Positions 1-64,000 of a stretch of DNA of 64,000 nt are shown piece after piece. The notes under the pieces are model-generated. The model was given only the letters and a program-made list of their open reading frames with translations, did not search any database and was not told where the DNA came from. The number at the start of each line of letters is the position of its first letter. Within the stretch, counting starts at the first letter, position 1. The stretch is from Methylacidiphilum caldifontis (GTDB lineage: Bacteria > Verrucomicrobiota > Verrucomicrobiia > Methylacidiphilales > Methylacidiphilaceae): contig NZ_CP065957.1 in NCBI RefSeq assembly GCF_017310505.1, positions 62,001 through 126,000 of the forward strand. The letters run 5' to 3'. A program made the translations under genes and the position numbers.

Positions 1-112
1 CTAGCTTCTTCTTCACAAAACCAGCATTTCATATTCTTTTATAGTCAGTTAAAATATTTTTCTATTCAGAATCTAGCCTACGGATAATATTTTTAAAAAA
101 CAAGTTTTTTAT

Positions 113-526
113 ATGCTTATAGTTGAATCCATCCATCATGTCACATTGCCGGTAAAAGATCTCAATCAATCTGTAGGGTTTTATTCAAAATTGCTTGGGC
201 TAAAACAGATTGAAAGGCCTCCTTTTCCTTTTTCTGGAGCTTGGTTTCAAGTGGGTACCCAACAACTGCATTTAACCGAGTGGACTGATGAAAAGAAGAG
301 TCCAGATTTTAGCATGAATACCAGAGATCATCATGTGGCTTTTCGGGTAAAAAGCATTAATGAGGCTTTAGAGTGGTTAAGAAAACAGGGATATAGGGAA
401 GATCACGCCAATCCATCCTTACGGCTATGGGTTAAATTAGACAGTGTTGCAGGTTTCCCTCAGATTTTTCTGTTCGATCCCGATGGCCATCTCATTGAAA
501 TCAATGCGCAACGTAAAGAAGATTAA
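113..526 (+). CDS. VOC (glyoxalase/bleomycin-resistance fold) family protein
   Basis: A 137-residue protein of the vicinal-oxygen-chelate superfamily. The N-terminus has the usual opening (IHHVTLPVKDLNQSVGFYSKLLGL) in two short stretches: a metal-ligand His near residue 9 and the FYSKLLGL helix. A second half-module begins near DHHVAFRV (residues 72-79), and the C-terminus carries FLFDPDGHLIEIN, where the Glu is normally the last metal ligand. One fold unit of about 130 residues matches single-domain members. Substrate cannot be told from sequence; glyoxalase I, dioxygenase and antibiotic-binding roles all occur in this family. The stop codon overlaps that of the convergent VanZ-like gene. 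Confidence 0.85.
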   Translation: MLIVESIHHVTLPVKDLNQSVGFYSKLLGLKQIERPPFPFSGAWFQVGTQQLHLTEWTDEKKSPDFSMNTRDHHVAFRVKSINEALEWLRKQGYREDHANPSLRLWVKLDSVAGFPQIFLFDPDGHLIEINAQRKED

Positions 527-918
527 CCGCCATCAGCAGCTTTACTGTTCAAATCTTCCTGTGGCATTTTTTTTTGTGTAGAAAAAAACCGGGCTAACCC
601 AAAATAAAGTGATGTTCCTATAATCGCTCCAAAGCAGTCGGCAAACCAATCGTAGAGGTCACACTCTCTTCCAGGAACAAGCCTCTGATAGTTTTCATCA
701 AGAGCCCCAAAAAGAGAGCTAAGAACGATACCTAGGATAAATCGGGTTGAAGCCCAGCTAAAAAGAAAACCGAGCCCTGCATAAGCAGTGGCGTGAAGAA
801 TTTTGTCAGAAATACTTAGGGTAACTTGAGCTAGCACCTGTCCAGGAAAGGAAGAAAGAGTAATCAGAAGATCTCCATATAGAAAACAAACAACCCACCG
901 ACCTATCTTTTTTTGCAT
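523..918 (-). CDS. VanZ-like membrane protein
   Basis: About 131 residues from the ATG at 918; a TTG at 939 in the same frame is the alternative start. The protein has several hydrophobic segments, the SDKILHATAYAGLGFLF signature and a conserved acidic patch (GALDENYQRLVPGRECDLYDW) typical of VanZ-like proteins. Members are small integral membrane proteins of mostly unknown function; the name comes from a teicoplanin-resistance gene, but resistance should not be assumed. The gene converges on the VOC gene and shares the tetranucleotide TTAA for both stop codons, leaving no room for a terminator between them. Confidence 0.75.
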   Translation of the reverse strand: MQKKIGRWVVCFLYGDLLITLSSFPGQVLAQVTLSISDKILHATAYAGLGFLFSWASTRFILGIVLSSLFGALDENYQRLVPGRECDLYDWFADCFGAIIGTSLYFGLARFFSTQKKMPQEDLNSKAADGG

Positions 919-984
919 TTTATAAAACAATAGGTCCAAAATAACTTGGAAAGAATAGTTGGAAAAGAAAATATTAAGAGTAAA

Positions 985-2235
985 CTAGCGAGTTATTGGC
1001 TCATCACCGAGTAGCCAGACTGTAGTGGTCTGGTTGTGATGTCCTACCGTTCCTGAAAGAGTATAACCTGTTTCCCCGTAAGTCGAGGCTCCGATAAGCG
1101 GTACATTTTCGCCGACAAGTTCCTTGACAGCTTTAATTTCCGCTCTGCCTGTTTGCAGCCGTTCAGCCTGTTGATGACAAAGAATGCAATTAAAAAAAAC
1201 AACAGCAGCGATCTTTTCCGGATACCCTGCATCGGCTATCGCTCTTTGCACAGCTCTTCGGGTAGATTCAACACGACTTTGGGGATCTGCTTCAAGCAGC
1301 GAAACCCCGGATCCTTGAGGAATTTCAGAAAAGAAAACAAGGGAGCCATCTTTTTGAATTACCGCTGGGCTATGGACATGCCAATAGCCACTTACGGGTT
1401 CTACGATGCCAAAAGGATGACTGTTGAAAGCTTTTGTAGCGTCTTGCCAGCTAGAACAGTTGGTCAATTCTGTATATACATCTGCAGCAACTCTGTTGTT
1501 TAATGAATAGACAACCCTTCCCGAACTTTTCGTGACAAAGGCTCCTTTACCAGGGATGGGTCGGAAAGCATTGGCTATGCCCACTCCGTTTTTAAGCGTG
1601 GATGCAAGGGCAAGCACCGACAAAGCATTTTTTTCGACTTTCTCTTCTGCATAACAGTAGGTTTCTGTAACTCTTTCTAGATAAAGAGAATCAGCCCCAC
1701 TGCCGCCTGCAATCCGAACTCCCCGACCAACCGATTCACAGATACCTTTCAAGCATTCCTCTTCAGTGCCAATTCGGGAATGGGCTACGAGAAGAGAAAA
1801 AGGATTAACTTTAAGCATTTCAGATGGCTTTTTGCCCGAAAAACCAAGATAAAGAAGTTCTGGGCTAAACTTCAGTCCCTCAAATGCGGTCTTAACAATC
1901 TCTTTTGCAGTTTTTTCAGCCTTTTCTTCAATCTTTCCAATAGCTACATTTGAAACAAGGACGTCGCCTAGGGGTTCAATGGAAAGAAGAAAAATCCCTC
2001 CGCATGTCATTTCTTCTTGTATCCCATTAAATTCGCCTGCGCTAGAAAGTCCCCAAAGATGGCCCTTCAGTGACTGCTTTATCTCCTTTATACATTGCTT
2101 CTGGTCAAGTTCGCTGGATACAAAGCAAACCGTAAATTCAGGCTGTTTAATTCCCTGACGGGCTAAAGACTCAAGAACATCAGATGGAGTTTTCCCATAA
2201 GACAAACCTATTTTGACAAAAGAAGAGCTGTTCAT
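985..2235 (-). CDS. FIST-domain sensory protein
   Basis: A soluble protein of about 416 residues from the ATG at 2235; a TTG at 2286 would add 17 residues. It matches the FIST N plus FIST C architecture: an N-terminal domain with LWGLSSAGEF and a later GVRIAGGSGADSL segment, then a C-terminal domain with AVVFFNCILCHQQ and the closing VPLIGASTYGETG. FIST domains are predicted small-ligand (possibly amino-acid) sensors and are often fused to signalling modules. Here the protein stands alone, without a kinase, cyclase or receiver domain. No partner gene is adjacent; the rhomboid gene upstream is divergent. Confidence 0.75.
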   Translation of the reverse strand: MNSSSFVKIGLSYGKTPSDVLESLARQGIKQPEFTVCFVSSELDQKQCIKEIKQSLKGHLWGLSSAGEFNGIQEEMTCGGIFLLSIEPLGDVLVSNVAIGKIEEKAEKTAKEIVKTAFEGLKFSPELLYLGFSGKKPSEMLKVNPFSLLVAHSRIGTEEECLKGICESVGRGVRIAGGSGADSLYLERVTETYCYAEEKVEKNALSVLALASTLKNGVGIANAFRPIPGKGAFVTKSSGRVVYSLNNRVAADVYTELTNCSSWQDATKAFNSHPFGIVEPVSGYWHVHSPAVIQKDGSLVFFSEIPQGSGVSLLEADPQSRVESTRRAVQRAIADAGYPEKIAAVVFFNCILCHQQAERLQTGRAEIKAVKELVGENVPLIGASTYGETGYTLSGTVGHHNQTTTVWLLGDEPITR

Positions 2236-2442
2236 TGGAGAAATAAAATAATCGATTGGAAAGGGAGTAAAATAAACCTTAACCAAAATAGCAAGTCAGA
2301 AGCAAGACGCACAAGTATTTTTCAACTTTTCTTTAAATCCCTGGCATTATCCCGCTTGGACATAAGATATTTTATAATTTTGTTTTAGGAAGAAATAAGT
2401 TGAAGATGAGAGTCAATTAAACTTTTTGTTTTGTTAATTGTT

Positions 2443-3135
2443 ATGATTCCTGTAGCCGATACCATTCCGAGCAAGAAAATTCCTTTCGTTAACCTTTTCT
2501 TCATTTTGGTCAACGTTGTTGTTTTTCTTTATGAGCTTAAATTAGGAAAAAACTTGAACAATTTTCTCTTAGACTATGGGAATGTCCCTGTACGCTTTGT
2601 TTATTGGACAGAGTTTGGAGGCCAATTCTGGGATATTAAGCGTTATGTCCCTCTTTTCAGCTCTATGTTTCTTCATGGAGGGTTCTTCCACATTATTGGT
2701 AATATGATCTATCTTTGGATTTTTGGGGACAATGTTGAAGACCGGTTAGGACACCTTGGCTATCTGTTTTTTTATGTCATTGGAGGAATAGTCTCTGAAA
2801 TCATTCAAATCCTTTCCGATCCTCATTCCACATTACCGATTATTGGGGCTTCGGGTGCAATTGCTACAGTTCTTGGGGCTTATTTTGTCTTTTATCCCTA
2901 TAGCCGGATCATTACCCTGCTTCCTGTTTTTGGATGGTATAGTTTTGTTGAAATTCCAGCTCTCTTTTATTTAGGTTTCTGGTTTTTAATGCAGCTATTC
3001 AGTGGAACTTTTTTACTGATGAGTCCTGAAAGCTTTGCTTCTGGTGGTGTAGCCTGGTGGGCTCATGCGGGTGGCTTTGGTGTGGGAGCTTTAGTTGGTT
3101 GGTTCATAAAGAGGTTTTCTCCCACTGATGAGTAA
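2443..3135 (+). CDS. Rhomboid-family intramembrane serine protease
   Basis: A 230-residue polytopic membrane protein. The ATG at 2443 gives MIPVADTIPS, the normal rhomboid opening; the in-frame TTG at 2431 adds four unlikely residues. The catalytic serine lies in GASGA (Ser137) and the histidine in WAHAGGFGVG (His208), so the Ser-His dyad is intact. FLHGGFFHIIGNMIYLWIFG is the conserved region around transmembrane helix 2 and supplies the oxyanion-side residues. Rhomboids cleave transmembrane helices of membrane proteins; the substrate is unknown. It stands alone between the FIST gene and the formate dehydrogenase terminator. Confidence 0.9.
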   Translation: MIPVADTIPSKKIPFVNLFFILVNVVVFLYELKLGKNLNNFLLDYGNVPVRFVYWTEFGGQFWDIKRYVPLFSSMFLHGGFFHIIGNMIYLWIFGDNVEDRLGHLGYLFFYVIGGIVSEIIQILSDPHSTLPIIGASGAIATVLGAYFVFYPYSRIITLLPVFGWYSFVEIPALFYLGFWFLMQLFSGTFLLMSPESFASGGVAWWAHAGGFGVGALVGWFIKRFSPTDE

Positions 3136-3176
3136 AGGTGATCTAATCATATTTATGAACTGAAAAATAAAAAAAA

Positions 3177-3209
3177 CGGCTTTTTCTCTCCTTATGAAAG
3201 AAAAAGCCG
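3177..3209 (-). terminator. Intrinsic terminator of the formate dehydrogenase gene
   Basis: A perfect 11-bp stem (3177-3187 with 3199-3209) closes an 11-nt loop. Read on the minus strand, the hairpin is followed by a run of eight T residues then AT-rich sequence, as expected for a rho-independent terminator after the formate dehydrogenase stop at 3228. On the plus strand only a weak T run follows, so any role for the rhomboid gene would be weaker. Confidence 0.85.
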
Positions 3210-3227
3210 CTAATTCAACTTTAAAAA

Positions 3228-4424
3228 CTATGCCTTTTTCAAGGCTTCTTCGACACCCCTCGTTGTGCTTCCCACGGTATAAGAATGAGCTCCTGCTCCA
3301 GCCAGTTTTCCTCCTTTTACGATAAGATATTCCTCTCGTATCGGACGGCCTTCAAAAAAGCATTCGAGGATTTCTCTTGTTCCTGCAGCATACCGCGCCT
3401 GGGCTGAAAGAGTTGTCCCTGAATAGTGAGGAGTCATTCCGTTGTAGGGCATGGTCCTCCAGGGATGATCAGCCGGTGGGGGTTGAGGAAACCATACATC
3501 GCCCGCATAAGCAGCGATTTTACCACTTTGAACAGCCCTTACTAAGGCGTCTCGATCGCAGATTTTGCCCCTTGCCGTATTAACTAAAAAGGTCCCTTTC
3601 TTACACTTTTCGAAAAGTCGATCATTAAAAAGATGTTCGGTAGAAGGATGCAGAGGGCAATTAATGGTAATGACATCGCAGTGAGGAACCATATCGTATA
3701 CATCAGGATGATAGGTCACTCCAAGTTCTCTTTCCACTTCGGCTGGCAACCTGTGTGTATCGGTATAATGGAGGTGAACATCAAAGGGTTTTAACCTTCT
3801 TAATACCGCAAGGCCGATTCTTCCTGCAGCTACCGTTCCCACATGCATTCCTTCCAAATCATAGGCCCTCACGGCACAATCAGCGATATTCCATCCCCCT
3901 TTTACTGCCCATTCATGAGAAGGTAAGTAGTTCCTTACCAGTGAAAGAATCATCATCACAACATGTTCAGCCACACTGATACTATTTGAATAGGTTATTT
4001 CAGCAACAGTTATGCCTGCTTCAACTGCAGCTTGAATATCCACGTGGTCTGAACCTATGCCCGCTGTTATAGCTAGCTTTAAATTTTTAGCTTTTTTGAT
4101 TCTTTCCGGAGTGAGATAGGCGGGCCAAAAGGGCTGAGAGATGACTACATCAGCATCAGGGAGTTCTTTCTCAAAAACAGAGTTGGGTCCATCCTTGTCA
4201 GAAGTGACAACAAACTGATGACCCAGTCCTTCCAAGTATTTCCTTAAACCCAATCCACCGGAAACCGACCCCAGCAGTTCTCCAGGAACAAAATCTATGC
4301 CTTTTGGGTTGGGAACCGTTTGACCTCCAGGATACGACTCAATCTTAGGAATCGAATCCCGGATATAAGACTTCGGATAACCATCTACGGGATCAGGATA
4401 AAGAACACAAAGAACTTTTGCCAT
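3228..4424 (-). CDS. fdh: NAD-dependent formate dehydrogenase
   Basis: A 398-residue D-2-hydroxyacid-dehydrogenase-fold enzyme that oxidises formate to CO2 with NAD+. It has the long N-terminal extension (FVPGELLGSVSGGLGLRKYLEG) typical of true formate dehydrogenases, the Rossmann glycine motif AAGRIG, and an Asp at the end of beta-2 (HYTDTHRL) that favours NAD over NADP. Catalytic residues are visible: the Arg in NTARGKICDRD, the Gln in WFPQPPPADHPWR and the His in TPHYSGTTLSAQ. In a methanotroph this is the last step of methane oxidation and a major NADH source. It is monocistronic, divergent from the hydrogenase operon and ended by a strong terminator. Confidence 0.95.
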   Translation of the reverse strand: MAKVLCVLYPDPVDGYPKSYIRDSIPKIESYPGGQTVPNPKGIDFVPGELLGSVSGGLGLRKYLEGLGHQFVVTSDKDGPNSVFEKELPDADVVISQPFWPAYLTPERIKKAKNLKLAITAGIGSDHVDIQAAVEAGITVAEITYSNSISVAEHVVMMILSLVRNYLPSHEWAVKGGWNIADCAVRAYDLEGMHVGTVAAGRIGLAVLRRLKPFDVHLHYTDTHRLPAEVERELGVTYHPDVYDMVPHCDVITINCPLHPSTEHLFNDRLFEKCKKGTFLVNTARGKICDRDALVRAVQSGKIAAYAGDVWFPQPPPADHPWRTMPYNGMTPHYSGTTLSAQARYAAGTREILECFFEGRPIREEYLIVKGGKLAGAGAHSYTVGSTTRGVEEALKKA

Positions 4425-4739
4425 ATTTTTCTCCTTTGGTTTGATTAATAAAATTTATAATCCATCAAGATGTATAAGTAAATAAAATATTTTTAAAAAA
4501 TTTATTTTTAGTAATATATATAACCATATTGAAAATATTAATTATATTATTACATCCATGTTAGTTGTATACATCAGGTTTTTATGACGCTTTACTGATA
4601 TTGTGATTATGGAAAACCCCAGTGTAGAAATAGGGGTTAAGAGGACATATAGGACTATTTTCCGTGACGCATTTTAGCAGAAAGCTTCCTCATTGTTAAA
4701 ATCCTGTAATAACATATAATGGGGATAAAACGGGGAGTT
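4425..4739. promoter_or_regulatory. Divergent regulatory region between fdh and the hydrogenase operon
   Basis: An AT-rich spacer carrying the promoters for fdh (minus) and the hydrogenase genes (plus). It holds an inverted repeat AACCCC/GGGGTT (4615-4620 and 4633-4638, 12-nt loop) and a direct repeat TGACGC followed by TTTA or ATTTTA at 4585 and 4665, 80 bp apart. Either could be an operator. I could not fix promoter boxes with confidence. Confidence 0.4.
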
Positions 4740-5888
4740 ATGGACGACGACTCTTTTTATTCCTTAATTCAAAGACAGGGTATTAGCCGGAGAAGTTTTC
4801 TCAAGTTTTGTACCTTTTCAGCTCTAAGCTTGGGTTTTGGTCTAGAAATGGTTCCCGAAATTGTCCATGCTTTTGAAACCAAACCACGGCTTCCCGTCGT
4901 GTGGTTACATGGGCTGGAATGTACCTGTTGTTCTGAATCTTTTATCCGTTCTGGACATCCTTTGGTCAAAGACGTCCTGCTTTCAATGATTTCCTTGGAT
5001 TATGATGATACGCTTATGGCCGCTTCGGGAGAACAGGCTGAGAAATCTTTGCGACAGACCATTGAGGATTACAAAGGAAAATATCTTTTGGCTGTAGAAG
5101 GCAATCCACCGACCAAGGAAGAGGGGATGTTTTGCATTGTTGGGGGTAAACCGTTTATAGAACAGCTGAGGTGGGCTGCAAAAGATGCAAAAGCGATTAT
5201 CGCCTGGGGTAGTTGTGCTTCTTCAGGTTGTGTGCAAGCGGCAAAACCTAACCCTACAGGGGCTGTCCCCATACATGAAGTGATAAAGGATAAACCGGTT
5301 ATTCGTATTCCAGGATGTCCTCCTATTGCTGAGGTCATGACGGGGATTATTACCTATATGGTTACCTTCGATCGGCTACCTGAGCTTGATTTTCGCAATA
5401 GGCCAAAGATGTTTTATAGCCAGAGGATTCATGATAAATGCTATAGACGGGGTCATTTTGATGCCGGTCAGTTTGTCGAGCGTTGGGATGATGAAGGGGC
5501 CAAAAAAGGATACTGTTTATACAAGGTTGGCTGTCGTGGGCCTACGACCTATAACGGTTGTTCGACTACACGGTGGAATGGGGGAGTTTCTTTTCCAATC
5601 CAAGCGGGACATGGATGTATTGGTTGTTCTGAAGATGGTTTTTGGGATAACGGTCCTTTTTATAGTCGGCTGTCCAATATTAATGTGTTAGGGGTAGAGA
5701 CCGATGCCGATAAGATTGGATTTAGTCTTCTCGGAGCGGCTGGAGCAGCTATGGCCGTTCATGCTATAGCTAGCGGTGTTTTTAAAAATAAGATCAAGAA
5801 AGCAACTGCCCAGTCTCCTAAAAGTGGATCTGTAGAAAACATGCTAGAGGAAAGAAAAGATCGTGAACGACCTAAAGAAAACTCCTGA
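4740..5888 (+). CDS. hupS: [NiFe] hydrogenase small subunit, O2-tolerant group 1d type
   Basis: About 382 residues from the ATG at 4740, which has a GGGGAG just upstream; the ATG at 4719 lacks a ribosome site. The Tat signal RRSFLK is at residues 17-22 and cleavage is likely near residue 44. The proximal-cluster motif ECTCCSES holds the extra cysteine of O2-tolerant membrane-bound hydrogenases, and [10 protein letters not shown] holds the second extra cysteine, giving the six-Cys pattern of a [4Fe-3S] cluster. Further cluster motifs are [28 protein letters not shown] and [15 protein letters not shown] hydrophobic helix near residues 325-350 should anchor it to the periplasmic face of the membrane. 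It overlaps the large-subunit gene by 26 bp. Confidence 0.95.
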
Positions 5889-7662
5889 AGGATTTAGCTT
5901 GGATAAAACGGGAAAGAGGATTGTCGTCGATCCTGTAACAAGGATAGAAGGGCACCTGCGCTGTGAAGTAAACATCGATTCGGCTAATGTGATTCGCAAT
6001 GCGGTCTCCAGCGGCACAATGTGGAGAGGAATTGAGCTGATTGTAAAAGGAAGGGATCCAAGAGATGTTTGGGCATTTACCCAGAGAATATGCGGGGTTT
6101 GCACGGGTGTTCATGCTTTGGCTTCCGTAAGGGCTGTGGAAAATGCTCTGGGTATAACAATTCCCGAAAATGCTCATTGCATACGTACGATCATGCATCT
6201 GACACAAATGGTTCATGATCACCTAGTGCATTTTTATCATCTTCATGCCTTGGATTGGGTGGATGTTGTCAGTTGCTTAAAAGCTGATCCTCAAAAGACT
6301 ACTGAAATAGCACAAAAAATTTCTTCCTATCCTCTTTCTTCCCCGGGTTATTTTTCCGATGTGCAAAATCGACTCAAGCAGTTTGTGGAAAGTGGTCAGC
6401 TTGGGTTGTTTAAAAATGGATATTGGGGGCATCCTGCTTATAAACTGCCACCCGAAGTTAATCTTCTGGCTGTTGCACACTACCTTGAAGCACTCGATTT
6501 TCAAAGAAATATCGTAAAAATTCATACCGTTTTTGGAGGAAAAAATCCTCATCCCAATTGGCTTGTGGGTGGGGTTCCTTGTGCAATCAATATCGATGAA
6601 ACCATGGGGGCTGGAGCTCCAGTGAACATGGCACAGCTTAACTTGGTTTCTTCGATTATAGACAGAACGGTGACATTTGTCGAGCAAGTCTATCTGCCTG
6701 ATATTTTGGCTATTGGTTCCTACTACAAAGACTGGCTTTATGGGGGAGGACTTTCTTCTAAAAATGTTCTTTCCTATGGGGAAATCCCCGATAAAGCTAA
6801 TGATTATTCAGCCTCTAATCTTTTGATTCCCCGGGGAGCGATAATCAATGGGGATTTAAAAAATATTCAAGAAGTTGATTTGCAAGATAGTTCACAAATT
6901 CGAGAATATGTTTTCCATTCGTGGTATCGCTACCCCGATCCAGCTGAAAGCAGGCATCCATGGGAGGGCATAACTGAGCCTCAGTTCATCTTAGGACCAA
7001 ATACGAAAGGAAGCAAAACGCACATCGAACAGTTGGATGAAGAAGCAAAGTATTCCTGGATAAAGGCCCCCCGTTACAAGAGCAAGGCTATGGAAGTAGG
7101 TCCTTTAGCAAGGTTTATCATTGGGTATGCTTCCGGTAGGGAAGATTTTAAGGAACCGGTCCAAAGAGCTTTAAGTCAACTGGGAGTGCCTTTCGAAGCT
7201 CTATTTTCGACTTTAGGTCGAACATTAGCCAGGGCCTTGGAAGCCGACTGGTGTGCAAAGATGTTAAAGAAATTTTATCAAAGGCTTCTAGGAAATATCT
7301 CCTCTGGACAAACCGCTACAGCGGATACCACTAAATGGGATCCTAGCCGTTGGCCTTCTGAAGCCAAGGGTGTTGGTTTTGTAGAAGCTCCACGAGGTTC
7401 TCTGGGTCATTGGATTCGTATAAAAAATGGCAAGATAGAAAATTACCAAGCAGTTGTTCCTACTACTTGGAATGGTTCACCCCGAGATCCCCAGGGAAAC
7501 ATTGGAGCTTTCGAAGCTTCTTTGCTTGACACTCCGCTGGCAAAACCCGAAGAACCTCTTGAAATATTACGCACGCTTCACAGTTTTGATCCCTGCCTTG
7601 CCTGTTCTACTCATGTTATCGATTTGAGAGGAAGAGAGCTTGCCCTGGTAAGAATTTTATAA
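5863..7662 (+). CDS. hupL: [NiFe] hydrogenase large subunit
   Basis: A 599-residue catalytic subunit that carries the NiFe(CN)2CO site and oxidises H2. The L1 motif [10 protein letters not shown] is at residues 75-84 (Cys77, Cys80) and the L2 motif DPCLACSTH is near the C-terminus (Cys578, Cys581, His584). The 15 residues after His584 are the extension removed by a HyaD/HupD-type protease after nickel insertion; no such protease is encoded in this cluster. The start is a GTG at 5863 with AGAGGAAAG upstream. It lies within an operon with hupS, the cytochrome b and the HupH-like gene, and is exported together with the small subunit. Confidence 0.95.
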
Positions 7663-7667
7663 AAACC

Positions 7668-8378
7668 ATGGAAACAGAAGTAGAAAAAAAATGGGTGACA
7701 AAAGCCGTTTATGTGTACGAGGCTCCCATTAGGCTATGGCATTGGATTAATGCAGCCTCGATTTTTGTTTTAGCGATTAGTGGTTATCTGATCGCCCATC
7801 CTCCCCCAAGTATTGGAGGAGAAGCCTTTGGTCATTTCGAGTTTGCTTATATTAGATATATCCATTTTATCGCTGCATTGGTGTTTGACGTGGGCCTGAT
7901 GGTAAGAATCTACTGGGCTTTGGTAGGGAATAGGTTTGGTCGAGATTTTCTTCATTTAGCTCTATTCGAAAAATCTTTCTGGATCGAAGTGATAAAGAAA
8001 ATCAAATGGTATCTTTTTCTTGAAAAAGAACCCATAGTATATGAGGGAGCAGACCCCTTAAACCGACTTGCCACTTTTTTAGTCTTTATTCTCGACTGGT
8101 TTATGCTCATTACGGGCCTAGCCTTGTTTGGTGAAATGGATGGGATGGGAACATGGGCTTATTACCTTTTTACAATTTGGATCATTCCTATCTTTGGCAG
8201 TAGCCAAACTCTTCATAGTTTTCATCATCTCGGGATGTGGCTTTTTGCTTCTTTTGTCCTTGTCCATGTTTATGTCGTTGTTCGAGAAGACATCTTAGGA
8301 AGGGTGTCGGTCATTGAAACGATGGTCAACGGCTGGAGAGTAATCCGTGGTGGTCAGCTAAGTAAAAAGGATGCATAA
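7668..8378 (+). CDS. hupC: Ni/Fe-hydrogenase b-type cytochrome subunit
   Basis: A 236-residue membrane protein with four predicted transmembrane helices. It has the HyaC/HupC/HoxZ opening (YEAPIRLWHWINAASIFVL, with a haem-ligand His in the first helix) and other helix histidines in RYIHFIAALVFD and LHSFHHLGMW. It should anchor the hydrogenase and pass electrons from H2 through two b-haems to quinone. It starts 6 bp after the large subunit gene and overlaps the next gene by 8 bp, so translation is probably coupled. Confidence 0.92.
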   Translation: METEVEKKWVTKAVYVYEAPIRLWHWINAASIFVLAISGYLIAHPPPSIGGEAFGHFEFAYIRYIHFIAALVFDVGLMVRIYWALVGNRFGRDFLHLALFEKSFWIEVIKKIKWYLFLEKEPIVYEGADPLNRLATFLVFILDWFMLITGLALFGEMDGMGTWAYYLFTIWIIPIFGSSQTLHSFHHLGMWLFASFVLVHVYVVVREDILGRVSVIETMVNGWRVIRGGQLSKKDA

Positions 8379-9102
8379 GCTTTTTGAAAAGATATACCTA
8401 TCTTTTGTTGAACAAGAGGAAGGAAAAGAGCCCGACCAGATTTTTCTTGATGAAAATCAAGCATTGGAACAGCTCTTACATTTTCTAAAGGGAGGAGAGG
8501 TTGAGGTTGTTTTCGAAACGAATCCAAGGCTTACAATTGTGGAAAGTCAAATTTGTGGTCTTTGGGCTGCTTTCCAATCTGGAAAGCTTAAGTGGCTTGA
8601 GGTAGGCAACTTGCCTAAAAGGTTGATTGAATTTCAAAGTCACCTTCCTTCGATCTCTTTGCTTAGTCTTAAAGAACTTTCTAATCTCCCCCAAGATGGA
8701 TTGATGAATGCACCCTATCTTCTCGTGGAGATGAGCCGATTAGCAAAAGTATATGATTTTACAAAAGCATCAAAAGTGATTCCTCTGAGTCTTTTGCCCT
8801 TATCGCTAGCAGACCAACAGCTCTTAAACGAAACGTTAGGTTATGGGAAGGTTACGATTCAGATTAAGGGCTATGGGCACTGCTTGATTAAAAACTCCGG
8901 TTATAAGAATCTTTGGTGGGTTGAAGATTTCAATGTAGAAGGGAAAAGTATTTTCAAAGCAATAGAGATTGTTTCTATTCCTTCACTTGTTATGGCAGCA
9001 AAAGAAGACATGCAAAGGGGGCTTTCTAAAGTAAGAAAACTAAAAGAAAGTTTTATGGATCAAAATTCGATCAATGAAGTTATGGAGAAAAAACACGAAT
9101 AA
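8371..9102 (+). CDS. hupH: HupH/HyaF-type hydrogenase expression/maturation protein
   Basis: A 243-residue cytoplasmic protein. The C-terminal half carries the HupH/HyaF family pattern: VIPLSLLPLSLADQQLLNE (about residues 135-153), then a TIQIKGYGHCLI strand and NLWWVEDFN. The N-terminal half is less conserved. Family members help assemble or protect the hydrogenase small subunit, and they are linked to aerobic hydrogen oxidation. It is the last gene of the hydrogenase operon; its final 23 bp overlap the 3' end of the convergent exported-protein gene. The hyp maturation genes are not in the window. Confidence 0.85.
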   Translation: MHKLFEKIYLSFVEQEEGKEPDQIFLDENQALEQLLHFLKGGEVEVVFETNPRLTIVESQICGLWAAFQSGKLKWLEVGNLPKRLIEFQSHLPSISLLSLKELSNLPQDGLMNAPYLLVEMSRLAKVYDFTKASKVIPLSLLPLSLADQQLLNETLGYGKVTIQIKGYGHCLIKNSGYKNLWWVEDFNVEGKSIFKAIEIVSIPSLVMAAKEDMQRGLSKVRKLKESFMDQNSINEVMEKKHE

Positions 9103-10102
9103 GAGGAGAAAAAAAGTCTTTGGCTCCGTCTGAACTGCCTTCTTGTTCGACCTTAGGTATATTTTCAAGTTTGATGCGCACGATAAGTCCTCCAGCCTTT
9201 ACGATTTCTTCAACACGGGCGGGATGATTCTTTGGAATTTCAATTACCGATTTTTTAGGGATCTTGAGATTAGGGATATCTGAAACGAAAATCGCGCTGT
9301 CATATCTCTCTCCAAAAGGGAAAATGATTCCGGCAGAGATGACCCCTTCAACAATTCTTCGGGTTGCCAGTCCTGCTTCATGAGCGATGAAAAGACCGTC
9401 TTTAAGCGGGCTGTCCACTGAAAAACGTCCATAAGTCCATGTTTCTATAGGATGAGGACCTCTTTTTTTCAATGCCCTTTCAATATCTGAAAAATGGACT
9501 ACAAGGGGTTGGTCAGCTATTTGTTCTTCAGGATTATTACTTCCTTCGATCTGCCCATTGGCGAAGGCTTCTTTTTGTTGTCGAGTTTCTTTTTTGGCTT
9601 TTTTCTTATCGACCTTTTCTGCCTTGGGGATAGATAGAATTCGAGGGGGAGCAGAAAGTCTTAGGCGGGCATAAAAGCAATTGGATTGAATCATTTCAAT
9701 TACCTCTGCAGGTTCAGATTTTGTAATTTCAAATCGCATGCCTTCTTTCATGGCTGGAATGGGAAAATCAGCTTCACAAACGGCTATCTGAACAATCACT
9801 TCCATAGGAGAAACCGTAAATGGAGTGATTTTTTGAAGGAAACCATAGCTGAGCAGCTTGGGATAGCTAGCGGCAAATACCCCGTCTTTAACCTCTCCCC
9901 ATGCTGTAAATTCTCCATAAGTCCAAACATTGTGAGGTTTTGTTCCTAATTGAGTTAATTTTTTATGAAGCTCTGAAAAAGCGATGATTTTTTCTTTGAC
10001 AAAAGATTTAGAGCCGAAGGCAAGAGAAAAAAAGCAGTGCGATCCTAATAAAAAACCTAACAAAAAGAGGATTTTCAAAAATCTATATGTTAAACCTTTC
10101 AA
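9080..10102 (-). CDS. Exported protein with an internal duplication, function unknown
   Basis: A 340-residue protein with an N-terminal signal peptide or anchor (hydrophobic residues about 8-30). Residues 41-149 and 202-311 are two copies of one domain. Each opens with a FS-(D/E)-hydrophobic helix, then (V/T)WTYG(E/R)F, then (V/L)KDG(V/L)F, and ends with a PAxVxE(M/I)(I/V) stretch and a basic strand. A charged linker rich in Lys, Glu and Gln separates them (about 150-201). I recognise no family and no catalytic motif. The repeat suggests two ligand- or partner-binding modules in the periplasm. It has no obvious operon partner, and the 3' end overlaps hupH by 23 bp. Confidence 0.7.
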   Translation of the reverse strand: MKGLTYRFLKILFLLGFLLGSHCFFSLAFGSKSFVKEKIIAFSELHKKLTQLGTKPHNVWTYGEFTAWGEVKDGVFAASYPKLLSYGFLQKITPFTVSPMEVIVQIAVCEADFPIPAMKEGMRFEITKSEPAEVIEMIQSNCFYARLRLSAPPRILSIPKAEKVDKKKAKKETRQQKEAFANGQIEGSNNPEEQIADQPLVVHFSDIERALKKRGPHPIETWTYGRFSVDSPLKDGLFIAHEAGLATRRIVEGVISAGIIFPFGERYDSAIFVSDIPNLKIPKKSVIEIPKNHPARVEEIVKAGGLIVRIKLENIPKVEQEGSSDGAKDFFSPLIRVFSP

Positions 10103-11046
10103 TTTTAGGCCTTTTGTAAGCTAAAAATTCACAAATTGTTGTTTTTTTTACAAATATAATTGTAATCTTTTAGCTCAAAGGCCTTATCTATTGTAAAGAG
10201 AATGTTTGTGCGTTTTTACCAGAGAAAAATCTGAATTAAAGGGTAGGGGAAAAAGGGTAATAAACGAAGTCAAGGCTATAAATAAAGCTTGTAGACCCTT
10301 TTATCCATCAAAAATAATATTATAACCTACATCTCTATAGGTGTTTTTCCCGCCCTCTTAAACCTTTTACCGTTTTGTTTCAATTCTTATCGTATTTAGC
10401 GAATATTTAGCCTCTTTACAGGCTTATTGGTCTTTCCTGACCATCTTCTTATGGATTCGGATGCTTTGATAGGCCCAATTTTTATTCCGCAGGGATAAAT
10501 TAGTTTATGTCAGGCTACAAAAAAAGGCCAGAGAGATGCATGTGTATTCGGTTTTTCAAGCTGGATATTTCAAAAACTATTTTTCACAAGATAATCGCAG
10601 AGAGTTTTTGCTTTTTCTTTAAAAGTTTTCCCTCATTCGAGCTCCAATCACAAAAGGTATACATCAGAAGAAAACATCGCTAATACATCTTTGCTATTGG
10701 TACCGAAGCCTACATAAGAATAACACTGAATATTTTAGTCTTTTAGCAAGAATCCATCAAATTTCTATTTTTATTGTCCTTGCCTTTAGAAAAAGAATTG
10801 CGCAGTAGCTTGCGGAAAGAGCTTCATTGATGAGGGAATACAATATGGTTTTGATTGCATTAAGTGTTAATTGCGTGGCTAATAATGTTTCTGACAGAAA
10901 AGAGAATTGAAAACAGAATATTGGGCGTGCATTAGGGGTCCTTTCGTTGAAAGCTTGGAGTTTGCTAGGGTTGAATACATTGATATGGAAGAGAAAAAAA
11001 GTGAAATATTTTTCGATGCCCAATTCTTGATAAATTATACTAAGCT
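10103..11046. other. Long spacer without a convincing gene
   Basis: About 940 bp. The only ORF (minus, 10757-11023, 88 codons) has no ribosome site and no recognisable domain. Isolated stretches (around 10440-10500 and 10900-11020 on the plus strand) have codon-like composition and might be decayed genes, but I cannot assign them. I see no hairpin terminator, tRNA or riboswitch. Confidence 0.4.
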
Positions 11047-11532
11047 ATGATTCTTTATTTGATCCGTCATGCAACGGCTGAGCCAAAAGCGGAGAGCGAT
11101 GCGAAAAGAAACTTAACTGCTGAAGGCAAAGAAGAAGCAAAGTGGTTAGGGAAAGGACTGAAAAAGCTAGGAATAAAACCGGATGAAATTTTAAGTAGTC
11201 CTTTAAACCGTGCAGTTCAAACGGCTGAAATTATCGCCCAAGCCATGAAGATTGAAAAAAAACCGCTCATTATTCCTGAACTCGAAAATGGTCATCCCAC
11301 TTCTGAGCTGCTCGAGATTATCAAAAATTACGGTAAACCGTCTTCTCTTTTCCTTGTGGGACACATGCCTAGTCTTGCTGAACATCTGGCGGAATTCTTA
11401 GGAGTGAATAGGCCTCAGGCCTTTCCTTTTGATAAGGGCGGGGTTTGTGCTATTCGATCGGATGAAACCATTCGGTTAGGAGTTTGGGAGTTGCGTTTTA
11501 TGTTACGGCAAGGCCAGATTCGAAAAATGTAA
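11047..11532 (+). CDS. sixA: SixA-type phosphohistidine phosphatase
   Basis: A 161-residue histidine-phosphatase-superfamily protein. It has the RHA motif at the N-terminus (LIRHATAEP), the second conserved Arg in SSPLNRAVQTAEI and the second His in FLVGHMPSLAEHLAEFL. Length and the missing insertions match SixA, which removes phosphate from His-phosphotransfer domains. It stands alone between two long spacers, so its partner phosphorelay cannot be inferred. Confidence 0.88.
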   Translation: MILYLIRHATAEPKAESDAKRNLTAEGKEEAKWLGKGLKKLGIKPDEILSSPLNRAVQTAEIIAQAMKIEKKPLIIPELENGHPTSELLEIIKNYGKPSSLFLVGHMPSLAEHLAEFLGVNRPQAFPFDKGGVCAIRSDETIRLGVWELRFMLRQGQIRKM

Positions 11533-11937
11533 CAAAAAGTGACTCACTTCTAAAAAAAAGAAACATTCAGAGTTTTTAAACTCTTCGTTCTTCAATGAGA
11601 ATCTTATAGCTTTTTCTATTATACTCTCTTTTAATTTTGTATGTCCAAGTATATTCTTACATTAAAAGCGATTCGTTGGTAAAGTTTAGATCCCCCTCTC
11701 TCGTTGCATTCAAAATTTGTTATTGAAAATCTGAGAAAGGCTTTTGACGATCAAAAAATCATTTGGATAGAATAAGTTAAAAAGTGAAAAAAAAGATAAG
11801 TTAAAAATTCACCACTTCCCTGAGGGTATGATAAATATACAATAGTATTTTAAATTTATTTCAAAATACTTAACATTATATTAATGATAATATAATTTTA
11901 TTTTTTTATTCCTAATATTTAACGGGAATGTTTGATT
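11533..11937. other. AT-rich spacer
   Basis: About 400 bp, very AT-rich towards its 3' end, with no ORF of note. It likely holds the promoter of the following gene. I found no clear terminator hairpin after sixA. Confidence 0.4.
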
Positions 11938-12723
11938 ATGAACGCTTACGAAAAGTTACTTGCTACCGCTATCCAATTTAGAGAGTTACCCACAGAATGT
12001 ATTAATCTTGCTACCGATATTCTCGGTTCTATTCTGGCTTATCACTTGGGTAAAAACAACACATTGCAGATTATTGAACGGAATGCCACTGAAAATAAAA
12101 CATCCTTTCAGCTTGACTATGGAGAGCTTCTTAGGACTATTGAAGAGGCGGGACAACAAGGAATAGGACTTTTAGAGCTCAGTAAAAGGTTCTGTTGTCC
12201 AAAAGAATTTTTGATTCAATCCCTAAGCCAATTTCCTGATGAAATTACAGAGATCAACGAGGAGCGAGTTATACATAAAAAATATGTTCAAAAGGAGTCG
12301 CATTTCCCTACATTTGCTGGCCGGAAAAGGATTACTGTAGAAAAGTTTCTAAGTCTAATTAAAGATTCTCCTGTACACATTGAAGACTTAGCTTGCAAGT
12401 TAGGTGTGAAACCCCCTTCTTTGCGTGTTTTTTTCTCTCGAAATAGGAAAAAATTAAAAAATGTAAAGTTTGAAAAGTCTTATTTCATGATAGTGAATTC
12501 TCGGAACAAAAAAACTGAGCCAATTAAGATTAAAAGAGTCCTAGAAATTTTATCTAAATCTGGAGGAAGGATATCCAATCGTGATCTGGCCTTTAAGCTG
12601 GGAAAGACCAATAGCCAGCTCTCGGATTGGTGGAGTTCCTTAGTGCGCAGAAAAGCTAAGCAGCTTGAAAAAATAGACTTCGATCCCCTACAAAACGTTT
12701 TTGTATTAAAACATAGAGAATAA
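11938..12723 (+). CDS. Hypothetical protein with several helix-turn-helix-like segments
   Basis: About 261 residues from the ATG at 11938 (TTG at 11932 is the alternative). I do not recognise the family. Three segments look like winged-helix or HTH units: LLELSKRFCCPKEFLIQSLS, HIEDLACKLGVKPPSLRVFF and ISNRDLAFKLGKTNSQLSDW. The protein is rich in Lys and Arg towards the C-terminus, compatible with nucleic-acid binding. It sits alone in the gene-poor region with long AT-rich upstream DNA. It could be a regulator or a DNA-binding protein from a mobile element. Confidence 0.6.
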   Translation: MNAYEKLLATAIQFRELPTECINLATDILGSILAYHLGKNNTLQIIERNATENKTSFQLDYGELLRTIEEAGQQGIGLLELSKRFCCPKEFLIQSLSQFPDEITEINEERVIHKKYVQKESHFPTFAGRKRITVEKFLSLIKDSPVHIEDLACKLGVKPPSLRVFFSRNRKKLKNVKFEKSYFMIVNSRNKKTEPIKIKRVLEILSKSGGRISNRDLAFKLGKTNSQLSDWWSSLVRRKAKQLEKIDFDPLQNVFVLKHRE

Positions 12724-12815
12724 AACAACCAAGGATTGGATGTGGACAAACGGCTTTATAGGTATTGTCTTGGGCTTATCCGGATTGTGGTAAGATATTA
12801 GCGGAGGTAAGTGAT

Positions 12816-13016
12816 ATGCACTTTTCTGTGGACATGACGCAACAGCGACCGTGTGGTTATAGAGAATATCATCGAATTTTACGATTGAACCAGCAAGAGC
12901 AGAGAGCTATGACTAAACAACACGGTTGCAACAATGTCGAAGCCGCTTATCAATCAAAAAGAGATAGCCGTTTCTGCGAGGCTGTCGGGCTAAGAGCGAA
13001 AGCAAGGGTTCTGTAA
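12816..13016 (+). CDS. Possible small basic protein with a strong ribosome site
   Basis: A 66-codon ORF whose ATG is preceded by GGAGG (12803-12807) at good spacing, unusual for the otherwise weak sites here. The product is rich in Gln and Arg and has three Cys (PCGYREY, HGCNNVE, RFCEAV). No family recognised. It may be a real small gene or a decayed fragment: the surrounding 12724-13143 stretch contains nothing else I can support, and base composition is a little richer in G+C than its flanks. Confidence 0.3.
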   Translation: MHFSVDMTQQRPCGYREYHRILRLNQQEQRAMTKQHGCNNVEAAYQSKRDSRFCEAVGLRAKARVL

Positions 13017-13143
13017 AACTAGAACCATCCCTTTTAGACTCTACTCTTAGCCATGAAGAAATTCTAGAGAAGGTTTTAAGCAAGACGGCTTCGTTAATCT
13101 TTAACTTTTTGAAATTATTTTCTGCTTCACAAATCTTTTTTAT

Positions 13144-13605
13144 ATGGGAAAAAAACTTTTAAAGTTTTTTATTTTATTCTGTGTTCTATGGTATAAGGTC
13201 CCTGATTGCGAAGCGGGACCCTTTACCAAAGAAGAAAAGAAAATACTTAAAACTCAACCTCCTTTTTCTATTGTCATAGCCCATCCTGAGGGATTCATAG
13301 GAGAACGGCTGTTTCTAGGCGGTGAGATTGCTCAAGTACAGAATTTGCCTGATCGATCCCTTATGGAAGTCATCCATAAACCTCTTTCCCGAAGTTTTAA
13401 AGTTCCACTATCGACCGATCTCAGCTATGGAAGGTTTATTGTTTCAACCAAAAAATTCTTAGACCCTTCCATTTATACAAGAGGCAAAAGCGTTACAGTT
13501 ATAGGAAGGCTAAGCCGGGTTCAACGGGGTATTATTGGACAACGTCCTTACAACTATCCGGTTATTTCAGCTTCTCATATTCATCTCTGGTCAGAGTCCT
13601 ATTAA
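13144..13605 (+). CDS. slp: Slp-family outer-membrane protein
   Basis: A 153-residue exported protein. After an N-terminal hydrophobic segment it shows the Slp pattern: GERLFLGGEIAQVQN, then EVIHKPLSRSFKVP, then YGRFIV and FLDPSIYTRGKSVTVIGRL, ending with YNYPVISASHIHLW. Slp proteins are outer-membrane lipoproteins induced by starvation or stress. The usual lipobox is not clear (the only nearby Cys is in VPDCEAG), so lipidation is uncertain. It supports a diderm envelope. A 55-residue membrane protein follows after 165 bp. Confidence 0.8.
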   Translation: MGKKLLKFFILFCVLWYKVPDCEAGPFTKEEKKILKTQPPFSIVIAHPEGFIGERLFLGGEIAQVQNLPDRSLMEVIHKPLSRSFKVPLSTDLSYGRFIVSTKKFLDPSIYTRGKSVTVIGRLSRVQRGIIGQRPYNYPVISASHIHLWSESY

Positions 13606-13770
13606 AACTCATTTCTAACAAAAACTGATTTAAAAAGGGGATGGGGATAGAAAAAGGATAAAAACTTTTTTCATTTAGGGGAAATTCCGAAATGTTTTCT
13701 AAGTATTTTTCTAATATTTTTCCCCTTTTTTAGGATTGACTTTTTCTTTTTTTGACATCTGCTAGCACTA

Positions 13771-13938
13771 GTGGAAAACGAAAAAGATCCCATAGAGCAA
13801 ACGAAAAAAAAAGAAACTAAAAAAGGCGCATTTACCTTTTTTTTGATTCTTATGATACTTTTTCTTCTCTATTTTGGCGTGTTAATCTTTTCAGCAATTA
13901 ACCAATCAAGCCCCTATGAAAGAATGTTCCACCGATAA
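13771..13938 (+). CDS. Small single-pass membrane protein, resembles cytochrome oxidase subunit IIa
   Basis: A 55-codon ORF starting GTG at 13771, with an in-frame stop just upstream. It has a charged N-terminus (EKDPIEQTKKKETKKGAF), one transmembrane helix of about 22 residues and a short C-terminal tail. The KKGA entry into the helix and its GV exit resemble the tiny subunit IIa of ba3-type cytochrome oxidases. The match is by shape only, no cox genes are adjacent and there is no clear ribosome site. It may equally be an unrelated small membrane protein. Confidence 0.45.
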   Translation: MENEKDPIEQTKKKETKKGAFTFFLILMILFLLYFGVLIFSAINQSSPYERMFHR

Positions 13939-14054
13939 GTTGAGCAGGCAACGAAGAGTGTAGAGAAAAAATCTCTTCCTTATAGTTCAAACATAATAAA
14001 ATATTGCATCTTATCCTCTGGGTATAGATAATTTCACACTAAAAGTTTATATCG

Positions 14055-15323
14055 GTGAAAATAGCATGGTTTAGTCCCTTACCCCCTAAAAAGTCGGGAA
14101 TTGCCGATTTTAGTTTTAATGTTATTCCCTATTTAAAAGCTGTTTCAGATTTAACTCTTTTTGTTGAGGACTATGTTCCCCAGGATTCATTAACAAAGGG
14201 CTGTTCGGTAATTTCTTATGTGAAGAAAGATAAAATCGATTGGAAGGTTGGAGAAAAACTAAAAGATTATGATCTTGTGTTTTTTAACATAAGCAATGAT
14301 TTTCGCTTCCATTCTTATGCCTATGAACTGTTCTTAAAATTCCCTGGGATAGTGATTTTACATGATTATGTATTGCAATTTTTTTATGCGGGCTATTATC
14401 TGATCGAAAAAAGGCATTTTGCTGGCTATGTTGAAAAATTCAAAGAACTTTATTCTTCAGATATTATTCATGCCCTATCTATAGGAGAAGGACCCTCGGT
14501 CATTCTTAATTTTCTTAAAAAGATCTATGAAGACCAATCGATTATTCAGTATCCCATGAACGAGGAAATCATTTTGAGATCTTTAGGAGTGATCACCCAT
14601 TCTTTTTTTGCTCAAGGGAAAATTAACACTTTTTTCCCTTCTAAACCAGCTTTCAAAGTTGATCTTCCCTATACTTTAGCTGAGGAAAAGATGATTTGTA
14701 GGGATCCAAAGAGCTCTGTTTTATTTTTCCCAGATGGCAAAAAGAAAGTGGTTGCGGCTACTTTTGGCTATGTCTTGCCTAATAAAGCCTACGAGTCTGT
14801 TTTTAAGGTTTTACAAAATTCTTCTTTTCTTCGGGAGAACATGGAATATTGGATCATTGGAGGAACGTTCTTCTGGTATAATATCCATAGCCTTATAAAG
14901 AAATATCAATTAAAGAACGTTGTTAAAGTTTTTGATTATCAACAACCTAATCAAGTCATCGAACTTCTTTCAAAGTCGGATATCTGCATCGCATTAAGGG
15001 CTCCAACCATGGGAGAGGCTTCAAGTTCATTGCTCAACATGATGCTTATAGGCAAACCCGTAGTGGTATTAAATACTGGGTGGTATGCTGAGCTACCTAA
15101 TGAGTGTGTGATTAAAATCGATCCCTGTTGTTTAGAAAATCAATTGGAAGAAGTCTTACGAAAAGTTATTGAACGTAATATACAGCTTAAAGAAATGGGG
15201 ATCCGTGCAAGAAAATATGTTTTAACCAATCATTCTCCAAGCCGATACGTCGAACAACTAATCGAGTATGCTTCAAAAATAAATATTAAAACAGAAAAAG
15301 AAGAAATTAAACCCCTTACTTAA
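14055..15323 (+). CDS. Glycosyltransferase family 4-like protein
   Basis: A 422-residue protein starting GTG, with the GT-B opening KIAWFSPLPPKKSGIADFS common in GT4 enzymes that follow the 'PP..SGIADY' pattern. The C-terminal domain has YWIIGG (donor-domain strand), a VKVFDYQQPNQVIELLSKSDICIALR segment in two parts and GEASSSLLNMMLIGKPVVV, equivalent to the nucleotide-sugar-binding E-x7-E region. It probably adds a sugar in envelope polysaccharide or glycoconjugate synthesis. No other sugar genes are next to it. Confidence 0.82.
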   Translation: MKIAWFSPLPPKKSGIADFSFNVIPYLKAVSDLTLFVEDYVPQDSLTKGCSVISYVKKDKIDWKVGEKLKDYDLVFFNISNDFRFHSYAYELFLKFPGIVILHDYVLQFFYAGYYLIEKRHFAGYVEKFKELYSSDIIHALSIGEGPSVILNFLKKIYEDQSIIQYPMNEEIILRSLGVITHSFFAQGKINTFFPSKPAFKVDLPYTLAEEKMICRDPKSSVLFFPDGKKKVVAATFGYVLPNKAYESVFKVLQNSSFLRENMEYWIIGGTFFWYNIHSLIKKYQLKNVVKVFDYQQPNQVIELLSKSDICIALRAPTMGEASSSLLNMMLIGKPVVVLNTGWYAELPNECVIKIDPCCLENQLEEVLRKVIERNIQLKEMGIRARKYVLTNHSPSRYVEQLIEYASKINIKTEKEEIKPLT

Positions 15324-15968
15324 GCTAATATTAATTTTTTAGTTCAACAGCGTATTGAAACTTGATAAAAACACCTTTTATTTTTGATTCAATTGCCTTT
15401 TGTAGCCAGTTTTTATCTCTTTCATTATCAATTTATAATTTAATGAATCTGTTTTTTAGGTGAATTGTTTTAGCTTAAAATCCACGATATGCCTACATGG
15501 CTCAATATGAGTTGTCTTGAGTTTAAAAAACAGCTGGATGTCGTGGAAAGCAGGTTTGAGCTATAAGAGTAAGATCTTCCTGTCTCTTGTGAAAACAGTC
15601 AAGGGATATCTAGATATCATCAGGTCTGATGACTCACAAATACTGTCTATTCTGTTTCAGCTTTGAATAGTTCGAGAAATTTTGCCTAGATCACGGATCC
15701 AAACCCGGTATGATGAATGCCAGATCCTTTTCTCCCAAGGAAAGGATGGTCAATAATCTTTTGTAGATCATTCGCTATATTGCTTACGGCTTTACGGTTT
15801 TGCGCAAATCCCAAGAAAGGTCGTTAAATGAGTGAAAGATGATGAAATTAAAAAGGTAATATGTAAGTCTATCCGTCAAAAAATATAACGACTCGTGGCA
15901 TTTATTAATGAGAATGAGTGATTTTGATGTTAAGATTTAACTCCAAAAATAAAAATTAGAGGATAATC
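15324..15968. other. Spacer with possible decayed coding remnants
   Basis: About 645 bp. The first 150 bp are AT-rich. From about 15480 to 15840 composition becomes more even and short frames read like protein but are broken by stops; one (15740-15810) faintly recalls the end of an ISL3-like transposase. I cannot support any gene. No inverted repeats that would mark an insertion sequence were found. Confidence 0.3.
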
Positions 15969-16484
15969 ATGAACAAATTGATGTTAATGATTTTATTCAT
16001 GATCTGGAGTGAAGCTTATTCTTATTCACAACTGTATAACAACACAACGATTGGGAGAGTTGGGAATAGGAACTTGTTTTTATTTAGAATGGGAAACATA
16101 ACTCAGGGGAGCATAGGTAATGAGAATGTTTTCATGTTGGATTTTCCTCCCACTCGACCATCATATGTTGATATTCCAATTACTCGACCCTATATCAACA
16201 CAACGATTGGAAGAATTGGAAACAGCAACTTGTTTTTGTTTAGGATGGGAAACATAACTCAAGGGAGCGTTGGAAATCAGAACATTTTCATGTTGGATTT
16301 TCCTTTTACCCAATCATCTTACGTTGATATTCCAATTACTAAAACTCGATTTCCTTTATCTACGAGAAGTTCTTCAGAATATGGGTATAACAACAGTTTT
16401 TCTGAGCCTATATCAACCCAAAGGATAAATTCCCTACTAGACGAGGATAGTTTTAGCGAGGACTGGGATGACGATGGTTGGTAA
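15969..16484 (+). CDS. Exported two-repeat protein, function unknown
   Basis: A 171-residue protein with a signal peptide (hydrophobic residues 3-13, likely cut near residue 20). Two near-identical units follow: residues 25-76 and 77-124, period 52. Each has TTIGR(V/I)GN, then NLFLFRMGNITQGS, then a GN(E/Q)N(V/I)FMLDFP turn and YVDIPIT. The repeated G-N turns every 10-12 residues recall curlin-like or beta-solenoid sequences. The last 25 residues are acidic (DEDSFSEDWDDDGW). I recognise no family. A GAGGAT lies upstream of the ATG. It is flanked by long spacers and could be a surface or fibre-forming protein. Confidence 0.65.
   Translation: MNKLMLMILFMIWSEAYSYSQLYNNTTIGRVGNRNLFLFRMGNITQGSIGNENVFMLDFPPTRPSYVDIPITRPYINTTIGRIGNSNLFLFRMGNITQGSVGNQNIFMLDFPFTQSSYVDIPITKTRFPLSTRSSSEYGYNNSFSEPISTQRINSLLDEDSFSEDWDDDGW
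16041..16340 (+). repeat. Tandem 156-bp coding repeat
   Basis: Two tandem copies at 16041-16196 and 16197-16340 encode the repeat units of the exported protein. The copies are still similar at DNA level (for example the shared segments around GGAAACATAACTCA and TTCATGTTGGATTTTCCT), which suggests a fairly recent duplication. Confidence 0.75.
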
Positions 16485-17326
16485 ACGCATGGGTTTATAG
16501 ATCTCTTGGTTTTTTGCGTTACGGTAAAGCAGCGATTTCTGATCGATTATTTCAATTGAAAAGGTTCTGAGAGATCTTCGGAGAGCACGAAGAAAACAGC
16601 CAACTAACGATTGATCCTATCTCAGCCGGAAGGGATTGCAAGCTAGGTTGAGGAAGCAGCTGTTAAAGGGGGATGCTTTCAAGACTGCTAATAAGCGGAT
16701 GCTTGTTTGTGCAGCAACAGTCATTTCGAAGATCCACAACGGATGTTGGAGGCGAAGCGGAAGCGTTGAATGGCACCGTTGTGGGAGCACAGGCAGCAAC
16801 TGCTGCTGCCAATGTGTTACATCTTGATAGAACAATCGGAGAGAACAGCGGCCTAGTCCTACAAGAGATTTCTTAGATCTGGCCTTCCAATTTAGGCTTA
16901 ACAGGCTCGTTACTACTTAAAAAGGCTTTTAGTGTTAATTATTGTTTATAAAAGCAGTCAACAATTCTGTTACTTTTCCTTTTACTCCCTTTTTAAATAA
17001 TCTTTATTTTTGTGTTTGCAATATTAATGAAACTTTCTGCAACCGATCTGTTTCGATTGGTTATTTTTATTATACCGATATTTATGATGAATTGAAAATA
17101 ACGATACACTAACTTTTCAAAAAAAGAGTAATAGTTGATTTTGAAAAATAAAAAAGGGATGAAAAAAGAGTGCGGAGAGTAAAGGCTATCCTTGGCCTTT
17201 TTATTGACTTTCTTAAAGAGTCAAAAAGGAAGAATATGCAGAGGAAGGATCTTGTTTTCGAGCTAAAAAGGATGTTTAATCCGCTGAGTATGATTGTTGT
17301 GTAGGGAGAGCGAAAGGTCAAAAAAA
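16485..17326. other. Spacer without a supported gene; G+C-richer patch at 16600-16880
   Basis: About 840 bp. Between 16600 and 16880 base composition is clearly richer in G+C than around it and three overlapping short ORFs occur on both strands, none with a ribosome site or recognisable product. The remaining part (16900-17320) is AT-rich and presumably contains the wrbA promoter. The patch may be a relic of transferred DNA. Confidence 0.35.
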
Positions 17327-17938
17327 ATGAAGATCTATGTCATCTTTTATTCAATGTACGGCCATACTTACAGAATGGCTGAAGCGGTGGCCGATGGAGC
17401 TAGGTCGGTCAAGGGAGCAAATGTCATCCTCAAACGGGTACCTGAAACCTTGAGTCATGAAATTCTGCATAAGATGGGGGCAGTAGAAGCGCAGAAAACT
17501 TTTTCCCATATTCCTATCTGTGGCATTGAAGAGCTTGGGGAAGCTGATGCGATTATCTTTGGTACACCCACCCGTTTCGGTAATATGTGTGGCCAGATGC
17601 GTCAATTTCTTGATGCAGCAGGAAAACTTTGGCTAAGTGGAAAACTTATTGGAAAGGTAGGCAGTGTCTTTTGTAGTTCTAATACGCAGCATGGTGGGCA
17701 AGAAACAACGATATTGACTTTTATGGTTAGCTTGCTTCATCTCGGAATGATCATCGTGGGCCTGCCTTATTCTTTTACCGGCCAGATGGTTGTGGATGAA
17801 GTAAGCGGTTGTTCTCCTTATGGTGCTTCGACCATTGCTGGGGGTGCCGGAGAACGCATGCCGACGGAAAATGAGCTTTCTGGAGCAAGATTTCAGGGTA
17901 GACATGTGGCGATGATAACTGCAAAACTTGTTCGTTAA
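17327..17938 (+). CDS. wrbA: NAD(P)H:quinone oxidoreductase, WrbA type
   Basis: A 203-residue flavodoxin-fold enzyme that reduces quinones by two electrons using FMN. The ATG at 17327 gives [21 protein letters not shown], the FMN phosphate loop, and has GAAAGG upstream; a TTG at 17294 would add eleven poor residues. [16 protein letters not shown] and the later [14 protein letters not shown] and [12 protein letters not shown] stretches are the standard WrbA signatures. It lies 5 bp upstream of the GH15 gene, suggesting one transcript. Confidence 0.93.
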
Positions 17939-17943
17939 CAGCT

Positions 17944-19779
17944 ATGGCTTATCAACCTATAGAAAACTATGCAATTATTGGAGACATGCACACGGTGGCG
18001 CTCGTCGCCATTGACGGTTCTATCGATTGGTTGTGCATCCCCTTTTTTGATTCACCAAGCATTTTTGGGGCCTTGCTCGATGACGAAAAAGGAGGAAGGT
18101 TTAAAATCGCACCTCTTGAGAACACGGTTCGTTGTAAGCAGTTTTATTGGCCAGGGACAAACGTGCTTGTAACCCGCTTTCTTTCTTCTCAAGGAGCAGC
18201 TGAACTGACTGATTTCATGCCGATTGAACCGGATACCGAAGGAGGAGTGCATCGATTCAGGCTTATCCGTAGGCTAACCGCTGTTCGGGGAACTATAGAC
18301 TTTGTTCTTCAATGCTGTCCTGCTTTTAACTATGCTTTAGATCCTCATCAAGCAGAACGTATTACATCAGGGGTTATTTTTTCTAACGATAAACTCAGCC
18401 TTGTGCTTTCTACAGATAAGACTTTAAAGATAACGGAAAAGGGTGTGGTGGGTCATTTTACCCTTAAGGAGGGTGAATCTACAGTATTTGCTCTTATCCA
18501 GATGACTCCCGGTTCAGAATGGGCAATGCATTTATCGAACAAGGAGGCTGAAAGACTTTTTAGGTTGACTGTAGATTATTGGAGAAGATGGATTGCTCAG
18601 TGCCATTACACTGGACGATGGCGAGAAATGGTTTATCGCTCCGCATTAACCTTGAAACTCCTTACTTTTAAACCTACTGGAGCTATTGTCGCTGCGGCCA
18701 CTACAAGCCTGCCCGAAGAAATCGGGGGGATCCGCAATTGGGATTATCGCTTCAGCTGGATTAGGGATTCTGCTTTTACTGTATATGCTTTCATGCGGCT
18801 TGGGTTTACCGAAGAAGCCCAAAGGTACATGGAATTCCTTTCTAGGGTTTATAAGGGTATTTCTAAAGATAAACCTCCCCTTCAAATAATGTATGGGGTT
18901 GATGGAAGAACGGACTTAAAGGAGGTTGAACTCCATCATTTGGAAGGATACAAGGGGTCAAGACCGGTTCGTATTGGTAACAACGCTTATCGGCAGGTGC
19001 AGCTCGATATCTATGGAGAACTTATTGATGCGATCTATTTGTTCAATAAATATGGGGCTCCAATTTCTTACGATGAATGGCAGGAAGTCAGGCGGTTGAT
19101 CGACTGGGTCACTGAACATTGGCAACAGGAAGATGAAGGAATATGGGAGGTTAGGGGAAGGCGACATCATTTTATCTATTCGAAACTCATGTGTTGGGTA
19201 GCTTTAGACCGCGGCTTAAGGTTAGCGGAAAAAAGATCATTCCCCACCGATGTGACCGAATGGAGAAAAGTTCGTAACGACATTTATTCATATATTATGG
19301 AAAGAGGTTGGAATCCAAAAATAAAGAGTTTTGTCCAATATCCTGGAACCGATGCCTTGGATGCTGCTACCCTTATGATGCCTTTAGTTTTGTTCGTTTC
19401 TCCAACAGATCCTAAAATTTTGGGAACCCTACAGGCTGTGATGCGTCCGCCCCAAGAAGGAGGCCTCTTAGCCAATAACCTCCTTTATCGGTACAATTTA
19501 GATAAAACCGCCGATGGATTAAGGGGAAAAGAAGCTACTTTCAATATCTGTACTTTTTGGCTTGTCGAAGCTTTAGCTAGAGCAGGGCAGTTTCAGCCGG
19601 AACTTCTTGAAGAAGCCCATCTTCTTTTTGAACGGATGCTTGGATTTGCCAACCATGTAGGCTTGTATGCTGAGCAAACCGGTTCTAGTGGGGAAGCATT
19701 AGGGAATTTTCCCCAAGCTTTTACTCATCTTGCATTGATTAGTTCAGCTTATAACTTGGATAAAACTCTTGGGACCTAG
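17944..19779 (+). CDS. Glycoside hydrolase family 15 protein (glucoamylase/trehalase-like)
   Basis: A 611-residue protein of the bacterial GH15 type. An N-terminal beta-sandwich domain ([36 protein letters not shown]) precedes an (alpha/alpha)6 barrel with [19 protein letters not shown]. Two likely catalytic acids are the Glu in DEGIWEVRG (about residue 400) and the Glu in [19 protein letters not shown] near the end. Members hydrolyse alpha-glucans or trehalose. Without a signal peptide it acts in the cytoplasm, perhaps in glycogen or trehalose turnover. Co-transcribed with wrbA. Confidence 0.9.
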
Positions 19780-20059
19780 GGATAATCTTTCAAGAAAGTT
19801 ATCTGATCTAGAGGTTTTATAGATTTTTCTTTATTTATTTTTGATCAATGAATTAGAGAGGCAAAATCTGAAAGAAAAGCTTACTGTTTTTCTGAATCGA
19901 TCTTGATAAGACTATGGATAAAAAATCGTTTTTGAATTTCATCAATGTATTAACAAAAAAACGATGAGATAGATAAAAATTTTTGTTAAAATGATTTTTT
20001 TTCTTTCTTTAAAATTGGTTTTTATTCAAAATGATATTACATTAAATACCTTTAATGAC

Positions 20060-20629
20060 ATGAAATCCTTACTGTTATTTTTGGTTGGAACGATAGGGAT
20101 TTTTTTATCCATCCCTTCAATTTCTTTTGCTGATTGTGGTCATGTTTGTAATAAAAATGCGGGCCGTTTTAAATGTCCTGTTGTGGAAAAAGATGGCTAT
20201 GCAGTACACATGGACCTTTACACCCATAAATCGATCTATCAAGGGGAAACTTTTTGTGACAATGTTCCCGATCCAGGACAGGCGACAATTGTTGTCGATT
20301 TGATTAATGCCAAGGCAAAAACAACGCCGGTATCGGTTAAGCTTTTTTCTGAAAATAACAAACTCATTCAATCCCTGCCCCCCAAGGCTTACCCAGGAGG
20401 GACCATTTCAGTTCCCGCCTACTTAGAAAGAGGAAAGTATCGATTAGAAGTGGTTATGCAGGATAAAGGAGCTCAGCAGGTAAGCTTCGATTTTCCTTTT
20501 GTAGTGGCTATAAAACCTTGGAGCTATTATGTTACCCAAAGTAAAGCGGGCATTTTGCTCTTAGCGATGGGTCTAGTAACAGTTTTAAGCATGTCACTTT
20601 CTCGGCTGGATTGGGTATTGAGGAGATAA
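20060..20629 (+). CDS. Exported membrane-anchored protein, function unknown
   Basis: About 189 residues from the ATG at 20060; the longer frame from 19991 adds 23 residues before the signal peptide. The signal peptide ends near SISFADCG. A periplasmic domain with four Cys (DCGHVCNKN, FKCPVV, FCDNVPD) and an Ig-like strand pattern follows (TPVSVKLFSENN, GGTISVPAYLERGKYRLEVVM). A C-terminal transmembrane helix (GILLLAMGLVTVLSMSL) leaves a short basic tail inside. I do not recognise the family. The domain resembles periplasmic chaperone or carrier beta-sandwiches only in outline. Confidence 0.65.
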   Translation: MKSLLLFLVGTIGIFLSIPSISFADCGHVCNKNAGRFKCPVVEKDGYAVHMDLYTHKSIYQGETFCDNVPDPGQATIVVDLINAKAKTTPVSVKLFSENNKLIQSLPPKAYPGGTISVPAYLERGKYRLEVVMQDKGAQQVSFDFPFVVAIKPWSYYVTQSKAGILLLAMGLVTVLSMSLSRLDWVLRR

Positions 20630-21079
20630 AAGTTTTTTATCCCTTGGAATTATTCTTTGATTTGATGGATGGAGAAAGGGATCCTTGTTGGCCTATTAAG
20701 AACAGAGTCATGGTTATTGGCTGAAAGTTTTGTTTTTAGGAAAAACCTTTTTTCTCATAGATCTCTTTTAGAGATTTTATTCATTTATCGCTGATCGCTT
20801 TTCAAAGTCAGGATTAACTATTTTATGACAACTTATTTATTCTCACTTGGCAATTCCAAGAGGAGTTCCTAATTGTCGTCTACGCACGAGGGGGCTGGGA
20901 TAAGGGTGACTACAAAGATAATGAAATCCCGCCGAAAATATCGGGCGAAGTCCGAAAGCAAGCGGGCAAAAAGAAAAGTAGAAGTCTTAAGGGAAATGAA
21001 TTTTTGCCCGCTCGTCAATACCGCATTTTTGCGCTCCGCGCAAGTGAAAAAGCAGGCAAAATTCCTGAAAGTAAAATAC
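20630..21079. other. Spacer ending in a structured G+C-richer patch beside tRNA-Ala
   Basis: The first 230 bp are AT-rich and empty. From about 20870 to 21060 the sequence is G+C-richer and holds a 12-bp perfect inverted repeat and a tight hairpin. An open frame runs through the patch into the antisense of the tRNA, which makes it look like a false ORF. The patch abuts the 3' end of the tRNA gene, the usual place for integrated elements. Confidence 0.4.
20961..21012. repeat. 12-bp perfect inverted repeat
   Basis: AGCGGGCAAAAA at 20961-20972 is the exact reverse complement of 21001-21012, with a 28-nt spacer. A second hairpin TTGCGC-TCC-GCGCAA lies at 21029-21043. Together they could fold as RNA or mark the end of a lost element. 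Confidence 0.7.
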
Positions 21080-21155
21080 TGGTGGAGGTTAGGGGATTCG
21101 AACCCCTGACCTTCTCATTGCGAACGAGACGCTCTACCAACTGAGCTAAACCCCC
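21080..21155 (-). tRNA. tRNA-Ala(CGC)
   Basis: A 76-nt gene with encoded CCA. The acceptor stem GGGGGTT pairs with AACCTCC (one G-U). The D arm is GCTC/GAGC, the anticodon stem TCTCG/TGAGA encloses loop TTCGCAA with anticodon CGC (reads GCG), and the T arm is AGGGG-TTCGAAT-CCCCT. The discriminator base is A. All canonical positions are filled. Confidence 0.95.
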
Positions 21156-21234
21156 TTTTTTTTCCATTAACATTCAATTCTTTTGTGCAAATTCAAGATA
21201 AAAGAACGGTGTTATGTTTTCTACTTTAAAAAAA

Positions 21235-22716
21235 TCAGTCCGGTTTCTTTGATTCTTCCTTGGGGCGTAGTAGGGGGAAAAGGATAACATCCCGGATCGA
21301 TTCCTGGGCAGTTAAGAGCATTGTTAGCCGATCAATTCCTAATCCTATTCCTCCAGCCGGAGGCATGCCATACTCTAAAGCAAGCAGAAATTCTTCATCA
21401 ATCTTCTGTTTTTCTTCTCCAGCCTGTTTTTCAAGCCTGCTTCTCTGAACTAACGGATCGTTGAGCTCGCTGTAACCGGGAGCAAGTTCCTGCCCGTTAA
21501 CTATTAATTCAAAGACATCTACAAACTGGGGATCCTCTTTTTTCTGTTTAGCCAAGGGAACAAAATCGGTTGGAAATTCTGTGACAAAGAGAGGTCCGAC
21601 TGTCTTGGCTTCCACCTGTTTTTCGAAAAGATGTCTGCAGATGTCACTTTCTGTAAATCCTTCCTTGATTTCGACTTCGTAGTGTTCGGCAAGTCTTCTT
21701 TTTCCTTCGCTGTTTAATTTAAACCAATCTTCTCCGATCGCTTCTTGAAGGACTTCTCGGAAAGGTTTCCTTGGCCAGGGGGGAGTTAAATCTATAACTT
21801 GACCTTCACCCAGATGCTTTGAAGCCGGAAACTTTAAGGTTCCTAACACTTTTTCAGCAACTGTAGAGATCATTTCTTCTAAGAGATTAGCCATCGACTG
21901 AAAATCCCCATAAGCCTGGTAGGCTTCCAGCATTGTAAACTCAGGGTTATGCTTTCGAGAAATACCTTCGTTGCGAAAGTTACGATTGAGCTCGAAAATC
22001 TTTTCTAACCCCCCAACCAGAAGTCTTTTCAGGTAGAGTTCGGGAGCTATTCTTAAGTAAAGAGAGATGCCTAGAGCTTCATGGAAAGTCTTGAAAGGAT
22101 TGGCTGCTGCTCCTCCAGCAATGGTCTGCATCATTGGGGTTTCGACTTCTATAAAGCCTTTTTGATGCAAGAAATTACGGATCTCCTTGACTATTTGGCT
22201 GCGGTACAAAAAGATTTTTTTGACATCCGGATTCATAATCAGGTCAAGGTATCTTTGCCTATAACGGGCTTCGACATCGTGGAGTCCGTGCCACTTAGAG
22301 GGAAGGGGACGAAGTGATTTTACTAGAAGCTGCCAACTTTTAATCCGAATCGTTTTTTCTTTTGTTTTAGTGAAAAAACAGCTCCCTTCTACTCCAAGAA
22401 TATCACCAATGTCGAGCTGCTTAAGTTGGTTAAAGGCAAGTTCGCCACAGGATTGAGGATTTGCATAGATCTGAATCTTTGAGCTTTGATCCTGGACATG
22501 GGCAAAAAAGCTCTTGCCCATATCTCGAATCGAAAGAATTCGGCCTGCAATCCGGACTTCTTGGTTTTCTATAAACTGGGCCACAATGTGTTCAATTGGT
22601 CGTGTATCGAAAAAAGGTTGTCCGAATGGGTCGATACCTTGTGATTTCCAATAGTTAAGTTTTTCTCTACGAAGTCTAAGTAATTCTGATTCTGGGTTCG
22701 TCGAAGACATGGCCAT
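21235..22716 (-). CDS. lysS: Lysyl-tRNA synthetase, class II
   Basis: A 493-residue enzyme that charges tRNA-Lys. An N-terminal OB-fold anticodon-binding domain (VRIAGRILSIRDMGKSFFAHV, about residues 54-74) precedes the class II catalytic core with motif 2 around FRNEGISRKHNPEFTMLEAY and motif 3 GIGLGIDRLTMLL near the C-terminus. Length is normal for bacterial LysS. It is 40 bp downstream of queD on the same strand, so the two may share a transcript. Confidence 0.96.
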   Translation of the reverse strand: MAMSSTNPESELLRLRREKLNYWKSQGIDPFGQPFFDTRPIEHIVAQFIENQEVRIAGRILSIRDMGKSFFAHVQDQSSKIQIYANPQSCGELAFNQLKQLDIGDILGVEGSCFFTKTKEKTIRIKSWQLLVKSLRPLPSKWHGLHDVEARYRQRYLDLIMNPDVKKIFLYRSQIVKEIRNFLHQKGFIEVETPMMQTIAGGAAANPFKTFHEALGISLYLRIAPELYLKRLLVGGLEKIFELNRNFRNEGISRKHNPEFTMLEAYQAYGDFQSMANLLEEMISTVAEKVLGTLKFPASKHLGEGQVIDLTPPWPRKPFREVLQEAIGEDWFKLNSEGKRRLAEHYEVEIKEGFTESDICRHLFEKQVEAKTVGPLFVTEFPTDFVPLAKQKKEDPQFVDVFELIVNGQELAPGYSELNDPLVQRSRLEKQAGEEKQKIDEEFLLALEYGMPPAGGIGLGIDRLTMLLTAQESIRDVILFPLLRPKEESKKPD

Positions 22717-22756
22717 TGTTCTTTTATTCCATGAAAAAAGGTTGTAAAATTAAAGC

Positions 22757-23119
22757 TTAATCTCCCCTGTAAATGCAACGAGTTCGAGCTGTTTCTTGGA
22801 TAGTAATTTCAAAAAGGCCGGGAAGTTTGTCTTTAAGTTTATTCCAAAACCATCCCGCTAGGTTTTCTATGGTAGGGTTTTTTAGACCTTCGATATCGTT
22901 GAGATATTGATGGTCTAATTGATCTATGAGAGGAGAAACAGCTTCAGAAATTTTTCCATGATCGTAAAGGATCCCTTTTTGAGGATCCACTTCTCCTCGG
23001 ACAGCTACGGTTAGTTTAAAGCTGTGTCCATGAATTCTTTGGCATTTGTGACCTTCAGGAAATGAAGGCAAGGCTTGTGCCGCTTCAAAGTCGAAGTCTT
23101 TGGATAAAATGACATGCAT
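22757..23119 (-). CDS. queD: 6-carboxy-tetrahydropterin synthase, QueD type
   Basis: About 120 residues from the ATG at 23119; upstream residues in the longer frame do not look like a family member. It makes 6-carboxy-tetrahydropterin from dihydroneopterin triphosphate in preQ0/queuosine synthesis. GHKC carries the catalytic Cys, HGHSF two Zn-ligand His residues, LDHQYLND the catalytic Asp-His, and the C-terminal ETARTRCIYRGD the substrate Glu. One oddity: the first Zn ligand, usually His in FEAAH, is Gln here (FEAAQ). queE is also in the window at 26843. Confidence 0.85.
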   Translation of the reverse strand: MHVILSKDFDFEAAQALPSFPEGHKCQRIHGHSFKLTVAVRGEVDPQKGILYDHGKISEAVSPLIDQLDHQYLNDIEGLKNPTIENLAGWFWNKLKDKLPGLFEITIQETARTRCIYRGD

Positions 23120-23468
23120 GGGGTTCTTTTTTTTTGATTTCTCACGTAGGGTTAATTTTGGACAAATGAACAAATATTCAATAAAATAATAAGGCAATAA
23201 TTTTAATAGTTTGTCTGTAAAAAAGAAACAATAAAAGGATTTGAGCAGCTGATTCTTAATGGTTGTGCATTATTGAGCAATTAGATATGCTGAATTTAAT
23301 TGCATGATAGGGCTTGGCCCTGAGTACTGTGGATGTTCTAGCCTATGAAGAGAAGAAAGGCTTTTGTTCGAGTCAAAAAGCACATTTCCGGCCTCATTAA
23401 ACCAACAATTATATCTTTTGAGCAGGATTGAGTAAAGGCTAACGGAACTGTTTATGAGGAAGTAAACG
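23120..23468. other. Divergent spacer between queD and the aldo/keto reductase
   Basis: About 350 bp, AT-rich in its first third. It presumably holds the two divergent promoters. No gene, hairpin or riboswitch (including preQ1 type) could be recognised. Confidence 0.35.
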
Positions 23469-24401
23469 ATGGAATACACCATTTTGGGCAAGACCGGTTT
23501 TAGGGTTTCGAGACTGGGAATAGGCACGGCAGAAATAGGTTTTGAACGCATGCCTTTAGCTTCTGTCTCCGAGCTTCTTCTCTTTGCTCTTGACCATGGG
23601 ATTAATGTTTTGGATACGGCACGAGGTTATGAATCTTCCGAAGAATTAATAGGTAAAGCTATTGGTCATCGCAGGAGAGATTTCATTATTGTTTCTAAGT
23701 GTGGTTATGGGGAAATTGAAGGCATGGAGTCTTTGCCTCCCTGGTCTAAAAAAAAGATTACCGCTTCAGTAGATCAGTCTTTAAAGAAATTAAGGACTGA
23801 TCATATCGATATCATGCTTCTTCATACCTGTACAAAAGATGTTCTTCAGAAAGGAGAAGCTTTAGAAGCATTACTTATAGCACAGCAAAAGGGAAAAATC
23901 CGATTTATCGGTTATTCAGGGGATAATGAAGACGGTCTTTTTGCTTTAAGTCTTGAGCCAATCGATGTCGTTGAGATTAGTCTTAATGTTACCGATCAGT
24001 ATAATGCAGAGAAGCTGTTGCCATTGGCTAAAGAAAAAAAGGTAGGAGTTTTAGTGAAAAGACCCTTGGGAAACTGCCCATGGAAGGATCCTTTGGAGTT
24101 AAGCCCCCAGTACGGCCGTGAATATGGAGAGGAATATCGAAGGAGATTTAAAGCAATGGGGTTAAAAGCTGCTGATTTGGGTATTGAGGAAGATGGGTGG
24201 GCAGAGTTTTTCCTCCGTTTTGTCCTCTCTTTCCCTGAAATTCATGTGGTATTGATCGGTGTAACCAAATTAGAGCATCTGGTCCAAGACATACAAACTT
24301 TAAAAAAGGGAGTACTTCCTCAACCCGTGTGGCATAAAGTCAGGGAGAGTTTTATAAAAGCACAAAGCTTATCGGGAAGCATATGGCTTGGCCAGGGCTA
24401 G
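23469..24401 (+). CDS. Aldo/keto reductase
   Basis: A 310-residue (beta/alpha)8-barrel oxidoreductase using NAD(P)H. It has the AKR opening (LGKTGFRVSRLGIGTAEIG), Asp in VLDTARGYESSEELIGKAI with the catalytic Tyr, Lys in IIVSKCGYG and His in IMLLHTC. The C-terminal part has a cofactor-binding region HVVLIGVTKLEHL. A GAGGAAGTAAACG precedes the ATG. Substrate unknown. The next genes follow closely on the same strand. Confidence 0.9.
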   Translation: MEYTILGKTGFRVSRLGIGTAEIGFERMPLASVSELLLFALDHGINVLDTARGYESSEELIGKAIGHRRRDFIIVSKCGYGEIEGMESLPPWSKKKITASVDQSLKKLRTDHIDIMLLHTCTKDVLQKGEALEALLIAQQKGKIRFIGYSGDNEDGLFALSLEPIDVVEISLNVTDQYNAEKLLPLAKEKKVGVLVKRPLGNCPWKDPLELSPQYGREYGEEYRRRFKAMGLKAADLGIEEDGWAEFFLRFVLSFPEIHVVLIGVTKLEHLVQDIQTLKKGVLPQPVWHKVRESFIKAQSLSGSIWLGQG

Positions 24402-24436
24402 TATAAGTATGAGTAAAAAAGGAGTATCAATAGGCT

Positions 24437-24736
24437 ATGAGTTCAGCTCGGATAAGGGTTAAAGTGGTGGCAAATGCAAAAAAGACAGAGCTTTGTGGCA
24501 TGTATGAGGATGCCCTTAAAATCAAACTTGCTGCACCTCCAGTAGAAGGAAAAGCCAATGAAGCTTTGCTTTCCTTTCTGTCTTTACGACTGTCAGTGCC
24601 TAAGCGGTGTTTGCATATTGAAAAAGGAGAAAAAAACAGCAAAAAAATGATCGTTATCGAAGAATGGGCAAGGCAGAATAGTCCTCTTGAATGGCTTCTT
24701 AAAGAGTCCACTAGCCATAACGGACCATCAATATGA
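24437..24736 (+). CDS. DUF167 / YggU family protein
   Basis: A 99-residue small protein with the DUF167 core: RIRVKVVANAKK, then LKIKLAAPPVEGKANEALL and a closing KGEKNSKKMIVIE strand. The family is widespread; its biochemical role is not settled. The stop overlaps the next start as ATGA, implying coupled translation with the PDZ-domain gene. Confidence 0.88.
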   Translation: MSSARIRVKVVANAKKTELCGMYEDALKIKLAAPPVEGKANEALLSFLSLRLSVPKRCLHIEKGEKNSKKMIVIEEWARQNSPLEWLLKESTSHNGPSI

Positions 24737-25596
24737 ATGGATTTGGTCAACCGCATATACTCTTTTCTTCTTTTGCAAAAATATTTTTACTTTTTTCTTT
24801 GTTTATCTCGTTATCAGTTTCTCTCTTTTCTGCCCCAATGAAATTTGTTCCCGATCTTAAGCAATCTCAAATTTTTGCTGAAGACGAAAATGGGGTTCAC
24901 CTGAAATATCCTATCATTATTAATCCCTACACGATCATTTCTCCAGATGCTTTATTGCGAGTGATCTATGTGAAGCCTGAGATGGAGCTTTTAACAACAG
25001 GTCTAACCCCTACGGAAAATGAAGGTCAAAAAAAAGGACTTGCTGAAGCAGCTTCTAGATCTACACCCGCTATGGAAACTGAACCCCAACAAGGGGCTTT
25101 TCGTGAAGAAACTCCCCAGCAAAAAGAAATGAAAATGATCCAGCAGACTGTTTGGAATACTGGATCAGTATTTTATCAGGCTTTCGATTTTCTTGATGCC
25201 GAGGATTTGAGGATAATCTATAAAGAAAAAAACAAGAAATCTTTATCCGACGAACCAATCAATTTCCCCGAAGGGATGGTTTTAGCTCAGATTGATTCCA
25301 AGGTGGTGATTATCGCTCTTGAAGAAAATGGCAATGGCTACCAATATGGACTTAAGGCTGGGGATCAGATTTTAGCCATTAATGATGTGGGAATTAATGG
25401 TAATCTTAGTGATCTGCTTTCTCTTTATAGAAAAGAAAAATTCGGGATAAGGAGGACAAGAAGTTCGTTAAAATTTCTTGTGGAAAGAAACGGAGAGAAT
25501 TCTCCTATAGAAGTGAGCATTCCTCTCCCTCCTTCTTTGCAGGGCAGTATCCTAGATGAACCTATTGTTACTGAACCTACTCGTAAGAAACATTAA
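24733..25596 (+). CDS. Exported PDZ-domain protein
   Basis: A 287-residue protein with an N-terminal signal peptide or anchor (hydrophobic residues about 14-35). The C-terminal part (about residues 190-270) resembles a PDZ domain: IIALEENGNGYQYGLKAGDQILAIND, with the GLKAGD turn typical of HtrA/C-terminal-protease PDZ units. The middle is low-complexity, rich in Glu and Gln. No protease domain is present, so it may be an envelope scaffold or adaptor. It overlaps the DUF167 gene by 4 bp. Confidence 0.7.
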   Translation: MNGFGQPHILFSSFAKIFLLFSLFISLSVSLFSAPMKFVPDLKQSQIFAEDENGVHLKYPIIINPYTIISPDALLRVIYVKPEMELLTTGLTPTENEGQKKGLAEAASRSTPAMETEPQQGAFREETPQQKEMKMIQQTVWNTGSVFYQAFDFLDAEDLRIIYKEKNKKSLSDEPINFPEGMVLAQIDSKVVIIALEENGNGYQYGLKAGDQILAINDVGINGNLSDLLSLYRKEKFGIRRTRSSLKFLVERNGENSPIEVSIPLPPSLQGSILDEPIVTEPTRKKH

Positions 25597-25776
25597 GAAT
25601 TTTTAATTTTTTTTAGTAAAAAAATTTTTTTTTATGACCAGAGGTTTTTTATGCAAATTGGAATATTGACAGCTAATCCTAATAATGGCATAAAAGCGAT
25701 CACGACTAGAAGAGGAGAAAACATGCGAAAAAGAGAACATTACTTCTTGTAATTAACCCTTAAAGGTTTCTTTTCC

Positions 25777-26523
25777 ATGTTTATCGGTCGGTTATTATCT
25801 ATAATTCTGTTGGGTGGGGTAACTGTTTCAGCAGTTTTTGGGTGGCTCATAGTAAAGCAAAAAAATCAGTTCAAAACTGAATATGTTCGGACTTCAGAGG
25901 AGTTGAAAAAAACCAGCGAACAACTTGAAGAATCCAAAGTCTTGTTGGAAAGAACGACAAAGCACCTGGAAGAAGTCAAAGCTGAACTTGCTCAAGAAAA
26001 AGAGAGAGCCCAAAAACTGGATAGCGATCTTAAAGAGACTCAAAGTCAACTTGCTGATCTCCAGCAAAAATCGGCGAACAACTCTTCTCTTGTAGACCAG
26101 CATAAATCTGAAATTGATACGCTTACTGCTAAACTTGAGGAAGAAAAGAAAGCAAACCAGGAAGCTTCTGAGAAAATAGAAAACCTAGTCAAAGAAAAAT
26201 TGGCTTTAGAAGACAGTTTAGCAAAGGCGACTAATGAATTGAACAGGTTAAGGCAAGCTTCTCCAGCAGTTGCTCGAGCGGTATCGATGAAAACGGGGAT
26301 TAGGGGAAAAATCGTTTCGGTTAATAGAAACTGGAATTTTGTTGTTTTGAACATTGGAGAAAAGGATGGGTTGGTTGAAAACGGTGAGCTTCAAGTCTTT
26401 AGAAACAAACAATTTTTAGGGAAAATTAAAATTGTTTCTACCGAGCCATCTACCGCTGTGGCGGACATCGTTATGGATTCTTTAAAGGGAAACATTCAAC
26501 CCGGTGATGATGTTATTAATTAA
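25777..26523 (+). CDS. Membrane-anchored coiled-coil protein
   Basis: A 248-residue protein. Residues 5-27 form a transmembrane helix; residues about 30-165 are a continuous coiled coil rich in Glu, Lys, Leu and Gln; residues 170-248 form a beta-rich domain with GIRGKIVSVNRNWNFVVLN and GEKDGLVENGELQVFRN, like the C-terminal barrel of MreC-type or verrucomicrobial envelope proteins. It probably acts as an envelope spacer or scaffold. A small lipoprotein gene follows after 50 bp. Confidence 0.7.
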   Translation: MFIGRLLSIILLGGVTVSAVFGWLIVKQKNQFKTEYVRTSEELKKTSEQLEESKVLLERTTKHLEEVKAELAQEKERAQKLDSDLKETQSQLADLQQKSANNSSLVDQHKSEIDTLTAKLEEEKKANQEASEKIENLVKEKLALEDSLAKATNELNRLRQASPAVARAVSMKTGIRGKIVSVNRNWNFVVLNIGEKDGLVENGELQVFRNKQFLGKIKIVSTEPSTAVADIVMDSLKGNIQPGDDVIN

Positions 26524-26572
26524 ATAAAAAAAACTTTTGCTTTATTGATAAAAAAAGAAAAAATGATCTTCT

Positions 26573-26821
26573 ATGAAAACTAAAATGATCTATCTGGTTG
26601 GTTTAATGTATCTTTTTGCTATTGTAGGCTTTGGAGGAGGATGTGCTTCAACCTCTTCCAGTTCGAGCTCGCCTCAGGCTTCTCAGAATTCTTCTAGTTC
26701 TAAGAAAAAGAAGAATAATCAGGAAAATGTCACTTCTATGCCTTGGAATACCCCTCCATCTTGGCAACAGAATGGGCAGGCGGGTGCTTACATGGGAGGG
26801 ATGCCTGGAGCAGGATATTAA
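26573..26821 (+). CDS. Small Ser-rich lipoprotein
   Basis: An 82-residue protein with a signal peptide ending in the lipobox-like GFGGGC, followed at once by a Ser-rich stretch, a basic KKKK patch and a Gly/Met-rich C-terminus. Acylation at the Cys near residue 24 would anchor it in the outer or inner membrane. No family assigned. It probably shares a transcript with the coiled-coil gene. Confidence 0.65.
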   Translation: MKTKMIYLVGLMYLFAIVGFGGGCASTSSSSSSPQASQNSSSSKKKKNNQENVTSMPWNTPPSWQQNGQAGAYMGGMPGAGY

Positions 26822-26842
26822 ATGGATGGGATAAAACTATTT

Positions 26843-27547
26843 TTATACCCCTCGCATTGAGGGATCCCATATGTATTTATGGATCTGAAGACCAAGTCTA
26901 ACCTTTAGTTTGTCCTCTAAGATCCATTGGGAAAGAACTTGAGGTTCCAATTCTCCAAATACAGGGGAAAAGCTAACCGCTTTGATTTTTTCAATCCAAA
27001 CTTTCTCTTCCACAAGCTTGGTCTTTGCCCATTCGTAATCTTTCCTGTCTGCAATCACAAATTTCAATTCATCCCTTTCACCTAGTTTTTTGAGATTGGC
27101 CAATAGGTTATGTTCGCTTTGGCCACTTGAAGGACATTTTAAATCGACGATGCGATGCACTCTGGGATCCACATTGTCTATGGGCAGTGAACCACTTGTT
27201 TCCAGGAGGACTTCATATCCTAGGTCACAGAGAAAGCTTAACAGATAGAGGATATTTTTTTGAAGAAGGGGTTCTCCGCCCGTAATTTCTACAAGAGGAA
27301 CGGAATAGGCTTTGATCTGATCTAGAATAGTCGCTATCGACATGAGTTTTCCTCCTGAGAAAGCATAAGTTGTATCGCACCAGCGACATCTTAAATTACA
27401 GCCAGTCAGTCTGACAAATGAACAGGGATAACCTGCAAAGGTGCTTTCTCCCTGGATGCTTAGGAATATTTCGTTGACAAGAAGTTTTAGCTCAAGGATT
27501 TCTTGAACACTTAAGTATGCTACCGTGCTCATTCCCAGAAAAAACAT
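26843..27547 (-). CDS. queE: 7-carboxy-7-deazaguanine synthase
   Basis: A 234-residue radical-SAM enzyme that converts 6-carboxy-tetrahydropterin to 7-carboxy-7-deazaguanine in preQ0/queuosine synthesis. The motif CNLRCRWCDTTYAF carries the three cluster cysteines; LVNEIFLSIQGESTFAGYPCSFVRLTG in its two parts is the typical QueE N-terminus, and VEITGGEPLLQ is the SAM-binding GGE. An internal ATG at 27532 is an alternative start. Works directly after QueD, encoded 3.7 kb away. Confidence 0.92.
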   Translation of the reverse strand: MFFLGMSTVAYLSVQEILELKLLVNEIFLSIQGESTFAGYPCSFVRLTGCNLRCRWCDTTYAFSGGKLMSIATILDQIKAYSVPLVEITGGEPLLQKNILYLLSFLCDLGYEVLLETSGSLPIDNVDPRVHRIVDLKCPSSGQSEHNLLANLKKLGERDELKFVIADRKDYEWAKTKLVEEKVWIEKIKAVSFSPVFGELEPQVLSQWILEDKLKVRLGLQIHKYIWDPSMRGV

Positions 27548-27592
27548 AAGCCAGGGGGAAAATTAAGCAACCCAAAGAAGATCATTAAAACA

Positions 27593-28774
27593 CTATGAAA
27601 TAGAGAGCTTAGAAGCGAGTAGATGAGGATCAGGGCTAGGAGCTTCATTCAAGAGTTGTCTGGCTTCGGGAAGTTTACCAGCTAAATTCCAGAGGAGTAT
27701 TCCTAAGAGTTTTGAACCATTATGGTAGTAAAGCACCCCCTTGGACTGGTCAGTGTTCCAGAAAGGGATAACAGCTAGGTTACCATCAGCAAGGCCGACG
27801 CTTTCATAGGAAAAAGAAAAAAAGTCCGAGTAAAAAGAAGGAATATGGTTATATACTTGCGGATGGCCTGCCATAGCTTTTCCTGCATAATCACCCATTT
27901 TCCTCGCATTGTCTTCATGTTCGACCCGCATCCATAAGCCAAGCTGAGGATTGTAAAAATTGGCAACATCACCCGCCGCATAAATATCTTCAATGTTTGT
28001 TTGAAGCTGTTCGTTAACAATGATGCCATTTTCAGTTTTTATTCCTGCCTCTTTGGCTAGTTCCACATTGGGTATAATTCCAAGACCAGCAATGACGCAG
28101 TCAAAAGCCAGTTCTTTCCCAGCAGAGGTGAGGATGATCTGCTTGTTTTTTTCTTTTCTATAGCCTACAACCGATTGGTTGGGAAAGAGGTTTATCCCTT
28201 TTTGTTCGAAATAGTTATTGAGCCGCAGGGAGAGCTCAGAAGGGAAAATTCTTCGACCTATTCCCTCTTCCAAAAAAATCATCGAAACTTTCTTACCTAA
28301 AGCAGATAAGCATGAAGTGATTTCGGTTCCAATGAATCCTCCACCAATAACTCCAAAGCTTTCGGCTGACGCCACGATTTCTTTAAGCTTATAATAATCG
28401 GCTAAATCACGATAATAAATGATTTCTTGATCTGTAAAGGGCAATGTTCTTGGTCTTCCTCCAGTGGCGATAAGGAGTTTTTCAAAACTAAAAGTTCGGC
28501 CTTTATCCGTCAGCACCCTTTTTTGTGCAATATCCAAAGAAACCGCTTTTTCCCCCAGGATCACATCAGCCTTCTTAGACTCGGTTCGACACCATATTCT
28601 GTCTACAGGTCTACCTTTCCATAGCCCTTTTGTAAGGGGAGGACGCAGATAGGGAGGATAGGGTTCTTGGCAGAGTACGCCAATGGCTTTTTCATTGTCA
28701 ATGCTTCGTATTGAACTGACAGCTGCATGGGCTGTCATGCCTCCGCCAATGATTAAATAGGGATAATGGCTCAT
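27593..28774 (-). CDS. FAD/NAD(P)-dependent oxidoreductase (AIF/ferredoxin-reductase-like)
   Basis: A 393-residue two-dinucleotide-binding flavoprotein. FAD is bound by the N-terminal LIIGGGMTAHAA and by the IYAAGDVANF motif near residue 275; NAD(P)H by FGVIGGGFIGTEI near residue 145. The YPPYLRPPLTKGLW segment and overall layout match apoptosis-inducing-factor-like and rubredoxin/ferredoxin reductases. It lacks the redox-active CxxC of thioredoxin reductases. The electron acceptor is unknown. Downstream of ispE on the same strand with a 57-bp gap. Confidence 0.85.
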   Translation of the reverse strand: MSHYPYLIIGGGMTAHAAVSSIRSIDNEKAIGVLCQEPYPPYLRPPLTKGLWKGRPVDRIWCRTESKKADVILGEKAVSLDIAQKRVLTDKGRTFSFEKLLIATGGRPRTLPFTDQEIIYYRDLADYYKLKEIVASAESFGVIGGGFIGTEITSCLSALGKKVSMIFLEEGIGRRIFPSELSLRLNNYFEQKGINLFPNQSVVGYRKEKNKQIILTSAGKELAFDCVIAGLGIIPNVELAKEAGIKTENGIIVNEQLQTNIEDIYAAGDVANFYNPQLGLWMRVEHEDNARKMGDYAGKAMAGHPQVYNHIPSFYSDFFSFSYESVGLADGNLAVIPFWNTDQSKGVLYYHNGSKLLGILLWNLAGKLPEARQLLNEAPSPDPHLLASKLSIS

Positions 28775-28831
28775 TACTCTATTTTGAAAGGGGGAAAAAA
28801 AATATCAAAACATTTTTTATATAGGAAAACT

Positions 28832-29698
28832 TTAGAACCGCTCGAGTATTGTAAAGGAGCGTATCCAGCAATCGGATCCCAAATGGGCTTGAGCATGTTG
28901 GATAACCTTTTTCATAAAGAGCGGATCTTCTTTGTCAAAAAGGGCAAAGATTGAACTGCCACTACCGCTCATCAAACACAGTGCAGGGTCAAACTGATTT
29001 TGAAGCCAATTTTTAACCGTAGGCAACCAGAGATACTTGGAAAATACAGGTTCTTCAAGGTCGTTGAGAGGTTGATCGATTTCATGAGTCAAAGAGGAGC
29101 TAATAAGACCTTTTTGGCGGAATTCCGCATAGGTTTTATAAGCCCATGGAGTACTAACAGGAAAGCCTGGATAGATTAAAAGACCCTGGGTTGGATAGGG
29201 AAGGGGGAGGGCTACAGAATTAAGGATTTCTCCGCGTCCAGTGCATAAGGCGGGTTTTCTGAAAAGAAAGAAAGGCACATCACTGCCGAGCTGAGCCGCT
29301 AAACGAAAAAGATTGTCCATGCTATCTTCTATGGAGAGCAGCGTTTTCAAAGAAGTGAGGACGGCAGCTGCATCACTACTCCCTCCTCCAAGACCTGCTC
29401 CGGGGGGAATAATCTTGGTAAGCTTTATCCTCAAGCCTATTTTCAGCTTATAATGGGATAAAAAAAGGAGAGCAGCTTTAAGTGCAAGATTTGAGGAGTC
29501 CTTGGGAACGTCAAAATCCCCAGTTGTTTCGAACTCTATGCCCTTAGGGAGAAGCTCGATTTCGATCTTATCCCCAATAGATATTGGAGCCATCAGTGTG
29601 CGAAGTTCATGATATCCATCTTTTCTTTTTTCTAGAATGCGAAGTCCTAGATTGATTTTTGCTGGAGCAAAGCTATTAATATAATTTAAAGTACTCAT
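28832..29698 (-). CDS. ispE: 4-diphosphocytidyl-2-C-methyl-D-erythritol kinase
   Basis: A 288-residue GHMP kinase of the MEP isoprenoid pathway. FAPAKINLGLRI at the N-terminus and IPPGAGLGGGSSDAAAVL (ATP loop, about residues 98-115) are diagnostic, as is the C-terminal LMSGSGSSIFALF. The ATG at 29696-29698 overlaps the start codon of the divergent pyrF gene; no other start fits, because family identity begins at residue 10. Confidence 0.94.
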   Translation of the reverse strand: MSTLNYINSFAPAKINLGLRILEKRKDGYHELRTLMAPISIGDKIEIELLPKGIEFETTGDFDVPKDSSNLALKAALLFLSHYKLKIGLRIKLTKIIPPGAGLGGGSSDAAAVLTSLKTLLSIEDSMDNLFRLAAQLGSDVPFFLFRKPALCTGRGEILNSVALPLPYPTQGLLIYPGFPVSTPWAYKTYAEFRQKGLISSSLTHEIDQPLNDLEEPVFSKYLWLPTVKNWLQNQFDPALCLMSGSGSSIFALFDKEDPLFMKKVIQHAQAHLGSDCWIRSFTILERF

Positions 29699-30389
29699 GT
29701 ATTTAAAACCGATAGTAGCTCTGGATCTATCTGAACCTTCCGAAGCTCTTCAACTTGTTTCACTTTTAAGGCCGCAAATTGATTTTTTCAAGGTAGGTAG
29801 TCAGCTTTTCTTGGCTGGAGGAGCCGACGTAGTAAGAAAAATCATCGACAGTGGTGCTGATGTATTTCTTGATCTTAAATTTCACGATATTCCCAAAACT
29901 GTTTTTAGAGCTGTCCGTGAAGCTGTCAAGCTTAAAGTAAAATTTACGACCGTTCATATCTTTGGAGGGCGTGCGATGCTTAAGGAAGCCCTTGAAGCTG
30001 CTTCAGGAAGTTATACAGAGGTTCTAGGGGTAACGGTTCTTACGAGCATGGATAGCTCTGAGTTGGAGAGCCTAGGTGTTGTCCATCCCTTGGAAGAAGA
30101 GGTTTTGTTATTGACCCGGTTGGCTTTGGATGCAGGGCTTAGGGGAATAGTCTGTTCAGGTCGAGAACTGCCTGCTTTAAGTAAAATGGAAAAAAGAGCA
30201 TCGATTGTTGTGGTTCCTGGTATTCGATGGAAAGGAACGGCTCATTATGATCAAAAAAGGACAATAGAGCCAAAGGAGGCCAAACAGTGGGGAGCAACCC
30301 ATATTGTTGTGGGTAGACCCTTATTGGATGCCGTCGATAAAGTAGGATTGGTGCGAAAATTGCTTTGTGAATTAAATGAGATAAATTGA
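29697..30389 (+). CDS. pyrF: Orotidine 5'-phosphate decarboxylase
   Basis: A 230-residue TIM-barrel enzyme that makes UMP. It has PIVALDLSEPSEAL, the catalytic DLKFHDIPKTV motif (about residues 61-71), VPGIRW and the phosphate-binding VVGRPLLDA. Length matches the subfamily 1 enzyme. The start codon overlaps that of ispE on the other strand (CATG at 29696-29699), so its promoter must lie inside ispE. The proteasome operon starts 70 bp downstream. Confidence 0.94.
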   Translation: MYLKPIVALDLSEPSEALQLVSLLRPQIDFFKVGSQLFLAGGADVVRKIIDSGADVFLDLKFHDIPKTVFRAVREAVKLKVKFTTVHIFGGRAMLKEALEAASGSYTEVLGVTVLTSMDSSELESLGVVHPLEEEVLLLTRLALDAGLRGIVCSGRELPALSKMEKRASIVVVPGIRWKGTAHYDQKRTIEPKEAKQWGATHIVVGRPLLDAVDKVGLVRKLLCELNEIN

Positions 30390-30458
30390 TGAGAAAAGTG
30401 AGAGAAGAAAAAAATAACTTTTTTGCATGGATTCAAAACAGTGGGTATTGTTTGAAAC

Positions 30459-32147
30459 ATGGCGAAAAAACCAAAAGGCAACGCAATGAGGGATGAGGCT
30501 ATGACTTTTGATAAACTTGATTCGCTGTCAACATTACAAATTGTTGATCTTTTAGGGAAATCATTGATTAATGATGCTTATAGCAGGGAAGCCTTTTTCT
30601 ATTTAAGAAAAAGGGTAGGAGATCTTGAAGAGACATGCGAGAAAGCAAGAGAAGCAATAGAAAAGCTTAATGAAGCTGTGGATAAACTGTCCTCACCGGC
30701 TAATCGTGTGGGGACACTATTAGACCTCCCTAAAAGCGATGTTGGACTGGTAGCTCAAGGAGGCTCAGAATTTTTTTGTTTAATTGATCCGCGATTAAAG
30801 GGAGAGACGCTTCTCATCGGGACCAGGGTTTTGTTAAACGAAGCCTATGCTATTGTGGGCGATCTTGGTTTTGATGCTTCGGGCATTATTGTGAAGATTC
30901 TAGATGTTCTTCCTGACAACCGGTTAAGGATAAGTCATGAGGGTAGTTTTGGAAATTTCATTGTGATTCGTTCTTCACCATTGATGAAAGAACGGCTAAA
31001 ACCTGGTTTGGAAATTAGGTTAGATCCCTCTCATCGTGTGGCGATCGAGGTTGTAAAATCAACCAAGACCTCTTCAAAAGTTCTCGAAAGGGTACCTGAA
31101 CTTCCTTGGGAGAAAGTGGGGGGACAAAAGCAGGCGATTGAAGCGATCAAAGATGCTGTGGAACTTCCCTTTCTTTATGCCGATATTTTTGCTAAGTACA
31201 AGCATAACGTACCTAAAGGATTTCTGCTTTATGGCCCTCCAGGTTGTGGTAAGACTCTTATTGGCAAAGCTACCGCTTACAACCTGACTAAGAAGCTGCG
31301 TGAGAAGACGGGTGAAGATAGACGAGAATATTTCATGCATATCAAGGGTCCTGAGATCCTCAACATGTGGGTAGGTGAGTCGGAAAGGCAGGTCAGGGAA
31401 ATTTTTGAACAAGCCAGGGAACTTTCCAAAGAAGATTATATTCCTTTTATTTTTATCGACGAGGCCGAATCGATTTTAGGCACACGGAGAGCGGGTAGGT
31501 TCAATAGCATTTTAAATACGCTTGTACCGATGTTTTGTGCAGAAATGGATGGTATCGAATCGATGAGGCAGGCGGTCATTATCCTGGCTTCGAATAGAGC
31601 TGATTTAATCGATCCGGCAATTCTTAGGCCAGGAAGAATAGATAGGAAAATCAAGGTCAATAGACCGGGCAAAGAAGAAGCCAAAGAGATCTTCCGCATC
31701 TATTTGACCGAAGATTTGCCCTATGAATCTGCTCTTGTGGAGCAGTTTGGAGGGGATATTAAAAAGGTTGTAGACTTTCTTGTAGAAAAGGTTGTCGAGG
31801 AACAGTATGCCCGCAGCGACCATAATCAATTTCTTGAGGTTACTTTGAGAAGCGGAAGAAGAGAATACCTATATAGGGGTGATCTGAATAGTGGAGCTAT
31901 CATCGCTTCAGTTGTAGAAAGAGCTAAGAGCATGGCGATAAAAAGAACAATTGCTGATCCTTCTCAGGGTGGCATAAAACTTGAAGACCTGCTTTGTGCT
32001 CTTGAAGAGGAGTATCTTGAAAATGATATATTTCCTCCGACAGATATTACAGAGGATTGGTTGAAGCTTGTCGATTATGACCCACAGAATGTGGTCAAGC
32101 TTTCTCCGATTATGCCTCGCAAAAAAGGAGTTTCTGCTGTAGTGTAG
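30459..32147 (+). CDS. mpa: Proteasome-activating AAA ATPase (Mpa/ARC)
   Basis: A 562-residue ring ATPase that binds pupylated proteins, unfolds them and feeds the 20S core. An N-terminal coiled coil (residues about 45-78, KRVGDLEETCEKAREAIEKL) should capture Pup. Two OB folds follow to about 210. The AAA domain has Walker A GPPGCGKT (259-266) and Walker B FIFIDEAES (Asp334, Glu335), and ASNRADLIDPAILRPGRIDRK as sensor/arginine-finger region. The C-terminus ends GVSAVV and lacks the penultimate-Tyr gate-opening motif of actinobacterial Mpa. First gene of the pupylation operon. Confidence 0.93.
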   Translation: MAKKPKGNAMRDEAMTFDKLDSLSTLQIVDLLGKSLINDAYSREAFFYLRKRVGDLEETCEKAREAIEKLNEAVDKLSSPANRVGTLLDLPKSDVGLVAQGGSEFFCLIDPRLKGETLLIGTRVLLNEAYAIVGDLGFDASGIIVKILDVLPDNRLRISHEGSFGNFIVIRSSPLMKERLKPGLEIRLDPSHRVAIEVVKSTKTSSKVLERVPELPWEKVGGQKQAIEAIKDAVELPFLYADIFAKYKHNVPKGFLLYGPPGCGKTLIGKATAYNLTKKLREKTGEDRREYFMHIKGPEILNMWVGESERQVREIFEQARELSKEDYIPFIFIDEAESILGTRRAGRFNSILNTLVPMFCAEMDGIESMRQAVIILASNRADLIDPAILRPGRIDRKIKVNRPGKEEAKEIFRIYLTEDLPYESALVEQFGGDIKKVVDFLVEKVVEEQYARSDHNQFLEVTLRSGRREYLYRGDLNSGAIIASVVERAKSMAIKRTIADPSQGGIKLEDLLCALEEEYLENDIFPPTDITEDWLKLVDYDPQNVVKLSPIMPRKKGVSAVV

Positions 32148-32158
32148 TAAGGAGTGTT

Positions 32159-33715
32159 TTGAGTCTTATGGAAAAAAAGAGGCTTATGCCCTGGTCAGTG
32201 TATTTTGGGTTGGAAACTGAGTTTGGCATTTCTGTTTTAGAAAATGCCGATATCGATGTCGTTGAAGAATCGATCCATCTTGTACGTTCGGCATCCCAAT
32301 TGGGCAGTCCAAACCTTTGGGATTATACGAAAGAAGATCCTCATCAGGATGCCAGAGGGTTCAGGGCTAAGGAGTTGCGACAGGATGAGGATGAGGCTAA
32401 TTTTTTCTCTCAGGATCGACAGCGTCCTTACAGTTTTGAAGAGATAAAAAGCGATTTTGTTCTGCGCAACGGAGCTAGGCTTTATAACGATCATACCCAT
32501 CCGGAATATTCAACAGCGGAATGTTCAACATTGATTGAACTGGTTGCCCAAGACAAAGCGGGAGAGAGGATATTGGAAGAATGTGCCAAAGCGGCCAGCA
32601 AAAAAAGACATCATACCGTCTGTATGTATAAGAATAATACAGACTTTGCTGGTCACAGTTATGGCTGTCATGAAAACTACCTTATTCCTCGGTTAATACC
32701 CTGGGATAGACTCGTTGAGGGTATGCTTCCCTTTTTAATTACCCGGCAAATTTATGCAGGTGCTGGGAAGCTTGGATGGGAAAGAGAAGATCATGGGATG
32801 CCGGGGGGTTATCAGATATCCCAGCGAGCCGATTTTTTTACAGAACTCGTCGGGATCGATACCATGAACCGTCGGCCTATCATTAATACCCGGGATGAAC
32901 CTCATGCTAATCCCAAGCTCTATAGGAGATTTCATGTGATCCTGGGGGATGCGAATCTATCAGAGTTTTCTACTTGGCTTAAAGTGGGTTCAACGGCTCT
33001 TGTGCTGGAAGCTCTGCAATACGAAAGAATCCCTAAGAAGTTCTTTTTGGCTGATCCTTTGTTTGCACATCGGAGCATATCACGGGATCAGAAATTCCGG
33101 TGGGAAATTGAACTTGCCCAGGGTGGAAGGACCACAGCTATTGAATTGCAGCACGAATATGCAGATTGGGTAGCCCGGTATGTGGATCTCGATCACCCCG
33201 AAAAGGAAAAAGTTTGGAAGTCATGGAAAGAGACTCTTGACAAGCTGCTTAAAGATCCCTATGCATTAAAAGACAGGCTTGATTGGATGGCAAAGTTCTG
33301 GTTACTTCAGACTTTTAAAGAAGATCAAAACCTCTCCTGGGAAGATCCCTGGCTTCAAAGCTTGGATCTAGAGTATCACCTTGTTGATAGAAACCGTGGC
33401 CTCTTTTATGCTTTAGAATCAGCGGGAGATATCATCCGTGTTACGACCGATGAGGATATATGCCAAGCTATACAGCAACCTCCTTCCTCTTCCCGGGCAT
33501 TTATTCGAGGGAAGTTCATACAGCGGTTTTCAAAAGATCTCATCAATGTTCAGTGGGATTATATTGCATTTAGGTTTTGTGGTCAGAGCTATCGGTTAGA
33601 TCTTGCTTCAGCCTTTCCGGGAGTCGATCTTGAAACTTATTGTGAAGTGATTGATAAAGCAAAGAATGTGGGAGATGTTGTGAGGAACTTGAATTTAAAA
33701 CCGATGGGAAATTAA
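32159..33715 (+). CDS. dop: Pup depupylase/deamidase-like protein Dop
   Basis: About 518 residues from the TTG at 32159, which has AAGGAG 4 nt upstream; an ATG at 32168 is the alternative. It has the carboxylate-amine-ligase fold shared by Dop and PafA: FGLETEFGIS with catalytic acids, then NGARLYNDHTHPEYSTAE, the Dop version (PafA has DMGHVEY). It also has NNTDFAGHSYGCHENYL, INTRDEPHA and LKVGSTALVLEAL. Residues about 35-90 correspond to the Dop-specific loop. Because Pup here already ends in Glu, deamidation is not needed, so its work is likely removal of Pup from targets. Confidence 0.92.
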   Translation: MSLMEKKRLMPWSVYFGLETEFGISVLENADIDVVEESIHLVRSASQLGSPNLWDYTKEDPHQDARGFRAKELRQDEDEANFFSQDRQRPYSFEEIKSDFVLRNGARLYNDHTHPEYSTAECSTLIELVAQDKAGERILEECAKAASKKRHHTVCMYKNNTDFAGHSYGCHENYLIPRLIPWDRLVEGMLPFLITRQIYAGAGKLGWEREDHGMPGGYQISQRADFFTELVGIDTMNRRPIINTRDEPHANPKLYRRFHVILGDANLSEFSTWLKVGSTALVLEALQYERIPKKFFLADPLFAHRSISRDQKFRWEIELAQGGRTTAIELQHEYADWVARYVDLDHPEKEKVWKSWKETLDKLLKDPYALKDRLDWMAKFWLLQTFKEDQNLSWEDPWLQSLDLEYHLVDRNRGLFYALESAGDIIRVTTDEDICQAIQQPPSSSRAFIRGKFIQRFSKDLINVQWDYIAFRFCGQSYRLDLASAFPGVDLETYCEVIDKAKNVGDVVRNLNLKPMGN

Positions 33716-33736
33716 TTTTTGTTAAAATGAAAAAAA

Positions 33737-33743
33737 AGGAGGT
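33737..33743 (+). promoter_or_regulatory. Strong ribosome-binding site deciding the pup start
   Basis: AGGAGGT lies 4 nt upstream of the ATG at 33748. This is the best Shine-Dalgarno sequence in the proteasome operon and points to the 61-residue form of Pup rather than the 68-residue frame from 33727. Confidence 0.85.
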
Positions 33744-33747
33744 AACT

Positions 33748-33933
33748 ATGCTCATGACTGAGCAAGGACAAAAAAACAAGCAGATGATTCCTTCTCCTGG
33801 TCCTGGTGGAGGTAGTGGTCCTGGACCTCAAGCTCCAAAGGTAGAAAAACCCAATACGGAGGAAATCCTTAAACGGATGCGCAAGGTTGACCCCGATCAG
33901 GCGCGCCGCTACAGGCAGAGGACTGGAGAGTGA
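33748..33933 (+). CDS. pup: Prokaryotic ubiquitin-like protein (Pup/UBact)
   Basis: A 61-residue disordered modifier. The N-terminal half is Pro/Gly-rich; the C-terminal half (NTEEILKRMRKVDPDQARRY) is the helix bound by Mpa, and the protein ends in Gly-Glu. The final Glu would be linked to target lysines by PafA. Actinobacterial Pup usually ends Gly-Gly-Gln or Gly-Gly-Glu; here the preceding residue is Thr (RTGE). Gram-negative homologues of this kind have been named UBact. The stop overlaps the prcB start as GTGA. Short length plus position between dop and prcB make the call firm. Confidence 0.93.
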   Translation: MLMTEQGQKNKQMIPSPGPGGGSGPGPQAPKVEKPNTEEILKRMRKVDPDQARRYRQRTGE

Positions 33934-34763
33934 ATGAAATAATTCAAAAGGGGATTGATCCTCTCCCTATAATTGGGGACAAGTGGAGTTTGAATGGGGA
34001 TTTTATCTCCTTGCTAAAGGAGAAAGGATTGACTTGTACCATTCCTAGGGTTATGGACAGTCCTCCAAAATCCCTATCAACAACTCCCTGCATTGAGTCA
34101 ACAACGATTCTTGCTTTTTATTATAGGGATGGAGTCATCGTTGCTGGGGATAGAAGGGCTACAGCGGGCAATTTGGTTATTCATGAAAGAGCAGAAAAAG
34201 TCATTTCTATTGACCGAAATACTATTTTAGCTGTAGCAGGAACACCGGCCACGGCTTTTGAGATAGCTCGTGTTCTTCAACATTCCTTTGAGTTTTATAG
34301 AAGAAGCCAGCTTCAACCTCTCAGTGTGGCTGCCAAAGTAAGAATGGTGAGCAAGCTCCTTAAAGACAATTTAGCGTTGTCCCTACAGGGTATCGGTATC
34401 GTTATACCTCTGCTTGCCTTGAGTGATCCCTTTGGTAAGGAAAAACCAACAATCTATTTTTATGATGCCTTGGGAGCTCAGTTTCAGACGGTGGATTTTG
34501 CAGTTTCAGGTTCTGGTTCTCCTGCTGTCCGAAGTATTCTACAATATATTAATAGGTGGAGTGGAAAACCGACGGTAGAAAGAGAAGAGGAAGAGTCTAT
34601 ACAACTTGCACTTCAACTTCTTGACATTGCTGCAGAATCGGATACAGCAACAGGGGGAGTCAATCGAAGGACTAAAATTTATCCCCAGGTCAAACTTTTG
34701 AAAGAAAGTGGAGTTGTTTCTGTTCCGGAGGAAAAATTAGAACAATTATTTAAAAGCACCTAA
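33930..34763 (+). CDS. prcB: 20S proteasome beta subunit
   Basis: A 277-residue threonine protease. A propeptide of about 57 residues is followed by TTILAFYYRDGVIVAGDRRAT; Thr58 would become the N-terminal nucleophile after self-cleavage, with Asp and Lys partners in GDRRAT and ERAEKVISI. The residue before the cleavage site is Ser (STT) instead of the usual Gly. GSGSPAVRSIL is the conserved SGS region. The start is a GTG overlapping the pup stop with poor spacing to GGAG; an ATG at 34053 would give a shorter propeptide. Confidence 0.93.
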   Translation: MNEIIQKGIDPLPIIGDKWSLNGDFISLLKEKGLTCTIPRVMDSPPKSLSTTPCIESTTILAFYYRDGVIVAGDRRATAGNLVIHERAEKVISIDRNTILAVAGTPATAFEIARVLQHSFEFYRRSQLQPLSVAAKVRMVSKLLKDNLALSLQGIGIVIPLLALSDPFGKEKPTIYFYDALGAQFQTVDFAVSGSGSPAVRSILQYINRWSGKPTVEREEEESIQLALQLLDIAAESDTATGGVNRRTKIYPQVKLLKESGVVSVPEEKLEQLFKST

Positions 34764-35055
34764 AAGAACAGATCCATTTCCTTGGTCGTTTCAAATTCCA
34801 ATTTTTTCTAGAACTGAGAAAAAAAGAATGGATAAGACTTTTTTCTCTCTGTATAAGTTGGTTTTCCTTAGGTGTTGATGTTGATTTTTTGTTCGTCTTG
34901 TGAAGAAGAAAAATAAGTTTTTTGCTTTTTAAATTTAAAATCATAGAAATTTCATGGTATGCCCTCTTTCTCTTTTGTATTTTTGAGAGGCAACATTAAA
35001 GTGTTTTATTCTCTGGTCAATAAGATAAGCTTAATAAGGAAAAGGAGTAAAAATT

Positions 35056-35811
35056 GTGATTGAAGAGCCATACCGTTGGCTTGAAGCCATTTCGAATCGA
35101 AGGGAATATATTGAAGATCAGCTCGGTGGGGCTGCTCCAGTCGTGCTGGTTAATGGAGAGCCGGGTATAGTTATTGCGACAAAAAAAGCGGGTACCCCCA
35201 AGATATATGAAATCTATGATCATCTGGCTATGGGCTGTCTTGGTCATCCTGCCGATATGGAAAAGATCAGGCAGTCGGCTATAGAGGTCGCTCACTTAGA
35301 GGGTTTTACTCGTTCTAGGCAAGATGTTTCGGCTCGGAGGATCGTTGCTTATAGTTTAGCTGTTGCACTCAAAAATGCTTTTGAACAGATTTTTTCTGCT
35401 CCTTTTCTTTTTCGGTGTTTGTTCATTGAACTCGGGGAGAGGATTGAAAAAGATGAAGGTTGGACAGTGGATTATGACGGCAGCTATATAACAACTTCAG
35501 GAAGAGAGTTGTCGAGGGGACTGCTAATTAGTGGCAAAAAGGAGGTTATGGAGAAATTTATCAAGGAAAGAGAGGCTTTAAAGCTTCAAGAATTTAAAAC
35601 CCTTAAGGAAATGGTTGAGTATGCGATAAAACTCATATTATGGGCTTCTGAGCTATTGACTTCTCATGAATCTTTAGATGCGGTTATAAATCGATCCTTC
35701 AAAGAAATCTTATCTGGCTCTGCTCAATCTGACTTCGAAGTCGTATTTTTGGATAGAACTTTATATGAGCAGCAGAGTTTTACTGCCCTTGGACCTGAAA
35801 TGTGGAGTTGA
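35056..35811 (+). CDS. prcA: 20S proteasome alpha subunit
   Basis: A 251-residue structural subunit of the outer rings, starting GTG with AAGGAG about 8 nt upstream. The gate region EEPYRWLEAISNRREYIEDQ is followed by the strands GIVIATKKAG and KIYEIYDHLAMGCLGHPADM, then TRSRQDVSARRIVAYSLA, as in actinobacterial PrcA. It has no catalytic Thr. A 292-bp spacer separates it from prcB; I see no clear terminator in it, so it may still be one transcript. It pairs with PrcB to form the core that Mpa feeds. Confidence 0.9.
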   Translation: MIEEPYRWLEAISNRREYIEDQLGGAAPVVLVNGEPGIVIATKKAGTPKIYEIYDHLAMGCLGHPADMEKIRQSAIEVAHLEGFTRSRQDVSARRIVAYSLAVALKNAFEQIFSAPFLFRCLFIELGERIEKDEGWTVDYDGSYITTSGRELSRGLLISGKKEVMEKFIKEREALKLQEFKTLKEMVEYAIKLILWASELLTSHESLDAVINRSFKEILSGSAQSDFEVVFLDRTLYEQQSFTALGPEMWS

Positions 35812-35876
35812 ATGAACAAGATTAAAAAAGAGAATTGTAAGGAATTAATTTTTGGAATAGAGGATTGAAATTTCCG

Positions 35877-37265
35877 ATGAGACGTATAGTTGGCATAGAA
35901 ACGGAGTATGGATGTCTTTTTAACCAGGGAACTGAGTTATTATCTGTACCCGAGCAAGTTAAAGATTATCTTATTCTAGAAAAAAAAATAGGGCTAATCG
36001 ATATCCATGATAGGGATTACGATGAGCCGGCAGGGAACGGGGGTTTTCTTTTCAATGGCGGAAGGCTTTATATTGACATGGGCCATGTTGAGTATTGTAC
36101 ATCGGAGTGCAAGAATTTAGCTGACCTTGTTGCTTCAGATTATGCCGGAGAAAAATTGCTCCAAATGGCTCTGGATGAAATGGGGCTGAGTACAAAGGTA
36201 TCGTTTATTAAGAATAATATTGATCACTATACAGGGGCGACGTTTGGCTGTCATGAAAATTACTTGATCCACCGTAATGCGCCGTTGACTCAGGAGAACG
36301 TGGATTCATTACTTGCTTTTTTAGCTATAAGGGGATTGATGGTAGGCAGTGGGCGTGTAGGTAGTGTGTTAACATCAAGGAAATACAATAAAAAAGAGGA
36401 GAAAACAGTCCCTTTTCAGATCATGCAGCGTGCGGATTATATCCAGACAGAAATTTATGAATGGGTTCAATTCAACAGGGCTTTGATTAATGCAAGGGAC
36501 GAGCCGCTGAGTGATCCTTGTCGGTTTCGCAGGCTTCATCTTCTGCTTGGCGATTCGAATATACTGCCCTTTTCACAAGCTCTCAAAGTGGGATCAACAG
36601 CTCTTGTTTTGGATCTGCTCGAATGTCGAAAATTGCCTCGAATCGCATTTGCTGACCCTGTTAAAACCATGAGACAGGTTTCCCATGCAGCGAGCCCGGA
36701 TTGCTTGGTTGAACTGGCTAACGGTAGGAAATGGTCTCCAGTAGAGGTTTTATCAGAGTATTTTCTTCAAGCCCAGCAATTGGATGAAAAAGATGAAGAT
36801 GCTCATTGGATTTTGGGAGCTTGGGAAGAAGTACTTGAAGGCCTTTCTGGAAACCAGGAGAAACTTATTGGCAAAATAGATTGGATAACCAAAAAATTTC
36901 TCCTGGAGTCCTTTTGCCTGAAAGAAAACATCGCATGGGACGATCCCTGGCTAGATAGCCTTGACTTGGAGTATCATCAAATTAATAGGAAAAAGAACTT
37001 TGTTTGGCTTCTTCCTAATACTAGTTATGAGGACCTGAAACTACCAGGCTGGCCAAAGACCAATTTTATAGCGGATCCTCCTCGAAATACGCGGGCTTAT
37101 GTCCGCAGCCTTCTAATGAAACAACTTGCTAAAGAAAAGGTTTCCTATGTTATCGATTGGGATTATGTTCAAATAGGCAATTCTACGTTTTATTCCTTGG
37201 ATGATCCTTTTGCTTCGGTTTTGCCGAAAACCTCTAAGAGAGCTTTTTTTGATACTATAATATAA
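35877..37265 (+). CDS. pafA: Pup--protein ligase PafA
   Basis: About 462 residues from the ATG at 35877 (AGAGGA upstream); the TTG at 35865 is too near the ribosome site. It joins the C-terminal Glu of Pup to target lysines using ATP. MRRIVGIETEYG carries the catalytic acids; GRLYIDMGHVEYCTSEC is the PafA form that separates it from Dop; NNIDHYTGATFGCHENYL, INARDEPLSDP and LKVGSTALVLDLL are shared ligase-fold motifs. Dop and PafA are separated by pup and the core subunits, and ffh follows after 13 bp. Confidence 0.93.
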   Translation: MRRIVGIETEYGCLFNQGTELLSVPEQVKDYLILEKKIGLIDIHDRDYDEPAGNGGFLFNGGRLYIDMGHVEYCTSECKNLADLVASDYAGEKLLQMALDEMGLSTKVSFIKNNIDHYTGATFGCHENYLIHRNAPLTQENVDSLLAFLAIRGLMVGSGRVGSVLTSRKYNKKEEKTVPFQIMQRADYIQTEIYEWVQFNRALINARDEPLSDPCRFRRLHLLLGDSNILPFSQALKVGSTALVLDLLECRKLPRIAFADPVKTMRQVSHAASPDCLVELANGRKWSPVEVLSEYFLQAQQLDEKDEDAHWILGAWEEVLEGLSGNQEKLIGKIDWITKKFLLESFCLKENIAWDDPWLDSLDLEYHQINRKKNFVWLLPNTSYEDLKLPGWPKTNFIADPPRNTRAYVRSLLMKQLAKEKVSYVIDWDYVQIGNSTFYSLDDPFASVLPKTSKRAFFDTII

Positions 37266-37278
37266 ATGGGTAAGGGTT

Positions 37279-38589
37279 ATGTTAGAACTTTTGCAGCAAA
37301 AATTACAGTCCCTCTTTAAAAATCTTAGAGGATATGGGAAGCTCAGCGAGGAGAATATCTCTGGAGCGATAAGAGAAATAAGGCTAGCTCTATTAGCCTC
37401 TGATGTTCACATCCAGGTTGTCAAAGAGATATGCGAAGAAGTAAAACAAAAAGCTTTAGGGACGAAAGTGTTGGAGAGCATTCGACCTGGAGATCAATTT
37501 ATAAAGATTTTTCATGACGAGCTCATCGAGTATCTTGCTGCAGATAAAACGGGGCTTTGTTCAAGCCGTCCTCTGAAGATATTGCTGTGTGGTTTAAATG
37601 GATCGGGAAAAACAACGACAGCCGCAAAACTCGCTTTGTGGTGTAAAAAAAATCGAGAAAGGGTTGGTTTGGTTGCTGCGGATCTAACAAGACCTGCGGC
37701 GATCGAGCAACTTTCAAAACTTGCTTCTTTAGTGGGCATTACTGTTTATGCACCTAAAGAATCCGAAAGGCTTGATGATTTTCTTATAAGGGTTGACTCC
37801 CAGTCTGTACAAGATAGGCTCTCTGTAATCATATATGATACTGCCGGTAGGTTGGACCTTGATGAAGAACTTTTGGAAGAATTACGTTATCTCCATGAGC
37901 TTGTTTGTCCCCAGGAAGTGTTGATCGTTATTGATTCAGCCACAGGACAAAAAGGGGTTGATGTGGTGAGGGCTTTTAAGGAAAAGATTCCTCTTACAGG
38001 ATTGATTCTTTCAAAATTTGATGGTGATGCTCGAGGAGGAGCAGCTTTTTCTGTGAAAAAGGTAACGGGTGTTCCCATTCTTTTTATGGGAACAGGAGAG
38101 AAGATAGAATCGTTAGAAGTTTTTCGGCCGGAAAGGTTAGTGGATAGATTGTTTGGATTTGGAGATATTGTTTCTTTGGTCGAAAAGGTAGAAGCTCAAG
38201 TCAAGGAAGAATCAATTGCTGAAATCGAAAAGAAGATCCGTTCCAAGCAGTTTGGCCTGGATGATTTTCTTGTCCAGATGCGGATGCTCAAAAAGCTCGG
38301 TCCCCTAGAACAACTTTTTTCCTATCTGCCTCAGTTTCCCGGAAAAGGGCAAATGACGATTGATGATAAAAAGTTAAAGAGAATTGAAGCCATTGTGCTT
38401 TCAATGACTCCTGAGGAAAGAAAAAATCCGGATATTATAAATGGAAAAAGAAAACTTAGGATATCCCGGGGGAGTGGTACAACAGTGGCTGAAATTAACG
38501 AATTTTTGAAAAGATTTGATGCTGTACGTAAAATGATCAAAAAGTTTTCCACCAAAGAGGGATTTAAACTGCCCTTTTTTAAAAACTAA
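37279..38589 (+). CDS. ffh: Signal recognition particle protein Ffh
   Basis: A 436-residue SRP54 GTPase that delivers membrane proteins to the translocon. It has the N domain (KNLRGYGKLSEENISGAIRE), the G domain with GLNGSGKTTTAAKLA, DTAGRLDLDEELLEEL, SKFDGDARGGAAFS, and an M domain (residues about 300-436) with SRGSGTTVAEINEFLKRF and basic C-terminus. First gene of the ffh-rpsP-trmD-rplS-rnhB-yraN run. The SRP RNA gene is not in the window. Confidence 0.95.
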   Translation: MLELLQQKLQSLFKNLRGYGKLSEENISGAIREIRLALLASDVHIQVVKEICEEVKQKALGTKVLESIRPGDQFIKIFHDELIEYLAADKTGLCSSRPLKILLCGLNGSGKTTTAAKLALWCKKNRERVGLVAADLTRPAAIEQLSKLASLVGITVYAPKESERLDDFLIRVDSQSVQDRLSVIIYDTAGRLDLDEELLEELRYLHELVCPQEVLIVIDSATGQKGVDVVRAFKEKIPLTGLILSKFDGDARGGAAFSVKKVTGVPILFMGTGEKIESLEVFRPERLVDRLFGFGDIVSLVEKVEAQVKEESIAEIEKKIRSKQFGLDDFLVQMRMLKKLGPLEQLFSYLPQFPGKGQMTIDDKKLKRIEAIVLSMTPEERKNPDIINGKRKLRISRGSGTTVAEINEFLKRFDAVRKMIKKFSTKEGFKLPFFKN

Positions 38590-38700
38590 AGCTTGTTTTT
38601 TATCTTTTCAGTTATAAGGTTTTTATTTTGCGTTATTGAAAATAAGTTTTAATCGGGTTAATTATTGAAGTTTTTAACTTTTATAAGGAATAGAGGCTTT

Positions 38701-38967
38701 ATGGCTGTAGTAATAAGATTACGACGAGAAGGAAAAAAAGGTAGACCAATTTATCGCATTGTCGTTGCTGATAAACGATGTCCTGCAAACGGAAAGTATA
38801 TTGAAGAGGTGGGATTTTATGACCCCATGATAGAAGATCCTACTAGCTATCGTTTAAAATTTGATCGCGTGGATTACTGGCTAAAACAAGGAGCAAAACC
38901 CACCGAAACGGTAAGTCATATTGTAAAAAAAGTTTCACAATTAGTAGCCAAGGAAAATAAGCCTTAA
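38701..38967 (+). CDS. rpsP: 30S ribosomal protein S16
   Basis: An 88-residue ribosomal protein. The ATG at 38701 gives MAVVIRLRREGKKGRPIYRI, the normal S16 start, with GAGG upstream; the longer frame from 38665 is not natural. GKYIEEVGFYDPM and DRVDYWLKQGAKPTETV are diagnostic. It lies between ffh and trmD; rimM, which often sits here, is absent. Confidence 0.95.
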   Translation: MAVVIRLRREGKKGRPIYRIVVADKRCPANGKYIEEVGFYDPMIEDPTSYRLKFDRVDYWLKQGAKPTETVSHIVKKVSQLVAKENKP

Positions 38968-39037
38968 GAAAAACGCTGATCGTCAGTCATGGTGGGATAT
39001 TATAAAGAAAAAGGGATAATCGTTTTTTATCTGGAAA

Positions 39038-39754
39038 GTGAGAATCGATGTTATAACTCTTTGTCCTCGGATAATTATAGCGGCCATGGAAGAAGGCATT
39101 CTTAAACAAGCTGTAAAGAAGGGGATACTGGAACTTTTTGTGCACCAGCTTAGGGATTATGCTCATGACAAGCACAAGACAGTTGATGACAGACCCTATG
39201 GAGGGGGCCCTGGGATGGTTTTAAAATGCGAACCTATTTTTGAAGCGATCGAGTCGATAGGTTATAGCAAGGATAAAGATACGGTTATCTTCCCTTCGCC
39301 TTCGGGAATAAAATTTAGCCAACAGTTAGCCAAGGATTTGAGCAAGTGCAGTCGGCTGATTTTTATTTGTGGGCAATATGAAGGGGTTGATCAACGTGTG
39401 ATTGACCATCTTGTTAACCTAGAGATAGGTATTGGAGATTATATATTAAGTAATGGAACGATCGGCGCACTGGTTATTATAGATAGTGTAGTGAGGTTGA
39501 TTCCAGGTGTATTAGGTAACCTGGATTCAATTGTGAATGAGTCCTTCGAAGATTTTTTACTGGAAGGACCTCAATATACTCGACCAAGAAAATTTAGGGA
39601 TTGGGAGGTACCCGAGATTCTGTTGTCGGGAAATCATAAACAGATACTTTTATGGAGAAAACGGCTTTCTGAGGAAAAGACAGAAAAATTACGCAAAGAC
39701 CTTTGGGAAGCTAGAAAAAAGGAGAGCGGATATGAACCTCATCGAAAAAATTGA
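39038..39754 (+). CDS. trmD: tRNA (guanine-N1)-methyltransferase TrmD
   Basis: A 238-residue SPOUT-class enzyme that methylates G37 of tRNAs, starting GTG. YGGGPGMVLKCEPIFEAI, FICGQYEGVDQRVID and IGDYILSNGTIGALVIIDSV are the SAM-knot motifs. The last of these usually reads with GGELPA; here SNGTIGA, a mild variant. It overlaps rplS by 23 bp. Confidence 0.94.
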   Translation: MRIDVITLCPRIIIAAMEEGILKQAVKKGILELFVHQLRDYAHDKHKTVDDRPYGGGPGMVLKCEPIFEAIESIGYSKDKDTVIFPSPSGIKFSQQLAKDLSKCSRLIFICGQYEGVDQRVIDHLVNLEIGIGDYILSNGTIGALVIIDSVVRLIPGVLGNLDSIVNESFEDFLLEGPQYTRPRKFRDWEVPEILLSGNHKQILLWRKRLSEEKTEKLRKDLWEARKKESGYEPHRKN

Positions 39755-40073
39755 ATCGACGCAACTTAGAAAAGATATTCCTTCTTTTGCACAGGGAGAT
39801 TATGTAACGGTTATGACTAGGGTTGTTGAAGGTGAAAAGGAAAGGATCCAGTCATTTTCTGGAATAGTGATTAGTAGGAAGGGAAGAGGAATTAATGAAT
39901 CTTTCATCGTCAGAAAGATCAGCTATGGTGAGGGAATCGAAAGGAATTTCAAATTACACTCTCCATTTATCGAAAAGATTATCGTTGAAAATAAGGCTCC
40001 GAAAGTAAGGAGAGCTAAGCTTTATTATCTGCGAAAACAAAAAGGCAAAGAAGCGATGCTTGGCATGAAATAA
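39732..40073 (+). CDS. rplS: 50S ribosomal protein L19
   Basis: A 113-residue protein. The ATG at 39732 gives MNLIEKIESTQLRKDIPSF and has AAGGAG upstream; the longer frame from 39537 is out-of-frame trmD. FAQGDYVTVMTRVVEGEKER, FSGIVISRKGRGINESF and KVRRAKLYYLRKQKGKEA are typical L19 signatures. It starts inside trmD, so translation is coupled. Confidence 0.95.
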   Translation: MNLIEKIESTQLRKDIPSFAQGDYVTVMTRVVEGEKERIQSFSGIVISRKGRGINESFIVRKISYGEGIERNFKLHSPFIEKIIVENKAPKVRRAKLYYLRKQKGKEAMLGMK

Positions 40074-40120
40074 GAAAAAAGCAGGCTATCATTTTTCTGC
40101 AGGCATGGTGGTGCCTACGG

Positions 40121-40810
40121 ATGAATCCTCTTGATCTTTCTTTTGAGAAGAAACTCTATGAAAAGGGCTATCAAGTTATCGCGGGTATAGATGAAGTAGG
40201 CAGAGGGGCGTTGGCAGGACCTGTTGTAGCGGCAGCCGTCATTCTGCCTTCTGATTTACCCTTTAATAAATATTTAAAAGACTCTAAGGCGCTCGAAGAA
40301 AAAAAAAGGGAACAGATCGTTTGTTGGTTTATTACAGAAGTAAAGATAAAATTTGGCCTTGGGTTTTCTACCGTCGAAGAGATCGAAAAGCTCAATATCC
40401 ATAAGGCTTGCCTTTTGGCTATGAGAAGGGCGATTTTCTCTCTGGAAGAAAGACCGGATATTCTCCTTATAGATGGAATCTGGAGCCCACCTGGTATTTC
40501 TATTCCCTCCCAAGCCATAGTGAAGGGAGATGCAAAGGTGGCTTCTATCGCTGCTGCCTCTTTAATCGCGAAAGTCAGCAGGGATTCCTGGATGATTAAA
40601 CTAGGTTCTCTTTATCCGGTGTATGGATGGGAAAAAAACAAAGGTTATGGAACAGCCAGTCATTTTGAAGCTTTGAAAATAAATGGCCTTAGTCCTTATC
40701 ACAGGAAGTCTTTTTTGGTTAAAAGATCTTTTTCTAAACAAACGTTAACCGATGAAATGGAGTTTTTTTCTAAAGAGACTAAAGAGAATAACACTTACCA
40801 TGAATCCTAA
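40121..40810 (+). CDS. rnhB: Ribonuclease HII
   Basis: A 229-residue enzyme that cuts RNA in RNA-DNA hybrids. IAGIDEVGRGALAGPVVAAAV holds the first two catalytic acids, ILLIDGIWS the third, and KVASIAAASLIAKVSRD with YPVYGWEKNKGYGTASH the conserved C-terminal part. It overlaps the YraN-like gene by 11 bp. Confidence 0.94.
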   Translation: MNPLDLSFEKKLYEKGYQVIAGIDEVGRGALAGPVVAAAVILPSDLPFNKYLKDSKALEEKKREQIVCWFITEVKIKFGLGFSTVEEIEKLNIHKACLLAMRRAIFSLEERPDILLIDGIWSPPGISIPSQAIVKGDAKVASIAAASLIAKVSRDSWMIKLGSLYPVYGWEKNKGYGTASHFEALKINGLSPYHRKSFLVKRSFSKQTLTDEMEFFSKETKENNTYHES

Positions 40811-41198
40811 TCTTGAACATGTTCTTGTAGATAGACAGGGCCAAAAACTAGCAGCTCTTTTTCTCCGAAAGTTGGGTTATAAAATATTACTGAAAAATGT
40901 AAGGGTTAAAGGTTACGACTTGGATCTGGTATGTAGAGACAAAGAAAGGCTTGTTTTTGTTGGAGTTAACAGTCGCAGTTCCTTAGGGTATGGTTTTACA
41001 CAGGGAACGATAGATAGTCAAAAGAGAAGAAATATGGTTGCTGCTGCATATGCCTACCTCGATCTGCTTAAAAAGCCCGGTTGTGTTTATCAGTTTGATG
41101 TTGTCGAAGTTTTATTTTTGAAAGCCGCACGACCCAAAATCACCCATTATCCTAATGCCTTTGGCTTGGGGGAAATGAAATCAGATTGTTTTATTTGA
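40800..41198 (+). CDS. yraN: YraN/UPF0102-family protein with degenerate active site
   Basis: About 132 residues from the ATG at 40800, inside the end of rnhB, the usual place of yraN. It has the family core GQKLAALFLRKLGYKILLKNVRVKGYDLDLVCRD, but the catalytic strand, normally FVEVKxR, reads FVGVNSR: Glu and Lys are both lost. The fold is endonuclease-like; with ExK gone, nuclease activity is doubtful. It may keep a DNA-binding or structural role. Confidence 0.78.
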   Translation: MNPNLEHVLVDRQGQKLAALFLRKLGYKILLKNVRVKGYDLDLVCRDKERLVFVGVNSRSSLGYGFTQGTIDSQKRRNMVAAAYAYLDLLKKPGCVYQFDVVEVLFLKAARPKITHYPNAFGLGEMKSDCFI

Positions 41199-41347
41199 AA
41201 AAATTCCCTCCCTATGAACAGGTAAAAAATTGATATTTTTTAGGGCTAACAGTGACTGAATCCAGAAAAGAACACCCCCTTTTACCATTCCCTATCATCC
41301 TCATCTGCGTGGCCTAAGAACTGCCAATGAGGTATCTACGCTTTATG

Positions 41348-41692
41348 CTAACGGATCGTATAGAGATATCCCACAATAAACAGGGATAAAAAGAGCATTA
41401 CAGAAAGAAGAGAAGCAACGAACAATTTGCTTTTATTACCTGATGCCACGAGTTTCCATGAAATAACTGCTCTCCAAAGAAGCATGGCACTAAAAAGAAG
41501 GATAAGAATAAGAGCAAGATTAAAGACAAGGGGGATTTTGGAAAAAAGCCCAAGTATTATGCTCAGTAACCCCATTCCTCCTCCACTGAAGAGAGAAGTC
41601 TTGGCTTTCTTAGGATTGGATAGATATCCTACAACTCCAAGCAAAATCAGGGCAACACCGTAAGCAATTAAACCAAAAGCTGACTTGTCCAT
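41348..41692 (-). CDS. TMEM14-like small membrane protein
   Basis: A 114-residue protein with three to four transmembrane helices. AYGVALILLGVVGYLSNPKKAKTSLFSGGGMGLL in two parts resembles TMEM14 family members, with the short basic loop after the first helix and the Gly-rich second helix. The function of bacterial members is unknown. It lies 21 bp downstream of obgE on the same strand and is probably read from the same transcript. Confidence 0.65.
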   Translation of the reverse strand: MDKSAFGLIAYGVALILLGVVGYLSNPKKAKTSLFSGGGMGLLSIILGLFSKIPLVFNLALILILLFSAMLLWRAVISWKLVASGNKSKLFVASLLSVMLFLSLFIVGYLYTIR

Positions 41693-41713
41693 CGAGATAG
41701 ATTTTATAACCTT

Positions 41714-42808
41714 TTAAGGGATAAACAATTTTTCTTGAAGTAGCAATTGGTTTTTTTTTGCCCATTCAACCCTCTGGCGACATTTATTAAGGAAGGGCTC
41801 TATGCCTCTGCCTTCGAGGGCTGATATAGGTAATAAAGATAACCTCGTCCTTTTTTTGAAATCCATAGTCTTCTGCTTCAAGCTCTCAGAGCTAATCAAA
41901 TCTACTTTGTTGCCCACCGTAATAAATGGTTTTTTAAGAAGCGCTTTATTGTATTTTTTAAGTTCTCCTCTCAGGACATAGAATACACTGACCGGATCTA
42001 AAAGTGGATCAGCCAGATCAAGAACATAAACGAGCATGCGAGACCTTTCGATGTGTCTAAGAAAATAAAATCCAAGACCTTTTCCTTGATGAGCTCCCTC
42101 AATAAGACCGGGTATATCGGCAAAAGAAATCCTAAAACCATCATCAAAACTAACAATACCAACATAAGGTCTGAGGGTAGTGAAGGGATAAGGAGCGGTT
42201 TTGGGCTTGGCCTGCGAAAGCTGTCCAAGAAGCGTTGATTTGCCTGAGTTAGGTAACCCCACAAAACCGACGTCAGCAATTGTTTTTAGTTCTAGGAGGA
42301 ACTGTCCTGATTGTCCTTCTTCTCCTTCTTCGCAGTAACGCGGTGCCTGATTGGTAGAGCTTCGAAATTGAAAATTTCCTCTTCCCCCTCTGCCTCCTTT
42401 ACAGAGAATGAAGCGGGTTGCCGGTTCAATAAGTTCAACCACTTTTCTCATCGAATCTCCCGGTTTGGGAATGGGCAGGAGATCTCGACATGAATTGAAA
42501 AGGGTGCTCGTATCGAGCTGATAGACAACAACTCCAGGCGGTACTTCTAATTCAAGGTCTTTCCCATCCCGACCTTTTCTTTTTTGGCCCTTTCCCTGTT
42601 GACCATCTTCGGCAAACTGATGAGGAGAATAAAGCAAGTGGGAGAGGTCAGATAATTGAGGATTAACTGTTAAAACTACATCGCCTCCTTTACCGCCATC
42701 TCCACCATCGGGTCCACCAAAAGGACGAAAAGCTTCCCGACAAAAACTAATACATCCTTTGCCACCTTTTCCAGCTTTAGCCAATATCCGAACGTAATCT
42801 GTAAACAT
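41714..42808 (-). CDS. obgE: GTPase ObgE/CgtA
   Basis: A 364-residue ribosome-associated GTPase. The Gly-rich Obg fold spans residues 1-160 (VRILAKAGKGGKGCISFCRE and GGPDGGDGGKGGDVVL). The G domain has GLPNSGKSTLLGQLSQAKPK, DIPGLIEGAHQGKGLG, GNKVDL and ISALEG. It acts in 50S assembly and stress response. Downstream of rplU-rpmA, a highly conserved order. Confidence 0.96.
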   Translation of the reverse strand: MFTDYVRILAKAGKGGKGCISFCREAFRPFGGPDGGDGGKGGDVVLTVNPQLSDLSHLLYSPHQFAEDGQQGKGQKRKGRDGKDLELEVPPGVVVYQLDTSTLFNSCRDLLPIPKPGDSMRKVVELIEPATRFILCKGGRGGRGNFQFRSSTNQAPRYCEEGEEGQSGQFLLELKTIADVGFVGLPNSGKSTLLGQLSQAKPKTAPYPFTTLRPYVGIVSFDDGFRISFADIPGLIEGAHQGKGLGFYFLRHIERSRMLVYVLDLADPLLDPVSVFYVLRGELKKYNKALLKKPFITVGNKVDLISSESLKQKTMDFKKRTRLSLLPISALEGRGIEPFLNKCRQRVEWAKKNQLLLQEKLFIP

Positions 42809-42875
42809 GTCTTAAAAAAAAATATATCCAGAAGGGTGGAAAAGGGAAAAAATGCTAAAGAAAGAAGCTTTTCGA

Positions 42876-43130
42876 TTAAGAAGGGCTTAGAGGTTTTACG
42901 TGAACAAGCCGTCTTTTCCCATCCCATTCTACTTGTCCATTAACAAGAGAATAAAGAGTAAAATCTCTGCCCATGCCCACATTCTTGCCAGCTTTAAATT
43001 TTGTTCCCCTTTGCCTTAGAAGAATATTACCCGCTTCAACCTTTTCTCCACTATATTTCTTGATACCTAATCTTTTACTATGGCTATCTCTACCGTTTCT
43101 TGTGCTGCCTTGGCCTTTTTTATGTGCCAT
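42876..43130 (-). CDS. rpmA: 50S ribosomal protein L27
   Basis: An 84-residue protein: [20 protein letters not shown] and [21 protein letters not shown] are diagnostic. The N-terminus begins directly with MAHKK, so there is no cleaved extension. It sits 15 bp downstream of rplU. Confidence 0.96.
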
Positions 43131-43145
43131 AAAAGACTTCTCCCT

Positions 43146-43499
43146 TTATGAGTTAGAGGTTAATTCGTTGGAATCTGTTGGTGCATTGATTTTTTTCACT
43201 TTAACCTGCATGAGTTTTTGTCTATGTCCAACGGTTCGGTGATAACCCTTCCTGCGCTTATACTTGAAGGCGATGACTTTTGGAGCTTTTGTTTTAGAAA
43301 GACACTCCAGTTCAACTGAAGCTCCATGAACAAAGGGTTTGCCTATATGACTCCATTTTACTTCACCCACATAAAGAACTTCTTCTATTTTCAATGTGTT
43401 ACTTTCCCTGATTTGGCTTTCTAAAGGCAATTCAATGTTTAATTCGTCGCCTTCTGCTATCCAGTATTGTTTTCCTCCAGTCTGAAAAATCGCTTTCAT
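43146..43499 (-). CDS. rplU: 50S ribosomal protein L21
   Basis: A 117-residue protein starting [20 protein letters not shown]. The core [35 protein letters not shown] is typical of L21. The C-terminal extension after KVKKIN is short and acidic. First gene of rplU-rpmA-obgE. Confidence 0.95.
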
Positions 43500-43699
43500 A
43501 TTTAAAAGTTAGGAAGGGATTAATTAATAAGATATTCGCAATAAAATCAAATAAAAAACTCAGCTTTGAAATATATTCTTTTTGACCAGTCCATCAAAAA
43601 AATTATCTATTTTCCATTCAAAATAATTAGATTAAAATTATTAATGGTCAATTTTCAGCATTTTTTAATTATTTTTCTTATTTATTTATAGGATGACTT

Positions 43700-45037
43700 A
43701 TGAAAATCAACTTTAATGATCTGATTACACCTTTGGAACAAACAGTCTTGGAAATTATAGGGAAAGGGCGTGGGAAAAACAGGCCACAAAAAGAAGTTCA
43801 CTATCAATCCCATCCTCTTTTGCAAGCACTTAAGAAGGCTGCAACCATCCATATTTATGTGGATAGTGCCGATTTTCAAGAGTTAGATGACTTAATTGTC
43901 ACTGAAGAAAAGGACAGGCTCATTTATAATGAAGAAATAGATGGGAATACGACCAATCAACCGTTAGTGGCTAAAGTTTTTAACCGGTATTTTGATGCAA
44001 AAACCGAAGATAAAATAGCCGATTGGATAAGGCATTTAAAAGAAAGTGCTCCTTCGTTAAGTCTTCAGGATATAGTCACCATTCTTTATACGATTATCAA
44101 TGGGAGAATTGGTATAGAAACCACTGAAAGATACGGCTGTGGTAGAGGATGGGAAATTAGCCTAGAACTACATACCGAGCTTGCTGCCAGTCTTGAGAAT
44201 TCCTTTAAGGCAGCATGGTGTCTTTCTCAAAGTAACCCTCGGGCTTTTGTCAAGGTTCCTTTTACCCCTCATTATCCCCACTGCTTTTTAATTGCTAGAG
44301 AACTCGAGAAAGCTGGAATAGCGGTCAACTTTACTGCTACATTTTCAGCAAGACAGGTCGTTGCGGCTTCACTTCTTGCTAATCCGCACCGGAGTAATGT
44401 TTTTATTGGTCGATTAAGCCAAGGTTTACAGTCCGACCTGCTGGGAGAACACGTTGTATTAGAAGCTCAAAGACAGCTAAGTAGACTCAGGAAAAAACAT
44501 GGACTAAAAACTCTCAATATTGTAGCAAGCATGCGACGTTGGCAGACATTTGCTTTGACTGCAGGCTGTGACGTTTATACTTCTCCTTACAGAGTGCTTA
44601 AAGATTTCCTGGTCCAGAAAGAAATGCCTGCCGAAGAGATTACTTCAAAATTAGAGCAAACCTACATGGACCAGCTGTATTTGAAAGACGAGCTGATCAG
44701 TAAAATAGGGGAAAAACAGATCTATCGGCTTTTCGTAGTTGAGCCGGAGTTTATCGAATTTTTAATTACATTGAGAAATTCTGCTGAGTTTGAAAACATG
44801 GATGGAGAAGGGCTACAAAAGAGTTTTGAAAAAGCGGGATTTGGGGATTTCTTTTATGCTCCCACGGCACAGGAATGGACAGAATTAAAAAAAGGGAAAC
44901 TTCCCGATTTAAATTCTCAGTTGACAAAAAAAATTTCAATGGATACACTTTTTAGCCTTTTAGCCATAGGTGACTTTTCTAACTTTCAGAATAAGATGGA
45001 TACTGAAGCGATAAAAATAGTAGAAAAATCTTTGTGA
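43700..45037 (+). CDS. tal: Transaldolase-family protein
   Basis: A 445-residue protein whose middle matches transaldolase: AFVKVPFTPHYPHCF (probable Schiff-base Lys near residue 186), AGIAVNFTATFSARQVVAASL and SNVFIGRLSQ. It is longer than classical transaldolases (220-380 residues) because of an extra C-terminal region (about 340-445) and an N-terminal helix. It is the first gene of a plus-strand run that continues with cbbL, fitting a role in rearranging sugar phosphates for the Calvin cycle or the pentose phosphate pathway. Exact substrate range is uncertain. Confidence 0.8.
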   Translation: MKINFNDLITPLEQTVLEIIGKGRGKNRPQKEVHYQSHPLLQALKKAATIHIYVDSADFQELDDLIVTEEKDRLIYNEEIDGNTTNQPLVAKVFNRYFDAKTEDKIADWIRHLKESAPSLSLQDIVTILYTIINGRIGIETTERYGCGRGWEISLELHTELAASLENSFKAAWCLSQSNPRAFVKVPFTPHYPHCFLIARELEKAGIAVNFTATFSARQVVAASLLANPHRSNVFIGRLSQGLQSDLLGEHVVLEAQRQLSRLRKKHGLKTLNIVASMRRWQTFALTAGCDVYTSPYRVLKDFLVQKEMPAEEITSKLEQTYMDQLYLKDELISKIGEKQIYRLFVVEPEFIEFLITLRNSAEFENMDGEGLQKSFEKAGFGDFFYAPTAQEWTELKKGKLPDLNSQLTKKISMDTLFSLLAIGDFSNFQNKMDTEAIKIVEKSL

Positions 45038-45065
45038 AATGTTATGATTGGCTTTTTTCTTTTGA

Positions 45066-46571
<1,506 letters not shown>

Positions 46572-46600
46572 AATAAACTCAAAGAACAAAGGAAACGATT

Positions 46601-47017
46601 ATGAGAATAACTCAGGGTACTTTTTCCTACCTTCCTGATTTGACGGATGAAGAAATTGCCGCTCAGGTTCAATACATTATCGACAATGGGTGGGCAGTAA
46701 TGATCGAATACACCGATAACCCACATCCTAGACATACCTACTGGGATATGTGGGGAATGCCCGTTTTTGATATTAAAGATCCTGCAGCGGTCATGCATGA
46801 GTTCAATGAATGCCGGAAGGCTTTCCCCAACCGTTATATTCGCATTAGCGGTTATAACCGTCAGCAGGGATACCAGACTACGATGATCAGCTTTATTTGT
46901 CATCGTCCAAAAGAAGAACCCGGTTTTGAACTCGAAAGAATCGAGTGGGAGGACAGACAACAGAAATATCGGCTTAGGCCCTATTCGACAGATAAGCCTA
47001 AGGGACAACGCTATTAA
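46601..47017 (+). CDS. cbbS: RuBisCO small subunit
   Basis: A 138-residue subunit. [38 protein letters not shown] and [19 protein letters not shown] are the standard signatures. The C-terminal extension of about 30 residues after [11 protein letters not shown] matches the beta-hairpin tail of red-type small subunits, which fills the central channel of L8S8. It starts 29 bp after cbbL. Confidence 0.95.
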
Positions 47018-47064
47018 TTGGTATTGTTTTGTCCCGTAATGATAACCCAATAACGGATAAAGAG

Positions 47065-48012
47065 ATGGAGGTTCAGCAAAAAGAAGCTTTATCATTAAAC
47101 GAGACAAACGATGCTTCATTTGTTGATGTGGATGAACAGCTCAATCAGTTTCGCATCGATGATGTATTGAATGATCTAGAAAAGGAGTTGATCGGTCTTA
47201 AACCTGTTAAACAAAGGGTAAAAGAGATTGCTTCTTTTCTCATGGTTCAGAGGCTACGGGAACTTGCGGGAGTTGTTACTGAACCTCCTTCTCTCCATAT
47301 GTCTTTTACGGGCCCACCTGGTACGGGAAAAACAACGGTGGCGATGAAGATGGGTAAAATATTACATAGGTTGGGCTATGTAAGAAAAGGCCATCTGATC
47401 ACAGCTACTCGGGAAGACCTTGTAGGGCAGTATGTTGGACATACCGCTCCTAAAACAAAAGAAGTGATTAAAAGAGCTATGGGTGGGGTTCTTTTTATCG
47501 ATGAGGCTTATGCTTTGTATCGACCCGAAAGTGAAAGAGATTATGGCCAGGAAGCGATTGAAATTCTTTTACAAGCGATGGAAAATAACCGAAAAGATCT
47601 GGTGGTCATATTTGCTGGATACCAAGATAGAATGGAACTGTTTTTTCAGATGAATCCAGGTCTGCGGTCAAGAATAACGCATCACATCCAGTTTCCGAGC
47701 TATACTTATGAGGAACTTCTAGCCATTGCCGAGCTGATGCTTAAGCAACAGATGTACTACTTTGATGAAGAGTCCCGAAAAGCTTTTGAAGAATATTTAA
47801 AGTTGCGGATGCAACAGCCTCTTTTTGCTAATGCCCGCAGTGTCAGAAATGCGATTGATCGATTTAAACTTCGTCAGGCGGCTCGTTTGATTCAAAAAGG
47901 AGGAAAAATTCCTGCAAGCGAGTTAATGAGAATAGATCTAAGCGATATCAAACAGAGTAGAGTCTTTCAAGAAGCCCAACTTAAAACCGAAAAAGAAGAA
48001 ATCAAATCATGA
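47065..48012 (+). CDS. cbbX: Red-type RuBisCO activase CbbX
   Basis: About 315 residues from the ATG at 47065 (TTG at 47029 is the alternative). It is an AAA+ motor that pulls the CbbL tail to release inhibitory sugar phosphates. Walker [16 protein letters not shown], pore loop region [17 protein letters not shown], Walker [16 protein letters not shown], arginine finger in [15 protein letters not shown]. Acts on the enzyme encoded just upstream. Confidence 0.95.
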
Positions 48013-48021
48013 TTTAATGCT

Positions 48022-49044
48022 ATGCGACGACCTATAATGCTTGGAATCGTTGGAGATAGTGCTGCGGGTAAGTCCACTTTAACCGGTGGACTCGTCAATT
48101 TATTGGGGGCTGATCGTGTCACTCATATCTGTACGGATGATTATCATAAATACGATCGGAAAGAAAGAGCCCAGATAGGCATAACCGCTTTGCATCCGGA
48201 TTGCAACTATCTGGATATCATGGAACAACATCTTGAACGCCTTCATTATGGCTTACCGATTTTAAAGCCTGTATATGATCATTCCAATGGCTCGCTTGTG
48301 CGACCTGAATATATAATGCCTAAGGAATTTATCATTGTGGAAGGGCTTCTTGGTTTTTATACCCGAGTCATGCGTCAGTTTTATGACGTCAAGGTATATT
48401 TGAATCCTCCTGAAGAGTTGCGAAGAGTTTGGAAAATAAAAAGGGATACCACTAAGCGGGGTTATACCCGTGAACAAGTTTTAGACGAACTGATTAAAAG
48501 GGAACCTGATTCAGAAGCCTATATACGGCCTCAAAGGGAGTTTGCAGATATCATTGTGACCTTTTATCCTCAAAAAGGGGTGGATCCCGAAAAAATCGAC
48601 GGTCATTTAAACACCAGACTTGTTTTACGGCCAACAATCCCTCATCCCGATTTTTCTTATCTTATTGATAATCGTGCAGAAAATCATGGAATACGGCTTG
48701 AGTTAGGCCGTGATATGGGTAAACCGGTAGATATATTAGAAATCGATGGCAATGTCCCCGAAGAAGAAGCTCTCAGGTTAGAAAAAACGATTTGGAGTCA
48801 TCTTCCCAAGGGAGTTCCCCCTTTGAATCTTGATCGGCTGGGAAGGTACTTAGATAGAAACGAGATTAAACATAGCCATCCTTTGGCTTTGACTCAGTTG
48901 CTCTTAGCCTATCATCTTTTAAGAGCTTACGACGAAAACGCAACCATTCCTTTTGCGCCTCCCGTTGATGCCCTTTCCCGAATTAGAAGACAAAGGGAGT
49001 TAAGCCAAAAGGAAATTAACATGGAGATCAAACGCAATGACTAA
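48022..49044 (+). CDS. prk: Phosphoribulokinase
   Basis: A 340-residue kinase that makes ribulose 1,5-bisphosphate, the RuBisCO substrate. It has GIVGDSAAGKSTLTGGLV (P-loop), CTDDYHKYDR, PVYDHSNGSL and FIIVEGLLGFYT, plus KIKRDTTKRGYTREQVLDEL. The layout and length fit the class II (cyanobacterial/plant-like) group more than the short proteobacterial class. It overlaps tkt by 8 bp. Confidence 0.93.
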   Translation: MRRPIMLGIVGDSAAGKSTLTGGLVNLLGADRVTHICTDDYHKYDRKERAQIGITALHPDCNYLDIMEQHLERLHYGLPILKPVYDHSNGSLVRPEYIMPKEFIIVEGLLGFYTRVMRQFYDVKVYLNPPEELRRVWKIKRDTTKRGYTREQVLDELIKREPDSEAYIRPQREFADIIVTFYPQKGVDPEKIDGHLNTRLVLRPTIPHPDFSYLIDNRAENHGIRLELGRDMGKPVDILEIDGNVPEEEALRLEKTIWSHLPKGVPPLNLDRLGRYLDRNEIKHSHPLALTQLLLAYHLLRAYDENATIPFAPPVDALSRIRRQRELSQKEINMEIKRND

Positions 49045-51082
49045 GATGACGGATATTTCAGAGCAGGATTTGCTTAAGGACTCGAGATTAGAACAACTAG
49101 CTGTCAATGTCATCCGTGGATTGTCAATGGATGCGGTTCAGAAAGCTAATTCTGGACATCCCGGAACGCCTATGGGCCTTGCTGATGCAGCGGTTATCCT
49201 TTGGACAAGATTTTTGTCTTTTGATCCTGAAGATCCGCAGTGGCCGGATCGAGATCGATTTGTTCTTTCCTGTGGGCATGCTTCTATGCTGCTTTACAGC
49301 TTGCTTTTTTTGTGTGGGTTTGATGTTTCCTTAGAAGATCTCAAAAATTTCAGGCAATTTGGATCCAAGACAGCGGGACATCCTGAATACGGACATGCTC
49401 CAGGAGTTGAGACGACAACGGGTCCTTTGGGGCAAGGAATAGCTAATGCGGTGGGTATGGCCTTAGCTGAGAGGATATTGGCTAGCCGTTACAATAAGCC
49501 TGGATTTGAGCTTTTTAACCATTGGACTTATGTATTTGCAAGCGATGGGGATCTCATGGAAGGAATATCCCATGAGTGTTGTTCATTGGCCGGACACTTA
49601 GGGCTAGGGAAGTTGATCGTTCTCTATGATGATAACGGTATAACGATCGATGGTTCTACTTCATTAGCTTACAGCGACAATGTTAAAGAGAGGTTTCTTT
49701 CCTATGGATGGGAAGTTCAGCAAATTTATGGCAATGATCGTAAACAAGTAGAAGAAGCTTTTGCAAAAGCAAAGTCGACTGTAGATAGGCCTCATATGAT
49801 CATTGCCAAAACCCATATTGGCTATGGTAGCCCTCATAAACAGGATACAGAGAAAGCTCATGGAGAGCCTCTTGGGGCAGAAGAGGTGAAATTGACCAAG
49901 GAAAAATTAGGATTACCTACTGATATTGAGTTCTTCGTACCTGAAGAGGTAATTCAATATTTTCGTGTTTTTACTCTAAAAGGCAAACGTAAGAGATATG
50001 AGTGGCTAGAGCTCTTCAAGAAATATTCTCTTCAATATCCTCAAGAAGCGGAGAGTTTGAATAAAGCTTTAAGAAATGAACTTGCTGAGGGTTGGCAGGA
50101 TCAGCTACCTACCTTTCCATTGGATAAAGCTATTGCTACCCGAGCAGCTTCGGGAGCTGTTATAAATTCCATTTTCTCCAAAATTGATTCTCTTATTGGT
50201 GGATCTGCGGACCTTACCCCTTCTAATAATACCCGGCCAAAGGAAGTAGTCGATATAACTAGAGGGAAATTTTCAGGAAGATATATCCATTATGGAGTGA
50301 GGGAACATGCCATGGCCTCCATAATGAGTGGAATGGCTTTACACAAGGGGATAAGACCCTATGGGGGAACTTTTCTTATCTTTTCGGATTATATGAGACC
50401 CACCATGCGGCTTGCTGCAATGATGAAACTGCCTGTGATTTATATTTTTACTCATGACAGCATCGGTCTAGGTGAAGATGGACCGACTCATCAACCTGTT
50501 GAACAGCTAACCGCATTGCGAGCAATACCGAACATGACCGTTTTTAGACCCTGTGATGCCACAGAAACGGTTGAGGGCTGGAAAGTAGCATTGGCCAGAA
50601 AAGATGGACCGACTTCTTTGATCCTTACTCGGCAGGCTTTACCGGTACTCGATCGTTCTAAATATGCACCGAGTATAGGAGCTTTACGTGGGGCTTACGT
50701 GATCGCCGATGCCCCTCAGTTTCAAGTTATCATTATTGGAACAGGATCTGAAGTCCATATCGCTCTTGAAGCCCAAAAATTGTTGGCTGAAAGGAATATT
50801 CCTGCTCGGGTAGTTTCTATGCCATCCTGGGATCTTTTTTCTAACCAATCTTCTCAATATAAAGAGGAGGTTCTTCCTTCGAACATTCGTGCTAGGGTAG
50901 CTGTGGAAGCGGGTGCCACTCTTGCTTGGGCTAAATGGGTTGGACTAGAAGGTGAAATTGTTGGGCTTGATCATTTCGGTGCCTCTGCTCCTTACAAGAT
51001 AATTTACCAAAAATTTGGAATTACTCCCGAAAAGGTTGTAGAAGCAGCTATCCGCTCTCTTGAGCGTCAAAAAAGGCAGTAG
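49037..51082 (+). CDS. tkt: Transketolase
   Basis: A 681-residue thiamine-diphosphate enzyme that moves two-carbon units among sugar phosphates. ANSGHPGTPMG, TTTGPLGQGIANAVGMA and the ThDP motif SDGDLMEGISHE...YDDNGITIDG are in the first half; GVREHAMASIMSGMAL and THDSIGLGEDGPTHQPVEQL in the second. It regenerates ribulose-5-phosphate in the Calvin cycle. Start ATG lies inside the end of prk. Confidence 0.96.
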   Translation: MTKMTDISEQDLLKDSRLEQLAVNVIRGLSMDAVQKANSGHPGTPMGLADAAVILWTRFLSFDPEDPQWPDRDRFVLSCGHASMLLYSLLFLCGFDVSLEDLKNFRQFGSKTAGHPEYGHAPGVETTTGPLGQGIANAVGMALAERILASRYNKPGFELFNHWTYVFASDGDLMEGISHECCSLAGHLGLGKLIVLYDDNGITIDGSTSLAYSDNVKERFLSYGWEVQQIYGNDRKQVEEAFAKAKSTVDRPHMIIAKTHIGYGSPHKQDTEKAHGEPLGAEEVKLTKEKLGLPTDIEFFVPEEVIQYFRVFTLKGKRKRYEWLELFKKYSLQYPQEAESLNKALRNELAEGWQDQLPTFPLDKAIATRAASGAVINSIFSKIDSLIGGSADLTPSNNTRPKEVVDITRGKFSGRYIHYGVREHAMASIMSGMALHKGIRPYGGTFLIFSDYMRPTMRLAAMMKLPVIYIFTHDSIGLGEDGPTHQPVEQLTALRAIPNMTVFRPCDATETVEGWKVALARKDGPTSLILTRQALPVLDRSKYAPSIGALRGAYVIADAPQFQVIIIGTGSEVHIALEAQKLLAERNIPARVVSMPSWDLFSNQSSQYKEEVLPSNIRARVAVEAGATLAWAKWVGLEGEIVGLDHFGASAPYKIIYQKFGITPEKVVEAAIRSLERQKRQ

Positions 51083-51099
51083 CCTCTATTAATATTGTG

Positions 51100-51723
51100 A
51101 TGCTTTGTTTTGAAAAACCGATGGGGGCACTCTACTTTGCTCGGCATTGTAAAACCGCTTGGAATCTTGAACATCGAATCCAAGGACGTACGGATATTCC
51201 TTTATGTGAGGTGGGGATCGAAGAGGCTAAGAAAAATTCTCGATTGATTGCACAACTGAATATTGGCAGGGTCTATTCGAGCCCTTTAATTCGGGGTAAG
51301 CAGACTGCTCAAATTTATGCCCAGTCTCTAAATATTCCTTATGAAATCAAAGAGGAGCTGATTGAAATGGATATGGGAGAATGGGAAGGGAAAACAGCTC
51401 AAGAGCTTTCTCTTCTTAAACCTTCAGTTTATCTAGAGTGGATTGAAGATCCGCGACGCGTTCCCCTTGTACCAGGAAGCAAAGAAGATGTATTTAGCGC
51501 TCAAAAAAGGATAGTTAAAGCTGTTCGAGATGTTTATTTCCAGCAAGCAAAGGATTTCAATATTTTAATTATTCTTCACAAGTATATCTGTTCACTCTTG
51601 CGTTGTGCCCTTCAAAACCTTGATCTCAATCATTTTAAGCAAGAAATTATTGAGTCGACCCTACCCCAGAATGTATCTGTGGATAGTCCAAAAGTTTTTG
51701 AAGCTTTTTCTTCCAAAGGATAA
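51100..51723 (+). CDS. Histidine-phosphatase-family protein (phosphoglycerate-mutase-like)
   Basis: About 207 residues. It has the phosphoglycerate-mutase-like opening LYFARHCKTAWN, in which the usual RHGET/RHGQT Gly is Cys; the catalytic Arg-His is kept. Also RIQGRTDIPLCEVG, YSSPLIRGKQTAQIYA and EMDMGEWEGKTAQEL. The second catalytic His appears in IILHKYICSLL. Its place in the cbb operon suggests action on a sugar phosphate, but adenosylcobalamin-phosphatase or general phosphatase roles cannot be excluded. Confidence 0.78.
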   Translation: MLCFEKPMGALYFARHCKTAWNLEHRIQGRTDIPLCEVGIEEAKKNSRLIAQLNIGRVYSSPLIRGKQTAQIYAQSLNIPYEIKEELIEMDMGEWEGKTAQELSLLKPSVYLEWIEDPRRVPLVPGSKEDVFSAQKRIVKAVRDVYFQQAKDFNILIILHKYICSLLRCALQNLDLNHFKQEIIESTLPQNVSVDSPKVFEAFSSKG

Positions 51724-51773
51724 AAATAAAGACAAATTCAGTACTATGCCCTTTAACTGAAGGTGATAAAGTT

Positions 51774-52484
51774 ATGGGGAGGAGTTTACTTAAAGCGATC
51801 ATTTTGGATTTTGATGGAACAATCGGCTATACTGAAAAAGAAGCCCATTTACCTGCCTGTAACGAAGCCTTCCGGAAAATGAACATCCCTATTCAATGGT
51901 CCTGGGAGGAATTTATTACTCTTCTAGAATTGCCCGGTAACCAGGCCAGAATGGAGTATACTTATAGAAAACTCTATCCTTTTGTTGAGGAGAAAACATT
52001 AAAAGAACTGTCGGAAAAATGGATTAAAATAAAAAAGGAGCTCTATGTCCGGAAATATGTTTATCAGGCAAGGCTTAGGGATGGAATAAGCGAGTTGATC
52101 AAAGGGGCCATGATCCAAAAGATCCATGTAGCTATAGTTTCAACTTCTATTGAACCGCAGATTGAAGCCTTTTTGGACCAACATCTCCCAGAAGCACGAG
52201 GTTATATTTATCCCATTTTGGGTAAAGGAGCCGGGAAAAAGACTGCGGAGGACTCTCCACTTTATAACAAATGTCTAGAGATTCTGAATCTGAAGAAAGA
52301 ACAAGCTATTGCTATCGAAGATTCGAGGGTGGGGTTGCAGGCAGCCCTTAAAGCCGGCATAAAATGTGTTGTTGTACCCAATGAATATACAGCTCAACAA
52401 GATTTTGGAGGTGCCTCTTTTGTTACAGCTGATATATCTAGGCTTAACCTTGTGCAGCTTGAGGAGTTTCTTATTAAAAGTTAG
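51774..52484 (+). CDS. cbbY: HAD-family phosphatase, CbbY-like
   Basis: A 236-residue haloacid-dehalogenase-fold protein with motif I LDFDGTIGYTE, motif II VAIVSTS, a Lys in ILGKGAGKKTAEDSPLYNKC and motif IV AIEDSRVGLQAALKAGIKC. The cap domain is helical. It resembles CbbY, which removes the misfire product xylulose 1,5-bisphosphate that blocks RuBisCO. Position at the end of the cbb operon supports this. The stop overlaps that of the convergent DUF488 gene. Confidence 0.82.
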   Translation: MGRSLLKAIILDFDGTIGYTEKEAHLPACNEAFRKMNIPIQWSWEEFITLLELPGNQARMEYTYRKLYPFVEEKTLKELSEKWIKIKKELYVRKYVYQARLRDGISELIKGAMIQKIHVAIVSTSIEPQIEAFLDQHLPEARGYIYPILGKGAGKKTAEDSPLYNKCLEILNLKKEQAIAIEDSRVGLQAALKAGIKCVVVPNEYTAQQDFGGASFVTADISRLNLVQLEEFLIKS

Positions 52485-52849
52485 ATTTTCCCTTTGATTC
52501 TATTTTCTATAAATGATTTTAAAACAATCGCTTGGTTATGGAGACTATCTTTAGCGCTATAGACAAGGGTAACCGTTGTAGAGGAACAGTTTTTAAAAAA
52601 TTCAGTGATTTCTTTTTCTTTGGTCAAAAGCTCTTCTTGATATTTTTTTGAAAAATCTATCCATTTTTGAGGATCGTGAGCAAACCATTTCCTTAACTCC
52701 GAAGAGGGTGCCCAGTCCTTAGCCCAAAAATCAATTTTCAATCTATCTTTGGACATTCCCCTAGGCCATAATCTGTCTACTAAAATTCTATATCCATCCT
52801 GTGGGGCAGGTTCTTCGTAGACACGTTTGATAAAAATATTTTTTACCAT
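52481..52849 (-). CDS. DUF488 family protein
   Basis: A 122-residue protein with the family signatures IFIKRVYEEP, GYRILVDRLWPRGMSKDRL, WAKDWAPSSELRKWFAHDP and VTLVYSAKD. The function of DUF488 is not settled. It overlaps the upstream proline-rich gene by 7 bp and meets the cbbY stop in TTAG. Confidence 0.88.
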   Translation of the reverse strand: MVKNIFIKRVYEEPAPQDGYRILVDRLWPRGMSKDRLKIDFWAKDWAPSSELRKWFAHDPQKWIDFSKKYQEELLTKEKEITEFFKNCSSTTVTLVYSAKDSLHNQAIVLKSFIENRIKGKI

Positions 52850-53244
52850 TCCCAGCTAAAGAGCTCCAGTCCTCCCCCTGGAGTCATCACCTCGGTACTG
52901 TTAATTGTCCAGGTTGGATGGGGTTGTCTTGGATCCTTGGCCATGAATTGCTGGCCATAACCCATTTCCTTGGGAGCCAATGGATTAATAATTTGAGGTC
53001 CTTGCCTTATTCCCTCTGGAATGATTCCTTTAGCCTTAGGTGGAAGTCCCATAGGAGCTTTTGGAGCTTTTTCAGGAGCAGGCTTTAAAGGAATTGGCTT
53101 GGGACGCTTTTCAATCTTTTTAGCCTGTGATACCTCAGGATCTCTTTTTGGAGGTTCCGCTGCAGAGGCTACAGTTAAGACTACAGATGCAGAAAAACCT
53201 ATGAAAAGAAGGATGAGAAAAACCGATCCCCACTCTTTTTTCAC
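52843..53244 (-). CDS. Exported Pro/Lys-rich protein, function unknown
   Basis: A 133-residue protein starting GTG. A signal peptide (hydrophobic residues 7-27, cleavage near ASAAEPP) is followed by a Pro-, Lys- and Gly-rich, mostly disordered region and an aromatic C-terminus (LELFSWEW). No family recognised. It may be periplasmic and bind the cell wall or nucleic acid through its basic stretch. Overlaps DUF488 by 7 bp. Confidence 0.6.
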   Translation of the reverse strand: MKKEWGSVFLILLFIGFSASVVLTVASAAEPPKRDPEVSQAKKIEKRPKPIPLKPAPEKAPKAPMGLPPKAKGIIPEGIRQGPQIINPLAPKEMGYGQQFMAKDPRQPHPTWTINSTEVMTPGGGLELFSWEW

Positions 53245-53286
53245 AACTTATATTATGACACTAAAGGGGCTAAGAATAAAGAAAAA

Positions 53287-54882
53287 TCATACCGAAATTA
53301 ACCGGACATTATAAATGTCTTCAACTTTGCGTATCTGCTCTAGAACTTCAGAAGGAGGAACATTATCAAGGTTAAGGATACTGATCGCTTTTTCTTTTGC
53401 TTTTGCCCTAGCAAGGGACATCGCTGCGATGTTGATATTATGTTCTCCCAGTATTGTCCCCACTTTTCCGACTATACCTGGCCTATCTTTGTTTTCAAGA
53501 AGGAGTAAAATACCTTCCATGGAGGCTTCTATAGGATTGAAATTAAGCTGAACCAGTCTGTGTGATTTTCCATAGAAAGTTGAAGCAGCTTGATAGGTTT
53601 GTTCATCGGTCTTTGCTTCTATGCCTATGATTTCAGTAAATTCTCCACCACTACTCATTTTGACTTCCTGAACCTCGATACCCAAGGTGTTGATCAAGAA
53701 CATCACGTTAACCTCGTTGACTTCTTTGCCAGCAACCTTTCTTAAAAGTCCTTTCAGAACAGCTCGGGTAATGGGGCTTGTATCATATTCGTTAGCTCTT
53801 CCTGAATAATAAATGTTTAAGGTATCAATTCGATCAACGATCCATTGACTCATAAAAATTCCCAGTTTTTCACCCAAGGCCATATAGGGACTAAGGATGG
53901 AAAGAACTTTAGGATCAATGCTGGGCATATTGACTGCATTCCTAATGATATTATGGCAAAGAACATCTGTTATCATAACCGCTATTTCGGTTCCGACATT
54001 TTCTTGTGCTTCAACAGTGGATGCGGCAAGATGAGGAGTGAGAATAACGTTGGGCAGTCCCCGGAGGGGAAAATCAGCTGGCGGGGGTTCGGGTTCATAG
54101 ACATCGAGAGCTGCGCCCGCGACCCATCCCGATTTAAGGAATTCAGCCAAGTCGGCAACACAAATCAATCCACCACGAGCACAATTAATTATCCGGATAC
54201 CCTGTTTACATTTTTTTAGGTTTTCTTTGTTGATAATCCCCTCGGTTTCAGCTGTCAAGGGAGCATGAAGAGAGAGAAAGTCAATCGCAGGGAAAAGTTC
54301 ATCAAGGCTGTTTACCAGTTCGATTTGGAGGTTTTTTACTTTTGTAGGTGATAGGTAAGGATCAAAACATTTGACCTTCATTCCAAAAGCAAGAGCTCGT
54401 TTGGCAACTTCTCTACCGACTCTACCAAGGCCTAGGATTCCAAGGACCTTTCCATAAAGCTCGATGCCTTCAAAATTTTTCCTTTTCCATTCCCCTAACT
54501 GCATCGAAACATGAGCTTGGGGAACATTCCTAGCTAAAGCGAGCAGCAGAGATAAGGTGTGTTCGGCTGTGGCTATGGTGTTCCCTCCGGGCGTATTCAT
54601 GACCACGATACCGTGTTCGGTGGCGGCATCTACATCAACGTTATCTATTCCCACTCCGGCCCTTCCGATAACCTTTAGCTTTTTCCCCGACTCAATAACT
54701 TTTCGGGTTATCTTCGTCTGACTTCTCACAATAACAGCATCGTAGTCAGCTATGATCTGAGAAAGCTCATTTTCCTTTAACCCATACTTTTCATCGATTT
54801 TAAATTGAGCTACAGACCGAAGTTCAGCGATTCCTTTTTTGGAAATCTGATCAGCAATAAGAATATGATAGATATTAGACAT
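53287..54882 (-). CDS. serA: D-3-phosphoglycerate dehydrogenase
   Basis: A 531-residue NAD enzyme at the start of serine synthesis. Catalytic domain with VIGRAGVGIDNVDVDAATEHG, Rossmann motif GILGLGRVGREVAKRAL, catalytic Arg in NCARGGLI, Glu and His in VYEPEPPPADFPLR and TPHLAASTVEAQENVG. An intervening domain (about residues 320-450) and a C-terminal ACT domain (LLLLENKDRPGIVGKVGTIL) give serine feedback control. In this methanotroph it would also drain fixed carbon from the Calvin cycle. Confidence 0.95.
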   Translation of the reverse strand: MSNIYHILIADQISKKGIAELRSVAQFKIDEKYGLKENELSQIIADYDAVIVRSQTKITRKVIESGKKLKVIGRAGVGIDNVDVDAATEHGIVVMNTPGGNTIATAEHTLSLLLALARNVPQAHVSMQLGEWKRKNFEGIELYGKVLGILGLGRVGREVAKRALAFGMKVKCFDPYLSPTKVKNLQIELVNSLDELFPAIDFLSLHAPLTAETEGIINKENLKKCKQGIRIINCARGGLICVADLAEFLKSGWVAGAALDVYEPEPPPADFPLRGLPNVILTPHLAASTVEAQENVGTEIAVMITDVLCHNIIRNAVNMPSIDPKVLSILSPYMALGEKLGIFMSQWIVDRIDTLNIYYSGRANEYDTSPITRAVLKGLLRKVAGKEVNEVNVMFLINTLGIEVQEVKMSSGGEFTEIIGIEAKTDEQTYQAASTFYGKSHRLVQLNFNPIEASMEGILLLLENKDRPGIVGKVGTILGEHNINIAAMSLARAKAKEKAISILNLDNVPPSEVLEQIRKVEDIYNVRLISV

Positions 54883-55090
54883 AGGCTTATACTTTCTTAA
54901 TTAAAGATTCACGAAAAGATTAAATAAGTAAGAAATAGGGTTTTACTTTTTTTCATTGGAAAAAGGTAAAAAATAATGAATTCTCAATTTTTAAAATTTT
55001 TTCAATATAAAAGAGAGATTCATGTTTAAAATATTTTCGTAACCCATTTTTTTTAGACTAAATTTAGTATTTTTCTTTTTGTCCATAGGT

Positions 55091-55768
55091 ATGAACAGCC
55101 TTTTATCCAATCTGATAAAAGATTCTCGGTATAATATACTTTTTGAGTTAAAAAGAAATCCAGGACTTTCTATCAGTGAATTGACTAAAAAAATTAACTT
55201 GTCTTACATGGGTGTAAAGCAACACTGCTTGGCATTGGAAAAGGAAGGCTTTCTAGAAACCCATAAAAGACAGAAATCGGTTGGTCGACCCGAGATTGTC
55301 TATTGTTTAACCGAAAAAGCCGATGTTTTTTTTCCAAAGGACCCTTCCTTTTTTGTCGAAAAATTGCTCAATGGAATCGAAGCTTTATATGGTTCTTTGG
55401 TTTTGGATCGGCTGCTATACTGGGTTTATAGAAAGGATGGAGAATACTTAAGCCAAGCTGTAAAAAATTTACCCCTGGAGGACAGAGCGAAAGAGCTTTT
55501 GAGTTTTAGGGAAGAAAAAGGATATATGGGAAGGCTTGTGATTGATAATGAGATAGAATATAAGATTATCGAGTTTCATAATCCTATTTTAGCTCTTTTA
55601 GATAAGTATCCGATAATAAGGAGTTTTGAAAAGAAAATGTTTGAAAAGGTATTAGGGGTTCCTGTTAAGCGCATCGAAGATAGGTCTTTTGGAAGCTATT
55701 ATTGTACGTTCTTATTTCAATACCCACCCTCTAACTCAGTCCATCCCAATGCAGAACAGAATGGTTAA
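55091..55768 (+). CDS. SufR-like winged-helix regulator without cluster cysteines
   Basis: About 225 residues from the ATG at 55091; the TTG at 55079 has no ribosome site. The N-terminal HTH (LSISELTKKINLSYMGVKQHCLALEKEGFLE) and the wing QKSVGRPEIVYCLTEKA resemble SufR/ArsR-type iron-sulfur repressors. The C-terminal region (YKIIEFHNPILALLDKYP) aligns with the SufR sensor, but the expected Cys ligands are missing; only one Cys (YYCTF) remains there. It may sense something else. Divergent from serA. Confidence 0.7.
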   Translation: MNSLLSNLIKDSRYNILFELKRNPGLSISELTKKINLSYMGVKQHCLALEKEGFLETHKRQKSVGRPEIVYCLTEKADVFFPKDPSFFVEKLLNGIEALYGSLVLDRLLYWVYRKDGEYLSQAVKNLPLEDRAKELLSFREEKGYMGRLVIDNEIEYKIIEFHNPILALLDKYPIIRSFEKKMFEKVLGVPVKRIEDRSFGSYYCTFLFQYPPSNSVHPNAEQNG

Positions 55769-56059
55769 TGTTTAATTAATCCTATGCAAGAGAGACTGTT
55801 CGACTAATTTTAGCAGGTATCCTATGTGCAAGTATTCTACTCCCCAAAAAAAGCTGTAAAGTTTTCCATCGAATCGGGTTTTATTCAACTTGGACTTTTT
55901 AAGGTTTTCTCAACAGCTCCTTAGCGTTGGTGTCCATTGCCCATGCTCTTCAACAAATGTGAAAATAGGGAAAGAAAAAAAGAAATTTCGCATATATAAA
56001 ATTAATTAAATTATTTTATACTTGTTATAATTTGTAATTTTATTAAAATATATTATGAT

Positions 56060-57895
56060 ATGACAACAGAAGCATTTGCTATTATTTCTAATAAAGAAAA
56101 TCTTGAATGGGAACAAAATATTAATTCAAATAATCTTACTGAAGGTACTTATTGCTTGCACAAGAGTTGGGGGTTAGGAAAGATCCGCCAGATAGATGAA
56201 AATGGGGGATGGCTTATTGTTGACTTTAAAGGGAAACCCGCTCACCAGATGGCTCTTGATTTTGCCATAAGTTCTTTGCTTCTTCTCTCTGCTGATCATC
56301 TTCTTGTTTTGAAGGAAGAAAAGCTTTCTTATGTTCAAAAGCTCTCGCTAGAAAATCCTCTTGAGCTGATAAAAATATTTGTATTTTCTTTTCGAGATAA
56401 AGCGACTTTAGAAAGATTACAACACGTATTATGTCCCGATGTCATTCAGGCCGAGCAGTGGAAAAAATGGTGGGAAAATACAAAAAGGATTTTAAAGAAA
56501 TCCACTTACATTCATATTCCTTCCAGGAAGTCAGAGCCTTTTGTAATTTTAGAAAAAGCCCAGGATCATTTTGCTTCCTTCATGCATACTTTAGGCTCTA
56601 ATCTCTCACCACGGAAAAAGCTAGAGTCTTTAAACAAGATTCTTAAAGAAATAGAGAAATGGGATGACCAATCCCTGGCTTTGAAAGCGGTTAGCAGCAT
56701 AGATGAGCTATTGAATAAGCCAAATATTGAGCCTTTTCCCCTTTTGGATTTTGCTCTTTTAAAAGTTGAGATTATTCAGAAAGCAAAGATTCAATCCACC
56801 CAGAACACGGATTTAGATCTTTATACTTATATCCCCGAGCGGTATGAAAGCTTGTTGACCTCACTGCTGGGGCTATCCTCGGTAAACCAAGAAAAAGTTT
56901 TGCAGCTAATTTGGGAAAGAAAAAACCAACCTATCGATCTCTTTTTAAGCCTATTGAGTGAGGCGGATGGAAGGCTTGCGGACAATATCGTCAAGATTTT
57001 GGTAGAGGCTGGCTTAACGGATCTTGTTCTAGAACAATTCAATCGACTCATCAGAGAAAGAACTTTATCTGTGGAATTATTATATTGGTTATGTAAAAAC
57101 AAGGATCAACTTTTCCAGCCTCTTTTTAATATCCATCTGTTTTATTGTATCCTTTATGTTTTAGAAAGAGAGCTCGGATCGGTGGGTAAAAAGGCAGAAA
57201 AATTATACGATCTTTTGACTACAGGGACAGAACTCATTTACTGCTTGCTTTCCAATGCCTCGCTCGATGACATCAAAGATGTCACCCGAACCATACTTCT
57301 TAGCCCAGTTTTCAAGGAACTAGATAAAAGATCATTGCTAGGAGCCATTGTTAAGATTACTCCAGAAGTACAGGAACTTATCAGCAATAATCGGGGGACT
57401 GAAGCCGAAAGCTTGCTTATCGTTTCGTGGGAAAGTTTAGAGCAAAAGAAAAAAGAACTAGATGAGTTAGTACGGAAAAAAATTCCCGAAAATAGCAAGG
57501 ATATTGCTCATGCCCGATCCTATGGAGATCTGAGGGAAAATCATGAATATAAAGCTGCAAAAGAGATGCAGGTAGTTTTAATGAGAAGAAAGGCTGAGCT
57601 AGAATCCATGATCAGCAGAGCTCGGGCTACTGATTTTTCCAATGTGGATACTTCATCGGTAAACATTGGAACGGTTGTTCAGTTTAGGGATTTAAAAACA
57701 AATAGCACAAATTCTGTAGCGATCCTTGGAGCCTGGGATAGTAATCCGTCTAAGGGGATAATTTCTTACCTTGCCGCTTTAAGCCAGTCCCTATTAGGCC
57801 ATAAGCCCGGTGATATCGTTCAGGTATCCCTTGACGATGGGACACAACGGGAAATTAGGATAGAAAAGATTAGCCGGTGGAACCCCAAATCTTAA
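56060..57895 (+). CDS. greA: GreA-type transcription factor with long N-terminal extension
   Basis: A 611-residue protein. Residues about 455-611 are GreA-like: KKKELDELVRKKIPENSKDI, the tip motif GDLRENHEYKAAKEMQ with its two acids, and a FKBP-like end (GTVVQFRDLKTN, GHKPGDIVQVSL). It rescues backtracked RNA polymerase by stimulating transcript cleavage. Residues 1-450 are a helical-repeat region with no catalytic motif; a similar extension is known in chlamydial GreA. Start ATG at 56060; the upstream 290 bp are AT-rich and empty. Confidence 0.88.
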   Translation: MTTEAFAIISNKENLEWEQNINSNNLTEGTYCLHKSWGLGKIRQIDENGGWLIVDFKGKPAHQMALDFAISSLLLLSADHLLVLKEEKLSYVQKLSLENPLELIKIFVFSFRDKATLERLQHVLCPDVIQAEQWKKWWENTKRILKKSTYIHIPSRKSEPFVILEKAQDHFASFMHTLGSNLSPRKKLESLNKILKEIEKWDDQSLALKAVSSIDELLNKPNIEPFPLLDFALLKVEIIQKAKIQSTQNTDLDLYTYIPERYESLLTSLLGLSSVNQEKVLQLIWERKNQPIDLFLSLLSEADGRLADNIVKILVEAGLTDLVLEQFNRLIRERTLSVELLYWLCKNKDQLFQPLFNIHLFYCILYVLERELGSVGKKAEKLYDLLTTGTELIYCLLSNASLDDIKDVTRTILLSPVFKELDKRSLLGAIVKITPEVQELISNNRGTEAESLLIVSWESLEQKKKELDELVRKKIPENSKDIAHARSYGDLRENHEYKAAKEMQVVLMRRKAELESMISRARATDFSNVDTSSVNIGTVVQFRDLKTNSTNSVAILGAWDSNPSKGIISYLAALSQSLLGHKPGDIVQVSLDDGTQREIRIEKISRWNPKS

Positions 57896-57949
57896 AGGGA
57901 CTGAGTTGATAGTTTTAAGATAAAGCTCTTAGAACGAAAGGAGTACTTT

Positions 57950-58252
57950 ATGCCTACTTATCAATATGAATGCGTTCAATGTGCTCATCGGTTTGAAATC
58001 TTTCAACCCATCACAAAACAGCCTTTAGAACATTGTGTAGAAGAATGCTGTCCCATGAAACCTTGGGGCAAAGGAAAAGTAAAGCGGATAATTTCAGGAG
58101 GCATGGGTCTTCTCTTTAAAGGATCGGGTTTCTATATTACTGATTATCGCAGTCCAAGCTATCTTAAAGCCGCTAAAGCTGAAAAGGAGGTGTCCTCCAA
58201 GGCTTCTTCTTCAACAGGAAGTTCTTCAGTCAACCCGACACCGAAGCCTTAA
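57950..58252 (+). CDS. FmdB-like zinc-ribbon protein
   Basis: A 100-residue protein starting MPTYQYECVQCAHRFEIFQPI, the FmdB/CxxC_CxxC_SSSS opening. The first CxxC is present; the second is modified (HCVEECCPMKPWGKGKVKR). GGMGLLFKGSGFYITDYRS and a Ser-rich tail complete the family picture. A likely small metal-binding regulator, function not settled. It has GAAAGGAG upstream and follows greA by 54 bp. Confidence 0.85.
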   Translation: MPTYQYECVQCAHRFEIFQPITKQPLEHCVEECCPMKPWGKGKVKRIISGGMGLLFKGSGFYITDYRSPSYLKAAKAEKEVSSKASSSTGSSSVNPTPKP

Positions 58253-58264
58253 ACGGGCAGATTT

Positions 58265-58507
58265 TTAACCTTCAATTGTACTGATTTCGACAGGTTCAAC
58301 ATGCACCCCCTGTGATTCAAGCCAGTTCACAGCCTCCTTAATCACCTCTGCGCTGCCTTCAAGCTCGATACCTATGATCCCGATCTCTCCTGTTATACTC
58401 GCGTTTCTAATGTTAAAAACAAGATCAAAATTTCGGCTTAATTCCCAAATTAATGGCCTCTTACAGAGGTTGCCATCCAAACTTAACCAGTAGCGTTGTT
58501 TAATCAT
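58265..58507 (-). CDS. NIL-domain protein
   Basis: An 80-residue protein from the ATG at 58507, one nt after the MoaD-like stop (TAA-T-ATG). It has the ferredoxin-like NIL fold: RYWLSLDGNLCKRPLIWELS, FDLVFNIRNASITGEIGIIGIELEG and a closing helix with VNWLESQGVHVEPVE. NIL domains occur in methionine importers and in homocysteine synthesis enzymes. In this operon it should bind or channel a sulfur-containing metabolite or partner. Expressed under the SAM riboswitch with thrC-like and MoaD-like genes. Confidence 0.85.
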   Translation of the reverse strand: MIKQRYWLSLDGNLCKRPLIWELSRNFDLVFNIRNASITGEIGIIGIELEGSAEVIKEAVNWLESQGVHVEPVEISTIEG

Positions 58508-58508
58508 A

Positions 58509-58799
58509 TTATCCCCCGGCAATGGCGGGGACAATGCTGACTTCATCACTTCGATGAAGCAGGGTATCCTGTCCATTTAAAAATCGTATATCCTCTCCAT
58601 TAAGGTAAATATTTACAAAACGCCTGATCTCTCCCTTTTCATCACAAATGCGGTTTAATATTCCTGGAAATTGAGCTTCAAGGTTAGACAGAAGTTCTCG
58701 AATCGTAGTTGCAGAAACATGAACAACCTCTTGGTTTTGAGTTAACCCACGAAGTGGAGTTGGGATACGTACCGCAATTTCGTTTATAGTGGTATTCAT
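58509..58799 (-). CDS. MoaD/ThiS-like sulfur carrier
   Basis: A 96-residue beta-grasp protein with EIAVRIPTPLRGLTQNQ, INIRELLSNL-type helix (TTIRELLSNLEAQFPGI), FVNIYLNGEDIRFLNG and C-terminus SDEVSIVPAIAGG. The final Gly-Gly is what E1-like enzymes adenylate and sulfurtransferases convert to thiocarboxylate. It is most similar in layout to CysO-type carriers. It lies between the thrC-like gene (24 bp gap) and the NIL gene. Confidence 0.88.
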   Translation of the reverse strand: MNTTINEIAVRIPTPLRGLTQNQEVVHVSATTIRELLSNLEAQFPGILNRICDEKGEIRRFVNIYLNGEDIRFLNGQDTLLHRSDEVSIVPAIAGG

Positions 58800-58823
58800 A
58801 ATTGTTATTTATTTCCTTTCTTT

Positions 58824-60062
58824 TTAATTTTCAAAGTCAATAATTTTATCGAAATCCTGAATGGTTGGGTCGATAACCTCTATGGGTTGCAGATGATCTT
58901 TAAGCACATCGGCTGTTTTTAGTCCATTGCCCGTTATACATAAGACGACTTGACTCGTTGAGGGAATATGCCCTTTTTCGATTAGCTTTTTTGCACAACC
59001 AACGGTTACTCCCCCTGCGGTTTCCGCAAAAACCCCTTCGGTCTCAGCTAATATTTTTATGCCTTCAATAATTTCATGATCATCGACATCTTCAGAAAAT
59101 CCTCCTGTTCTACGAATCGTTTGTATAGCATAGTAGCCATCGGCAGGGGTACCAATTGCCAGAGATTTTGCTATGGTATTGGGATGAGCGACGGGCCTAA
59201 TTAAATCCGTTCCCTTTTTGAAAGCTGCGGTGATTGGATTACACCCTAATGCTTGTGCGCCGTGAATGGCGTAGGGTTTTTCTTCAACCAGTCCACAGAT
59301 AATCGCCTCTCTGTAAGCTTTATCAATCTTTGTCAGCAAAGAACCACTTGCCATGCAAATTACGGTATGATCGGGGATTTTCCAGCCCAACTGCTCAAGG
59401 ATTTCAAATCCCATGGTTTTGGATCCTTCAGCATAGTAAGGCCTAAAGTTAACATTTACAAAAGCCCACCTGTATTTTCCAGCTATTTCTGAACAAAGTC
59501 GATTCACTTTGTCATAAGGCCCTCTGATACCGATGACTTTTGTATTATATACAAGACTACCGATGACTTTTGCTAGTTCAAGGTCTGCGGGGATAAGTAC
59601 ATAACTTTTCAATCCGCTGCTTGCTGCATGTGCGGCCAAGCTGTTGGCAAGATTTCCTGTTGATGCACAGGATACAACATGGAAATCCAGTTCTTTAGCC
59701 CGAGAAAGGGCAACAGAGACAACCCTGTCTTTAAAAGAGAGGGATGGGATATTGACGGTGTCATTCTTAAGATAGAGATCTTTGACGCCCAAAGCTTTTG
59801 CAAGCCTTTGAGCGTGGATCAAGGGGGTCATGCCTGTGTGTAATCCCACCGTTGGACTTCCTTCCAGGGGAAGGAAAGGTTCGTATCTCCACATCGAATG
59901 AGGTCCCGATTCGATGAGGTGGCGGGAAATGTATTTTTTGATCTTGTGGTAATTATAGGTTGCTTCAAGAGGACCAAAATCAAACTCGCAGACATGAAAC
60001 GCTTCTTTGGGATAAGTTCTTCCGCATTCCTTGCACTTAAGGCAATCAAAAAATTCTTTCAC
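58824..60062 (-). CDS. thrC: Threonine-synthase-like PLP enzyme under SAM-riboswitch control
   Basis: About 412 residues from the GTG at 60062, which has AAGGA 7 nt upstream; a TTG at 60116 would add 18 residues. The N-terminus carries a zinc-ribbon-like LKCKECGRTYPKEAFHVCEF. The PLP Lys is in IPSLSFKDRVVSVAL; CASTGNLANSLAAHAA binds phosphate of the cofactor, and AETAGGVTVGCAKKL follows later. By sequence it is threonine synthase (O-phosphohomoserine to threonine). By context - SAM riboswitch, sulfur carrier, NIL protein - it may instead or also make homocysteine. Sequence alone cannot choose. Confidence 0.85.
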   Translation of the reverse strand: MKEFFDCLKCKECGRTYPKEAFHVCEFDFGPLEATYNYHKIKKYISRHLIESGPHSMWRYEPFLPLEGSPTVGLHTGMTPLIHAQRLAKALGVKDLYLKNDTVNIPSLSFKDRVVSVALSRAKELDFHVVSCASTGNLANSLAAHAASSGLKSYVLIPADLELAKVIGSLVYNTKVIGIRGPYDKVNRLCSEIAGKYRWAFVNVNFRPYYAEGSKTMGFEILEQLGWKIPDHTVICMASGSLLTKIDKAYREAIICGLVEEKPYAIHGAQALGCNPITAAFKKGTDLIRPVAHPNTIAKSLAIGTPADGYYAIQTIRRTGGFSEDVDDHEIIEGIKILAETEGVFAETAGGVTVGCAKKLIEKGHIPSTSQVVLCITGNGLKTADVLKDHLQPIEVIDPTIQDFDKIIDFEN

Positions 60063-60066
60063 CGTA

Positions 60067-60097
60067 TTTTTCCTTTTATGAAGCTTATCGAGAAAAA
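60067..60097 (-). promoter_or_regulatory. Possible ribosome-site hairpin behind the riboswitch
   Basis: TTTTTC (60092-60097, minus strand) can pair with GAAAAA (60067-60072), covering the AAGGA that precedes the GTG at 60062. It could serve as the switch for translation. The pairing is weak and A-T rich. Confidence 0.25.
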
Positions 60098-60141
60098 CGG
60101 AAGAAGCTGAGGGCAAAAAAGAGAAAGAAAATAATGTTTTC

Positions 60142-60256
60142 CTCTCATCCTTCCCTTACACTTCAAAGGGCTGGGATTGGCACCTAGACGAAAAGAATCC
60201 CTTTTCCGGTTGCCGCGGCTTCACAGGGCCAGTCCCTCCACCGCTCTCGATAAGAG
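60142..60256 (-). ncRNA. SAM-I (S-box) riboswitch
   Basis: Reading the minus strand from 60256: P1 5' strand CTCTTATC with GAGAG, then GGTGGAGGGACTGGCCC, then GTGAAGCCGCGGCAACC, later AGGTGCCAATCC, then the P1 3' strand GATGAGAG at 60142-60149. These are the conserved pieces of the SAM-I aptamer in the right order: the kink-turn and the pseudoknot bases, with an 8-bp P1. It lies about 80 nt upstream of the thrC-like start. High SAM should switch the operon off. Confidence 0.95.
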
Positions 60257-60460
60257 ATTTTAAAGTTCAAAAATAGAATAATAAAAAATAATGTCAAGAA
60301 GAAATGAGCTTGAATGATATTTTTGGTCGAACAAGATTGAAAAGATTGGCTATGAGAGAGGTAATTTGTTTTAGGTTTTAGCTTTTCTTTAGTTTTTATT
60401 CTGTCCATTAAACTATTCTTGCAATTCCCATTTTTAAAGCGAAGATTTTTTCTGAAAATA

Positions 60461-60922
60461 ATGAATAAGAAAAACTCTAAATCCGATCCATTTTGGTATA
60501 TCGCTTTTGAAGAAGCAAAAAGAGGCTTTGAAGAGGGAGGAATACCCATTGGGGCCTGCCTAGTTTATCAGAATAAGGTTTTGGGCAGAGGAAGAAACCG
60601 TAGGGTACAGCTTGGCAGTGTTGTAAGACATGGAGAGTTGGATTGCTTGGAAAACGCAGGAAGATATCCTGCTAAAGTTTATCACCAGGCGACTCTTTAT
60701 ACCACCCTTTCTCCTTGCTGGATGTGTTCTGGAGCTATTCTTCTATATGGAATAAAAAGGGTAGTTATTGGAGAAAATCGAAATTTTAAGGGGCCAGAAG
60801 AAATTCTCAGCCAAAATGGCATAGAGCTAATTCATCTGGATGATCAGGAATGCACAAGATTACTCTCTTCATTTATAGAAGCCAACCCCCAATTGTGGAA
60901 TGAAGATATTGGAAAAACATAA
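60461..60922 (+). CDS. Cytosine/nucleoside deaminase, yeast-type
   Basis: About 153 residues from the ATG at 60461. It belongs to the cytidine-deaminase-like superfamily. Zn and catalysis: HGELDCLENAGR (His and Glu) and LSPCWMCSGAILLYG (two Cys). GGIPIGACLVYQNKVLGRGRNRR and the ending NPQLWNEDIG resemble fungal cytosine deaminases more than TadA. Likely converts cytosine to uracil for pyrimidine salvage. No permease is adjacent. Divergent from the riboswitch operon. Confidence 0.85.
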   Translation: MNKKNSKSDPFWYIAFEEAKRGFEEGGIPIGACLVYQNKVLGRGRNRRVQLGSVVRHGELDCLENAGRYPAKVYHQATLYTTLSPCWMCSGAILLYGIKRVVIGENRNFKGPEEILSQNGIELIHLDDQECTRLLSSFIEANPQLWNEDIGKT

Positions 60923-60931
60923 AATAAAACA

Positions 60932-61648
60932 GTGGCGATGGACACGGCGGACAAGAAGCTATCTATCCTGAATGAAAAAGTCATTTCCTGTCGGCTATGT
61001 CCTAGGCTTGTAGCCTGGAGGGAAGAGATTTTAAAGAACAAACCGAAGAGATTTTCCACTGAGTCCTATTGGTCCAAGCCAGTTCCAGGATTTGGAGATC
61101 CCTTAGCAGAGCTCCTGATCGTGGGCTTGGCTCCTGCTGCTCATGGTGGAAATCGCACAGGACGCATTTTTACAGGTGATAGAAGTGGAGATTTTCTCTT
61201 TGATGCCCTTTATCGTTTCGGCTATTCGTCTAGCCCAAAATCGGTAAGCAGAGATGATAGGCTACAATTAAAAAATGTTTATATTACGGCCTCCGTGCGC
61301 TGTGTTCCCCCAAAAAATAAACCCACACCTGAAGAAATTGTTAATTGCAGGCAGTACTTAATTGAAGAGTTATCGATTTTAAAGAACTTAAAAGTGATTT
61401 TGACCTTGGGACGTATCGCTTTTGACAATGTTTTAACGACAGTCAAAAAGGTAGCTGAGACCGAAGGTAAGCATTTTGCTTGGAAAAAACTCTCTTTTAT
61501 ACACGGAATCGAACATAGTCTTCCTGATGGAAAAATCCTCATCGGTTCTTTTCATCCAAGCCAACAAAATACTTTTACAGGAAAACTTACCAAAAGTATG
61601 TTCGACTCCGTGTTTTCTCGGATTAGCAGCCTGTTGAAAAGCCTTTAA
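60932..61648 (+). CDS. udgB: Uracil-DNA glycosylase, family 5 (UdgB)
   Basis: A 238-residue iron-sulfur DNA repair enzyme. VPGFGDPLAELLIVGLAPAAHGGNRTGRIFTGDRSGDFL in its parts is the family 5 signature (GLAPA-x-GG with Ala at the position that is Asp/Glu in other families); HPSQQNTFTGKLT is motif 2. Cluster Cys: SCRLCPRLV at the N-terminus and VRCVPPKNKPTPEEIVNC. Removes uracil, hypoxanthine and related bases from DNA. The stop overlaps that of the convergent glutaredoxin gene. Confidence 0.93.
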   Translation: MAMDTADKKLSILNEKVISCRLCPRLVAWREEILKNKPKRFSTESYWSKPVPGFGDPLAELLIVGLAPAAHGGNRTGRIFTGDRSGDFLFDALYRFGYSSSPKSVSRDDRLQLKNVYITASVRCVPPKNKPTPEEIVNCRQYLIEELSILKNLKVILTLGRIAFDNVLTTVKKVAETEGKHFAWKKLSFIHGIEHSLPDGKILIGSFHPSQQNTFTGKLTKSMFDSVFSRISSLLKSL

Positions 61649-61989
61649 AGTTCAAAGTTAACTTTTACTGGATAGCCATGGTTATGTTCGCCTGAGCAAG
61701 CTTGATCAATGGGAACATCCACAGGCTTGTCAATTTTCTTAACATAATTTTTAGCGATAAGCCATTGTTCCAGTTCTTGGCCGCTAATATCAGCCAGCAT
61801 CTCTCCATTTACTTCCACGCAAGGAGAAAAAGGCTGGCCACTTTTCATAATCATTTCTTCCCTGTATTCAGGAAAGTTGATTATGTCTTTATCTTCATAA
61901 GGAAGATTGTATTTTTTTAAGATTGCTCTTACCCCATTACTCCAACCGCAAGAGGGTTTTAAATAGGCAACAATATGTAGATTACTCAT
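61645..61989 (-). CDS. Glutaredoxin-like protein
   Basis: About 114 residues from the ATG at 61989; ATG at 62007 is possible. It has a thioredoxin fold with LKPSCGWSNGVRAILKKYNLPYEDKD: the active site is CGWS, a monothiol type. PFSPCVEVNGEMLADISGQELEQWL gives the cis-Pro region and the glutathione-binding turn. The C-terminal tail after KPVDVP contains one more Cys. It could transfer Fe-S clusters or reduce mixed disulfides. Confidence 0.85.
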   Translation of the reverse strand: MSNLHIVAYLKPSCGWSNGVRAILKKYNLPYEDKDIINFPEYREEMIMKSGQPFSPCVEVNGEMLADISGQELEQWLIAKNYVKKIDKPVDVPIDQACSGEHNHGYPVKVNFEL

Positions 61990-62033
61990 GTCATTCACTA
62001 TATCCATGTTAGAATTTTTGACTAGAAATTTTT

Positions 62034-62951
62034 TTAATCCTCCAAAATTTTTCTTAAATTCATGCAATCGTCATCTAATCCATTTTCCTTTGGGGTTTCC
62101 AGTATCATGGGCAGACTAGAAAATCTTTTGTCATGGATTAATCTCCTGAAAGGCGCAACCCCTAAGGTTCCTTTCCCGATATGGGCATGTCTATCTATCT
62201 TTGAACCAAATGGGCTCGCTGAATCGTTAAGATGGATTGCTGCAATTCGAGATAAAGCCAACTCCGATGAAATTTTTTCTATCGTTTTTTCATAACCTTC
62301 AGGGGTTTTCAAGTCGTAACCCGCTGCCCATAGATGTGCGGTATCTAAGCAGAAACAGAATCTTTCAGGCCGATCTAGCTTTTCAAAAATTTCTCTAAGT
62401 TGTTCGAGTTTCCATCCAAGCTGTCCTCCTTGTCCTGCCATTGTTTCTAAGGCTATTTTAACCGTAGTTTTTCCAGTGATTTTAAGAGCTTGGTTTAAAT
62501 GATAACAAAGGGCTCCTATCGCTTGAGAAATTTCGTTAATGTCCTTGGTTGCTGTTCCTGGATGAAGGACTACAAAAGGCAAGGTCAATTTTTCAGCTAT
62601 CGCTAGCTCTTGGATCAATGCCGTGATGGATTTTTTTACCGTCTCTTTAGATGGAGAACAAAGATTAATTAAATAGCTGAAATGGCCAAAAAAAAGGATG
62701 CCTTCTTTTTCCTTGAGCAAAACAAAATCCTCTATGTCTTTTTCATCCAGTTTAGGCTCTTCCCACCTCCGGCAGTTTTTTAAGAAGATTTGAGCGGCTT
62801 TAAAACCACAAGAGCAGGCTCGTCTTGCCGCGCAGTGGAATCCTCCTGCAATCGATACATGTGCTCCAAGAAGAGCAGATTTGAGTTCATTGGGTAAAAG
62901 GGGTTGCGTACAGGTATCGGTAGAGGGAAGATTTTTGGATGAAGATCTCAT
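62034..62951 (-). CDS. nfo: Endonuclease IV (AP endonuclease)
   Basis: About 305 residues from the ATG at 62951, 2 nt after the previous stop. A TIM-barrel enzyme with three Zn that cuts DNA at abasic sites. ALLGAHVSIAGGFHCAARRA, FVVLHPGTATKD, FCLDTAHLWAAGYDL, AAIHLNDSASPFGSKIDRHAHIGKGTLG and MILETPKENG carry the metal ligands. An N-terminal extension of about 25 residues is Ser/Thr-rich. It works after a glycosylase such as UdgB, encoded nearby. Confidence 0.95.
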   Translation of the reverse strand: MRSSSKNLPSTDTCTQPLLPNELKSALLGAHVSIAGGFHCAARRACSCGFKAAQIFLKNCRRWEEPKLDEKDIEDFVLLKEKEGILFFGHFSYLINLCSPSKETVKKSITALIQELAIAEKLTLPFVVLHPGTATKDINEISQAIGALCYHLNQALKITGKTTVKIALETMAGQGGQLGWKLEQLREIFEKLDRPERFCFCLDTAHLWAAGYDLKTPEGYEKTIEKISSELALSRIAAIHLNDSASPFGSKIDRHAHIGKGTLGVAPFRRLIHDKRFSSLPMILETPKENGLDDDCMNLRKILED

Positions 62952-62953
62952 AT

Positions 62954-64000
62954 TTAAAAAACTTTTGATTTCCAAACTGGAGAAGCAAGCTTTCCTGTTC
63001 CATGGAATTCAAAGAGTTCACTCAAGGGATAAAAGAGATAACCTATAGGACCACGCATTGTGACTTTCATGTCCATATCTAAATTATCTTTGACAAAATT
63101 GTATTTCCCAGAACCGAGAACCGAAAAGGTAAAGCTCGAAATCTTTAGATCCCTGGTGATAATAAATCCATCCTTTATATTGAAGTGTCCTGAGGCTTCA
63201 TCCGCTTTGGCCATAGCAAATTCGGTATCTTTTGAACTAAGAGCTTGGGAAATGATCCCTAAAAAAGGGATGGACATAATATAGCCATCGTGAATGTTTA
63301 TTTTCCCATCCCCTTTGAGTGAGTATAAATCACCTAAATGACCACCAAAAGAAGTCTGAAAATTAAATCTTCCCGAGTCCTTATCTATATTGAATATGGT
63401 TAACATGGCTTTGTGGAAATCCCCATTATTGATATGGAAATTTGTTCTAAAAGGAATATTTTTTTTCCACAAGCTCGATTCATAGATTCCTTGGATTAGC
63501 CCGTCAAATAGGTAACCATGGTGAACTTTTATAGTGAGCTCTCTACCCTTTAATATAATTTCTCCTTTGGGCTTGGTTAAAGGGAATGTGACCTTAAAAA
63601 TATCAAAATCCATGATTGAATTGGAATCGACATCTATATGGAGATCTGTTCTGGGTTCTTTTGAATATTTATCAATGTCTACAACACCATTAACTTTCAA
63701 AAAGGGAGGAGCGTGAAATCGGTAAGGCTTAACGTAAGAAAAAAATTCATTCCCTAAAGCAGGAGCAGATTCTATGACATTTACCGAGGAACAGAGATCT
63801 GTAATCCAAACAAGTTTTTTTTGAAAGTTATGACGGACCGTGCCGCTTACTGTTCCTTCGGGCCGACTTACATGTAAATTGGGTAAAAAAAGCTCAAAAT
63901 TAGAAAAATGAAAATCTGATTCTGTTGAGCTTATAAAAACACCTTGATAGACAAAGTCCTTGAGTAGGTAGTGCCCCGAGAAGATCCAGTGTTGAGGGTT
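62954..64000 (-). CDS. AsmA-like membrane protein, 5' end outside the window
   Basis: The open frame runs from the stop at 62954 to the window edge without a stop (about 348 codons), so only the C-terminal part is seen. The TTG at 63700 is not the true start: the frame is protein-like upstream. It shows beta-rich AsmA/DUF3971 features: repeated GxGxxN-hydrophobic turns, GDLYSLKGDGKINIHDGYIM, ASGHFNIKDGFIITRDLKIS and MRGPIGYLFYPLSELFEFHGTGKL near the end, typical of the AsmA C-terminal domain. Such proteins span the envelope and move lipids. nfo follows directly. Confidence 0.7.
   Translation of the reverse strand, partial: NPQHWIFSGHYLLKDFVYQGVFISSTESDFHFSNFELFLPNLHVSRPEGTVSGTVRHNFQKKLVWITDLCSSVNVIESAPALGNEFFSYVKPYRFHAPPFLKVNGVVDIDKYSKEPRTDLHIDVDSNSIMDFDIFKVTFPLTKPKGEIILKGRELTIKVHHGYLFDGLIQGIYESSLWKKNIPFRTNFHINNGDFHKAMLTIFNIDKDSGRFNFQTSFGGHLGDLYSLKGDGKINIHDGYIMSIPFLGIISQALSSKDTEFAMAKADEASGHFNIKDGFIITRDLKISSFTFSVLGSGKYNFVKDNLDMDMKVTMRGPIGYLFYPLSELFEFHGTGKLASPVWKSKVF

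Follow-up and report, generated by a model that had tools for sequence, protein, structure and literature searches.

Docking through a penultimate Tyr is the described rule for mycobacterial proteasomal ATPases and for HbYX activators elsewhere. In the cryo-EM structure from M. tuberculosis, the penultimate Tyr of the ATPase Mpa touches Arg26 or Glu119 of the alpha subunit PrcA, the carboxylate of the tail can pair with PrcA Lys52, and the backbone of the Gly with Asp144 (PMC9599533). The genes of the mycobacterial system are arranged with dop ahead of pup, followed by prcB-prcA, and with pafA downstream (PMC3511204). The proteasome genes of Methylacidiphilum infernorum and their neighbors were described in 2008 (PMC2474590), and a Pup ending in G[EQ] was described from Methylacidiphilum in the same year (PMC2588565).

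Six intact, co-directional ORFs at positions 30459-37265 of the window (the whole stretch of 64,000 nucleotides analyzed here; all features below are on its plus strand) encode, in this order, a proteasomal ATPase (ARC/Mpa), Dop, the modifier UBact, PrcB, PrcA and PafA, with intergenic distances of 11, 32, -4, 292 and 53 bp. The operon is flanked by pyrF upstream (29697..30389; NF001273, E 3e-67) and ffh downstream (37279..38589; TIGR00959, E 8e-149) and belongs to a single-contig, 2.25-Mb genome of Methylacidiphilum, a thermophilic and acidophilic methanotroph of the Verrucomicrobiota. All six proteins match the right NCBIfam model, UBact above the curated cut-off and the other five below it, and solved homologs (PDB matches) exist for all five large proteins. 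The earlier note had reported a six-part Pup/UBact-proteasome cluster between these positions in a diderm bacterium; all the parts are indeed present, intact and co-directional, with the Pfam and NCBIfam families that were expected, and the host does belong to a diderm phylum. By analogy with the homologs, from which the activities are extrapolated, we consider it very probable that the locus constitutes a full UBact (Pup-like) operon for tagging and proteasomal degradation. The operon is of a known type, previously reported from the same genus, and UBact is a curated family. Promoter-like and terminator-like sites, counted over the whole operon, show no excess over shuffled sequences. The 292-bp, AT-rich spacer between prcB and prcA (34764..35055) was considered as a hidden gene or regulatory element, and this was rejected because the spacer is poorly conserved between species and contains no terminator-like site.

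UBact is represented in all 13 genomes of the family, in 26 of the 62 genomes of the order (one of these being a weak match below the cut-off), and, above the cut-off, in 9 of the 387 sampled genomes of the phylum. In each of the 9 UBact-carrying genomes that were checked, both Pup_ligase paralogs, the ATPase and at least one proteasome subunit co-occur; an order-mate that lacks UBact has no Pup_ligase paralogs, proteasomal ATPase or proteasome subunits, with only FtsH-like AAA matches. Bacterial and archaeal genomes were also scanned for relatives, and the best 80 of the 326 come mostly from Verrucomicrobiota, along with Poribacteria and a few others. On contigs of sufficient length, UBact loci from several phyla share ATPase-Dop-UBact-PrcB-PrcA-PafA as their standard order. 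The earlier note had contrasted this arrangement, with dop before pup and pafA last, with that of mycobacteria; the order in mycobacteria is the same (PMC3511204), so the purported contrast is wrong. In genomes of the Chthoniobacter/Spartobacteria type (L013, L014, L019, L050, L087), the system is split, with ubact-prcB-prcA kept together and the ATPase, dop and pafA located elsewhere. Several metagenome-assembled genomes titled Klebsiella pneumoniae, Akkermansia muciniphila, Proteobacteria, Betaproteobacteria and Bacteroidetes (L048, L041, L042, L055 and L064) carry UBact operons of the verrucomicrobial type, and some of these are probably mislabeled. A phage-borne copy was considered and dismissed: the sole match in the phage collection, MT835496.1 (L119, an unverified 'Bacteriophage sp.'), resembles a bacterial chromosome. 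This entry contains a Dop-Pup-PafA cluster of the actinobacterial type, with a GGQ Pup.

The 2008 genome paper, for which few other genomes were then available, found the greatest similarity with Actinobacteria (PMC2474590), as would be the case if the operon had been recently transferred from Actinobacteria and had not adapted to its host. We regard such a transfer as highly improbable given the presence of UBact throughout the family, the clustering of PrcB, Dop and PafA with those of other verrucomicrobial UBact loci, and the nature of the modifier, which is UBact and not Pup. The pyrF and ffh flanks, furthermore, are shared by three genera and peculiar to Methylacidiphilaceae, a pattern that favors vertical inheritance within this family.

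The modifier (33748..33933; 59-61 aa) scores well above both curated cut-offs (PF20513, E 1e-22, 79.8 bits against 27.8; NF033388, E 1e-23, 83.3 against 35) and, in the alignment, its C-terminus, ...RYRQRTGE, has the R-T-G-E/Q form of the UBact system. The Pup family, PF05639, is not matched anywhere in the genome, in a search that did retrieve the C. glutamicum positive control, and the identification of the modifier as UBact thus stands. Its start, previously placed at 33727, is corrected to 33748 or 33754, directly 3' of the ribosome-binding site GGAGG (33738..33742, from direct reading of the sequence); the Met at the position of 33754 is invariant in the relatives.

The final codon of ubact, GAG (33928-33930), agrees with the terminal Glu reported before. 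Among 89 UBact ORFs, including a few near-duplicate loci, the last residue is Glu in 45 (GAG in 25, GAA in 20) and Gln in 44 (CAA in 37, CAG in 7), with a minimum of 12 Glu/Gln switches on a tree of 82 PrcB rows; even within the family, the UBact of a sister genus (L012) ends in Gln. The earlier claim that, unlike in mycobacteria, no deamidation is needed therefore holds for the present species but not as a fixed difference, and the deamidation-free state is a trait that switches easily. The Glu-ending variant, PupE, also occurs in actinobacteria (PMC3511204). The repeated switching between Glu and Gln points to a broad retention of the deamidase activity of Dop outside Actinobacteria. The remnant to be sought on modified lysines has to be revised as well: trypsin would cut at ...RQR|TGE and leave Thr-Gly-Glu (+287.11 Da, from residue masses) rather than the proposed Gly-Glu.

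Dop (32159..33715; about 518 aa; PF03136, E 5e-159; PDB Dop, E 3e-108) is a depupylase of the deamidase type. It scores 444 bits with the Dop model TIGR03688 compared to 383 with the PafA model, has the longer, Dop-type insert and clusters with actinobacterial Dop in the tree. PafA, the UBact ligase (35865..37265; 466 aa, with a TTG start; PF03136, E 4e-109), scores almost alike with the NCBIfam models of PafA and Dop. The assignment as a ligase relies on its position in a well-supported clade of its own that consists of ligases from UBact loci, in a tree where the single actinobacterial PafA is on a long branch and does not decide the matter, as well as on a shorter insert ahead of the catalytic Asp and the motif YxDMGHxEY. 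The two linked Pup_ligase paralogs thus fall into separate clades, and the GhExE and catalytic-Asp motifs are intact in both. A role in anti-phage defense was rejected, given that PADLOC produced no match for either Dop or PafA. By homology, PafA would phosphorylate the terminal Glu of UBact on its gamma-carboxylate, at the expense of ATP, and then join UBact to substrate lysines, and Dop would remove the tag and would also deamidate UBact ending in Gln.

PrcB, the beta subunit (33930..34763; PF00227, E 4e-24; TIGR03690, E 2e-43), overlaps UBact by 4 bp and has a 57-aa propeptide, with the codon of the catalytic Thr1 at 34101-34103. The PDB match begins at Thr1 (TTILAF...GDRRAT), and the signature of N-terminal nucleophile hydrolysis, Thr1, Asp17 and Lys33, is present at the correct spacing (TTILAF..., GDRRA, AEKV). 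Near the active-site Ser169 region (in the part from 34101 onward), the motif is DTATGG here, compared with DSATGG or DAATGG in relatives; the T-for-S replacement in ESDTATGG was considered as an active-site change and set aside, being frequent among relatives. PrcA, the alpha subunit (35056..35811; TIGR03691, E 7e-14; Pfam Proteasome, E 5e-6), has a GTG start behind a ribosome-binding site and is divergent in sequence; its AlphaFold2 model has a pLDDT of 94, and the best Foldseek match is M. tuberculosis PrcA (E 1e-14), so that the predicted fold confirms the assignment. The two subunits presumably form a 20S core in which the threaded substrate would be degraded.

The ATPase (30459..32147; 562 aa) is of the ARC/Mpa type, with a coiled coil, tandem OB domains and an AAA domain (TIGR03689, E 2e-138; PF17758, PF16450 and PF00004). 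Its best PDB match is Mpa (E 2e-108), which Foldseek also retrieves (E 2e-40, 39% identity); the overall TM-score to Mpa is low, as would be expected of a flexible, multidomain chain modeled with moderate confidence (pLDDT 78, and below 50 in the C-terminal tail). In the hexamer, the coiled coil of the ATPase would capture the disordered UBact, and the ring would pull the substrate in. The C-terminus, however, is Val-Val (32139..32144, in a tail that reads ...GVSAVV) in place of GQYL or HbYX. We surveyed the tails of 45 complete UBact-type ATPases, which form 23 clusters at 90% identity, and of three ATPases from split loci, a sample without Nitrospirota. None of the 48 has a penultimate Tyr and, with few exceptions, they end in [V/I]-[V/I] (L012-L116, L021, L028, L029); none of the 45 complete ATPases has any aromatic residue in the penultimate position, and the three from split loci also end in VI. 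All 23 clusters have V or I at the very end, and 20 have V or I in the penultimate position as well, where the others carry A, M or T; at positions -3 and -4, neither V nor I ever occurs, and most residues there are small or Arg. The end of the tail is strongly conserved and the linker ahead of it is variable. Two actinobacterial control ATPases, subjected to the same processing, end in GQYL, the controls consisting of these two genomes and the literature. The Tyr-less tail goes unmentioned in the open papers searched and, within that scope, to which the original UBact papers do not belong, it looks unreported.

The alpha subunit has changed at the matching positions. In an alignment of 35 PrcA sequences, Lys49 and Asp141, the equivalents of Lys52 and Asp144, respectively, are invariant (35/35 each), and the position of Glu119 (118 here, a Leu) is occupied by Leu, Ile or Met in all 35. 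Arg is found at the position of Arg26 in only 2 of the 35, within a weakly conserved stretch where the alignment is possibly one residue off. In M. tuberculosis, PrcA E119A seems to block beta processing as well (PMC9599533), so that the Glu119 position may serve more than the contact with Tyr.

The simplest reading of these patterns in the aligned proteins is that the tail would still insert in the alpha pocket, with Val or Ile substituting for Tyr. We are inclined, with some reserve, to think that UBact-type proteasomes employ a Tyr-independent docking code, in which a small-x-[V/I]-[V/I]-COOH tail co-evolved with an alpha pocket that kept the Lys and the Asp while both Tyr-contacting residues were replaced. 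The ATPase would then dock on the alpha ring via its free, Tyr-less C-terminus, with the carboxylate contacting PrcA Lys49, the backbone contacting Asp141, and Val or Ile taking the place of Tyr opposite the Leu or Ile that replaces Glu119; this step is less certain than those of tagging.

Rather than docking, the Tyr-less tail could have another use for a conserved C-terminus, such as capping the beta-grasp domain or binding an as yet unknown adaptor. In Mpa, the beta-grasp domain tucks the tail into the ring (PMC12288473), and Cpa attaches to the 20S core without GQYL (PMC8223512); a change at the Tyr-contact positions of the pocket, with the carboxylate-binding Lys invariant, is nevertheless what would be expected for an inserting free C-terminus, and we consider this alternative rather unlikely. 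Still less probable, in our view, is that the tag is chiefly a regulatory, on/off mark and that the proteasome degrades its substrates via another route, such that the Tyr-less tail would reflect a coupling to the 20S core that is weak or absent. GQYL, which is missing from the tail, is required in mycobacteria (PMC12288473), and some actinobacteria pupylate proteins but have no proteasome (PMC3511204). Yet in genomes whose ATPase, dop and pafA have been relocated (L013, L014, L019), prcB-prcA still directly follows ubact, and uncoupling fits poorly with tail ends that are conserved despite the variable linker and with the invariance of the pocket Lys and Asp. Docking by the Tyr-less tail thus remains our preferred reading. 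If true, it would be a solution distinct from HbYX and GQYL that spans several phyla. The tail carries more weight than the operon itself, in that one class of proteasomes in bacteria apparently dispenses with the docking Tyr while keeping the rest of the pocket. The present analysis contributes a corrected comparison with mycobacteria, a count of the switches between Glu and Gln, and the prediction of Tyr-less docking; the remainder is largely known.

The mycobacterial and actinobacterial Pup-proteasome shares with this locus the homologous ATPase, Dop, PafA, PrcA and PrcB and the gene order (PMC3511204). It differs in the end of the modifier, which is RTGE in UBact here and GGQ or GGE in Pup, as well as in the ATPase, which lacks GQYL here, and in PrcA, which here lacks equivalents of Arg26 and Glu119. 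Bpa/PafE (PF10759) had no match here, in a search in which the positive control was silent as well. With the eukaryotic and archaeal proteasomes of the 26S type, which rely on HbYX, the locus shares the 20S core, the AAA ring and the conserved Lys of the alpha pocket, whereas its tagging chemistry is unrelated to ubiquitin and its ATPase has no penultimate Tyr. The closest counterpart is the UBact system, including the operon of M. infernorum (the Minf_1279-1284 neighborhood), with which the modifier family, all six components and the genus are shared; there is no essential difference between the two, although the Methylacidiphilum species is probably another one, and the Tyr-less ATPase tail is apparently common to the sampled UBact class.
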